A stretch of 38,171 nt of DNA from assembly GCF_000174415.1 (NCBI RefSeq), contig NZ_ACJM01000021.1:1-38171 (forward strand). The letters are read 5' to 3'. The notes under the pieces are model-generated. The model had not been told where the DNA came from, made no database searches, and saw nothing but the letters and a program-made list of their open reading frames with translations. The stretch is from Dethiobacter alkaliphilus AHT 1. Its GTDB lineage: Bacteria; Bacillota; Dethiobacteria; Dethiobacterales; Dethiobacteraceae. Below, one piece after another: positions 1 to 38,171 of the stretch (positions are counted from its first letter, which is position 1; each line of letters begins with the position of its first letter). The translations under genes were made by a program, and so were the position numbers.

Positions 1-51
1 ATTTTCATTGTCAACCTGTGTTTTTGCAGTGTGGTGTAACATAGAGGATAA

Positions 52-76
52 AGGTAAAGCCGGCCGCCTGGCCGGC
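52..76 (-). terminator. Intrinsic terminator of the aldolase gene
   Basis: On the minus strand a 7-bp perfect GC stem (GCCGGCC/GGCCGGC, 59-65 with 70-76, 4-nt loop) is followed by TTTACCTTT. It lies just past the aldolase stop codon. Confidence 0.8.
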
Positions 77-81
77 AACTT

Positions 82-1155
82 TTAGGCAATGGTCACACTG
101 CGGTCTAGATACACATCCTGTATGGCCTGCAGCAGTTCTACCCCTTCTGCCATGGGGCGTTGGAATGCTTTTCGCCCGGAAATCAGGCCCATGCCGCCGG
201 CCCGCTTATTGATAACGGCGGTACGCACCGCATCCGCCAGATCATTGTCTCCGGAAGGCCCACCGGAATTAATCAATCCGGCTCGGCCCATATAGCAGTT
301 TACCACCTGATAACGGGTAAGGTCAATGGGGTTCTCTGACGTCAGTTTACTGTAAACGTTTTTATTGGTCTTACCAAATTCTTTGCCTGCTTTTTCGCTC
401 ACCGCCGGATAGCCGCCATTGGTTTCCGGCATTTTTTGTTTAATAATATCGGCCTTTAATGTTACCCCCAGGTGGTTAGCCTGGCCGGTAAGATCGGCGG
501 CCGTATGATAGTCTGTGCCGTCAACCTTAAAAGCAGGGTTGCGCAGGTAACACCACAAAACAGTAAACATCCCCAACTCATGGGCCAGCTGGAAAGCTTC
601 TGAAACTTCCTGAATCTGGCGGCCAGACTCTGCCGAGCCAAAGTAGATGGTGGCGCCCACCCCTCTTGCCCCCAGTTCCCAGGCCTGCCGCACATCTGCA
701 AACATCACCTGATCGTGGGTATTGGGGTAAGAAAGCAGTTCGTTATGGTTTAGTTTCACGATGAAGGGGATTTTATGGGCATATTTTCTGGCCACAGCCC
801 CCAACACGCCCAGAGTTGAGGCTACCGCGTTGCAGCCCCCTTCCATGGCCAGCTTCACAATATTTTCCGGATCAAAATACGCCGGATTCGGCGCAAAGGA
901 TGCGCCGGCCGAATGCTCAATTCCCTGATCCACCGGCAAAATAGAAAGATACCCGGTTCCGCTTAGCCGGCCATGATTAAAGAACTCCTGCAAACTACGC
1001 AACACAGGTACCGGGCGGTCGGTAGCGGCAAACACTCTGTCCACAAAATCCGGACCCGGCAAATGCAGCATTTTTTTGGAAACTGTGCTGCATTGGTGGT
1101 TTAGCAACTGCTCTGCATCATTACCCAACATATCGGCAATATTCACACCCATCAT
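82..1155 (-). CDS. fbaB: Class I fructose-bisphosphate aldolase (FbaB/DhnA type)
   Basis: Schiff-base aldolase expected to split or form fructose 1,6-bisphosphate in cytosolic glycolysis/gluconeogenesis. The protein has the FbaB/DhnA TIM-barrel layout: an early 'LPVDQGIEH' strand, '[10 protein letters not shown]' in the middle carrying a candidate lysine, '[13 protein letters not shown]', and a C-terminal phosphate-binding 'NSGGPSG' followed by '[10 protein letters not shown]'. An open frame extends to 1221, but GGGGAGG lies immediately before two tandem ATGs (1155 and 1152). The upstream extension (22 residues, Cys/Trp-rich) looks non-coding. From 1155 the product is 357 residues, close to the ~350 of E. 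coli FbaB. It is a single gene with its own terminator. A small ACACC/GGTGT hairpin sits in the leader at 1257-1271. Which of the two ATGs, or the GTG at 1146, is used is uncertain. Confidence 0.92.
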
Positions 1156-1405
1156 TCCTCCCCATAAAAAAGGTTTTGTCCATTGGAAAATTATATGATT
1201 ACAACCTGACTGGTAACACAACAGTTATAACCTTCTTTTCTAGGTGGCAAGTTTTTACACCTTCCCGGTGTTTCAGTTTTAATTAAATTGTAAGTGTTGG
1301 AGAAAAATCGAATAATTTTCTAGAACAATAGCAGGAAAAAAGGAGAAAGAGGGAGAATTTTGTAGCAAAGCATGTCAGATATGGCATAAGGGGGAGGGCA
1401 CATTG

Positions 1406-1798
1406 ATGCGACTTGATGCGGCGCAACAGGTTTTACTGGCCATATATGAAGAAACGCAGAAAGAAAATCCCCATCTGTGGAAGGCTGTCACCGCAAGAAC
1501 ACTTGGTATTGATGCCACAAAATTCAAAGTGGCCGTTGATAAACTGGAGAACGAAGGGTTTATCTATGGGTCACTGATTATTACCGGGGACTGCTGCCCG
1601 GTCCCCAGAATGGTGATTATCGATAACGTAAAACTTACACCGTATGGCATGGAGTGTGCCGAAAGAATTCTGTACATAATTAAAGACATACCATTTCAGG
1701 CCATTACTGATGATAACGCAATCCGACAGCCCTGGCTAAAGCAGGCCATAGCCAGTATTAACGAAGTTTGTTCATTTCAGAAATACAAAACATGCTAA
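1406..1798 (+). CDS. Small winged-helix protein, YjcQ-like
   Basis: 130-residue protein of unknown role. The first ~90 residues look like the YjcQ-type winged helix found in Firmicutes and their phages. There is an N-terminal helix ('AQQVLLAIYEE'), a segment like 'LGIDATKFKVAVDKLENEGFI' that resembles a recognition region, and then 'KLTPYGMECAERIL', which matches the 'LTEKGxxYL' ending of such domains. The C-terminal ~40 residues are a predicted helix without recognisable motif. ATG 1406 has GGGGGAGG eight bases upstream; TTG 1403 is also possible. A DNA-binding role is inferred from the fold only. The gene is monocistronic, with a terminator directly after it. Confidence 0.6.
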   Translation: MRLDAAQQVLLAIYEETQKENPHLWKAVTARTLGIDATKFKVAVDKLENEGFIYGSLIITGDCCPVPRMVIIDNVKLTPYGMECAERILYIIKDIPFQAITDDNAIRQPWLKQAIASINEVCSFQKYKTC

Positions 1799-1807
1799 AT
1801 TATCGGA

Positions 1808-1837
1808 GAAGGTTCCCAAATTGGAAACCTTCTTTTT
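1808..1837 (+). terminator. Intrinsic terminator after the winged-helix gene
   Basis: GAAGGTTCC pairs with GGAAACCTTC (one bulged base) and is followed by TTTTTG. Confidence 0.7.
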
Positions 1838-1902
1838 GTTTGTGCTTTTTACCTGAATACTCCTCACTTTGTCCGGGAAAGCTTGCTTTGAGGGGTGAGA
1901 AA

Positions 1903-2361
1903 ATGGATCGACACATGATAAAATCCGGTTCACTGGCCGGCGCCGTCTCCGGATTGGCTCTGGCCTATTTGCAGTGGGCCGCTTATTTGCTAAACATTCT
2001 GCCCTATCACGTTTATATTGCAGCGGCCGGCATTATATTGCCTGAAAACCTGCTTTTTTCTGTCTTTGGGCTTATTGTGGGTTTTGTGCTGCATACAGCT
2101 TTCTTTGCACTGGTTGGCCTCCTTTTGGCTTATGTTGTCCACCACCGCCTGGAAAAGTCCGTCTTTTGGGGCATCGGCTTTGGGCCGGCAGCTTTAGTTC
2201 TGTCAACCCTTACCCTGGCCTGGTTGGCTCCGGAACAACCCTTATGGGCCATGACGAATACTGCCATTTATTTTAACATCATCAGCTACATACTTTACGG
2301 AGCCTTTCTTGGTTATTTATACAAACGCTATATGTCGCTGCCGGTGGGCCGTCTGCCTTAA
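1903..2361 (+). CDS. Four-helix integral membrane protein, unknown function
   Basis: 152-residue membrane protein that I do not recognise. Four hydrophobic segments are visible: about residues 8-30, 45-72 (starting 'LFSVFGLIVGF'), 84-105 ('FWGIGFGPAALVLSTL') and 118-140 ('NIISYILYGAFLGYLY'). A basic, Met-containing N-terminus and 'YKRY' near the end suggest cytosolic termini. An open frame extends upstream to 1768, but it runs through the preceding terminator. ATG 1903 has a GGGGTGAG motif at suitable spacing. The gene converges on nrfA with only 21 bases between the two stop codons. No catalytic motif is seen. Confidence 0.65.
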   Translation: MDRHMIKSGSLAGAVSGLALAYLQWAAYLLNILPYHVYIAAAGIILPENLLFSVFGLIVGFVLHTAFFALVGLLLAYVVHHRLEKSVFWGIGFGPAALVLSTLTLAWLAPEQPLWAMTNTAIYFNIISYILYGAFLGYLYKRYMSLPVGRLP

Positions 2362-2382
2362 ACTGTAAAGCTATATTTGTCA

Positions 2383-3756
2383 CTACAATCCGGCTTGCAG
2401 CACCACCAATTGCACCTCTTTAGCCAAACGCATCGCTTCAGACAATATGATTAAGGCTTCCCGGGAATTATGAAACCCCATGCTGTTTGCTGCAAAAACC
2501 CAATCATAATGTAGGAACGCCCGGAGGTGCAGTTCCTGGGCTATCCTGATATCCTCAGGATCAGCATCCGGTTTTTGACGAAGTTCCTCCACCATCTGTA
2601 CCGCTTGAACCAACTCATCCTCCACCACTGACAGTACCCCCGACACATCAGCCTGAATACGCTCAATACGCTGCACAAGATACTCTTCACTTTCACGATG
2701 GCAGACACCACAGGAAGCTAATGGAGTTTCCAACGGGCTTTCAAAACTATGCGAGGTCATCTTCCTGTCTCCTTTGATCATAAACGGCATATGACAGTCG
2801 GCACAGCTAACACCGGCGTCATGATGGGTACTACCCAGGAAAAATTCATAATCCGGGTGGCGCAGCTTGGGTATTTCTGCACCAGTCAGGGCATGTTCCC
2901 AGGTACGGTACTCCGACAGAGCTAGATAATAGTGCTCCACATTACTTATGTTCGGTTCTTCTGTCCAGGGAATGTTTACCTCCCCGCTTTCCTTATCCAG
3001 ATAATACGTTATGTGGCATTGTGCACACACCAGACTCCGCATTTCCTGACGCCCTGCATTTTTCAGGTCACCACCGGCCCGAACGTACGCCTGAATAAAA
3101 GGTTCTCTTGAAAGACGCAAACCCATTGTTTCCGGGTCATGACAGGCGCTGCAGGAAACAGGATGTTGAACATCCTCTCTCATTTCAGAAAATGATTTTT
3201 TATAAAAATCCGTTCCCATTTGTTCCAAAAGCAGCGGTGCTTCAGCTGCTTTGCAGGTAAGACAGCCCGCTTGGTTATTACGAAGCGGCGCTTCCCGAGT
3301 TACATCGTCCAGAGAATATGGATGGCCACGGTGCTCCCGTATACTCGGCGCTGCATCATAGCCCGCCCATAGTATCTCCAAAGCGGGCCGCAACTTTATT
3401 TTCTGAGGCGGTTCCCCAGCATGCTCCAAGCCTTCTAAATATGACTGGTAGTGGTCCGGGAACCATTGTCCCCAGTTAGCCGGATTTACCTCATTTTCTG
3501 CAATCTGCCACTGCACCGTGGGCCGGGACGGCAGAACATGCCTTTGGTAGTACTGTCTGGTTATAAGTACTCCGCCAGCTATACCGGCAAACAAGCTCAG
3601 AGCGACAAAAATCATCGGCCAAAGCCAACGGTGCTTACAGGCACCAGAGTGGGCCGGCCTATGTTTTTCCGTGCTACGGGCTTTGGCCGCGGCAAAAAGT
3701 GCAGCGAGGGCACCCAGAGGCACCCATATCCAATGCTTTTCATTACCCTTCTTCAT
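2383..3756 (-). CDS. nrfA: Cytochrome c nitrite reductase NrfA (pentahaem, membrane-anchored, Ca-independent type)
   Basis: Catalytic subunit for six-electron reduction of nitrite to ammonium outside the membrane. Five haem sites are visible: CLTCK at 165-169 (the lysine-ligated catalytic haem), then CSACH 202, CAQCH 244, CADCH 318 and CGVCH 349. After haem 3, 'HITYYL' holds the catalytic Tyr (251), and 'LRHPDYE' (298-304) holds the catalytic His (300). In E. coli NrfA the Ca ligands are a Glu just before the Tyr and a Gln just before the His. Here these are Thr250 and Arg299, which is the pattern of the Ca-independent subclass described from Geobacter lovleyi. Unlike classical secreted NrfA, residues 1-70 have two hydrophobic stretches (9-26, 45-66) and no clear cleavage site, so the enzyme is probably anchored. 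The gene follows nrfH by 13 bases. Confidence 0.95.
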   Translation of the reverse strand: MKKGNEKHWIWVPLGALAALFAAAKARSTEKHRPAHSGACKHRWLWPMIFVALSLFAGIAGGVLITRQYYQRHVLPSRPTVQWQIAENEVNPANWGQWFPDHYQSYLEGLEHAGEPPQKIKLRPALEILWAGYDAAPSIREHRGHPYSLDDVTREAPLRNNQAGCLTCKAAEAPLLLEQMGTDFYKKSFSEMREDVQHPVSCSACHDPETMGLRLSREPFIQAYVRAGGDLKNAGRQEMRSLVCAQCHITYYLDKESGEVNIPWTEEPNISNVEHYYLALSEYRTWEHALTGAEIPKLRHPDYEFFLGSTHHDAGVSCADCHMPFMIKGDRKMTSHSFESPLETPLASCGVCHRESEEYLVQRIERIQADVSGVLSVVEDELVQAVQMVEELRQKPDADPEDIRIAQELHLRAFLHYDWVFAANSMGFHNSREALIILSEAMRLAKEVQLVVLQAGL

Positions 3757-3769
3757 ACATAAACCCCAC

Positions 3770-4180
3770 CTATAATCTATGTGGCGTCTGCCTGTGACAG
3801 TGCTGGCACTCTAAGCGCTCATGCAGCGGGAGCTCTCGAAGCAGCGCTTCATGACAGCGGATACAATTCTCCCGGACAATTCGGGGAGTAGGCGGTTTTG
3901 CCCTATACAAATCCGGGGTATCCCCCAGAAAGTAAGCATAAAAATCCCTAATCCCATAGCGTGGTGACCAAAAAAACTCCCGAATATCCTGCGGAATATG
4001 ACAGTCCTTGCAATTGGTAACGGGCCTGTGGGCAGAATGAAACCAGGTTTCATAAAATATCTCTACCCCATGGCACAGATTACAAAATTCCGGTCGTTCC
4101 TGAAATTCATAAGCTCGCCATCCTGTCAAAAGGAAAAGGAATAATAGCGCAACCAGCAATCCAGCTTTTAAAATTTTCAT
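3770..4180 (-). CDS. nrfH: NrfH: NapC/NirT-family tetrahaem quinol dehydrogenase
   Basis: Passes electrons from menaquinol to NrfA. The 136-residue protein starts with one transmembrane anchor (about residues 4-22, 'AGLLVALLFLFLLTGW'), followed by four CxxCH motifs: CNLCH, CKDCH, CIRCH and CQHCH. This is the NrfH pattern, in a protein somewhat shorter than the ~150-160 usual. In family members the first haem motif reads CHxM, with Met as the axial ligand. Here it reads CHGVE, so the Met is Val. Only the nrfH-nrfA pair is present, with no nrfI/ccs-type assembly genes nearby. It is transcribed first in the two-gene operon. A 15-nt palindrome lies upstream. Confidence 0.93.
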   Translation of the reverse strand: MKILKAGLLVALLFLFLLTGWRAYEFQERPEFCNLCHGVEIFYETWFHSAHRPVTNCKDCHIPQDIREFFWSPRYGIRDFYAYFLGDTPDLYRAKPPTPRIVRENCIRCHEALLRELPLHERLECQHCHRQTPHRL

Positions 4181-4227
4181 ATCTGCTTAACCCCATTACT
4201 GTAAGCTTCCCTATTGGTTAACATTGC

Positions 4228-4242
4228 CTTTTACTGTAAAAG
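4228..4242 (-). promoter_or_regulatory. Palindrome upstream of nrfHA, candidate operator
   Basis: CTTTTAC-T-GTAAAAG is a perfect 7+7 palindrome about 48 bases upstream of the nrfH start. There is no T tract in register to make it a terminator. It does not match the FNR consensus (TTGAT-N4-ATCAA) or the Rex consensus. An operator role is inferred. Confidence 0.4.
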
Positions 4243-4270
4243 CATACATAACAGGATTCTTTCATGCCAG

Positions 4271-4318
4271 ACAAAAAGAATAAGCAGCCCCAACAGTTCC
4301 TGTCGGGCGCTGCTTATT
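4271..4318 (-). terminator. Intrinsic terminator of the M50-type protease gene
   Basis: A long hairpin pairs 4279-4288 (AATAAGCAGC) with 4309-4318, and has an inner CCCAACAG/CTGTCGGG stem with one mismatch. On the minus strand it is followed by CTTTTTGT. Confidence 0.85.
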
Positions 4319-4366
4319 TAGAATTCAATTATTCTGTGAGCTTAGATTCATTGTAAAACCTTGATA

Positions 4367-5539
4367 TTAATGTTGAGTACTGTGATTAAGTTTCAGTTCA
4401 TCCATGTAATACCCAGGGAAATTTTTCAGCACATCATGGGCCGGTGAGATGATGATATTCGCCTTATTCTGCAGATACTCACCGTGATCGGCCAGACCCA
4501 GGACATGTTCTGTTTGCCTGATTATATACTTTTTTACAGGATTTACAGGCTCAATATCCCGTTTTAAAGCCTGATAAAAATCCAGGGCAAGCTCCTTCGT
4601 ATTTTCCTGAGCAGACAACAGCCTGATAATGTGAGCACGGAGCAGCAGGGCAATTTCGGAATTTTTCAGCCTGGACAGCACCTGTGGCTTGTCAACCAGA
4701 TAGGTAATATAGTCCGAAACCACGGGCGGCAATTCTTCCGTTTCACCCACCAAATACTCCACCAGGAACGCATCAATTATATTCAGGGTAAAAACATGGA
4801 CCTCCCGTTTTCCGTATTTCTCCGCCAACTCGTTGAGCAGCACTTCTTTCAGATAGGTATTTTGTCGCCTTATCTTTTCCGGTTCGGAAGATAATAGCAC
4901 ATACTGATACAACTGCATGGCCGCAAAAAAGCGGTCGTTTTTGCAGAGCTTGTAGGCCGGAAAATCGCCCACAAAAGCCTCGGTCTGAAACATGCTGCTG
5001 ACTATGATTAACAAAGTAATTACCGTCAGTGAGCCAAGATAAACAAGCCATGCGGCACTTAAACTCCCGCTGCCCAGAAAAAAAGAAATTATGATAATCA
5101 CCGAAACCAACCAAAGAAAAATGGAAGCAACGGGACCGGCAATAATAGCCCTGGCGTAGGCTTTTTGCATCTTTTGAAAGTTATGCTCATCCTCAATTAC
5201 GCCCACATCGGGTACAACCAATCCACCAATAAGAGTCATACTGTTTGGACGAAACTTTAAGGTCCACCTGCCGTTTTCCGTAATAAACAAAAAGGCAGAT
5301 AAATATAGCGCACGCATCTTAACCCCGTCAGTTACGAAGCTGATAAAATGGCCCATCTCATGCACAACCAGGGAAACAAAAAAAGTCAGGATAAAAATCA
5401 AAACCGGGGCATAGCCGGGCAGTTGGAAATATCCGCCTGCACCGGCCACAATAAAGCCCGCCAAAAACCCTATGGCCAGAAAAATAAGGCTAACCATTAA
5501 TTTTCTAAGAATGTGGTCCTTACTACGTTTTTTCCTCAA
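4367..5539 (-). CDS. Membrane metalloprotease-like protein, M50 (site-2 protease) type
   Basis: 390-residue membrane protein. The N-terminus has two helices (about 12-35 and 42-62), the second leading into 'VVHEMGHF', an HExxH zinc motif inside a hydrophobic context as in S2P/SpoIVFB-like intramembrane proteases. Two more hydrophobic segments follow around residues 134-152 and 164-186, and then 'FVGDFPAYKL', a plausible counterpart of the second S2P motif (NxxPxxxxDG), though poorly conserved. The last ~200 residues are soluble and helical with no recognised domain. The start is TTG 5539: AAGGAG lies eight bases upstream, and a nearby ATG is out of frame. Substrate unknown. It may be a conserved-residue-poor S2P relative rather than a classical protease. 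Confidence 0.75.
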   Translation of the reverse strand: MRKKRSKDHILRKLMVSLIFLAIGFLAGFIVAGAGGYFQLPGYAPVLIFILTFFVSLVVHEMGHFISFVTDGVKMRALYLSAFLFITENGRWTLKFRPNSMTLIGGLVVPDVGVIEDEHNFQKMQKAYARAIIAGPVASIFLWLVSVIIIISFFLGSGSLSAAWLVYLGSLTVITLLIIVSSMFQTEAFVGDFPAYKLCKNDRFFAAMQLYQYVLLSSEPEKIRRQNTYLKEVLLNELAEKYGKREVHVFTLNIIDAFLVEYLVGETEELPPVVSDYITYLVDKPQVLSRLKNSEIALLLRAHIIRLLSAQENTKELALDFYQALKRDIEPVNPVKKYIIRQTEHVLGLADHGEYLQNKANIIISPAHDVLKNFPGYYMDELKLNHSTQH

Positions 5540-5571
5540 CTGGCATACTCCTTAGAATGCTATATTAACTG

Positions 5572-5602
5572 CTAAAAAGCGCAGCTTTTGTGGCTGCGCT
5601 TT
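5572..5602 (-). terminator. Intrinsic terminator of hisF
   Basis: A perfect 10-bp stem, AAAGCGCAGC (5576-5585) with GCTGCGCTTT (5593-5602), is followed on the minus strand by further T residues. Confidence 0.85.
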
Positions 5603-5613
5603 GTGCATGCCTG

Positions 5614-6375
5614 CTATTTTGCCACTGCTATTCCCTGCCCCGCCAGATACTCTTTTAAGTCAGGGACAGCAATTTCACCGAAGTGGAAAACCGAAGCTGC
5701 CAGGAGGATATCAGCCCCCGCCTGGGCGGCTTCCAGGAAATGTTCCTTGCTGCCGGCACCGCCTGAAGCCACCACCGGCGCACTGACCACTTCTTTAATG
5801 CCGCGTATCAGTGGCAGATCGTAGCCGGTTTTAGCACCGTCACATGCTTTACTGGTGGGCAGGATGATAGAGGCTCCCCGTGCTTCCGCTTCTTTGGCCC
5901 ATTCTATGGCGTCTTTGCCGGTGGCGGTATTGCCCCCGTCCACATAAACTTCATAACCGGAGGGCAAAGCCGCATTCTTGTCCACATCAATGGCCACCAC
6001 CACTTTTTCCCGGCCAAAGAGTTTAACCGCCTCATCTATGAGTGCTGGATTGCGAAAAGCAGCGCTGCTCATGGACACGCGGTCTGCTCCTGCCGCCAGC
6101 ACAGCTTCCGCATCGGCAGCACTTTTGATCCCGCCTCCCACGGTAAAGGGAACGGTGGTGACAGCAGCCACCTTCTTAACCGTTTCCAACATGGTTTTAC
6201 GTCCTTCAATGGTGGCGGTAATATCCAAAAAGGCCAGTTCATCCGCCCCGGCATCACAATACGCCCGCGCACTCTCCACCGGATCTCCGGCATCCTGTAA
6301 CCCCACAAAATGCACACCTTTAACCACACGCCCGTCCTTAATATCCAGACAAGGCATAATCAGCACCTTTGACAT
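5614..6375 (-). CDS. hisF: HisF-family cyclase, lone and divergent
   Basis: 253-residue TIM barrel of the imidazole glycerol phosphate synthase cyclase family, which closes the imidazole ring of IGP with ammonia from HisH. The catalytic aspartates are present: D11 in 'PCLDIKDGR' and D130 in 'AIDVD'. Phosphate sites 'VGGGIKS' (79-85) and 'ASGGAGS' are also intact. The loop usually reading 'TSMDRDGTKxG' is here 'TSKACDGAKTG' (174-184). Its Asp is kept but the neighbouring M, D, R and T are all changed, and 'NTAA' is 'MSSAA'. No hisH or other his gene is adjacent. ATG 6375 was chosen over GTG 6384 because AAGGGG lies eight bases before it. It may be the histidine enzyme at a separate locus, or a paralogue for another amidotransferase-linked sugar pathway. 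Confidence 0.85.
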   Translation of the reverse strand: MSKVLIMPCLDIKDGRVVKGVHFVGLQDAGDPVESARAYCDAGADELAFLDITATIEGRKTMLETVKKVAAVTTVPFTVGGGIKSAADAEAVLAAGADRVSMSSAAFRNPALIDEAVKLFGREKVVVAIDVDKNAALPSGYEVYVDGGNTATGKDAIEWAKEAEARGASIILPTSKACDGAKTGYDLPLIRGIKEVVSAPVVASGGAGSKEHFLEAAQAGADILLAASVFHFGEIAVPDLKEYLAGQGIAVAK

Positions 6376-6440
6376 ATAAAACACCCCTTCACAGCTCTGT
6401 AAAATATATCATTCGCCCCTGCAAACAGAATTCCTTTACC

Positions 6441-6473
6441 GGGGGTCAGGTTTAATGTTTTTAATCATTTGCA
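6441..6473 (+). repeat. Dispersed 33-bp repeat, copy A
   Basis: Matches the family core GGGGGTCAGGTTTAA followed by TnTTnTTAATCATTTGC. It lies 31 bases past the stop codon of the second ABC permease. Other copies are at 10703-10734, 11701-11749, 16891-16923 and 30845-30877. Confidence 0.8.
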
Positions 6474-6504
6474 TCCAAACAGAACTGTTCACCACTACAT
6501 GCCC

Positions 6505-7233
6505 TCAATCTGCTCTGCGTAGATACAGACGCAATAAAATGACTATCCAAAGGAGGGCAATTACCGCCCCCACCAACCCATAGGGCAGCATAACGGAGAG
6601 TGCCCCCATAGTTGTGGCGTGGACGATTTCACCCATCCAGTAACTAGGCAGAAAGGCGGCCAGATATTTATATGGAGCATCAATAAACCAGGCCACCGGC
6701 AGCCCTAAAATCAAAGCATTGGTCAGCTTGGATAAAGCCACTCCTTCTACTTTGTTACCGGCCAAAACCAGAATCAGCAAAGCAGAGATAACTCCCTGCA
6801 GCGTACCGATGGTATTTACCGTCAAAATTACCGCCATATCCTCTATGCTCAGGCCAAACAGTAAAATAACGATTATAGAGGTGAAAAATGCCCAGATCAT
6901 GGGTGCGGCCAGACGGGCCCAAAGATAAGAGTGTCCTCCTACCGGGGTAATGCTATAGTAGGTGCCGATGCGCTCATCCCGTTCATCCAACATTAAAAAA
7001 GCAAAGATCACTCCGGTCATAATGGGAGTCATGGCAAGGACCAGCACGTCGCTGAGCGGATACCAGGTAACCAGGGAAAAATTCATTTCCTGTATTAACA
7101 ATCTGTCTCCCCACGGCAAGATAAAACGCAAAGCAGCTGCCATGAGAAAAGGTGTGGGCACCAAAAGCAGCAGCATCCCGTCCCGAAGAATCTGGCCCAA
7201 GCCGATAAAAAACACTTTTGCAACCGCCCTCAT
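6505..7233 (-). CDS. ABC-2-type transporter permease, second subunit
   Basis: 242-residue integral membrane protein with about six hydrophobic segments: 19-40, 58-80, 108-130, 134-158, 168-185 and 215-237. The motif 'LDERDERIGTYYSITPVGG' between helices 2 and 3 resembles the cytosolic loop of ABC-2 permeases that export drugs or peptides. The start is three bases past the stop of the first permease, so the two are probably translated together and form a heterodimeric channel with the ATPase at 7929-8780. The organisation resembles the Rv2686c-Rv2688c fluoroquinolone exporter type, but the substrate cannot be read from the sequence. Confidence 0.82.
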   Translation of the reverse strand: MRAVAKVFFIGLGQILRDGMLLLLVPTPFLMAAALRFILPWGDRLLIQEMNFSLVTWYPLSDVLVLAMTPIMTGVIFAFLMLDERDERIGTYYSITPVGGHSYLWARLAAPMIWAFFTSIIVILLFGLSIEDMAVILTVNTIGTLQGVISALLILVLAGNKVEGVALSKLTNALILGLPVAWFIDAPYKYLAAFLPSYWMGEIVHATTMGALSVMLPYGLVGAVIALLWIVILLRLYLRRAD

Positions 7234-7236
7234 TTA

Positions 7237-7932
7237 TTAGCCCCCCGTCTTTTCCAGGTAAAGTGTAAAACGCCTGTTAGCCAGAATATAGGCCGGCACC
7301 AGCCAAAGGATAAGGCCGGCCATGGCAATTGCCGGATGGTAGGGAATAGCAAGCCCCGCAGCCACGTAGAGCAGGCGTAGTAAAAGTGTGGCCGGGATAA
7401 TCTCCACCAGGAAATGAGTCAGGCCAATCACGGTGAGAAATGCGGGCCCCATCAAAATAAGACCTGCCGGAATGCCTATGACCAGGTAATTATTAAGCGA
7501 GCGGGCCATGGAACCCACCGCTATCCCAAAGAGTGTAAACACTGCGGACCCAACCAATATAGCCGCTGTAAGCAGCAGGTAATTAACGCCGCCCCTTAAC
7601 CCTATGCCGGCAATCACCAGCCCTGCCAAAGTGGAGACCAAACCAAGGGAAATAACCTTAGCCCAGATATATTCGGAAATGGTGGCAGGAACTATGGAAA
7701 AATAGCTATGCAGCCCTTCACCCTTCTCCAAAAGCAGAATTCCGCCAATAAAGATAAATCCCAATCCGGCCGGATCAGACATGATAATTACAGCAGCACC
7801 TACGCGCTGGACTTCCGCCGGCAGCAAAAACAGGATGGCGATATAAACTGCGGATACATAGAGATAGAGAAAATAAAACCCGTACTTAAACTGATAGTGG
7901 ATGTCGGCTAATAATACCCGGGAAAACCTCAT
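7237..7932 (-). CDS. ABC-2-type transporter permease, first subunit
   Basis: 231-residue membrane protein with about six helices. 'LLEKGEGLHSYFSIVPATISEYIWAK' is the loop equivalent to 'LDERDERIGTYYSITP' in the partner permease, showing that the two are paralogues. ATG 7932 overlaps the TGA of the ATPase gene (ATGA), so this start is preferred to one three codons upstream. It ends three bases before the second permease. Function is the membrane channel of the exporter. Confidence 0.82.
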   Translation of the reverse strand: MRFSRVLLADIHYQFKYGFYFLYLYVSAVYIAILFLLPAEVQRVGAAVIIMSDPAGLGFIFIGGILLLEKGEGLHSYFSIVPATISEYIWAKVISLGLVSTLAGLVIAGIGLRGGVNYLLLTAAILVGSAVFTLFGIAVGSMARSLNNYLVIGIPAGLILMGPAFLTVIGLTHFLVEIIPATLLLRLLYVAAGLAIPYHPAIAMAGLILWLVPAYILANRRFTLYLEKTGG

Positions 7933-8780
7933 TGCAGGCACCTGCCCGTCAGTTCGATGAACACATCTTCCAGAGTTGGCTCCTTGGAATGTATTCCGGT
8001 AAGAACCCCTGCATCCAGGCGGCGTCTGAATTCAGGGTCCTGATGCAGTGAAGACAACAGAGTGCCGGCTGCTTTCTCCTGCCCATCTTCGCGGTAAGTA
8101 TAATTTACTTCCACACCGCTTTTTCTGGTGCGCAGGGCTTGGGGTGTATCCAGCGCCCTGATTTGGCCATCCACAATGAAAGCCACCCGGTCACACAGTT
8201 CCTGGGCATCATGCATGTTATGGGTGGTGAAAATAATCGTTCTTCCCTCTTGCTTTTGCTCCAGAATCATATCTTTAATATTGCGGGCATGAGCAGGATC
8301 AAGCCCGCTGGTGGGCTCATCGAGAAACAGTATGGACGGCTTATGCATAATGGCCCGGATAAAGGCCAGACGCATCTTCATCCCCTTAGAGTAGCCGGCA
8401 ACTTTTTTATCTGCATGTTCACTTAAGCCCACCCGCTGTAAAAGCTCCTGCGGGTTATGGGAGTCTCGCTGATAAAGAGAAGCAAAATACTGCAGATTTT
8501 GCAGACCGCTAAATTTAGCGTACAAATTGGGGAATTCAAAATCCACCCCCAGCTCCTCATAGAAACGATTCGACCGGTTTTTGACTTCCGTGTTCAGTAC
8601 CTTCACACTACCCCGATAATCCCGCAAAATACCGGTAAGGATTTTCTGCAGCGTGCTTTTTCCCGCTCCCGAAGGCCCCAGAAAACCAAATATTTCTCCC
8701 CTGCCAACTTCAAAAGACATATCCCTGATAAATGGCTGTTGCTTTGTATAGGAAAATTGCAACTCGCTGACCTTAATCAT
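7929..8780 (-). CDS. ABC transporter ATP-binding protein (drug/peptide export type)
   Basis: 283-residue ATPase. Walker A 'GPSGAGKST' lies near residue 35, the signature is 'YSKGMKMRLAF' (a degenerate 'YSxGMxQR' typical of ABC-2 exporters such as DrrA and CcmA), Walker B is 'ILFLDEPT', and the H-loop is 'TTHN'. The C-terminal ~70 residues ('GVLTGIHSKEPTLEDVFIELTGR') match the 'PSLEDVF' tail of DrrA-type exporters. The ATG overlaps the TGA of the TetR gene by four bases and its own TGA overlaps the next ATG, giving a strictly coupled operon. It energises the two downstream permeases. Confidence 0.9.
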   Translation of the reverse strand: MIKVSELQFSYTKQQPFIRDMSFEVGRGEIFGFLGPSGAGKSTLQKILTGILRDYRGSVKVLNTEVKNRSNRFYEELGVDFEFPNLYAKFSGLQNLQYFASLYQRDSHNPQELLQRVGLSEHADKKVAGYSKGMKMRLAFIRAIMHKPSILFLDEPTSGLDPAHARNIKDMILEQKQEGRTIIFTTHNMHDAQELCDRVAFIVDGQIRALDTPQALRTRKSGVEVNYTYREDGQEKAAGTLLSSLHQDPEFRRRLDAGVLTGIHSKEPTLEDVFIELTGRCLQ

Positions 8781-9382
8781 TTCTGCTCCTCCTCAAATAT
8801 CCTTAGCGCCATCCCCTCCAACAGCAATTGGAAGGCGTCGTCCATCAGCTCTGCGCCAACTTCTTTTTGCTGCAGCAGCATTAAAAACATGCCGCGCAAA
8901 GCGGCGGAGACCACTTCAGGCCTAACTTTGCTGTCAACGCCAAACAGCGCCAGTAGTTGCTTTGTATCATCGTCATCACCCATAATATGCTGCTCAATCT
9001 GTTCGGTGGGAAGCTTGCGAAGCAGATATTCAAATTCACTTTTATCGTTCATCAGGCTAAGCAGCCATTTATTTTGCCTGATCTCTTCATACATAGCCAT
9101 TATTGCCCCCACAAATCTCTCTCTGGGCTGTCCCTGCTGCGTCATGATAACTTCCATCAACCGGCTCTTTATTTCATCATGGCCCTGCTGCATAACCTCC
9201 ATAAAAAACAGTTCCTTACTCTTAAAAAACAAATAAAAAGTACCTTTGGAGATTCCCGCCAGCGAGGCCAGGTCATCCACATTTGTGCGCTTGATGCCAT
9301 ATTTCTCCCAGCACTCTTTACCAGCCTCAATTAAGCGTTTATAGATTTGCTCCCTTTCCGCATCGCTGAATGCTTTCGGCAC
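8777..9382 (-). CDS. TetR-family transcriptional regulator
   Basis: About 201 residues. The N-terminal helix-turn-helix is clear: 'AGKECWEKYGIKRTNVDDLASLAGISKGTFYLFFKSKELFF'. The C-terminal ligand domain is variable, as usual. It is the first gene of the exporter operon and probably represses it, with the drug or lipid as inducer. An open frame begins at TTG 9400, but nine consecutive G (9390-9398 complement) lie directly after that codon and make a natural ribosome binding site seven bases before GTG 9382, which I prefer. Translation from TTG would read Gly-Gly-Gly. The inverted repeat TGACTAA/TTAGTCA lies just upstream. Confidence 0.88.
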   Translation of the reverse strand: MPKAFSDAEREQIYKRLIEAGKECWEKYGIKRTNVDDLASLAGISKGTFYLFFKSKELFFMEVMQQGHDEIKSRLMEVIMTQQGQPRERFVGAIMAMYEEIRQNKWLLSLMNDKSEFEYLLRKLPTEQIEQHIMGDDDDTKQLLALFGVDSKVRPEVVSAALRGMFLMLLQQKEVGAELMDDAFQLLLEGMALRIFEEEQK

Positions 9383-9400
9383 TTTCTTACCCCCCCCCAA

Positions 9401-9432
9401 TGACTAACTTTACGGATATAGTCATTTAGTCA
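9401..9432. promoter_or_regulatory. Inverted repeat, candidate TetR operator
   Basis: TGACTAA (9401-9407) and TTAGTCA (9426-9432) are perfect inverted half-sites 18 bases apart, directly upstream of the TetR gene. TetR repressors commonly bind such repeats in their own promoter; this use is inferred. Confidence 0.5.
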
Positions 9433-9444
9433 AATATATCAGAA

Positions 9445-9469
9445 ACAGCCTCCTGATACAAGAGGCTGT
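9445..9469. other. Hairpin in the tetR/deacetylase intergenic region
   Basis: ACAGCCTC pairs perfectly with GAGGCTGT (9-nt loop). No T run follows on either strand, so it is not a standard terminator. It lies 100 bases before the deacetylase start and could be part of its leader. Confidence 0.35.
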
Positions 9470-9571
9470 AGCCATTCATTCCATATATTAGAACGGTTTT
9501 TCCGTCAACGGAGAACCTTTGGGACCGAATTAGACTATTGTAGTACAAGAAGAGATTGGGAGGATAACCGC

Positions 9572-10648
9572 ATGAAGTTGCCGCTGAAGAAATGGCAGAT
9601 TGCCGTCTTAGTAGTGTTGCCCGTGTTATTCTTATCCGTTTATACCCTGGCGTTTTGGCAACCGTGGAACCAATCGGAGCCACCCCCAACTGGCACCCCA
9701 CCCTCTGAAGTTGTGCCTCCTGTGGAACCGGACCTCCCGGAACCAGTACCCGCTCCGGAGCCGGAGCCCGGGCCCCAGCCCCAGCCGGACCCGGCACCGA
9801 AGCCGCAACCAGAGCCCAAACCACAACCGCCCAGTGAGACAGATAAGCCGGACACTCCAATCATTTATGTTGACCAGCAGCTCCTTATTCCCACCTCCAA
9901 AAACGGGAGCCTGACACACTCCAAGGTGGTTAGGGAAGGGACACTTTCCGCGGGGCAGAAACAAATTGCCCTTACTTTTGATGCCGGGTGGCTCCATGAG
10001 CAAACAATTCCGCTATTGGATGTGCTGGATAAATACCAGGTAAAGTCCACCTTTTTTCCCAGGGCGCTCTGGGTTAAGGATTATCCCCATCTTGGCCGGG
10101 AGATCGTTAACAGAGGACATATCCTGGAAAACCACTCCCTCACCCACGGGGATATGTCGAAAATGACGGACCAGCAAATCAGGCAAGAACTCCGGGAGTC
10201 TACCCGTATCCTTAAAGAAACCACCAACAGCAAGCCCTACCTTTTCAGGCCTCCATACGGTGCCTACAACGACCGGATGCTGCAGATTCTGGCCCAGGAG
10301 GGTTACCCCTACACCGTAATGTGGACGGTGGATACCCATGACTGGGCCCGGGAAATTAGGGGGGAGCAGGTTACCGTTGATTATCTGGTTAACAGAGTAC
10401 TAAACAACGCCTCAGATAAAGGCATCATCCTCATGCATATCGGCGGCTATAATACGGTGGAAGCCCTGCCCCGCATCATTAGCGGGCTCAGAGAAGATGG
10501 CTATAAACTGGTCACCGTAAATGAAATGCTACCCCCACCCGAGGAAGGCTACTTGATTCATACCGTTCGCCAGGGTGAAACACTCTACTCTATTTCTAAA
10601 AAATACGGAGTCAGCGTGGCAGAGGTTATTGATGCTAATGATCTCTGA
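9572..10648 (+). CDS. Membrane-anchored polysaccharide deacetylase (NodB domain) with incomplete LysM
   Basis: Carbohydrate esterase family 4 protein, probably removing N-acetyl groups from cell-wall glycan outside the membrane. Order: one N-terminal membrane segment (8-29); a Pro-rich linker with P-x repeats (about 36-93); a NodB domain (about 120-320); then the start of a LysM domain (327-358). NodB motifs are 'TFDAGW' (135-140), 'HSLTH' (188-192, two metal His), 'RPPYG' (226-230), 'DTHDW' and 'LMHIGG'. The first motif has Asp-Ala where TFDD is usual, a variant also known in other clostridial members. The LysM stops at 'VIDANDL', about 12 residues before the domain normally ends. A terminator follows. 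ATG has GGGAGG upstream. Confidence 0.9.
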   Translation: MKLPLKKWQIAVLVVLPVLFLSVYTLAFWQPWNQSEPPPTGTPPSEVVPPVEPDLPEPVPAPEPEPGPQPQPDPAPKPQPEPKPQPPSETDKPDTPIIYVDQQLLIPTSKNGSLTHSKVVREGTLSAGQKQIALTFDAGWLHEQTIPLLDVLDKYQVKSTFFPRALWVKDYPHLGREIVNRGHILENHSLTHGDMSKMTDQQIRQELRESTRILKETTNSKPYLFRPPYGAYNDRMLQILAQEGYPYTVMWTVDTHDWAREIRGEQVTVDYLVNRVLNNASDKGIILMHIGGYNTVEALPRIISGLREDGYKLVTVNEMLPPPEEGYLIHTVRQGETLYSISKKYGVSVAEVIDANDL

Positions 10649-10667
10649 GACAAAGCAGTAAATAAGC

Positions 10668-10697
10668 AAAAGCACTGACCGATGTCAGTGCTTTTTT
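10668..10697 (+). terminator. Intrinsic terminator after the deacetylase gene
   Basis: AAAAGCACTGAC pairs with GTCAGTGCTTTT (4-nt loop) and is followed by T. It can also work on the minus strand, after the lipid kinase. Confidence 0.9.
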
Positions 10698-10702
10698 ATC
10701 AG

Positions 10703-10734
10703 AATGATTAATAACATTAAACCTGACCCCCAGG
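10703..10734 (-). repeat. Dispersed repeat, copy B, forming the end of the lipid kinase gene
   Basis: On the minus strand this reads as the family core GGGGGTCAGGTTTAA then TGTTATTAATCATT. It begins inside the kinase gene and supplies its last codons (Pro-Gly-Gly-Gln-Val) and the TAA stop at 10717-10719. Confidence 0.8.
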
Positions 10735-11625
10735 CATCAGCAGTTCCAGCCTTCCCGGTAGAATTGAATAATCAAGGCTGTCTACCTCCTGTGGGAAAAG
10801 TTCACCGTCACTGTGTGCCGGAGACAGACGTTTAAGGCGAACCCGAATGCGGGTGGTGTGGATTTGCTGCACCCCTTCGGCATAAATATAGGTTCCTTTG
10901 GGCGACATGGCCTTGGGTAAAAGAAGTAACGTGCCTAGGGCTGTTTTTTTGTTCACCATCACCGCAGTCAGCTTTCCGTCAAAGGGATCGGCGTGAGGAG
11001 CCATAAAGAACAGCCCCCCGGTCCGGGGCGCATTGCCCACTGAAATCAGGGTCAGCGGCCCTTCATAGTATCCGTCGTCCCATTCAACACGGGCTTCCCA
11101 CTTGGGATTGGCAAATATCCCTTTAAGGGCGGCGGCCAGATAGCGGGGAATCCCCTTTAACCACTTAATTTCCTGCTGAATCGTTGACACATAAGGTTCC
11201 AGTCCCAGTGCCGAATTGTTGACAAAATACTTCTCACCCGCTTTACAGACATCAAGCATCTGCACGCTGCCGGCGGCAATCACTTTTGCTGCTTCAGGCA
11301 AATCCCTGGGCAGCCCCAGATTGCAGACTAAATCATTGGCGGTACCCAGCGGCATAATGCCCAACCGGCCCACCTTCTCCTCGCCGTTGGCCAAAGCCAG
11401 ACCATTTACCACCTCACCGATGGTGCCGTCTCCACCTGCGGCAATGATGGGGGAAAAGCCCTCCAAAGCAGCCTGCCGGGCAAGCTCCACAGCCTGTCCA
11501 TGATAATCTGAAACAGCCAGGGAAAAATCTACGCCTGCCGCTTTTAAGGCAGCTTCCGCTTCCGGCCAGCGCCGTTTGGCGTTCCAGCGGTTTGAATAAG
11601 GGTTAAGAACCACTTTTGCAGTCAT
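10717..11625 (-). CDS. Diacylglycerol kinase/YegS-BmrU family lipid kinase
   Basis: 302-residue soluble lipid kinase. 'NPYSNRWNAKRRW' is at the N-terminus, followed by the nucleotide-binding 'AAGGDGTIGEVVNGL' (about 60-74) and 'GIMPLGTANDLVCNLGLP', the hallmark motifs of the DAGK catalytic domain. The C-terminal half has 'ISVGNAPRTGGLFFMAPHADPFDGKLTAV', also typical. It probably phosphorylates diacylglycerol or a related lipid at the membrane face. ATG has AGGAGAG upstream. The last five residues and stop are encoded by a dispersed repeat (copy B), so the native C-terminus may have been replaced. It is not obviously in an operon with the CoA-transferase genes: a 135-base gap with another repeat copy separates them. 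Confidence 0.9.
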   Translation of the reverse strand: MTAKVVLNPYSNRWNAKRRWPEAEAALKAAGVDFSLAVSDYHGQAVELARQAALEGFSPIIAAGGDGTIGEVVNGLALANGEEKVGRLGIMPLGTANDLVCNLGLPRDLPEAAKVIAAGSVQMLDVCKAGEKYFVNNSALGLEPYVSTIQQEIKWLKGIPRYLAAALKGIFANPKWEARVEWDDGYYEGPLTLISVGNAPRTGGLFFMAPHADPFDGKLTAVMVNKKTALGTLLLLPKAMSPKGTYIYAEGVQQIHTTRIRVRLKRLSPAHSDGELFPQEVDSLDYSILPGRLELLMPGGQV

Positions 11626-11700
11626 ATTCTCTCCTGTATCGCGTTCAATTTATAATACCTTGAACAATTCCATAAATATTTTCAAACTCCTCCAAAACCC

Positions 11701-11749
11701 TGGGGGTCAGGTTTAACATTTTTAATCATTTGCCAAACCCGACCCCCCA
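11701..11749. repeat. Dispersed repeat, copy C, with both inverted ends
   Basis: GGGGGTCAGGTTT (11702-11714) is mirrored by AAACCCGACCCCC (11735-11747) with 12 of 13 positions complementary. This copy therefore has both arms and could fold into a hairpin. The other four copies show only one arm. It lies 12 bases past the CoA-transferase beta stop. Confidence 0.8.
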
Positions 11750-11760
11750 ATCCTGAACAG

Positions 11761-12543
11761 CTACTTCTTAAACTGTCGTTTCAGGAAATATCCTTCGCTA
11801 TCGATTTCTCTGAGCAGTCGCAAATCCTCCTCTGTTGGCTCCGCCATCTCCTTCACATCGTCGGGGATAATCAACTCAAATTCCACCAGCTCCTGAACAT
11901 CCTCCGGCGTAACCCCGGGCTTTACTTCCAAAAGCTTCATCCTTCTGGTCTCTTCATCAAAACCAAAGAGTGCCTGGTTGGTGATTACCCGGTATGGGCC
12001 GGATCCCATAACTCCTGCCTTTTCCCGGTAGTCGGGAGAACCGTCGCCAAAGCCGATACTGGTGACAAAGTCCAGCTGCTTGACAAACCGTCTCTTCTCC
12101 AGCGCCATAATGGCAATGGTTCTTTCACAGTTTGCCGCCATTGCCCCGGCACCGCCGCTGCCCGGGAATCTGACCCGTGGTTTTCCGTACTCTTCACCCT
12201 GTAGCGTTGAGCAGACATTACCGTACATATCTATCTGCGCGCCACCAATAAAAGCATAATCTGCATACCCCCGCTGCGTTAATTCAAAGGCGCCGCATAA
12301 CCCTTTTAAAAACGTAGCCCGCCGGGCAGCCCTGGTGTCGCCCACAGATAAAGGCATCCCCATATCCAGAATCGGCGCCAGCGAACCGGCCTCATAAATC
12401 ATCAAGAGACCGGGAGCATGAGTATACTGGGCATGAACAGCAGAAACAATGGGTAGCCCCGTGCCCACAAAAACAATGGTCTCATCCTCCAAAACTCTGG
12501 AGCCGGTAAAAGCTATCATTTCAACGTGACTATATTCAGTCAT
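11761..12543 (-). CDS. CoA-transferase beta subunit (family I, glutaconate-CoA-transferase-like)
   Basis: 260 residues. Family I CoA-transferases use a Glu in the beta subunit that forms a glutamyl-CoA thioester. 'YEAGS' with Glu51 is the expected site, matching GctB Glu54. 'FVGTGLP' (25-31), 'GDTRAARRATFLKGL' and 'GGAQIDMYGNVCST' are conserved structural segments, and 'FPGSGGAGAMAANC' is typical of GctB/IpdB-like subunits. It is the partner of the alpha subunit 34 bases upstream; a strong GGAGGAGG precedes the ATG. The acyl substrate is not readable from sequence. Glutaconate, other dicarboxylates or aromatic/steroid ring-cleavage acids are possibilities. Confidence 0.85.
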   Translation of the reverse strand: MTEYSHVEMIAFTGSRVLEDETIVFVGTGLPIVSAVHAQYTHAPGLLMIYEAGSLAPILDMGMPLSVGDTRAARRATFLKGLCGAFELTQRGYADYAFIGGAQIDMYGNVCSTLQGEEYGKPRVRFPGSGGAGAMAANCERTIAIMALEKRRFVKQLDFVTSIGFGDGSPDYREKAGVMGSGPYRVITNQALFGFDEETRRMKLLEVKPGVTPEDVQELVEFELIIPDDVKEMAEPTEEDLRLLREIDSEGYFLKRQFKK

Positions 12544-12577
12544 TCAAATCAGCCTCCTCCTTAATAAACCGTCTTGG

Positions 12578-13636
12578 TCAAGTCAGAATGATGGGCTGGC
12601 CGCCATCAAGTTTATTAACCTTGCTAAGGGTTTTGTATGATACTTTTTCCAGAAAGTCATCGTAATCCTCACAGCCGAAAACATACTCATCATAGTATTT
12701 TTTCAGCATGGTCTTATCACCCGTCATCCGGAAATCTTCCCCTGCTGCCCTAAACATTTTGATGTGTTCCATGTCAAACCAATGAAAACCATAGCATGCC
12801 CCCGGATATGCACCATAAGAGCGCTCCACCAAAGAGTCCACAGCAGGGTGGGGCACTTCGGTTAAGTTCGGAAAATTCCGAATATTTTCTTCCGGGATAA
12901 TCCTTTCCGCCGTCACAATGGTGTAGGTGGAGGCCATGGCAATTTCGGGGCAGGTGCACAGAGCACCAAAGATTCGGGAATTTCCGTTTTGGTCCGCCGC
13001 ACTGACGTGGACAAGACCCACATCGGGATGGCAGGCCGGGAGTAAATAGGTATTCCTGCCGGTATACGGACACTCAACCATTTGTCCTTTATTAACCAGT
13101 TCCATGTCTGAGCCGCCGTGATCACGGACCGGTATAAAGGGAATACCCATAGCAGCCGCTTTAAAGCGCACCGACATTCCATAGTTGGTATAATCGTCAA
13201 CTTCTATTAACCCGTTTGTTGTCAGGTAACGCAAAAGCGGTGCGATACCAATGATCTCATATCCCCACCAGGCAAACTCCGCCCGTTTAATTGATACCCG
13301 GTCAGGATCTAAGATCATGGCACCAGCCAAAAGCTCAACACAAATTGAATTGGACTGAAAAGACAGAGTCAGATTACGGGCACCGTGCCGGACAACTTCC
13401 CTTACAGCGGCAAAAGGCACCCTGGTATTAACAAAGCCGCCGATTCCCAGGTTAATACCGTCCTTAACATGTTTTTGCACCGCTTCTTTTAAAGAGGTCC
13501 TTTTATCTTTCAGTGCTTTGGACTTCTTAACCATGATCTTTCTGGCCTCATCAGGTGTAGGCCCCCAATACTCCGGCACTTTTTCCTGATACCTGATCTT
13601 AGAAATTTTCCTGATATCCGAACCGACCTTTTTCAT
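12578..13636 (-). CDS. CoA-transferase alpha subunit (family I, glutaconate-CoA-transferase-like)
   Basis: 352 residues from ATG 13636. An open frame starts at 13675, but AAGGAGGAG lies seven bases before 13636. 'GINLGIGGFVNTRVPFAAVREVVRHGARNLTL' is the CoA-transferase alpha opening; 'SNSICVELLAGAMI', 'KAAAMGIPFIPVRDHGGSD' and 'HVSAADQNGNSRIFGALCTCPEIAMAS' follow the GctA/IpdA pattern. It is longer than typical (~320), with an N-terminal ~45-residue basic extension ('PDEARKIMVKKSKALKDKRTS'). The catalytic Glu lies in the beta subunit. The genes form a two-cistron operon. The 450-base region upstream holds the promoter. Confidence 0.85.
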   Translation of the reverse strand: MKKVGSDIRKISKIRYQEKVPEYWGPTPDEARKIMVKKSKALKDKRTSLKEAVQKHVKDGINLGIGGFVNTRVPFAAVREVVRHGARNLTLSFQSNSICVELLAGAMILDPDRVSIKRAEFAWWGYEIIGIAPLLRYLTTNGLIEVDDYTNYGMSVRFKAAAMGIPFIPVRDHGGSDMELVNKGQMVECPYTGRNTYLLPACHPDVGLVHVSAADQNGNSRIFGALCTCPEIAMASTYTIVTAERIIPEENIRNFPNLTEVPHPAVDSLVERSYGAYPGACYGFHWFDMEHIKMFRAAGEDFRMTGDKTMLKKYYDEYVFGCEDYDDFLEKVSYKTLSKVNKLDGGQPIILT

Positions 13637-14086
13637 TTCACACTCTCCTCCTTGCTTGGTTAATTTTCTGCCCATAAACAGTGGATAGCTCTCTTTTTAC
13701 GAATACATCCCTCCTCTTGTTTTAATGTATATTCGTTGTTTACAAACCATGATAATGAATTCTTTGTTTTTTTGTAAAGAAAACATAAAGCACCGACCTT
13801 GAAAAAAGTCAGTGCTTCGCATGTTACTATTGTTAATGTTGCAATAATCTAGCGCAGAAGTGTTTCGTTAAACACAGAAAATACAGCATCAGTATTTATG
13901 TTGCATAGTGCCAATCCTTTGTAGGTCAGGGCCTTCTCCATAGAATACGAATCTTTTACCGTATATCTTCTTTGTCAAGAACAATATACCTGCAAACAAT
14001 ATCGGTTTCACGTCATTGTCGGTAGCCTTTGCAAATAAAGATAAAACAGGTCCATCAAGTTAAGGAAACGGATTGGAGGCAGGAAT
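13637..14086. other. Intergenic region upstream of the CoA-transferase operon and DUF2284 gene
   Basis: 450 bases with no supported gene. It contains an imperfect hairpin AAGCACcGAC/GTCaGTGCTT at 13788-13817 that resembles the terminators used elsewhere in the window, but its T tract is weak on the minus strand and absent on the plus. An open minus-strand frame without a good start lies just upstream of it (see rejected items). An AT-rich stretch (13720-13790) is the likely promoter region of the CoA-transferase operon. The ribosome binding site of the DUF2284 gene is GGAGG at 14075-14079. Confidence 0.5.
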
Positions 14087-14623
14087 GTGAACAAAGTCCA
14101 GTTGGAGAATTTATTTCTTAAGCACGGCTTCAGGGATTTTAAATGGATCAGTGCCGAAAGCATCATAGTTGCACAATGGGTCCGCTTTCGCTGCATGTTT
14201 GGCTGCGCAAACTACGGCAAAGGTGGCGCGTGCCCGCCCAATGTTCCCCCGGTGGCGGAAACCCGGGAGATGATCTCGGAGTACAGTGATGTGGTTCTCT
14301 TTCACCTGACTAAAGCCGTTGACCATCCAAAAGACCGCCATCCCTGGAGCAGGGAAATGTGTAAAAAACTTCTCACTCTGGAAAGAGAGGTCTTCCTGCA
14401 AGGGTTTTACAAAGCGTTTCTGCTGGGCTTTGATTCCTGCGGCTACTGCAGTAACTGCCCCGGCTCCAGGACAGAATGCCTGCTGCCGGTACAATCTCGC
14501 CCCGCCGCCGACGCCCTGGGCATAGACGTATTTGCCACCGTACAACAGGCGGGCTACCCCATGGAAGTATTAAAAGAATACCATGAGACCATGCACCGCT
14601 ACGCCTTTCTGTTAATTAAATAA
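14087..14623 (+). CDS. DUF2284 family predicted metal-binding protein
   Basis: 178 residues. The two cysteine clusters of the DUF2284 family are present: 'CMFGCANYGKGGACPPN' near residues 37-54 and 'CGYCSNCPGSRTECLLP' near 122-138, with a conserved Pro-Asn-Pro-type loop. Family members occur in anaerobes and are thought to bind metal or an iron-sulfur cluster; no reaction is established. Start is GTG 14087 with GGAGG seven bases upstream; the overlapping ATG at 14085 reads directly into TGA. The Hcp-like gene follows 65 bases later on the same strand, so they may be co-transcribed, but there is no functional link I can name. Confidence 0.82.
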   Translation: MNKVQLENLFLKHGFRDFKWISAESIIVAQWVRFRCMFGCANYGKGGACPPNVPPVAETREMISEYSDVVLFHLTKAVDHPKDRHPWSREMCKKLLTLEREVFLQGFYKAFLLGFDSCGYCSNCPGSRTECLLPVQSRPAADALGIDVFATVQQAGYPMEVLKEYHETMHRYAFLLIK

Positions 14624-14640
14624 AGCGCCGTGACAAATGC

Positions 14641-14678
14641 CCGGCAGCGTTCATATACTAACTTAAACACACTGCCGG
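14641..14678 (+). promoter_or_regulatory. Inverted repeat occluding the ribosome binding site of the Hcp-like gene
   Basis: CCGGCAG (14641-14647) pairs with CTGCCGG (14672-14678), and the right arm runs into the GGAGG that serves the ATG at 14689. If formed in RNA this helix could limit translation. Speculative. Confidence 0.35.
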
Positions 14679-14688
14679 AGGTTATCTA

Positions 14689-15147
14689 ATGAGTCTTTTG
14701 AAGTTTTTGACCAAACAGCAGAGAACTGAGGGCATCGATGTCTGTCTCTATCTAAAAGGCATCACAGAGGAAACAGGTGACCTAAACCGCCTGATCCGTT
14801 GCTATGAATATAATCAGTACCTGCAAATGCCTGTCCAGGCCTCGGCCAACCCCAAACTGTCAACAATTACCCTCACCAAACCGGTGGACAGCTACACCCC
14901 GGTGCTAAATCTGGCCGCCGCCACCAACCTGATCATACCCCGTGCTATTCTCTATTTCTATAATAATGCGGCCAAACAGATTCAATATATGATCACACTT
15001 CACGACGTCTTTATCTCCTCCACCAGACAATATCTAAAAACCGACAAAAATCTCTGCGATACCTTCACCCTGGGCTTTGACAAAATAAAATGGGAATACA
15101 AAAGCTCCAGCACCGGCTGGGACCTTTCAGGTAAAAAGCCCCTCTAA
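14689..15147 (+). CDS. Hcp-like protein (type VI secretion tube family), orphan
   Basis: 152 residues. The pattern is that of Hcp: 'IDVCLYLKGI' as the first strand, then 'ITLTKPVDSYTPVLNLAA', matching the 'ltktiDkaSPxLlka' core, then 'AILYFYNNAAKQIQYMITLHDVFISS', matching 'xiyxyxxxgxexxYxtxxLxdVxVss', and finally 'FTLGFDKIKWEYKSSSTGWDLS', matching the 'sLxFdkIxWxY' ending with a TGWDL tail. Hcp rings stack into the tube of contractile injection systems, usually in Gram-negatives. No sheath, VgrG/spike, baseplate or ClpV gene is seen in this window. There is no signal peptide. It may be a cytosolic Hcp-fold protein or a part of an unlinked system. Confidence 0.72.
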   Translation: MSLLKFLTKQQRTEGIDVCLYLKGITEETGDLNRLIRCYEYNQYLQMPVQASANPKLSTITLTKPVDSYTPVLNLAAATNLIIPRAILYFYNNAAKQIQYMITLHDVFISSTRQYLKTDKNLCDTFTLGFDKIKWEYKSSSTGWDLSGKKPL

Positions 15148-15206
15148 CCCAGTTGGGGCCCCACATTACGACTTCAGTCCTGAAATAACCAATTACATAG
15201 CAGCAA

Positions 15207-15243
15207 AGAAGCACAGTTCCACAAACTGTGCTTCTCTATTTTA
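15207..15243 (+). terminator. Intrinsic terminator after the Hcp-like gene
   Basis: A perfect 12-bp stem AGAAGCACAGTT/AACTGTGCTTCT (15207-15218 with 15224-15235) is followed by CTATTTTA. Confidence 0.8.
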
Positions 15244-15331
15244 GCCGTGTGATACCAGCAGCCGCAATGGAACCTTTTTATTGTAAAAGCAGTCTAAGAG
15301 TATGTAATAAAAAATTCCGAGGAGGGAATAT

Positions 15332-15790
15332 ATGAAAAGAGTTATATTATTACTCTGCTTAGCTATTCTTGCAGTAGGGGCCGGCTGCAGCACGGAAGGT
15401 TCACCAAGCTATACTGTAAACTCCTATGACGAATTTATTGAAGTGTTACAGGCCAGGGGATATGAAATTACTGAAATAGATGAGGAGAAAGAGGAAATTA
15501 CTAAATCCACGTTCTTTTCTGAATACCCCAAATCTATACAAATCAATTCCGAGGAACACTGGGTACAGGTATACGAGTTTTCAGACAGAGAAACCGCAAA
15601 AGCCGAAGCTGAAACCATTTCAGAAGATGGGTTAAGAATTGGCAATGTTTTAATCGATTGGTCAACGAAAATATATTTTTATCAGAAAAACAAACTTATC
15701 GTCTACCATGGCATTAGTGACCAAAAACTGTTAGCCGATTTTGAAAGCATTCTGGGCAAACCCATTCGGCAAACCCCTGAGATAAATTGA
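15332..15790 (+). CDS. Small lipoprotein, unknown function
   Basis: 152 residues. A type II signal peptide is clear: 'MKRVILLLCLAILAVGAGC', with lipobox 'VGAGC' and the acylated Cys at residue 19. The mature part is acidic ('EIDEEKEEI') and ends 'FESILGKPIRQTPEIN'. No domain is recognised. ATG has GAGGAGG nine bases upstream. A stretch of this gene (15405-15430) recurs exactly at 24026-24051, followed by a degraded continuation, so there was once another copy downstream of the cobalamin operon. A terminator shared with the converging lipoprotein gene follows. Confidence 0.7.
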   Translation: MKRVILLLCLAILAVGAGCSTEGSPSYTVNSYDEFIEVLQARGYEITEIDEEKEEITKSTFFSEYPKSIQINSEEHWVQVYEFSDRETAKAEAETISEDGLRIGNVLIDWSTKIYFYQKNKLIVYHGISDQKLLADFESILGKPIRQTPEIN

Positions 15791-15808
15791 TTTCCTTCCC
15801 ACTAAAGA

Positions 15809-15848
15809 AAAAGGCCTGCGAATTTGTAAAAGAATCCGCAGGCCTTTT
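15809..15848. terminator. Bidirectional terminator between two converging lipoprotein genes
   Basis: A perfect 12-bp stem AAAAGGCCTGCG/CGCAGGCCTTTT (15809-15820 with 15837-15848) has A/T tracts on both sides. Confidence 0.9.
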
Positions 15849-15854
15849 GTTGTA

Positions 15855-16784
15855 TTATTGTAATTCCAACTCCATAAATTCAAACAGTTCAACCAAAGGC
15901 ACCGCGTTGTCTTTAACTTTATCCGGAACCGTAATACTATCAAAGGTATTAAAATCCTTAAAAGCCATTAATGCTGTTTGTGTAGTTTTTATTGTCTCAC
16001 CCTCTATGTTAATCACAATACTGAAAGACATTTCTGCTTTTGTTGTGTAATACGATTCCATATCAATCCAGATTTTGTACCTGATATCAGCAAAGGTAGC
16101 CATATCAAATAATTCCTCAAACGCAGCTTCTATATCAAACTCAGCTAAACTATCGGCCAGTTCATCTTTTATATATTCGTCTATTATTCTCTGCATTACC
16201 TCACCTTCTGCATCCTCTAGCGTAATAAGGTAATACTTGTTGTCCACAGTTTTTAAAGAAGCTGCAGCTGCCCCGTCATCTCCCAGCATAGTCAAGAGCT
16301 GCATGGGATCAGTATCATCCATACTAAACTCCATTAGGTCTTCCAATTCTAACCCATAATCACCTAAATCCTGACTCATCCAAATGCCTGACATGGAGTC
16401 ATAAATATACATTTGATTCTCCACCATATACATCTGCATTTCAAGATCCCCAAACTCAGCAGCCTCGGGGAAATTGACAAGGAAAGGCATGTGCATAGAT
16501 AATGTCATTTCCATTGCCACAGGATCCATTACTGCACGCCCTGTCCCCCTGGTCTGAATCTCAAGTTTATCAGGCATATCAGGTTCCTGAACCGATTCCG
16601 GCATCTCCATTACCTGAAACATCTCGATATCAAACTCATAAGAGTTAACCTCACTCATTGCCTCTATAGATTTTGCATATATTTCTGCAGCCTTCAGAGC
16701 CTCTTCTGTGCCAGAGCACCCTGCTATTAACCCCATTAATAATACCAATACGATAGGCAGCCCTAAGCGACTTTTTCCCAACAT
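15855..16784 (-). CDS. Lipoprotein, DUF6612-like
   Basis: 309 residues. The signal peptide 'LGLPIVLVLLMGLIAGC' has an acylated Cys near residue 23. The mature protein is very acidic and Met-rich, with repeated 'Y..EFDIEM', 'LSMHMPFLVNFPE' and 'MYMVENQMYIYDSMSGIWMSQD' strands. These suggest the LolA/LppX-like beta sheet of DUF6612-type lipoproteins that Firmicutes keep on the outer face of the membrane. 'FADIRYKIWIDMESYYTTKAEMSF' is the usual C-terminal strand pair. Function unknown. ATG has GGGAGGGG upstream. The gene stands alone. Confidence 0.72.
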   Translation of the reverse strand: MLGKSRLGLPIVLVLLMGLIAGCSGTEEALKAAEIYAKSIEAMSEVNSYEFDIEMFQVMEMPESVQEPDMPDKLEIQTRGTGRAVMDPVAMEMTLSMHMPFLVNFPEAAEFGDLEMQMYMVENQMYIYDSMSGIWMSQDLGDYGLELEDLMEFSMDDTDPMQLLTMLGDDGAAAASLKTVDNKYYLITLEDAEGEVMQRIIDEYIKDELADSLAEFDIEAAFEELFDMATFADIRYKIWIDMESYYTTKAEMSFSIVINIEGETIKTTQTALMAFKDFNTFDSITVPDKVKDNAVPLVELFEFMELELQ

Positions 16785-16890
16785 AAATACCCCTCCCTAT
16801 TTCTTTGACGAAATATCATATTTACTGTCATCATTGTAATTCTTTTCCATCGATAAAGAAATAGGCTTAAAGTCCTGTTTTTAGTACCCT

Positions 16891-16923
16891 GGGGGTCAGG
16901 TTTAATATTATTAATCATTTGCA
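16891..16923 (+). repeat. Dispersed repeat, copy D
   Basis: The family core GGGGGTCAGGTTTAA followed by TATTATTAATCATTTGC. It forms the left end of the 161-bp composite described next. Confidence 0.85.
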
Positions 16924-17055
16924 CTGTAAGCTTCATCTACTTCTTGTTGTTTTTGGGATTTTACATACCTGCTGGCCGCAGTTCAACTATGATCGTGCTC
17001 TTCTTATATGCCCTTGGCAGTACAACTGGCACACCACAGGTCCGAGGGTCAACTT
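16895..17055 (+). repeat. Composite scar: joined ends of the 30.85-32.23 kb module
   Basis: 16895-16978 matches 30849-30932 at 80 of 84 positions. The latter is the repeat plus the 3' end of the zinc-ribbon membrane protein gene. 16983-17055 matches 32157-32229 at 67 of 73 positions: an rRNA-operon-like terminator plus a 23S rRNA fragment. In the second locus these two parts are 1.2 kb apart with the gene between them. So this is a copy of that module with the gene deleted. Confidence 0.88.
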
Positions 17056-17066
17056 ACGTAAATTTA

Positions 17067-17861
17067 TTATAAAGTTCTGGCGTTTTCTATGGCCATTTTA
17101 ATCTGAGGGAGCAGTTCTCTGCTCAGCTTGGTGTCATATGCAAAAACTAACCCATCTGCGTGGGCAGCCACCGCCTGCACAGCAGCAAGCAAATCTTTTT
17201 CTTTAGGGCCCTTCATGTAGATCTCTACATAAAGCGGTTTAGTTAATCTTCTACGAAACGCATTGGCCAGAACTTCCATCCAATATGGAGATTTGTAGGT
17301 CATGTCATAAAGGGGAACAAGAAAAAAGTCGGCATATTGCTCCAGGCTCTTAAGGTCCAGGCCAAACCGCTCAGGGTGTACAGGATCTGGATAAAGTGAT
17401 AGTGATAAAGGCATTGTATCCGGCAGTATGGATTTTACTTCTCCGATAAAATCAGTTACAGTTTTACAGCGCCATATCTCCCAGGTAAGGCCGGACTCCT
17501 GCCAGAGTTTCTGGCAGCGGGAACAGCTACAGTAGCTGGGGCCCGGAAGCCCGATGCAGTCAAGGTGAATACCTGCTACTTCCTGCTTCGATAGGTTTAA
17601 AATGTATTCTTTTAACTCCTGTCTGTAACTTTCAGCACTAGGGCAGATGCATTGCCACAGTCTCTGTTCGCCTTCTCCTGAACCTACAGCACAAAGCTCC
17701 GTTTCTTTTTTTCCCAGTTCATTGTTGCCGAAGCAGCTTACAATATTATGTACTCCAGGAGCAGGCTCCTTGCTTATACCGCTTACAGGCTTGACCTGAT
17801 AGAAAGTCCTGTCAAAATCATCAATTTTCTTCGCATGATTATTCAGTACACCTAAATCCAT
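17067..17861 (-). CDS. B12-riboswitch-associated TIM-barrel-like protein, unknown function
   Basis: 264 residues, not assigned. The central part ('AGIHLDCIGLPG', 'MPLSLSLYPDPVHPERFGLDLKSLEQYADFFLVPLYDMTY', 'HADGLVFAYDT') has the strand-helix rhythm of glycoside-hydrolase-like TIM barrels, with an aspartate after strand 4 and 'VPLYDM'. A cysteine-rich stretch 'YCSCSRCQKLW' follows, with further Cys in 'CICPS' and 'CFGNN', suggesting metal binding. No signal peptide. ATG 17861 has GGGAGG eight bases upstream. It is the only gene downstream of the minus-strand cobalamin riboswitch and lies beside the corrinoid transport operon, so a corrinoid-related role is inferred. The GH-like fold and the B12 link are both tentative. 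Confidence 0.6.
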   Translation of the reverse strand: MDLGVLNNHAKKIDDFDRTFYQVKPVSGISKEPAPGVHNIVSCFGNNELGKKETELCAVGSGEGEQRLWQCICPSAESYRQELKEYILNLSKQEVAGIHLDCIGLPGPSYCSCSRCQKLWQESGLTWEIWRCKTVTDFIGEVKSILPDTMPLSLSLYPDPVHPERFGLDLKSLEQYADFFLVPLYDMTYKSPYWMEVLANAFRRRLTKPLYVEIYMKGPKEKDLLAAVQAVAAHADGLVFAYDTKLSRELLPQIKMAIENARTL

Positions 17862-17952
17862 GTCCTAAACCTCCCTTTTTAGATTGAAAATACAAGCTCC
17901 ACCGAGATATTTACTTCTTGTCTCATACCTCTAACCTGGGTAGAGGCACCGC

Positions 17953-17994
17953 AAAAAAAATAAAGTCCAGCCTTCGGTAAAATGAAAGCTGGAT
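17953..17994 (-). terminator. Intrinsic terminator in the leader of the 17.1-kb gene
   Basis: TCCAGC (17966-17971) pairs with GCTGGA (17989-17994), and on the minus strand a run of eight T (17953-17960) follows closely. Its CCTTCGG (17971-17977) is also complementary to CCGAAGG at 18063-18069, just past the riboswitch, so an alternative pairing is possible. Confidence 0.7.
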
Positions 17995-18008
17995 AATTCC
18001 AACAGAAA

Positions 18009-18037
18009 ATAAAAATGCCACAGCAAGCGGCGTGGCA
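18009..18037 (-). terminator. Riboswitch expression-platform terminator
   Basis: On the minus strand TGCCAC (18032-18037) pairs with GTGGCA (18016-18021) and TTTTTATTTT follows. It lies about 45 bases past the aptamer and is the expected B12-responsive terminator. Confidence 0.75.
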
Positions 18038-18081
18038 ATGCCCACTCACCTTCACCTTTCACCCGAAGGAGGTAAATACTC

Positions 18082-18236
18082 ACCTAGGCAGGTCTCCTGG
18101 CTTACATGTCATCATCTGCCCCAACCTTCCCAACCTGAAACCAGTCAGTGGTATAATAGGGGCAAACTCTCTGCTTACAGTGGCGGGACCGCGCCGGATT
18201 CTCACCGACTTCCCTTTTAAGTCAATACACCTATGT
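18082..18236 (-). ncRNA. Cobalamin riboswitch aptamer
   Basis: Read on the minus strand, the conserved B12-box elements are present in order: AGGTG near the 5' end, AAAAGGGAAGTCGGTG, then GAATCCGGCGCGGTCCCGCC and ACTGTAAGC, and finally AAGCCAGGAGACCTGCC. Two terminators follow before the 17.1-kb gene, so it most likely acts by transcription attenuation. Confidence 0.93.
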
Positions 18237-18267
18237 GCACAGTATGCAGTTGTTTTATACTGTAAAT

Positions 18268-18296
18268 AAGCTAACATTTTTTTGCCAGGTTGTCAA
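18268..18296 (-). promoter_or_regulatory. Promoter of the minus-strand riboswitch transcript
   Basis: TTGACA (18291-18296 complement) is a perfect -35, with a 17-base spacer and TAGCTT as -10 (18268-18273). The insertion sequence ends only 13 bases upstream of the -35, so it left the promoter intact. Confidence 0.7.
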
Positions 18297-18309
18297 TCTG
18301 CTTCCAGAA

Positions 18310-18322
18310 TCATGCGATTTTT
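18310..18322 (+). repeat. Target-site duplication, left copy
   Basis: TCATGCGATTTTT occurs here and again at 19530-19542, immediately flanking the IS30-family element. Confidence 0.8.
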
Positions 18323-19529
18323 GCTTCATTGTAAAATGAGATGCACCAGTGGTAACATTGCAAAATAAAAATGCGCCACAGCCCAATACCGTGTATGATT
18401 GATGTACGACCAACAATCAAAATACGGAGGTTTGGACTATGGCACACTCACAGCATACCACAATCCCACGGGAATTCAAACACTTGACATTGGATCAAAG
18501 AGGCATGATCGCTGCTTACCACGAATCAGGGCTCTCTACTAGGCAGATTGGAGCGAAGATAGGCTGTGACCACACAACAGTGTCCAGGGAGCTAAAGCGT
18601 GGCACAGTGCTACAGAGAAACAGTAATCTTACAGAGCGTTATGAGTACTTTCCTGATGCAGGGCAAAGGGTGTATCGTGAAAACCGCTCACACTGTGGTG
18701 CCAGATTCAAATTAGCTGATGTCAGTGCTTTTATGGATCACGCCCAAAGGATGATGCGCGATAAAGAGTGGTCACCTGACGCCATTGTGGGCGAATACAA
18801 GATAAACCCGAAGACCGCTGGCTTACCCTGTATCTGCACAAAGACCCTCTACAGCTACATAGATAAGGGCTTCATGGATACCAGAAACATTGACCTATTG
18901 CTAAAGGTCGGCCGCAAGGTTCGGAAGAAACGCAGCCGAATAAATAAGCGCAATCTTGGCGAATCGATAGAGAACAGGCCCCCAGAAGTCGCCACCAGAG
19001 AAACCTTTAGCCACTGGGAGATCGACACTGTGATCGGCAAGCAGTCAGAGGGCCAATCGCTTCTGACACTCCTTGAGCGAAAGAGCCGGGTCTTTCTTAT
19101 ACGACGACTCGAAGAGCACACTGTAGAATGTGTAAACGAGGCTCTAGTGGCTCTACAGAGAGATTACGGGGATGATTTCGCCCAGGTATTCCAGACGATT
19201 ACAGCAGATAACGGCAGTGAGTTCTCTGGTCTGTCAGACCAGCTCAGTAGCCTCGGTAGTAAAGCGTACTTTTGCCATCCGTACAGCTCCTGGGAAAAGG
19301 GTGCCAATGAAAAGCACAACAGCTTAATACGAAGGTTCCTTCCCAAAGGAACGTCATTTGCGGATCTCACACCCGAGTCCGTCGCCCGTATACAGAATTG
19401 GTGTAACAATCTTCCTCGGAAGATTCTTGGGTATCTTACACCATTACAAGCTTTCCACGCCGAAAGACTTGCTGCTGCTTGACTTCTCACCGGCACGGTG
19501 GGGTGGTGCATTCGCTATTGCAATTGAGG
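18323..19529 (+). mobile_element. IS30-family insertion sequence
   Basis: 1207 bp holding one transposase gene. The ends are imperfect inverted repeats: the left 25 bases (18323-18347) and the reversed right 25 bases (19505-19529) agree at 16 positions, with ATGCACC identical at the inner side. 13-bp direct repeats flank it. The element sits between the two divergent cobalamin riboswitches. Confidence 0.85.
18439..19482 (+). CDS. IS30-family transposase
   Basis: 347 residues, apparently intact. An N-terminal helix-turn-helix ('LDQRGMIAAYHESGLSTRQIGAKIGCDHTTVSREL', about 17-52) binds the element ends. The DDE catalytic core has 'HWEIDTVIG' (first Asp), 'TADNGSEF' (second Asp) and 'EKGANEKHNSLIRRFLPKG' (Glu region), with the 'W.K..NE..N...R.F.PKG' pattern that identifies the IS30 family. 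The end 'RKILGYLTPLQAF' is also typical. ATG has GGAGG eight bases upstream. No frameshift or internal stop is seen, so the element may still move. Confidence 0.96.
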   Translation: MAHSQHTTIPREFKHLTLDQRGMIAAYHESGLSTRQIGAKIGCDHTTVSRELKRGTVLQRNSNLTERYEYFPDAGQRVYRENRSHCGARFKLADVSAFMDHAQRMMRDKEWSPDAIVGEYKINPKTAGLPCICTKTLYSYIDKGFMDTRNIDLLLKVGRKVRKKRSRINKRNLGESIENRPPEVATRETFSHWEIDTVIGKQSEGQSLLTLLERKSRVFLIRRLEEHTVECVNEALVALQRDYGDDFAQVFQTITADNGSEFSGLSDQLSSLGSKAYFCHPYSSWEKGANEKHNSLIRRFLPKGTSFADLTPESVARIQNWCNNLPRKILGYLTPLQAFHAERLAAA

Positions 19530-19542
19530 TCATGCGATTTTT
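19530..19542 (+). repeat. Target-site duplication, right copy
   Basis: Identical to 18310-18322 (TCATGCGATTTTT). Confidence 0.8.
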
Positions 19543-19616
19543 TATATTCTTCGAAAATTGTACATTGTTTTTTTATGGGATTTATGATAGTATTTCATAA
19601 ACTTAATAAAAGCTAT

Positions 19617-19775
19617 AGACAGGTGCTCGTTACGAGAGTAAAAGGGAACCGGGTGCAAATCCCGGACGGTCGCGCCACTGTAACCGGCGAGATTTTCCAT
19701 AGAACCACTGAAGCTTCAGCTTTGGGAAGGTATGGCAAATCGTTTGAGTCGGAAGTCAGGAAACCTGCCTGTTTA
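19617..19775 (+). ncRNA. Cobalamin riboswitch aptamer
   Basis: The plus-strand element has ACAGGTGC at the start, then AAAAGGGAACCGGGTGCAAA followed by TCCCGGACGGTCGCGCC and ACTGTAACC, and the closing GGAAGTCAGGAAACCTGCC. It controls the btu operon and is the mirror-oriented counterpart of the riboswitch on the other side of the IS30 element. Confidence 0.96.
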
Positions 19776-19832
19776 TGCAAAAGAACATCTTTCGCGCCAA
19801 AGGATGGGTTGCTTTCTTTAATGTCTGCTTGT

Positions 19833-19867
19833 AATTACCCTCCAAATAAAGGAGGGTAATTTTTTTT
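19833..19867 (+). terminator. B12-responsive terminator upstream of btuF
   Basis: A perfect 11-bp stem AATTACCCTCC/GGAGGGTAATT (19833-19843 with 19851-19861) is followed by T8. It lies between the riboswitch and btuF. Confidence 0.92.
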
Positions 19868-19900
19868 CGGCGCAAAATAAATTAACCGGAGGTTGTAGTT

Positions 19901-20887
19901 ATGCAGAAAGTGTCAAGAGTGTTTTTTATTTTAGCGCTGGGATTATTGTTGGTTTTTGCAGCCGGTTGCGGTAATGCAAATGATGCTAATGAGCCTAATG
20001 GACCCAACGGTGCCAACGGCTCTAATGGTATTGATGATGCCAATGGTTCTGAAAGTCAATCATTTGCGGAATTGACTGACCAAATGGGGCGGAATGTTGT
20101 CATTGAAGAAAAGCCGGAAAGGATAGTATCACTGTCTCCCAGTAACACGGAAATGGCTTTTTCTATAGGCTTAGGCAGCAGAATAGTCGGTGTAACTGAT
20201 TTTTGCGACTATCCGGCAGAAGCATTAGACGTAGATAAGATTGGCGGCTTTTCTGATCCCAATATGGAAATAGTTTACAGCTTAACACCTGATTTGGTTT
20301 TAGCAGGTAATGCTCATGAAGAACAGGTAAATAAACTGGAAGAGTTGGGTATTCCCGTACTTGTTCTTGCACCCGAATCGATCGAAGAAGTATTTGCGGC
20401 CATGAATTTAATCGCGGAAGCTACAGGAGCAAGCGAGGCTGACAAGGTTATCACTGAAATCACAGACAGATTAGCACTCTTAGACGAAAAAATTAGCACA
20501 TTATCATCAGAAGACCGAGTACAGGTTTATTACGAAGTTTATTCAGATCCCTTGATGACAGCCGGAGGGACAACTTTAATCAGCGAAGTTATTTCCATTG
20601 CCGGTGGGGACAACATTTTCACAGATGTAGCTGAAATGTATCCACAGATTAGTGAAGAGACAATTATCGAAAGAGATCCAAGTGTTATTGTCATCCCCAA
20701 CTACCATGGATTTGAAGGCTTTGATATGGAAGTCATTCTAGACAGACCTCTGTGGAACGAGATCAATGCTGTAAAAAACGAGAGAGTATTTAATATTAAT
20801 GCCGATGCTATTTCCCGTCCCGGCCCTCGTTTAATAGAAGCAGCAGAGACTTTAGCACCTATCTTTCATCCGGAACTATTTGATTAA
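19901..20887 (+). CDS. btuF: Corrinoid ABC transporter substrate-binding lipoprotein BtuF
   Basis: 328 residues. The signal peptide has lipobox 'FAAGC' with the acylated Cys at 23. A low-complexity linker of Asn-Gly-Pro-Ala repeats (about 24-50) tethers the domain to the membrane. The rest is a periplasmic-binding-protein type III fold: 'DQMGRNVVIEEKPERIVSLSPSNTEMAFSIGLG', 'VGVTDFCDYP', 'LTPDLVLAGN' and 'GGDNIFTDV', typical of BtuF/FhuD-like binders of vitamin B12 or haem/siderophores. A cobalamin riboswitch directly upstream identifies the ligand as a corrinoid. First gene of the operon btuF-btuC-btuD-DUF71. Confidence 0.92.
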   Translation: MQKVSRVFFILALGLLLVFAAGCGNANDANEPNGPNGANGSNGIDDANGSESQSFAELTDQMGRNVVIEEKPERIVSLSPSNTEMAFSIGLGSRIVGVTDFCDYPAEALDVDKIGGFSDPNMEIVYSLTPDLVLAGNAHEEQVNKLEELGIPVLVLAPESIEEVFAAMNLIAEATGASEADKVITEITDRLALLDEKISTLSSEDRVQVYYEVYSDPLMTAGGTTLISEVISIAGGDNIFTDVAEMYPQISEETIIERDPSVIVIPNYHGFEGFDMEVILDRPLWNEINAVKNERVFNINADAISRPGPRLIEAAETLAPIFHPELFD

Positions 20888-20918
20888 AATTGGGTCGAAA
20901 CCTGGAGGGTTGTAAGAG

Positions 20919-22004
20919 ATGATACTACACCGAGAGCAGTATGAGCAGAAAAAAATAAGAGTCAAAAGCAGTACCCTATTAATTTTATTAACCCTGTTAT
21001 TAATTGTGATGTCCTTCATAGCAATAGTGGCAGGAGCTGCTTCGATCCCTCTTAGTTCAGCAGTTAGCATACTGCTCTCACCCTCCCAAATCTATTATGC
21101 CGTCGTTAAAGGAGACGTTGCAGATATTCAACACGGAATTCTTCTGCTAATGCGACTGCCCCGGGTTATTCAGGCAGCTATTGTCGGTGCTTCTCTTGCT
21201 GTGGCAGGAGCAGTACTGCAGGGGCTTTTTCGCAATCCTATGGCAGACCCCTATGTTCTGGGGGTTTCTTCCGGTGCTGCACTGGGAGCAGTAATAGCAA
21301 TGTTAACAGGCGGCAGTTTGTTATTAGCCGGTTTCACAGCCGTTCCTCTATTTGCGTTTATTGGCGGTATTTCAACCATTGCACTGGTTTATTACATGTC
21401 CCGTGTAGGTAAAGCAGTCCCGGTGATGACTCTACTTTTGGCTGGAATAGCTGTAAGTGCCTTTCTTTCTGCCTTTGTTTCTTTGCTTACCTATTTTGCA
21501 GGGGAGAGATTGCACCAGGTAATTTTTTGGATGATGGGCGGCTTTGGTGGCGCCACCTGGTCCAGGGTATTTACCATGCTTCCTTATATTTTGGTAGGTT
21601 TCACCTGTATCTACTACTATGCCAGAGAATTAAATGTGTTCTTGTTAGGTGAAGAAACTGCTCGCCATTTGGGAGTAGATACTGAGAAAGTAAAAAAAAT
21701 ACTGCTTGCCTCCTCTTCTTTGCTTGTGGCAGCAGCAGTATCCACCAGTGGTATCATTGGCTTTGTCGGATTAGTTGTTCCACACTTCATTCGCATAATT
21801 GTGGGACCTGATCATCGCATCTTACTTCCTGCATCAGCTCTGCTTGGGGCTAATTTACTCATTGCTACAGACACTTTGGCGCGGACCATAATTGCTCCCG
21901 CAGAACTCCCGGTAGGGATTATTACGGCTATGGTCGGTGCTCCAATGTTCATTTATCTTCTTAAAAAAAGGAAAAAGCTTCGCTATTTCAATAGCAGTAG
22001 CTAG
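20919..22004 (+). CDS. btuC: Corrinoid ABC transporter permease BtuC
   Basis: 361 residues with about ten transmembrane helices of the FecCD/BtuC family. Conserved elements are 'RLPRVIQAAIVGASLAVAGAVLQGLFRNPMADPYVLGVSSGAALGAV' in the first half, the coupling region 'LGVDTEKVKKILLASSSLLVAAAVSTSGIIGFVGLVVPHFIRIIVGPDH', and 'ELPVGIITAMVGAPMFIYLL' at the end. The N-terminal ~25 residues are basic and cytosolic. ATG follows GGAGG at a ten-base distance. It forms the membrane channel with BtuD, fed by BtuF. Confidence 0.94.
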   Translation: MILHREQYEQKKIRVKSSTLLILLTLLLIVMSFIAIVAGAASIPLSSAVSILLSPSQIYYAVVKGDVADIQHGILLLMRLPRVIQAAIVGASLAVAGAVLQGLFRNPMADPYVLGVSSGAALGAVIAMLTGGSLLLAGFTAVPLFAFIGGISTIALVYYMSRVGKAVPVMTLLLAGIAVSAFLSAFVSLLTYFAGERLHQVIFWMMGGFGGATWSRVFTMLPYILVGFTCIYYYARELNVFLLGEETARHLGVDTEKVKKILLASSSLLVAAAVSTSGIIGFVGLVVPHFIRIIVGPDHRILLPASALLGANLLIATDTLARTIIAPAELPVGIITAMVGAPMFIYLLKKRKKLRYFNSSS

Positions 22005-22013
22005 GAGGTATAA

Positions 22014-23282
22014 ATGAGTTTACAACTAAAGATACATGAACTAACCATGGAGTATGATGCTCACCCTATTCTGGATGGAGTTAATTTTAGTATTCAGGGC
22101 GGAGAAATGATTGCCCTTTTAGGTCCCAACGGAGCAGGAAAATCTACACTGATGCGCTGTATCAGCAAAGCTCTGGAACCAAGCAGCGGAACAGTGTTAT
22201 TTAACGACCGTGAAATACGCAGTTTATCATCTGGAGAAATAGCACGCCAACTTGCCGTAGTTCCACAGGATACAGGAGTAGATTTTGATTTTACTGTGGA
22301 AGAAGTAGTGCAAATGGGCAGATTTCCTTACCAGAAAGGTTGGCGCAATGCTGAAAATAGTGATGATTCTCTTGTTCACTCTGCCATGGAAACTACAGGA
22401 ATTTTAAAGTTGCGGCATCGCTCCGCTGCAACCTTAAGCGGTGGAGAGAGACAAAGGATGGTTTTCGCCCGGGCTCTGTGCCAGGAGCCTGAGCTGCTTC
22501 TTTTAGATGAACCGACAGCAAACCTGGACATAGGCTACCAATGGGAATTATTACATATAGCGTTAAAACTCAATAGAGAAAAAGGAGTCACCATCATTGC
22601 TGCCATTCATGATCTAAATTTGGCTACTTTGTTCTTTAGTCAGTTTATTTTATTATCCGCTGGCAAAGTGTTATCCATTGGCAGCAGTGAAGAAGTACTT
22701 ACCGAAACGAATATTTCAAAATCATATGGTGTTCCGGCCACTATTTTTCGTCACCCTCTGCATGGCCGTCTGCAAGTTAGCATTGGTAAAGAAAACATAT
22801 CCCCCCGGCAGCAAAGTGAAAGATACCCCCAAAAGAGGATACATGTGGTTGGCGGCGGTAGTGAAGCATTGCCAATATTAGAAGCTCTTTTGGCAGCTGG
22901 ATATTCTGTATCAGTTGGTCCTGTCAGCAGAGAAGATAGCGGCTATCACTTTGCCCGCTTTTATGATCTTCCAGTCATGGAAAACCCACCATTTTCACCG
23001 ATTAATGAAGAAATGTATCAAAAGCATCTACAGCTTATGCATGAAGCAGAATGTGTAATTTTGCCACCAATCTCTTTTGGTGAAGGCAATCTGCGCAACC
23101 TTGAAGCGATGACTGAAGTAGTTGGACAGGGAGTTATGGGGATTGTTTTGGAATCACAAAATAGTGCACGAGATTTTACCGGTGGTAAAGCAGCAACTTA
23201 TTTGCAACAATTACAAGAAGGCGGTGCCCTTTTCTTTAATAAAGAAGAGCATGCAATTAAGCACCTAAAAATGCTTAAATAG
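22014..23282 (+). CDS. btuD: Corrinoid ABC transporter ATPase BtuD with a C-terminal extra domain
   Basis: 422 residues, about 160 longer than a plain FecE/BtuD ATPase. The first ~260 residues carry Walker A 'GPNGAGKST' (37-45), Q-loop 'VPQDTG', signature 'LSGGERQR', Walker B 'LLLLDEPT' and H-loop 'IHDLN'. The last ~150 residues, from 'RIHVVGGGSEALPILEALLAAGYSVSVGPV' to 'FFNKEEHAIKHLKMLK', form a second alpha/beta domain with a glycine-rich loop 'VVGGGSEA'. Such an extension is recurrent in Firmicute corrinoid transporters, but I do not know its function; a nucleotide- or corrinoid-binding role is possible. AGGAGG precedes the ATG; ten bases separate it from btuC. Confidence 0.93.
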   Translation: MSLQLKIHELTMEYDAHPILDGVNFSIQGGEMIALLGPNGAGKSTLMRCISKALEPSSGTVLFNDREIRSLSSGEIARQLAVVPQDTGVDFDFTVEEVVQMGRFPYQKGWRNAENSDDSLVHSAMETTGILKLRHRSAATLSGGERQRMVFARALCQEPELLLLDEPTANLDIGYQWELLHIALKLNREKGVTIIAAIHDLNLATLFFSQFILLSAGKVLSIGSSEEVLTETNISKSYGVPATIFRHPLHGRLQVSIGKENISPRQQSERYPQKRIHVVGGGSEALPILEALLAAGYSVSVGPVSREDSGYHFARFYDLPVMENPPFSPINEEMYQKHLQLMHEAECVILPPISFGEGNLRNLEAMTEVVGQGVMGIVLESQNSARDFTGGKAATYLQQLQEGGALFFNKEEHAIKHLKMLK

Positions 23283-23361
23283 AGAACACGTTTTTTTGCA
23301 AGCTGGACACCCGGTGCAAGATAAGTGTTTGTTAAATGCAAAGAAACCTGGGACTGAAAGG

Positions 23362-24018
23362 ATGATTCTTTTGAAAGAGAAAGTGTTTGTATCCTGGAGT
23401 GGTGGAAAAGATTCCTATCTGGCACTGCTAAAAGCACAGGAGCAGGGTCTGGATATACAGTATTTGCTGAACTTTATTGGTCATGAGGGGCGAAGCATGT
23501 CTCACGGTCTGTCCGAAGAAATTTTGAGAAAACAGGCCGCCGCACTGGGCATTCCCCTGGTAATGGAGCAAGTTAGCTGGGGCACTTATGAAGAAGGCTT
23601 TCGCAGTGCTGTAAATAGATTTAGCAGTAAAGGGTTAACTGGTGGTGTATTTGGGGACATAAACATTGTAGAGCACCGTGAGTGGGTGCAAAATATGTGT
23701 GGCAAACTGGGTTTGGCTGCTCATCTCCCCCTATGGGGCATGGAGGAAGAAGACGTTATCACGGAACTGGTGGCCAGGGATGCTCAACTGCTCATTGTAT
23801 CTATTGATAAAACTTCTCTGCCTCAAGATTGGTTGGGCCAAAAAGTAAACAAAGATTTTTTGCTGGCCTGTAAAGCAGCTGGGATTAGCCCCTGTGGTGA
23901 AAGAGGAGAATACCATACTCTGGTCGTCGGTGGCCCACTCTTTACAACACCTTTAGAAGTAGAACACCAGGGTATTTATGAAACAGAGAAAACATGCTTT
24001 TTGCAACTCAGCATATAA
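23362..24018 (+). CDS. DUF71/COG2102 PP-loop ATP-binding protein, B12-salvage type
   Basis: 218 residues. The N-terminal PP-loop 'SWSGGKDS' (11-18) binds ATP for adenylation or amidation. 'GVFGDINIVEHREWVQNMCGKLGLAAHLPLWG' is the usual middle motif, and 'GERGEYHTLVVGGPLF' replaces the 'GEGGEFET' of diphthamide ligases. Comparative genomics has linked this DUF71 subgroup to B12 salvage rather than diphthamide synthesis, and position as last gene of the riboswitch-controlled btu operon supports that. Start is taken at ATG 23362; TTG 23371 has slightly better spacing to AAAGG. The upstream open frame (from 23296) has no signal for translation. 79 bases separate it from btuD. Confidence 0.85.
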   Translation: MILLKEKVFVSWSGGKDSYLALLKAQEQGLDIQYLLNFIGHEGRSMSHGLSEEILRKQAAALGIPLVMEQVSWGTYEEGFRSAVNRFSSKGLTGGVFGDINIVEHREWVQNMCGKLGLAAHLPLWGMEEEDVITELVARDAQLLIVSIDKTSLPQDWLGQKVNKDFLLACKAAGISPCGERGEYHTLVVGGPLFTTPLEVEHQGIYETEKTCFLQLSI

Positions 24019-24025
24019 CCTCCAA

Positions 24026-24070
24026 CAAGCTATACTGTAAACTCCTATGACATGAAGCGGTACAGGCCAT
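24026..24070 (+). pseudogene. Fragment of a second copy of the 15.3-kb lipoprotein gene
   Basis: 24026-24051 is identical over 26 bases to 15405-15430 of the lipoprotein gene, reading Ser-Tyr-Thr-Val-Asn-Ser-Tyr-Asp. The next part then resembles 15439-15454 (TGAAG then TACAGGCCA) after a short deletion. No open frame continues. It lies between the btu operon and the toxin-antitoxin pair. Confidence 0.75.
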
Positions 24071-24110
24071 AGGAGTTCAAATAACTATTTATATTTGTAG
24101 GCTTATAAGT

Positions 24111-24136
24111 TATAATGTACGTAATAACCTTACGTA
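24111..24136 (+). promoter_or_regulatory. Promoter and inverted-repeat operator of the toxin-antitoxin operon
   Basis: TATAAT at 24111-24116 is a consensus -10. It is followed immediately by TACGTAA (24118-24124) and TTACGTA (24130-24136), perfect inverted half-sites five bases apart. This is a placement expected for binding by an RHH antitoxin dimer. The -35 is weak. Confidence 0.65.
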
Positions 24137-24149
24137 AGGAGTGATTTCC

Positions 24150-24401
24150 ATGCGTGAAAAAAAACTTGATACGAGACTGGAAATTCGCTTATATCCTGAA
24201 CAACTGCAAAAACTCAAAACCGAAGCTAAAGAAAAAAACACCTCAGTGGGGGATTTGGTCCGTGAAGCCATAGACCAACGTTACATCGTTTTGAAAGAAG
24301 AAAAGTTAAAAGCAGTAGAAGAATTGGCAAATATCAATGCGCCGGTTACTACCTGGGAACAAATGAAAAAGGAAATCGAAGCGGGGTATCAGAAGAAATG
24401 A
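24150..24401 (+). CDS. Ribbon-helix-helix antitoxin
   Basis: 83 residues. 'LDTRLEIRLYPEQLQKLKTEAKEKNTSVGDLVREAIDQRY' is a ribbon-helix-helix DNA-binding domain (beta strand, two helices). The C-terminal 'WEQMKKEIEAGYQKK' would wrap the toxin. An upstream in-frame GTG exists, but ATG 24150 has AAGGAG nine bases before it. Its TGA overlaps the toxin ATG by four bases (ATGA). It probably neutralises the PIN nuclease and represses the operon at the inverted repeat just upstream. Confidence 0.85.
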   Translation: MREKKLDTRLEIRLYPEQLQKLKTEAKEKNTSVGDLVREAIDQRYIVLKEEKLKAVEELANINAPVTTWEQMKKEIEAGYQKK

Positions 24402-24820
24402 AGGTGTTTATCGACACCAACATTCCAATGTACGCTGCCAGCAAAGAGCATCATTTTAAGGCAAGCTGTGTAGAGATTTTGCGATCTGTTGCAGCCGGCC
24501 ACCTTAATGCCTTCACTGATACTGAAGTGTTCCAAGAAATTATGTATCGGTATTTCAGTATTAACCAACGAGATTTTGGGCTGCGGGTCTTTGATTCCTT
24601 TTCAAAGATTATGGATGGGTCAGTGTTAGCCATAGAACACCAAGATATGCTTCTAGCAAGAAAACTAATCAGCAATCCAACATATTCTGCACTCTCACCC
24701 AGGGACACTATTCATCTGGCTGTAATGCTAAACCACCGCATTAAACGAATAATAACAGCGGATCGGGGATTTGAAAACATTCACGGCATCCAAGTCATTT
24801 ACCCGGGGGAAGGTTTCTAA
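24398..24820 (+). CDS. PIN-domain toxin (VapC-like)
   Basis: 140 residues. Acidic PIN active-site residues are visible: Asp6 in 'FIDTNI', a Glu in 'TEVFQEIMYRY', an Asp in 'SPRDTIHLAV' and an Asp in 'ITADRGF'. PIN toxins of this kind are Mg-dependent ribonucleases that cut tRNA, rRNA or mRNA; the target here is unknown. It is translationally coupled to the antitoxin. A long terminator follows. Confidence 0.85.
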   Translation: MKVFIDTNIPMYAASKEHHFKASCVEILRSVAAGHLNAFTDTEVFQEIMYRYFSINQRDFGLRVFDSFSKIMDGSVLAIEHQDMLLARKLISNPTYSALSPRDTIHLAVMLNHRIKRIITADRGFENIHGIQVIYPGEGF

Positions 24821-24844
24821 GTTTCAAAGCGCTATTTCCAAAGG

Positions 24845-24886
24845 ACACAACAAAGCACTGATGTATTAGTCAGTGCTTTGTTGTGT
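24845..24886. terminator. Bidirectional terminator between toxin and PhzF genes
   Basis: A perfect 17-bp stem ACACAACAAAGCACTGA/TCAGTGCTTTGTTGTGT with an 8-nt loop. It serves the converging toxin and PhzF genes. Confidence 0.85.
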
Positions 24887-24894
24887 ATCAATGC

Positions 24895-25689
24895 CTACTC
24901 ATATAAAAGTTCACCCTTAAGAACAGTAACAGCCGTGCCGCCTAATTTGACACGGTCATCCAAAACTTCCACAAGTACGGTACCGCCTCTTTCGGATGCC
25001 TGATACGCTACGAACCTATTTTTGTTCAGCTTACTCATCCAATATGGACCCAAACAGCAATGAGCAGAACCTGTGACCGGATCTTCTTCAATTCCGGCCC
25101 CCGGAGCAAAATACCGGGATATAAAATCATAATCAGCCCCTCTATCCCTACTGGTAACCATGACACCCCGGAGCCCCATATCACGAAGCTGTGCAAAATC
25201 CGGCTTCAACCGCCTTACCGTATCAGCAGAATCTACTTCAATAATATAATCCAAACGGTTTCTACCGGCAAATAGCGGAGTAACATCCAGCGCCTTAATT
25301 ATGTAGTCAGGGACTTCCGTTTCAACGGGAGCTTCTACGGGAAAACTTAGTACAATCAAGTCTTTAACATATTCTGCAGTAAGAAGCCCGCTTTTAGTAT
25401 AAAACTTCGCAACCGCTCCCTGCTGTAAATAATTCTGTTCCCACAGAATATGCGCAGCTGCCAATGTTGCATGACCACACAAATCAACCTCTGTTGTGGG
25501 GGTAAACCACCTTAAATTAAAACCGTCTCCCTCAGGATAGATAAAAGCTGTTTCCGACAGATTCATCTCCCGGGCAACTTGCTGCATCCAGCTCTCTTCT
25601 TTAGGGCCGGAAAGCCTACAAACAGCTGCGGGGTTACCTGAGAATGGTTTCTCTGTAAAAGAATCAACCGTATAAATCGGAATCGGCAC
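24895..25689 (-). CDS. PhzF-family isomerase/epimerase-like protein
   Basis: 264 residues from GTG 25689, in line with the family's usual size. The frame opens further upstream to 25770, but the extension is not conserved-looking and family proteins start with 'xIPIYxVDAFT'. Typical motifs are 'VDSFTEKPFSGNPAAVC', 'EMNLSETAF', 'LRWFTPTTEVDLCGHATLAAAH' and 'EEDPVTGSAHCCLGPYW', with the catalytic Glu in 'NLSETAF'. PhzF proteins share the diaminopimelate-epimerase fold; those outside phenazine operons have no agreed substrate. It is a single gene converging on the toxin gene. GAGAGGGG lies eleven bases before the GTG; GTG 25698 is an alternative. Confidence 0.85.
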   Translation of the reverse strand: MPIPIYTVDSFTEKPFSGNPAAVCRLSGPKEESWMQQVAREMNLSETAFIYPEGDGFNLRWFTPTTEVDLCGHATLAAAHILWEQNYLQQGAVAKFYTKSGLLTAEYVKDLIVLSFPVEAPVETEVPDYIIKALDVTPLFAGRNRLDYIIEVDSADTVRRLKPDFAQLRDMGLRGVMVTSRDRGADYDFISRYFAPGAGIEEDPVTGSAHCCLGPYWMSKLNKNRFVAYQASERGGTVLVEVLDDRVKLGGTAVTVLKGELLYE

Positions 25690-25806
25690 TTCGAACACAT
25701 CCCCTCTCACCGATATTATATAGTTTTTCAATTCTAAATAGGCAACGGGCAGTTCTATCCAATTTTGCACATCAAGGCCCGAAATATTAGTAAAGTACCT
25801 ATCACG

Positions 25807-25885
25807 TGAGGCAAAATCAAGCTATGCGGCATGCCAATGCCGCAATCCAAACATCGTTTTTTTGGATTGGCCGCCCCATATCCTG
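25807..25885. other. Hairpin-rich spacer between phzF-like and blaR-like genes
   Basis: Two adjacent inverted repeats: GCGGCAT/ATGCCGC around 25827-25843, and AATCCAAA/TTTGGATT around 25844-25868. Neither has a proper T tract for the blaR-like gene on the minus strand. It may be the end of the BlaR-like transcript or a repeat remnant. Confidence 0.35.
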
Positions 25886-25912
25886 CAACACTTTTATTGC
25901 GCTCAAGCGGTG

Positions 25913-28126
25913 TTAGTGTAACCAACTCTGGTTAAACAGAGAAGTTAGTTCCGGCGTACTGTTGATTATTTTGTAATGCATTTCTTCTACCACAGTACCG
26001 TTTATGTCCGTTTTTGTAAATATAATCAGGTCATTGCCGTCATCTGCTTTTGCCTGCGCTGTTTCATATATAAAACGTTCCCCGTCTTCCACTATGTGCC
26101 GCGTGCCAAGCCAATAGGGATATTTATTCAGCGAAGGATTGGCCTTGGTCATTTCAGAAAACAGTTTGTTGGAAGCCTGCACATCAATCTCCGGCAGCGA
26201 CTTTTCCACGTAGTTCATGGATATCTCAGCATTAATTCCTTGTTCCTGCAGATATTGGGCCGCCTGCGCTTCCTGCTGAGCAGACAACTGAGGGTAGGGT
26301 GGGGGAGAAAGCACTTTATCCCAAAGCTCTCTGGGGAACATCTCCCTCACTGAATCTGCATACCCCCCGCCGTCCTGAGCCTCCCTGTATTCAAGCAGTC
26401 TGTACTGCCCCTGGTCATCCACACTAAAGGTCATCACTGTGGGAACGCCGCTGCTTCCGCTAACAATTGTAAAGATATCATTTTCAAAGCCAAACCAGCC
26501 CAGACTGGCTAACGTATAAACGGTGACAGTCCCATTTGCGGATTGCTTGCCAAGAATCACATGGCCTGCCGTAAGTACTTCGCCTCTGTAATAGCCGGCT
26601 CCCTGCTCTTTAATGGCCTGTGTCACTGCTCTTTTAAGACCGGAGGGCAGTTTAGGCAGGCTATCCAAAAAGATAAGAAATTCTTCTCTGTTTTCGGCAA
26701 ACTCTCTTAGATCTTTGCCAAAATCCTGCTCCAACTCACTTCTCAGGAATTGATAAGACACTTCTCCAAGCCCGTGGGCATTAAATGCAATCACATCTAC
26801 ATTGTCAATTAAGGCAAACATCACTACAGCATTGTAATAAAGTATTTCATCGATATCTTCTTTAGATAAACCGGAGAGCTCAAAATCGTAATAAACAGTA
26901 ACACCATAGGGTGTTTCTTTTGTTTGCAGTGACAGGCTCTGGCGATACTTTGCAAGCGGCAGTGCGCCTATCAGGTTGCTCACTTTACTGTTGTCACCCA
27001 CATAAGGCGTTCTTTGGCGCAGAAGTTCCTCAGCATTGTATTGGAAACCGTTATTATCGATCCCTGCGTCTGTTTTATTAGCAGTCAAGCCGTTTGTGAG
27101 CAGCATACCGCTCAACAGAACAAGACAAAGCAAGCCGGCAAGCAGCACGCCAGTTTTCCTGGCACGGAAATAATCGGCCATCTTAATCATGCGGATACGC
27201 CGCTCAATATTCTTCTTGTCATCCACCATCCCTAAAAGCCTGGGAGCCAGAGCCGGTGTGTGAAAACGTTCCAGCATTGTAAGCAGTGTCCGGCCGTAGG
27301 CGCGGTGTTCGGTGTTTTCCAGCACTGAGAGCACACATTCATCGGTAGCCACTTCCATATCGTCGCGCATCCTCTTAAAACAATACCATATCAGTGGATT
27401 AAACCAGTGCATGGTTTGCAAAAACAGCAGCAGGTAGTTAACGTATAAATCTTTGCGCTTGAAATGGGCAAGTTCATGCATCAGGATGTAGCGCAGATCA
27501 TCATCAGTCATCTTTGCCATTTCCGGTGTAATTAGAATCCTGGGATTGATGATGCCAAAAAGCGAAGGAGTGTTCACCGCAGTTTGAACTACAAGCGGGA
27601 TTTTTTTTGTAATTCCCATTTGTTCTTTACAGTTCATGAGAACCTGCAGCATTGGCTTCTCAGCAGGTATGCTGTGTTTTTTTAGCTTTAACCGCAGCAG
27701 GCAATAGGTTCCCACCAGCCAAAATAGGAACAGGAGCATCCCTGCAGCCCAGATATAGGGAAGGTACCGCAACAATGAGGCCAGGGAACTCACACTCTTA
27801 GATTGGGATGCAGACAAGCTAATATTTTCAGGCTGCCCGATCTCTATAGGTGTTTGCGGAATGTTGGGTAAATCAATTTGTGGAGCTGTGGGGGTTACCA
27901 TGTCTATGGTAGCGGGACGCGAAATTTCCGGCATGGCATTAAACAGGCTAAAGGAGCTTTCCGGTCCAAAGGGTACCAGCAGTTTCACAACAAAGATTGC
28001 CCAGATAAGATAGTGCCACTGTGCGTTTAAGCGTTGTTTTAATACGCCTTTAAGAAGGAGAATAACCAGTGCTGCCACGCTGGCGTAAAGTGAAGCATGG
28101 AACACAGTATAAAAAAGATCAGCCAT
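25913..28126 (-). CDS. BlaR1/MecR1-like membrane sensor-protease (M56 family)
   Basis: 737 residues. Four N-terminal membrane helices (about 8-27, 37-53, 122-145, 325-345) surround a zinc protease domain with 'LMHELAHFKRKD' (HExxH at 217-221). This is the BlaR1/MecR1 family layout, in which the sensor on activation cleaves the BlaI-type repressor. The extracytoplasmic C-terminal region (about 350-737) lacks the penicillin-binding SxxK/SxN/KTG motifs of true BlaR1. It has a Tyr-Tyr-Phe-rich fold and 'WLGTRHIVEDGERF', suggesting another signal. The gene starts two bases after the blaI-like stop, with GGAGGAG in the blaI end as its ribosome binding site. Confidence 0.85.
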   Translation of the reverse strand: MADLFYTVFHASLYASVAALVILLLKGVLKQRLNAQWHYLIWAIFVVKLLVPFGPESSFSLFNAMPEISRPATIDMVTPTAPQIDLPNIPQTPIEIGQPENISLSASQSKSVSSLASLLRYLPYIWAAGMLLFLFWLVGTYCLLRLKLKKHSIPAEKPMLQVLMNCKEQMGITKKIPLVVQTAVNTPSLFGIINPRILITPEMAKMTDDDLRYILMHELAHFKRKDLYVNYLLLFLQTMHWFNPLIWYCFKRMRDDMEVATDECVLSVLENTEHRAYGRTLLTMLERFHTPALAPRLLGMVDDKKNIERRIRMIKMADYFRARKTGVLLAGLLCLVLLSGMLLTNGLTANKTDAGIDNNGFQYNAEELLRQRTPYVGDNSKVSNLIGALPLAKYRQSLSLQTKETPYGVTVYYDFELSGLSKEDIDEILYYNAVVMFALIDNVDVIAFNAHGLGEVSYQFLRSELEQDFGKDLREFAENREEFLIFLDSLPKLPSGLKRAVTQAIKEQGAGYYRGEVLTAGHVILGKQSANGTVTVYTLASLGWFGFENDIFTIVSGSSGVPTVMTFSVDDQGQYRLLEYREAQDGGGYADSVREMFPRELWDKVLSPPPYPQLSAQQEAQAAQYLQEQGINAEISMNYVEKSLPEIDVQASNKLFSEMTKANPSLNKYPYWLGTRHIVEDGERFIYETAQAKADDGNDLIIFTKTDINGTVVEEMHYKIINSTPELTSLFNQSWLH

Positions 28127-28128
28127 GC

Positions 28129-28503
28129 CTACTCCTCCTCGTCCAACAATTTTTTCAGGCTCTCTATTTCCGCTTTGGAGATTTTCTGCTCTTTAACAAA
28201 GCTTGCCAGCATCATCTTAACCGAACCATCGTATATCTTGTGTAAAAATGAATGGTTGGCATATGATTTAAACTCTTCCTCGCTGATTAACGGCGTGTAG
28301 AGATAGGCTTTACTTTCGGTTTTTTCCGCTGCGACGGCACCCTTGGCGGCCAGGCGGGTTATCAGCGTTTGAATCGTTTTGGGTTTCCAGTCGGTATTCT
28401 CGGACAAACAGGCCACAATTTGTGAACTTGTGGCCTGGCCCAATTCCCAAAGTACTTTCATTACTTCCAGCTCAGCATCGGATATCTGTTGGGCAATTTT
28501 CAT
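28129..28503 (-). CDS. BlaI/MecI/CopY-family repressor
   Basis: 124 residues. The winged helix is typical of the family: 'ISDAELEVMKVLWELGQATSSQIVACLSENTDWKPKTIQTLITRLAAKGAV' and the dimerisation tail. Its likely proteolytic site, Asn-Phe in S. aureus BlaI, is not obvious. It precedes the BlaR1-like gene by two bases and presumably represses this two-gene operon until cleaved. The promoter and a palindrome TTACA-AA-TGTAA lie just upstream. Confidence 0.92.
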   Translation of the reverse strand: MKIAQQISDAELEVMKVLWELGQATSSQIVACLSENTDWKPKTIQTLITRLAAKGAVAAEKTESKAYLYTPLISEEEFKSYANHSFLHKIYDGSVKMMLASFVKEQKISKAEIESLKKLLDEEE

Positions 28504-28519
28504 TTTCTCACCTCTTGGA

Positions 28520-28570
28520 TTACAAATGTAAGTACAACTTGATCTTACACGCGTAATCCAAAATTGTCAA
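28520..28570 (-). promoter_or_regulatory. Promoter and BlaI-type operator of the blaI/blaR-like operon
   Basis: TTGACA at 28565-28570 is a perfect -35, with a 17-base spacer and -10 TAAGAT (28542-28547). TTACAAATGTAA (28520-28531) is a BlaI/MecI-like palindrome with TACA/TGTA half sites, just past the -10. A wider inverted repeat GGATTAC (28517-28523) / GTAATCC (28553-28559) frames it. Autoregulation is inferred. Confidence 0.75.
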
Positions 28571-28587
28571 GTTATAAATGAACACAA

Positions 28588-28617
28588 ACAACCCCTACTT
28601 TTTGGTAGGGGTTGTTA
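28588..28617 (-). terminator. Hairpin terminator after the 28.6-kb lipoprotein gene
   Basis: AACAACCCCTAC/GTAGGGGTTGTT is a perfect 12-bp stem with a 6-nt loop. The T tract on the minus strand is short. Confidence 0.65.
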
Positions 28618-28640
28618 CATCCGTCACCGTATGTTCTTTA

Positions 28641-29249
28641 TTAATCAGCCTCATCCAGAAACTGCAGGTAGTACACAAAGACCTCATCATTCTTCAGCAA
28701 TTTCGCAAACTCTTCCTTGTTTCCTCTAAAAATTTCATCGCTGACAATTTCTGTTGACCTGCCCTTTGCCTGAACTGCAAGCATAATTGCCTGACCCTCA
28801 ACGATAGCCTGCTCGCTGTTTGCTTTAATGAATGAATGTCCATCCCTCTCACCTGTCTCCAGTAGCTCCCAGGCAGTAGCTCTCATTCCATCCACAGAAA
28901 TACTAACCCGATATTCTGTTTTATCCCGATCTAAAATATTTTCCCGCAGCGTAAAAACCAATCTGCCCTTGGCTGCCCTTAAGCCACTTCCATTATAAAT
29001 CTGCCTGTCAATCTTTTCAACCAATTGGCCACTCTGATAATGTTCAATCCAACTCTCCACTCTCTGATATTTATCAGGCTCAATTTTCAAATCAAATACC
29101 AAAAACACATCGGCACCGGCGCCATAGATTAAATCTCTTTGGCTTGCGCTCAATTCAACCTCGCGGATATACTCTGCATTTCTTGAACCACAGCCCACCA
29201 GAAACACAAAAGCACAGATTATAACCAGACACCATATTTTGTTTTTCAT
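28641..29249 (-). CDS. Lipoprotein, unknown function
   Basis: 202 residues. The signal peptide 'MKNKIWCLVIICAFVFLVGC' is followed by the acylated Cys at 20. The rest is a beta-rich domain ('VFLVFDLKIEPDKYQRVESWIEHYQ', 'RLVFTLRENI', 'YRVSISVDG') with no family that I recognise. ATG has GGAGAGG upstream. It stands 116 bases from the YpeB-like gene, on the same strand and downstream of it, and may be co-transcribed. Confidence 0.68.
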   Translation of the reverse strand: MKNKIWCLVIICAFVFLVGCGSRNAEYIREVELSASQRDLIYGAGADVFLVFDLKIEPDKYQRVESWIEHYQSGQLVEKIDRQIYNGSGLRAAKGRLVFTLRENILDRDKTEYRVSISVDGMRATAWELLETGERDGHSFIKANSEQAIVEGQAIMLAVQAKGRSTEIVSDEIFRGNKEEFAKLLKNDEVFVYYLQFLDEAD

Positions 29250-29365
29250 TCTCTTCCTCTCCTTACTAAACGCTGCACAGCTAATCTGCCCTTAATCATC
29301 TGTTTGAATTATTACCAAACTAATCAATATGATAGACCTGCCAAGTACTCCAAACCTTTTAAGCT

Positions 29366-30745
29366 TTAGTCGTATGACCAAATCCCGTTATAAAGATAGT
29401 CAACAAAATCACGTTCTCCGGTTATTGCATTAATATAGATTATGTAACTTGCTTCAGACTCTTTAGCAATAAATGTGTAGAACAGCTCTTCATTAAATTG
29501 ATGAAATACTGTAGGGCCATCGACAGGGAGAAGTAGCCAATCTATTCCTTGACGGGCTTCATCCCGGGATAGCTTCGGCTCCGGTATGCTTATTTCACTT
29601 TGTGACCGTAGTAAAAACTGATGGTTATAAAACGAAGTAATTTCACCTGTTTGACCCGACACCTCAAACTCAATAGAATGCTCCGGAATAAAAATATTAT
29701 CTATCTTTCTGACAAGGCTGAATTGATATCTTCCTTCATCTGCTGCGTCTCCCCAATCAGAAATTCCATAGTTAGGAGTATATAGTGGGTACACATCTTT
29801 AATGCCCCTGGCAGATAAAAATTCCAGAGCGTTATTAATAGCAGTTTGTTCAGAAATGACCGGCTCTGGAGGATCATTTAAGAGATTATCATCACCAAAA
29901 TTAGCATTAGACGTTTTTCTCAGACTAATAACGTTGCCACCGGTGGCTAAGACTTCTACCTGCCATTCATAGCTATTGTCCCCCTTACGGATAGCGGAAA
30001 ATGTCCAACTGTCCCCCCAATCACTGCTCCAGCCTTCGCCTGTGAGTTGCCAGGCGTACTCACTATCAGGTAGAGGAAAAAAATCTTTTGCTACCTTAAA
30101 CGCCTCATCCTGTGTGACTTCAGGACCAGAAAACCCCAAACGGTTTTCCGGCTCTAATTGTGGATCATAGTGAGGATAAACATAAACTGTGTAGATTTGT
30201 TGAAGATCATCACCTAGAAGGGACTCCATTTTCTCAAGAACCTCAGGCCACACTTTTCCCAGATAAAACTCGCGGTTAGTTTGGGCATTGGAGAAGCGGG
30301 GGTTTTCTTCTATAAAGATGTCTTCCATTTGTAAAAGCATGTCGTGCACTTTACGTAGATAGGCGAAATCCTCATCACTAAGGGGGTCATCCTTACTGCC
30401 GATATAATATAAGCCGCTTTCCACATACTCTAAAAAATATTGCAGGTTATAAAAGTAGAAAGGCTTATTAGAGTGCCGGGGAAGATATGAAAGGCTGCCG
30501 GAAGCTGAGTTGGGGTTAATATTTTCCAGTAATTGCCGATCTTCGCCTGCCATCACTGAACCGGACTTTATCCTCATATCCCTGACAGTTAGGCCCATTT
30601 GGGTAAAGTTACTTTGAATTTCGCCCCCAATTTGGCTTTGCATTTGAGTAATCTGTCGATACTGATAATTAATCAGCACGCCTGAAATAACTAAGAGTAT
30701 CACAAGAACTTTAACCCAAGGGATTCGTTGCAAGAAACTTCCCAT
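29366..30745 (-). CDS. Membrane-anchored PepSY-domain protein, YpeB-like
   Basis: 459 residues. One N-terminal membrane anchor (about 10-28, 'VKVLVILLVISGVLINYQY'), then a helical region (about 30-210) and two to three PepSY-type repeats, including 'VTQDEAFKVAKDFF', 'ISEQTAINNALEFLSARG' and 'LSRDEARQGIDWLL' with the closing 'YIIYINAITGERDFV'. YpeB, the partner of the spore cortex-lytic enzyme SleB, has a similar size and layout. No sleB gene is next to it here, so the assignment is by architecture only. ATG follows GGGGG at good spacing. Confidence 0.7.
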   Translation of the reverse strand: MGSFLQRIPWVKVLVILLVISGVLINYQYRQITQMQSQIGGEIQSNFTQMGLTVRDMRIKSGSVMAGEDRQLLENINPNSASGSLSYLPRHSNKPFYFYNLQYFLEYVESGLYYIGSKDDPLSDEDFAYLRKVHDMLLQMEDIFIEENPRFSNAQTNREFYLGKVWPEVLEKMESLLGDDLQQIYTVYVYPHYDPQLEPENRLGFSGPEVTQDEAFKVAKDFFPLPDSEYAWQLTGEGWSSDWGDSWTFSAIRKGDNSYEWQVEVLATGGNVISLRKTSNANFGDDNLLNDPPEPVISEQTAINNALEFLSARGIKDVYPLYTPNYGISDWGDAADEGRYQFSLVRKIDNIFIPEHSIEFEVSGQTGEITSFYNHQFLLRSQSEISIPEPKLSRDEARQGIDWLLLPVDGPTVFHQFNEELFYTFIAKESEASYIIYINAITGERDFVDYLYNGIWSYD

Positions 30746-30844
30746 ATCGCTACCCCCATTATATGTAATTCAAGAGTAATTCTGTTTCTGCTGGCATTTT
30801 CCTTTTTTAACGATATGAGATTGTTAATTTCTCTGCAACACATC

Positions 30845-30877
30845 GGGTGTCAGATTTAATATTCTTAAACATTTGCA
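30845..30877 (+). repeat. Dispersed repeat, copy E (degenerate), ending the zinc-ribbon membrane gene
   Basis: Reads GGGTGTCAGATTTAATATTCTTAAACATTTGC, four changes from copy D within 33 bases. It supplies the end and the TAA stop (30865-30867) of the gene that follows. Confidence 0.75.
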
Positions 30878-31965
30878 CTGAAAGCTTCATCTACTTCTTG
30901 TTGTTTTTGGGATTTTACATACCTGCTGGCCGGTATCCTATACCCCTGATAAATGGCAATGCCCCAAAATACCAAGGTAATAGGATCAGTTTGAATGCCC
31001 ACTGTAATAAGCTGGACTACGGCTTCAACAGGAAGAAAAAGAGGAATACCAGTTATTCCTTCTGCTGCTAACTCCAAAACTGCAAAATGGCGAATAATCA
31101 AATATTCACTGAACATCATGGCAAACAGCGTAGCTACTGCGCTTATCCCCTGCACTACGGTACCCCGCTTTTTTCCGGCCCCGTAAATGGCAGTATTGGC
31201 AACAATCCAGCCAATAAGAACAGCAATAACACCTGCCTGCATGTTTGTGATTATAACAAAGCCATACCATAGCAGAGAACAGATGACTGCAGCACCTAAA
31301 GAAAAAAGAATTGACTTAGCTGCATTTACGCCCTCTGTTTCCTGTTGCAGTTCTTCTTCATGAGCTGTAAAACAATCGGGACAGAGAAATTTATCTATAT
31401 CTTTATTGTTTTTTGCCGGGAAGTGTGCGGTCTCCAAAATGCTTGTTACCTTATCACAGTTCGTACAGACTATCATGCCTTTAGAATTTGATTTCTCCAT
31501 AGCAAACGCGGGGTATTCTTCAGGCAATATCTGATGTTTACCGTCCTTTAAAACCAGGTTCTCCGTTAGGTCATTTTTAAACATCATGAGCATGGCAGGA
31601 ATGTGATTACCGGAGTGTACGTAATACTTCTCTGCTTTGCCGGACTGCAATAAAATCTCGAGTTTACCTGTAAAAGGAGAGTTCTGAGGCTGGAAGCGTT
31701 TCTGGTACAGTACTTCTTTAATTTCTTCAGCATCAATTATAAAGTTATGCTTGTCCATTGAGAGAAAATCATTATCATCACCTTGAAACCCTTCATACTT
31801 TTCCATCAACTTACCGCTGACATTATACATTTGGCCACCAATCTTAGCCCCGTATAATTTCGCTTGATGAATAAAAGACAGATAGACAATATCCAATGAA
31901 AAGGTATTGTTTTTAACTAAGATAAAATAATTACCGACAGCTCTACCGTCAATAGTAAGATCCAA
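30865..31965 (-). CDS. Membrane protein with central zinc ribbon, unknown function
   Basis: 366 residues. The first ~160 residues are soluble. A zinc ribbon follows: 'CTNCDKV' and 'CPDCF' about 30 residues apart (residues ~168-203). Four hydrophobic helices come next (about 222-240, 245-265, 272-295, 310-340). The last residues and stop come from dispersed repeat E. I do not recognise the family. Start is TTG 31965, with AGGAGGGG nine bases upstream. The gene and its flanks, 30849-32229, form a module of which a gene-less remnant lies at 16895-17055. Confidence 0.65.
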   Translation of the reverse strand: MDLTIDGRAVGNYFILVKNNTFSLDIVYLSFIHQAKLYGAKIGGQMYNVSGKLMEKYEGFQGDDNDFLSMDKHNFIIDAEEIKEVLYQKRFQPQNSPFTGKLEILLQSGKAEKYYVHSGNHIPAMLMMFKNDLTENLVLKDGKHQILPEEYPAFAMEKSNSKGMIVCTNCDKVTSILETAHFPAKNNKDIDKFLCPDCFTAHEEELQQETEGVNAAKSILFSLGAAVICSLLWYGFVIITNMQAGVIAVLIGWIVANTAIYGAGKKRGTVVQGISAVATLFAMMFSEYLIIRHFAVLELAAEGITGIPLFLPVEAVVQLITVGIQTDPITLVFWGIAIYQGYRIPASRYVKSQKQQEVDEAFSANV

Positions 31966-32269
31966 TAGAAGTCCCCTCCTGTCCTTCCCAATTGTAAATT
32001 CATTTACCTTACTGGAATAATTTTAAGCGTTTTCCACATAATTAAAAATAGGCCTTTAGTCCTTGCTTCAATTATGCAAAGTTTGATTTAGTATACCTGG
32101 CAGCATCCGCCAGGTGCAGAATGAAATCATAGGCGAGCCCAAAAAAAGAGCACTGATCAACTATGATCGTGCTCTTCTTAAGTGCCCTTGGCAGGACAAC
32201 TAGCACACCAGAGGTCCAAGGGTCAACTTCACAAACCAGAAACTAAAGCTGTTGCAGCAACGTGGTATG
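31966..32269. other. Spacer between the zinc-ribbon gene and ftsW-like gene, with rRNA-derived block
   Basis: 304 bases without a gene. 32141-32177 is a hairpin nearly identical to the rRNA-operon terminator at 34048-34087. 32182-32216 is 33 of 35 identical to 23S rRNA (34453-34487). The rest shows nothing more than the leader and promoter region of the zinc-ribbon gene. Confidence 0.8.
32141..32229 (+). repeat. rRNA-derived block: rrn-terminator copy plus 23S fragment
   Basis: Left part: AAGAGCACtGATCA/TGATC-GTGCTCTT hairpin as in the rrn terminator. Right part: 35 nt matching 23S rRNA next to the sarcin-ricin loop, with two mismatches (33 of 35). A second, more diverged copy is at 16983-17055. 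Confidence 0.85.
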
Positions 32270-33595
32270 TTATGGCTTCAATCCGCCTATAGATTCTTTT
32301 GGAACCAAATCAGTTCGTCGATAAACAGAGAGTACCAGGCCCGCCAGTACCATGTTTACTATAAAACCGCCTGCGCCGTATGAGATAAACGGCAGAGTGA
32401 CACCAATGGGAACAACTCCTGTATTAGAGAGAAAATATAGAGCAATTTGACCTGTAAGAGCAAGGCTTGCCCCAAGGGAAATGAGGTAGCCATGGCGATT
32501 TTTCTGCTTTGAGACTGCTACAAACATCCTTACTATTAAGATTAACATTAGAAATGCAATGACTAATCCTGCTATATAGCCCAGGCGGGCAATTAAATAA
32601 GTAAGCAAGAAATCCGTTGACCATCCCGGTAGTAACTGATTAATTGCCGTTCCACTTAATTCACTATCAAGTATGGTCGCCTCACCCCAAAACTGTGATG
32701 ATTCCATGAGCCTGCGTATCTGCAGTGTTAACCATCCTGACCCCAGCGGATCAGCTTCAGGATTAGTCATAGTTTGAAACCTCCTGAGCCGATACGGAGA
32801 AGTTAGGACTGGAATAGAAAGGATGAATGCTATTACAGGCATATATATCAGGGCAAGACCGAACTTTTTTACATTACCAAACCATTCTTTTTGGACGGCT
32901 ACCGTTAGGATGACAAGACAACAAACAGTTAGCAAGAAAAGCCCGGTAATAGAAGGCTCCAAAACAGTTATTAAGGCTGCGCCCCCATAAACAAAACCTG
33001 AAATAATTATTCCCGTATACCCCCTACCTTGCAAACTTGTAACAAGTCCTGCAAACACGGGGATAAACAAAAGAGAAAAATAATACAGATACCTAATTGA
33101 TCCACCTGGCTGAGTTTGCACTAATATTAAGCCTATTACTGTAATACCAACAAGAGCCGAACATACGTGCTTGGCGTAGCGCCCCAGGATGGTGTAATCG
33201 AAAAAGTATGCACCCGCAAAGGCGGCTAACCCCATAGGCAGATAGAGAAGAAACTGGGAGAACATTTGCGCGCCGTTTGCAGCTTCTCTGGAAATAAAGA
33301 GCTGGACGGCCCCACCCATGACAATTAATAGGCTTATAACAGCTAAGATAGACCATTCTGTCCTGGGGCGATGTACTTTATTAAGCTGGCGGCCAACAGC
33401 TACAGGGTCCCCCATTTCCTCCACAGACTTTAAAATTGCACTTTCCTCATCTAAGCCTTGGTTCATAAATTGCTTCTTCTGGTCCTCAATATGGTCCACA
33501 AGCTCCTTTGCCACTTCTTGATGAATACTTTTAAAACGTAGCTCTGCACAAACCTTATCTACGAAGCCCTGAATTTGCTTATTAGTTAATGACAT
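32270..33595 (-). CDS. FtsW/RodA/SpoVE-family protein with N-terminal HAAS domain
   Basis: 441 residues. The first ~80 residues ('FVDKVCAELRFKSIHQEVAKELVDHIEDQKKQFMNQGLDEESAILKSVEEMGDP') are a HAAS-type domain, which is common in genes paired with PadR. Membrane helices start near residue 83. The C-terminal half has the SEDS signature: 'LLTYLIARLGYIAGL', 'FLSNTGVVPIGVTLPFISYGAGGFIVNMVLAGLVLSVYRR'. SEDS proteins are glycan polymerases of peptidoglycan. The canonical catalytic Asp loop is only partly recognisable ('ATILDSELSGTAINQLLPGWSTDFLLTYL'). Start ATG 33595 lies 14 bases inside the padR gene, with GGGAGGAG upstream, so translation is coupled. Confidence 0.85.
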   Translation of the reverse strand: MSLTNKQIQGFVDKVCAELRFKSIHQEVAKELVDHIEDQKKQFMNQGLDEESAILKSVEEMGDPVAVGRQLNKVHRPRTEWSILAVISLLIVMGGAVQLFISREAANGAQMFSQFLLYLPMGLAAFAGAYFFDYTILGRYAKHVCSALVGITVIGLILVQTQPGGSIRYLYYFSLLFIPVFAGLVTSLQGRGYTGIIISGFVYGGAALITVLEPSITGLFLLTVCCLVILTVAVQKEWFGNVKKFGLALIYMPVIAFILSIPVLTSPYRLRRFQTMTNPEADPLGSGWLTLQIRRLMESSQFWGEATILDSELSGTAINQLLPGWSTDFLLTYLIARLGYIAGLVIAFLMLILIVRMFVAVSKQKNRHGYLISLGASLALTGQIALYFLSNTGVVPIGVTLPFISYGAGGFIVNMVLAGLVLSVYRRTDLVPKESIGGLKP

Positions 33596-33926
33596 AGTTT
33601 ACTCCTCCCAGCACCTGATTCACAGCCGTTGTATAAGTGCGCCATTCAGAGTTTTTCTCCTGGAAGTATTCTTTGCCACGTTTAGTAATATGGTAATATT
33701 TCCGTGCACGGCCGCTATCGGAAACGCCTTCATAGGATTCAACCAAACCTTGCTGCTCCAGAGTATGAAGAATGGGATAGAGCGTCCCTGCTTTAAGGGT
33801 AAAAACATTCTCCGAGCGCTTCTCCAACTCATCAATCATTTGATAACCATACATATCACCGGTTTCCAATAACTTCAAAATCAGCATGGTAGTACTACCT
33901 GTCATTAAACTTTTATCCACCTTCAC
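33582..33926 (-). CDS. PadR-family transcriptional regulator
   Basis: 114 residues. The PadR winged helix is clear: 'GSTTMLILKLLETGDMYGYQMIDELEKRSENVFTLKAGTLYPILHTLEQQGLVESY' followed by 'GRARKYYHITKRGKEYF'. The frame opens earlier, but GTG 33926 has GGAAGGGG eight bases upstream and starts directly before the conserved domain. It overlaps the ftsW-like start by 14 bases. A perfect consensus promoter with an internal palindrome is upstream, so autoregulation is likely. Confidence 0.92.
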   Translation of the reverse strand: MKVDKSLMTGSTTMLILKLLETGDMYGYQMIDELEKRSENVFTLKAGTLYPILHTLEQQGLVESYEGVSDSGRARKYYHITKRGKEYFQEKNSEWRTYTTAVNQVLGGVNYVIN

Positions 33927-33968
33927 AAACACAACCCCTTCCGAAACATATATCGGCCATCTATACAA

Positions 33969-33997
33969 ATTATATATAGATAGACTATATATGTCAA
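33969..33997 (-). promoter_or_regulatory. Consensus promoter with internal palindrome, padR-ftsW operon
   Basis: TTGACA (33992-33997) and TATAAT (33969-33974), read on the minus strand, are both perfect with a 17-base spacer. ATATATAG/CTATATAT, an inverted repeat at 33972-33992, overlies the spacer and -10, as expected for an operator. Confidence 0.85.
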
Positions 33998-34047
33998 CAC
34001 TAAAAAACCCGCTCTAAACCATGAATGGGTAACTGTGCGAGCGCATG

Positions 34048-34087
34048 AAAAAAGAGCACTGATCAATTAATGATCGTGCTCTTTTTT
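34048..34087 (-). terminator. rRNA operon terminator
   Basis: AAAAAAGAGCACtGATCA / TGATC-GTGCTCTTTTTT with a short loop, immediately downstream of 5S rRNA on the minus strand. Nearly identical copies are in the composite repeats at 32141-32177 and 16983-17007. Confidence 0.92.
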
Positions 34088-34096
34088 AAATAAGGA

Positions 34097-34212
34097 TCTG
34101 GCAGAGACCTACTCTCCCAGGGACTCGCGTCCCAAGTACCATCGGCGCTGGAGGGCTTAACGTCCGTGTTCGGAATGGGAACGGGTGTGACCCCTCCGCC
34201 ATTTCCACCAGA
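34097..34212 (-). rRNA. rrf: 5S ribosomal RNA
   Basis: Minus strand. Begins TCTGGTGGAAATGGCGGAGG, has the conserved CACACCCGTTCCCAT and CGAACACGG segments, and ends with GTAGGTCTCTGCCAGA, which pairs with the 5' end. About 116 nt. Confidence 0.97.
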
Positions 34213-34265
34213 AAGTTCTCTCAAAACTGAACAGCGATATGTTAAAGAGTCTTTCACAAAATTTA

Positions 34266-38171
<3,906 letters not shown>

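What the first reader, a model, noticed from the sequence alone, without database searches (positions are those of the whole stretch)
16895..17055. A gene-less scar built of both ends of the 30.85-32.23 kb module
16895-16978 equals 30849-30932 (80/84), and 16983-17055 equals 32157-32229 (67/73). At the second locus the two blocks lie 1.2 kb apart, on either side of the zinc-ribbon membrane gene. At the first locus they are joined directly. So either the whole module was copied and then its gene was lost by precise deletion, or the ends are what moves. The module has no recognisable transposase, so the mobility or copying mechanism is unexplained.
Basis: seen in the sequence. Interest (0 to 1): 0.72.

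Follow-up and report, generated by a model that had tools for sequence, protein, structure and literature searches.

The report
Relic of a duplicated, deleted gene
The spot is a leftover of a second copy of a nearby membrane-protein gene: only the gene's tail with an attached short repeat, and a scrap of ribosomal-RNA-operon DNA that lay upstream of it, survive; this is an ordinary kind of genome debris, although one of its edges coincides with a known type of mobile repeat.

Summary
The two matches are real (83/88 and 67/73; BLAST E 7e-36 and 1e-26), but the blocks are not anonymous module ends. Block 1 is the last 22 codons and stop of the zinc-ribbon gene (30865-31965, minus strand) running into a REP-like repeat with 24 copies in the genome; copies flank a REP-associated-transposase-like gene on another contig. 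Block 2 is rRNA-operon debris: a 36-bp piece of 23S rRNA joined to an rrn-type terminator. At 30.85-32.23 kb these lie downstream and upstream of the intact gene. At 16.9 kb they are joined, with about 1.2 kb lost between the terminator palindrome and codon 344. Best reading: a second copy of REP-gene-rRNA debris lost its body by illegitimate deletion and decayed. The junction occurs once in this genome and in none of 59 relatives, no third copy exists, and other REPs carry no adjacent duplicated gene pieces, so a recurrent cassette is not supported. The shared block stops at the REP's outer edge, so REP involvement in the copying stays open. The scar adjoins the only other gene in the genome with a similar leader, hinting that 16.9 kb was the gene's older home (inference).

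The parts
16886..16922 (+). REP-like repeat (consensus CCTGGGGGTCAGGTTTAATNTTNTTAATCATTTG), outer edge of the shared block
   Evidence: 24 copies in the genome with up to 3 mismatches, 20 exact to the pattern, against 1+1 for the reversed control pattern; copy alignment
16914..16982 (-). last 22 codons and stop of a lost second copy of the zinc-ribbon membrane gene; the stop codon lies inside the REP
   Evidence: protein search, 16917-16982, 86% identity to residues 344-365
16979..16982 (.). 4 extra bases (CAGT) at the deletion junction
   Evidence: junction comparison
16983..17055 (-). rRNA-operon debris: 23S fragment (17007-17042) joined to a half terminator palindrome (16983-17006)
   Evidence: 23S fragment 34/36 identical at the other copy, terminator arm matches rrn tails
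16811..16876 (-). leader of the DUF6612 gene (15855-16784), similar to the leader of the zinc-ribbon gene
   Evidence: score 47 against shuffle mean 24.2, sd 3.2, max 38; leader alignment
30840..30876 (+). degenerate REP-like repeat overlapping the stop codon of the intact gene
   Evidence: matrix score 31 against 54-58 for the other window copies, next best -0.2
30865..31965 (-). intact zinc-ribbon membrane gene, 366 aa, TTG start with AGGAGGGG upstream
   Evidence: no Pfam or NCBIfam match; no homologue in 97 other genomes of the class
31996..32063 (-). leader of the zinc-ribbon gene with the near-palindrome AGGACTAAAGGCCTATTT
   Evidence: motif found with 0-1 mismatch only at 32046 and 16859 in the whole genome
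32143..32229 (-). rRNA-operon debris with an intact terminator: 23S fragment 32181-32216 (34/36 to 34452-34487) joined to a terminator like the rrn one
   Evidence: 50 bp, 88% to 34037-34086; z = -4.05; hairpin with T run

Best explanation
The 16.9-kb block is a gene relic. A segment made of REP-like repeat, zinc-ribbon gene and upstream rRNA-operon debris existed in two copies in the same orientation about 14 kb apart. In the 16.9-kb copy an illegitimate deletion of about 1.2 kb, with one endpoint inside the terminator palindrome and the other 22 codons before the stop, removed the promoter and nearly the whole gene; the remainder has drifted to about 7% divergence. Shown: homology, composition of each block, absence of the gene body at 16.9 kb, absence of a third copy. 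Inferred: that a complete second gene copy once existed there, the order of events, and that the deletion was unassisted. More tentatively, 16.9 kb is the older home, since it adjoins the only other gene in the genome with a similar leader, and the 30.85-kb copy is the survivor.
For: Block 1 is coding tail plus REP, with the same REP-gene junction in both copies. Block 2 shares a derived rRNA deletion joint and one derived base (T to C on the + strand, against the 23S gene), so both copies descend from one piece of debris. Divergence of the two blocks is alike: 5/88 and 6/73. The intact copy folds a full terminator (z = -4.05); the relic lost one arm (z = 0.18). Only these two copies exist. 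A second gene-fragment relic lies in the same window (15402-15472 vs 24023-24086), so such debris is not unique here.
Against: No genome with an intact gene at the 16.9-kb site or with an empty site is available: no congener is held and the gene has no homologue in the class. Homology stops at the REP's outer edge, which a random duplication breakpoint would seldom hit. The REP part is somewhat more diverged than the coding tail (4/32 vs 1/56, Fisher p = 0.057).
Confidence: 0.66

Rival explanations
1. REP-driven copying: a RAYT-type transposase, or recombination between REP copies, started the copying at the REP edge and carried the neighbouring gene DNA along (one-ended), with the gene body lost during or after the event.
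For: The shared block ends at the REP's outer edge. REP copies in inverted orientation flank a Y1-transposase gene of 313 aa on C8 (REP_Tyr_transpos E 1.6e-12). Published cases in which the 3' end of a rayt gene was taken into REP arrays (PMC2817692), and REP clusters as recombination hot spots (PMC11708052).
Against: Only this pair among 24 REPs carries an adjacent duplicated gene piece. There is no REP at the other border (matrix scores -11 and -22). The transposase match is below NCBI's curated cut-off (47.5 vs 80 bits).
Confidence: 0.17
2. Two independent events: the 23S-terminator debris and the leader at 16.8 kb are one duplicated upstream region, into which a REP carrying the 3' end of the zinc-ribbon gene was inserted.
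For: In the scar the order debris - tail+REP - leader parallels debris - spacer - leader at the second locus.
Against: The debris is 92% identical but the leaders only about 68%, so they do not look like one duplication; the debris and tail blocks have similar divergence.
Confidence: 0.1
3. A mobile or cassette-like unit with defined ends, of which the gene is cargo.
For: Two loci share both ends.
Against: Only two copies in 3.1 Mb, none in 59 other genomes, an exact 23-mer of the block is absent from genome contigs, no inverted or matching ends, and one end is rRNA debris.
Confidence: 0.04
4. Assembly artefact of a draft genome.
For: Draft in 34 contigs with rRNA at contig ends.
Against: The scar is in mid-contig and differs from the other copy at 11 positions, so it is not a collapsed or chimeric duplicate.
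Confidence: 0.03

Closest known systems
Gene relics (pseudogene remnants) left after duplication and deletion in bacterial genomes
   Same: Only terminal fragments of a paralogue remain, noncoding and drifting, next to other genes
   Different: Nothing essential; the piece kept happens to be bounded by a REP and by rRNA debris
REP sequences and REP-associated tyrosine transposases (RAYTs; Nunvar et al. 2010, PMC2817692)
   Same: Short dispersed repeat, mostly between genes or at gene ends; copies in inverted orientation flank a Y1-transposase gene
   Different: Only about 24 copies, a weak predicted hairpin, no GTAG tag; the transposase scores below NCBI's RAYT cut-off
Duplications joined at REP sequences (Shyamala, Schneider and Ames 1990, seen here only as a citation in PMC11708052)
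   Same: A REP at the border of duplicated DNA
   Different: Here a dispersed copy 14 kb away with a REP at one border only; no REP-REP hybrid join point is shown

Membership tests
Gene relic of a duplicated gene | Homology to part of an intact gene in the same genome, without an intact frame or start | tested here: met
   22 of 366 residues kept at 16917-16982
Gene relic of a duplicated gene | An ancestor or relative with the intact second copy | tested here: inconclusive
   No genus-mate held; gene absent from the class sample
REP/RAYT system | Dispersed short repeat in many copies | tested here: met
   24 copies; copy number is low against the more than 100 per genome usual for REPs (PMC2817692)
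REP/RAYT system | Y1-transposase gene flanked by two of these repeats in inverted orientation | tested here: met
   C8:101835 (+), gene at L082:1423-2364, C8:102859 and 102901 (-)
REP/RAYT system | Transposase above the curated RAYT cut-off | tested here: not met
   NF047646 47.5 bits against a cut-off of 80; hence REP-like and RAYT-like only
REP/RAYT system | Palindrome with a GTAG-type tag | tested here: not met
   Fold of 16884-16925 not better than shuffles; no GTAG in the consensus
Transposon or cassette with gene cargo | Same ends at several unrelated sites | tested here: not met
   Two loci only, one without gene

The most novel reading that the evidence does not exclude
A RAYT-type transposase acting at a single REP can copy a neighbouring non-transposase gene to a new site, so that the gene changes its home and leaves a REP-bounded footprint.
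Probability: 0.1. Interest if true: 0.5.

Novelty: new member of a known kind. Interest (0 to 1): 0.2.

Why it matters
Mostly as a clean example of how a bacterial gene is copied and one copy erased, leaving its tail and its upstream debris. If the REP edge is not a coincidence, it would be a case for REPs as copying borders for ordinary genes.

Tried and rejected
Riboswitch or RNA family at block 2: no Rfam hit there; it is 23S rRNA plus terminator. Second REP at the right border (GGGTCAACTT resembles REP): matrix scores -11 and -22, rejected. REP-borne pieces as a general pattern: all-against-all of 24 REP flanks gave only this pair, rrn tails and REP doublets. Homologues of the gene: none in the class, genome contigs, viral contigs or plasmids. 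Neighbour synteny: the 17067-17861 gene has no relative in the family and the FtsW-like gene only paralogue-level ones, so an empty or filled site could not be found. One large segmental duplication covering both relics of the window (15.3-17.0 to 24.0-32.2 kb, same order and orientation) was considered; the divergences differ (about 24% and 7%), so it is left open.

Full report
Observation. The two matches are present at the coordinates given. BLAST extends the first to 16891-16978 = 30845-30932 (83/88, E 7e-36) and gives 16983-17055 = 32157-32229 (67/73, E 1e-26). Chance is excluded.

What block 1 is. On the minus strand it is the last 22 codons and the stop of the zinc-ribbon gene (30865-31965), running into a repeat of about 33 bp. 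The protein search finds exactly this stretch (16917-16982, 86% identity to residues 344-365) and no other relative in the genome. The repeat occurs 24 times in the 3.1-Mb genome (20 exact to GGTCAGGTTTAAYNTTNTTAAT, reversed control 1+1). Three copies surround a Y1-transposase gene on contig C8, in inverted orientation, and that protein matches NCBI's REP-associated tyrosine transposase model at E 1.6e-12, below the curated cut-off. So the repeat is REP-like. The copy at 16.9 kb is near consensus; the one at 30.85 kb is degenerate (matrix scores 58 and 31). The REP-to-gene junction (CATTTGCACTG) is the same in both copies, so the repeat most likely was there before the duplication.

What block 2 is. 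It is rRNA-operon debris. 32181-32216 equals 34452-34487 inside the 23S gene (34/36). The adjoining 32133-32179 equals the rrn terminator region 34037-34086 (88%), and the rrn tail on C30 is as close (90% over 50 bp). The 23S 3' end and the 5S gene are missing between the two pieces. Both loci share this derived joint and one derived base, and each has private changes (scar 4, the other 1, against the 23S gene), so the debris was duplicated after it had formed. At 32.2 kb the terminator is intact (fold z = -4.05); at 16.9 kb one arm is gone (z = 0.18).

The junction. Left parent CTGCTGGCCG|GTATCC, right parent GAGCACTGA|TCAACTATGATCG, scar CTGCTGGCCG-CAGT-TCAACTATGATCG. One endpoint is within the terminator palindrome, the other 22 codons before the stop; 1224 bp of the reference arrangement are missing and 4 bases are extra. 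Palindromes are well-known deletion hot spots (general knowledge, not tested here). This looks like illegitimate deletion, not precise excision of the gene.

A neighbour that matters. The DUF6612 gene beside the scar (15855-16784, Pfam E 1.7e-30) has a leader resembling that of the zinc-ribbon gene, from a near-palindrome AGGACTWWARGCCTATTT towards the ribosome-binding site (score 47, shuffles mean 24.2, max 38 of 1000). The near-palindrome occurs with at most one mismatch only at these two places in the genome. A relic of one gene lying next to the only other gene with this leader suggests that the two were neighbours at 16.9 kb and that the 30.85-kb copy is the relocated survivor. This is inference; rRNA debris 2 kb from an rRNA operon argues the other way.

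Mobility. The junction occurs once, there is no third copy, and 59 other genomes of the family and class show at most 23S hits. The gene has no homologue in 97 other genomes of the class, none in genome contigs, viral contigs or plasmids, and an exact 23-mer of the tail is absent from genome contigs (own-genome records may be left out there). All-against-all comparison of 24 REP surroundings shows adjacent duplicated gene DNA only here. A cassette is therefore not supported. What remains is that shared sequence stops at the outer edge of the REP at both loci. Nunvar et al. report 3' ends of rayt genes taken into REP arrays (PMC2817692), and REP clusters are described as recombination hot spots (PMC11708052), so a role of the REP in the copying is possible, at about 0.17.

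Source. Genome size and contig number (3,112,004 bases, 34 contigs) resemble the published draft of Dethiobacter alkaliphilus AHT1 (34 contigs, 3,116,746 bp; PMC5609068). This is a guess from those numbers only.

Verdict. A gene relic of an ordinary kind, with an interesting REP border; interest 0.2.

Noticed in passing
15402-15472 and 24023-24086: A second gene-fragment relic: part of the lipoprotein-like gene 15332-15790 (26 bp exact, 76% over 71 bp) lies between genes at 24.0 kb, in the same order and orientation as the 16.9/30.85-kb pair.
   Followed up: partly
16811-16876 and 31996-32063: Two genes (DUF6612 and zinc-ribbon) share a leader with the near-palindrome AGGACTWWARGCCTATTT that occurs nowhere else in the genome; perhaps a two-gene regulon.
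   Followed up: partly
6444, 10707, 11705, 16894, 30848: 5 of the genome's 24 REP-like repeats lie in this 38-kb contig (about 0.3 expected from its length).
   Followed up: partly
18070-18249 (-) and 19604-19786 (+): Two cobalamin riboswitches in opposite orientation flank an IS30-family transposase gene (18439-19482).
   Followed up: no
L080 (C30) 459-541 and L079 (C28) 695-848: REP-like repeats sit directly behind rRNA-operon terminators on two other contigs; the window's rrn tail is the same as the C30 one up to CAGT but has no repeat there.
   Followed up: partly
30865-31965: The zinc-ribbon membrane protein (366 aa) has no match in Pfam or NCBIfam and no homologue in the class sample: an orphan gene.
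   Followed up: partly
L081 (C31) 770-869: About 100 extra bases, with an inverted repeat, between 23S and 5S in one rRNA operon compared with the others.
   Followed up: no

Follow-up and report, generated by a model that had tools for sequence, protein, structure and literature searches.

Many users of vitamin B12 import cobamides and must convert foreign ones. The enzymes already named with remodelling activity are CbiZ, CbiR and one CobS. CbiZ is an adenosylcobinamide amidohydrolase (PF01955), while CbiR of Akkermansia is a TIM-barrel enzyme of the AP endonuclease 2 superfamily (PF01261) that was found, by reasoning like that used here, in a genome without CbiZ (PMC7733943). A further remodelling enzyme, if the present candidate, traced by its riboswitch and recurrent neighbours, proves to be one, would change predictions of which microbes use which cobamides. 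Two further systems are relevant for comparison. MtgB of the Bathyarchaeia, a methoxyaromatic:corrinoid methyltransferase, is described as two genes for proteins of about 300 residues with 44.85% identity, divided into three groups; the MT2 MtgA, the corrinoid protein MtgC and a transmembrane protein are encoded in the same cluster. Purified MtgB_2 removed methyl groups from guaiacol and vanillin and passed them to MtgC (PMC10989822). The GH42 beta-galactosidases (3tts, 1kwg) combine a (beta/alpha)8 barrel with a zinc-type cluster of the form Cys-x(~40)-Cys-x-Cys-x2-Cys (PMC8573354).

The gene described here lies in a window of 38,171 nucleotides, which is the whole stretch of DNA analysed, from Dethiobacter alkaliphilus AHT 1. 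Feature coordinates are collected in Table 1. The gene encodes a protein of 264 residues and has a good ribosome-binding site. Queried alone, the protein matched no Pfam or NCBIfam model, and searches of PHROGs and of the PDB by sequence also gave nothing useful; the gathering score of PF13200 (DUF4015) was not reached. It resembles CbiR in its predicted TIM barrel, its setting among cobamide genes where CbiZ is missing from the genome, and its proposed role, but it has no match to PF01261. It likewise shares no sequence match with CbiZ (PF01955), which is nevertheless a recurrent neighbour of the family and a likely partner in one pathway. We consider it reasonably probable that the protein acts in corrinoid salvage. 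Counted for this role are the aptamer and terminators upstream of the gene, its pairing with btuFCD, the content of the B12 regulon, and the linkage to BtuFCD and CbiZ within its clade.

Table 1. Coordinates of the barrel gene, its leader and the neighbouring features in the window.
Feature	Position	Strand	Details
Barrel gene ORF	17067-17861	minus	264 aa; ATG start; GGGAGG upstream
Expression platform	17966-18037	minus	Two terminator-like hairpins, 18037-18016 and 17993-17966
Cobalamin riboswitch aptamer	18070-18249	minus	RF00174 full length, model 1-189; 119.9 bits; E 1e-29
Putative promoter TTGACA-17-TAGCTT	18268-18296	minus	From sequence; just outside the insertion element
Target-site duplication, left copy	18310-18322		13 bp, TCATGCGATTTTT
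IS30-type insertion sequence	18323-19529	plus	1,207 bp; transposase ORF 18439-19482
Target-site duplication, right copy	19530-19542		13 bp, TCATGCGATTTTT
Second cobalamin riboswitch aptamer, btu operon	19604-19786	plus	RF00174; 116.3 bits
Terminator-like hairpin of btu-operon riboswitch	19833-19861	plus	
BtuF-type corrinoid-binding lipoprotein	19901-20887	plus	Peripla_BP_2
BtuC-type permease	20919-22004	plus	
BtuD-type ATPase	22014-23282	plus	C-terminal extension
Dph6-like ATP pyrophosphatase	23296-24018	plus	Diphthami_syn_2; last btu-operon gene

The original prediction placed a B12 aptamer and a terminator before the gene, and both were recovered. The aptamer far exceeds the RF00174 gathering score of 31.5, and two terminator-like hairpins stand between it and the ATG. 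The leader also folds much more strongly than its shuffles (z -3.6, 0 of 200 shuffles). The strong -35 promoter that had been predicted is present in part: TTGACA (18296-18291) is perfect, but the TAGCTT -10 element 17 nt downstream is weak, and the promoter scan does not list the two as a pair. A separate promoter between the terminators and the ATG had been named beforehand as evidence against riboswitch control. It was looked for, and the scan found no promoter-like pair from the second terminator to the ATG. The riboswitch presumably represses the gene.

The predicted divergence from a corrinoid uptake operon with a riboswitch of its own was confirmed by the second aptamer and the btuFCD genes that follow it. 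What the original prediction had missed is the IS30-type element that sits between the two riboswitches. Two partial copies of this element are found elsewhere in the genome, at contig ends, and they stop at positions equivalent to 18323 and 19529 of the window; a perfect 13-bp repeat brackets the same borders. Without the element, the aptamers would be 135 bp apart. This distance and the 13-bp duplication indicate that the gene and the btu operon formerly stood back-to-back and that each had a B12 switch to itself. The element is no part of the B12 system, yet it splits the divergent pair. It was considered as a source of the promoter and rejected, since the -35 hexamer lies outside its border.

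Seven cobalamin aptamers are present in the genome, including the two in the window. Four of the remaining five precede corrinoid or cobalt genes, namely those for CbiM/CbiO cobalt uptake, CobT, BzaB/ThiC-type proteins with a methyltransferase, and BtuFCD with cobyric acid synthase; the fifth precedes a gene without an NCBIfam match. Every assigned target of the B12 regulon is concerned with corrinoid or cobalt supply. CobT and bza genes were found in this genome and CbiZ was not. The two BzaB/ThiC-type genes and the methyltransferase (L134, 2067-5760) are probably for anaerobic lower-ligand synthesis. An apparently secreted protein without an NCBIfam match is encoded behind a cobalamin riboswitch (L132, 2044-2910).

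The protein had been described from its sequence as TIM-barrel-like, with a glycoside hydrolase-like rhythm, no signal peptide and a CSCSRC cluster. All four features were upheld, the rhythm at the level of fold, and the location of the protein is read as cytosolic. The AlphaFold model is confident (mean pLDDT 91.6) and has eight strands in barrel order, as in a (beta/alpha)8 barrel. PgaB was the top Foldseek match. VIA-align gave Z 20-22 for Cwp19 and PgaB and about 17-19 for GH42, over most of the model, and GH191 was also among the matches. The predicted barrel is therefore glycosidase-like. No corrinoid methyltransferase of another family was among the fold-search matches listed, which does not by itself speak against kinship with one. 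Four cysteines (Cys73, Cys111, Cys113, Cys116), to which CSCSRC contributes, are invariant in all 38 sequences aligned. They align with those of 3tts and are spaced as in the GH42 cluster, and we regard them as a putative zinc-type cluster. Further invariant residues are Gly28, Trp69, Pro158-Asp159-Pro160, Arg165, Gly167, Tyr189 and Phe202. In the model, beta-4 terminates in Asp101 and beta-7 contains Glu213. Both positions are also acidic in the nearest relatives, in the copies from other Bacillota and in the largest group of haloarchaeal ones.

These fold matches raise the question of whether the protein is a true glycoside hydrolase that acts on carbohydrate and is under B12 control by accident. 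Among family members, weak matches to the putative glycosyl hydrolase domains GHL6, DUF4015 and DUF4838 of Pfam occur, although not in the 264-residue protein, and the homologue from Nitrososphaeria archaeon JZ2_bin.220247 (locus L041) exceeds the DUF4015 cut-off (30.1 bits versus 27). However, the protein has no signal peptide, no carbohydrate genes surround it, and the corrinoid context recurs; we rate a carbohydrate substrate as quite improbable. In comparison with GH42, it is much shorter, has no sugar context, and the catalytic Asn-Glu motif is unmatched in the sequence alignment, which does not place Asp101 on the GH42 Glu.

The single protein retrieved no relatives from genome contigs, whereas an alignment-based search did so (274 stretches confirmed, 80 kept). 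Iterated searches place the relatives in a few Bacillota, in Bathyarchaeia and in haloarchaea, where the genes are on plasmids as well as chromosomes. In an unrooted tree of 38 sequences, a split with support of 100/99 sets the Dethiobacter protein, on a long branch, and all Bathyarchaeia copies apart from those of haloarchaea and other Bacillota. All B12-linked members fall on the Dethiobacter side. It had been stated beforehand that widespread homologues without a B12 connection would speak against the prediction. Such copies are indeed common in haloarchaea and other Bacillota, at the loci examined, but they form the separate clade. Rfam scans of 17 homologue loci detected no cobalamin switch, and the reading that every homologue is B12-linked was ruled out by these loci; most haloarchaeal copies follow pyrB-pyrI. 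The other Bacillota relatives come from genomes with B12 riboswitches elsewhere in eight of nine cases, none of them near the gene.

Within the B12-linked clade, the L041 homologue is 41% identical to the Dethiobacter protein. Its gene is found on one strand in the order BtuF, homologue, radical SAM, CbiZ, BtuF, radical SAM, BtuC, BtuD, aminotransferase. The radical SAM genes of this locus (4886-5908, 7832-8722, 10665-11429) are interleaved with btuF, CbiZ and btuC. Searches of the class and family of this archaeon yielded one further copy only. The cluster was read in eight genomes of the Bathyarchaeum family, and in every one CbiZ is flanked by between one and three paralogues. Genes for CobS, a B12-binding protein, MtrH and a carbon-nitrogen hydrolase are present in most of these clusters as well. 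The eight clusters are of shared descent and so carry less weight as independent evidence. The original suggestion of a corrinoid-related role is hence favoured by the regulon content and by independent BtuFCD/CbiZ linkage in Bathyarchaeia, and weakened by the unlinked clade.

Genes that stand alone behind B12 switches may also encode B12-independent replacements, as with MetE, which replaces MetH. A stand-in for another pathway, made when a B12-dependent isoenzyme cannot work, would suit a single gene behind a B12 switch and the homologues without B12 linkage in other lineages. It would not lead one to expect a place next to btuFCD in genomes as unlike as those of the window and L041, or next to CbiZ in eight clusters, and we hold it to be improbable.

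The paralogues beside CbiZ were initially candidates for pure salvage genes. This reading was dropped given their MtrH and corrinoid-protein neighbours and the published account of MtgB, and they are now regarded as probable MtgB genes. Two of them, p1 and p2, have 300-302 residues, with pair identities of 45.0-45.3% in two genomes and 58.7% in a third. Their cluster also has an MtrH-type MT2, a corrinoid protein and a membrane protein, and p3 forms a third group. From gene order, length and pair identity, set beside the published description, we infer that p1 and p2 correspond to MtgB. Probable MtgB genes flank CbiZ at L160 (6439-11478), L159 (6308-10918) and L163 (6270-10925). A profile of the family built without these paralogues matches them nearly full length (E about 1e-56 to 1e-73). 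MtgB has been described as exclusive to Bathyarchaeia, but its superfamily appears to include proteins from haloarchaea and Bacillota. If p1 and p2 are MtgB, the Dethiobacter protein is of the same superfamily and shares its four-cysteine cluster and its PDP and RxG motifs. It differs in being bacterial, shorter (264 residues against about 300), about 31% identical to p1 and p2, and encoded behind a B12 switch; the neighbouring genes are btuFCD, with no adjoining MT2 or corrinoid-protein gene. Part of the reason why these paralogues are linked to CbiZ may be that methyl transfer needs a supply of cobamide. For Bathyarchaeum tardum, cobalamin synthesis is reported to be incomplete and the O-demethylase requires cobalamin (PMC10477458), a need that may account for CbiZ in the MtgB-like cluster.

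This kinship suggests methyl or alkyl transfer as the chief rival reaction. The protein could strip the upper alkyl ligand of imported corrinoids or demethylate lower ligands that carry a methoxy group, for example 5-methoxybenzimidazole. The MtgB hallmarks of the paralogues, the strength of the profile matches, and the BzaB-type genes and methyltransferase of the Dethiobacter genome would all agree with this. However, the acids at 101 and 213 are kept in the Dethiobacter protein and absent from p1 and p2, MtrH was not found in its genome, and a corrinoid-protein gene is missing from beside the gene. Transfer of this kind is unlikely on balance. A related alternative is a catabolic O-demethylase, an MtgB-like MT1 that acts on an external methoxylated compound and is only incidentally controlled by B12. 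Homology to the MtgB-like proteins and three B12-binding_2 corrinoid-protein domains in the genome are in line with such a function. Repression by B12 has the wrong sign for a pathway that uses B12, though, and the lack of an MtrH-type MT2 in the genome and the assigned regulon, all corrinoid or cobalt supply, also argue against it; this function is very improbable.

Our leading, if tentative, account is that the protein is a cytosolic cobamide-processing salvage enzyme, with hydrolysis of the nucleotide loop or lower ligand as its likeliest reaction. When cobamides are scarce, the riboswitches would allow transcription of the gene and of btuFCD. BtuFCD would import foreign cobamides, the presumed substrate, and the barrel protein would process them for rebuilding into the form used by the cell. 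The glycosidase-like Asp101/Glu213 pair may hydrolyse them on the side of the nucleotide loop and lower ligand. The products would feed CbiZ where it is present, and reassembly through CobT and Bza in the Dethiobacter genome. Such a role would resemble that of CbiR or CbiZ in a member of neither family. Hydrolysis on the loop side is favoured because the acid pair is kept, the L041 gene stands just upstream of CbiZ, and the Dethiobacter genome has loop-building genes and no CbiZ. The hydrolytic mechanism itself is less certain than the salvage role as a whole; since p1 and p2 lack the pair, the clade as a whole cannot share a chemistry that depends on it. Counted against this account are the missing pair in these paralogues, the shared descent of the eight CbiZ clusters, the unlinked homologues in haloarchaea and other Bacillota, the nearest solo relatives (L040, L042, L129, L168), which lie outside corrinoid operons, and the long branch. 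It is possible, and proposed with more hesitation, that the family is a novel enzyme class for salvaging or remodelling cobamides, with no relation to CbiZ or CbiR and built on a glycosidase-like zinc barrel, with the Bathyarchaeia MtgB as an offshoot of a superfamily that reaches haloarchaea and Bacillota.

The gene is present in one of 97 genomes of its own class, making horizontal gain likely. In four other-clade Bacillota genomes examined, neither MtrH nor B12-binding_2 proteins were found; as the Bacillota genes of that clade also lack a nearby switch, the family is unlikely to have begun with methyl transfer of the MtgB type. At the haloarchaeal loci (L044-L119), where neighbours were read with an acidity filter against false ORFs in GC-rich DNA, about 45 have the homologue downstream of pyrB-pyrI, and a Nudix gene frequently comes next. 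Elsewhere in the window, at 2383-4180, a pair of multihaem cytochromes resembles NrfA and NrfH as judged from a reading of their sequences.
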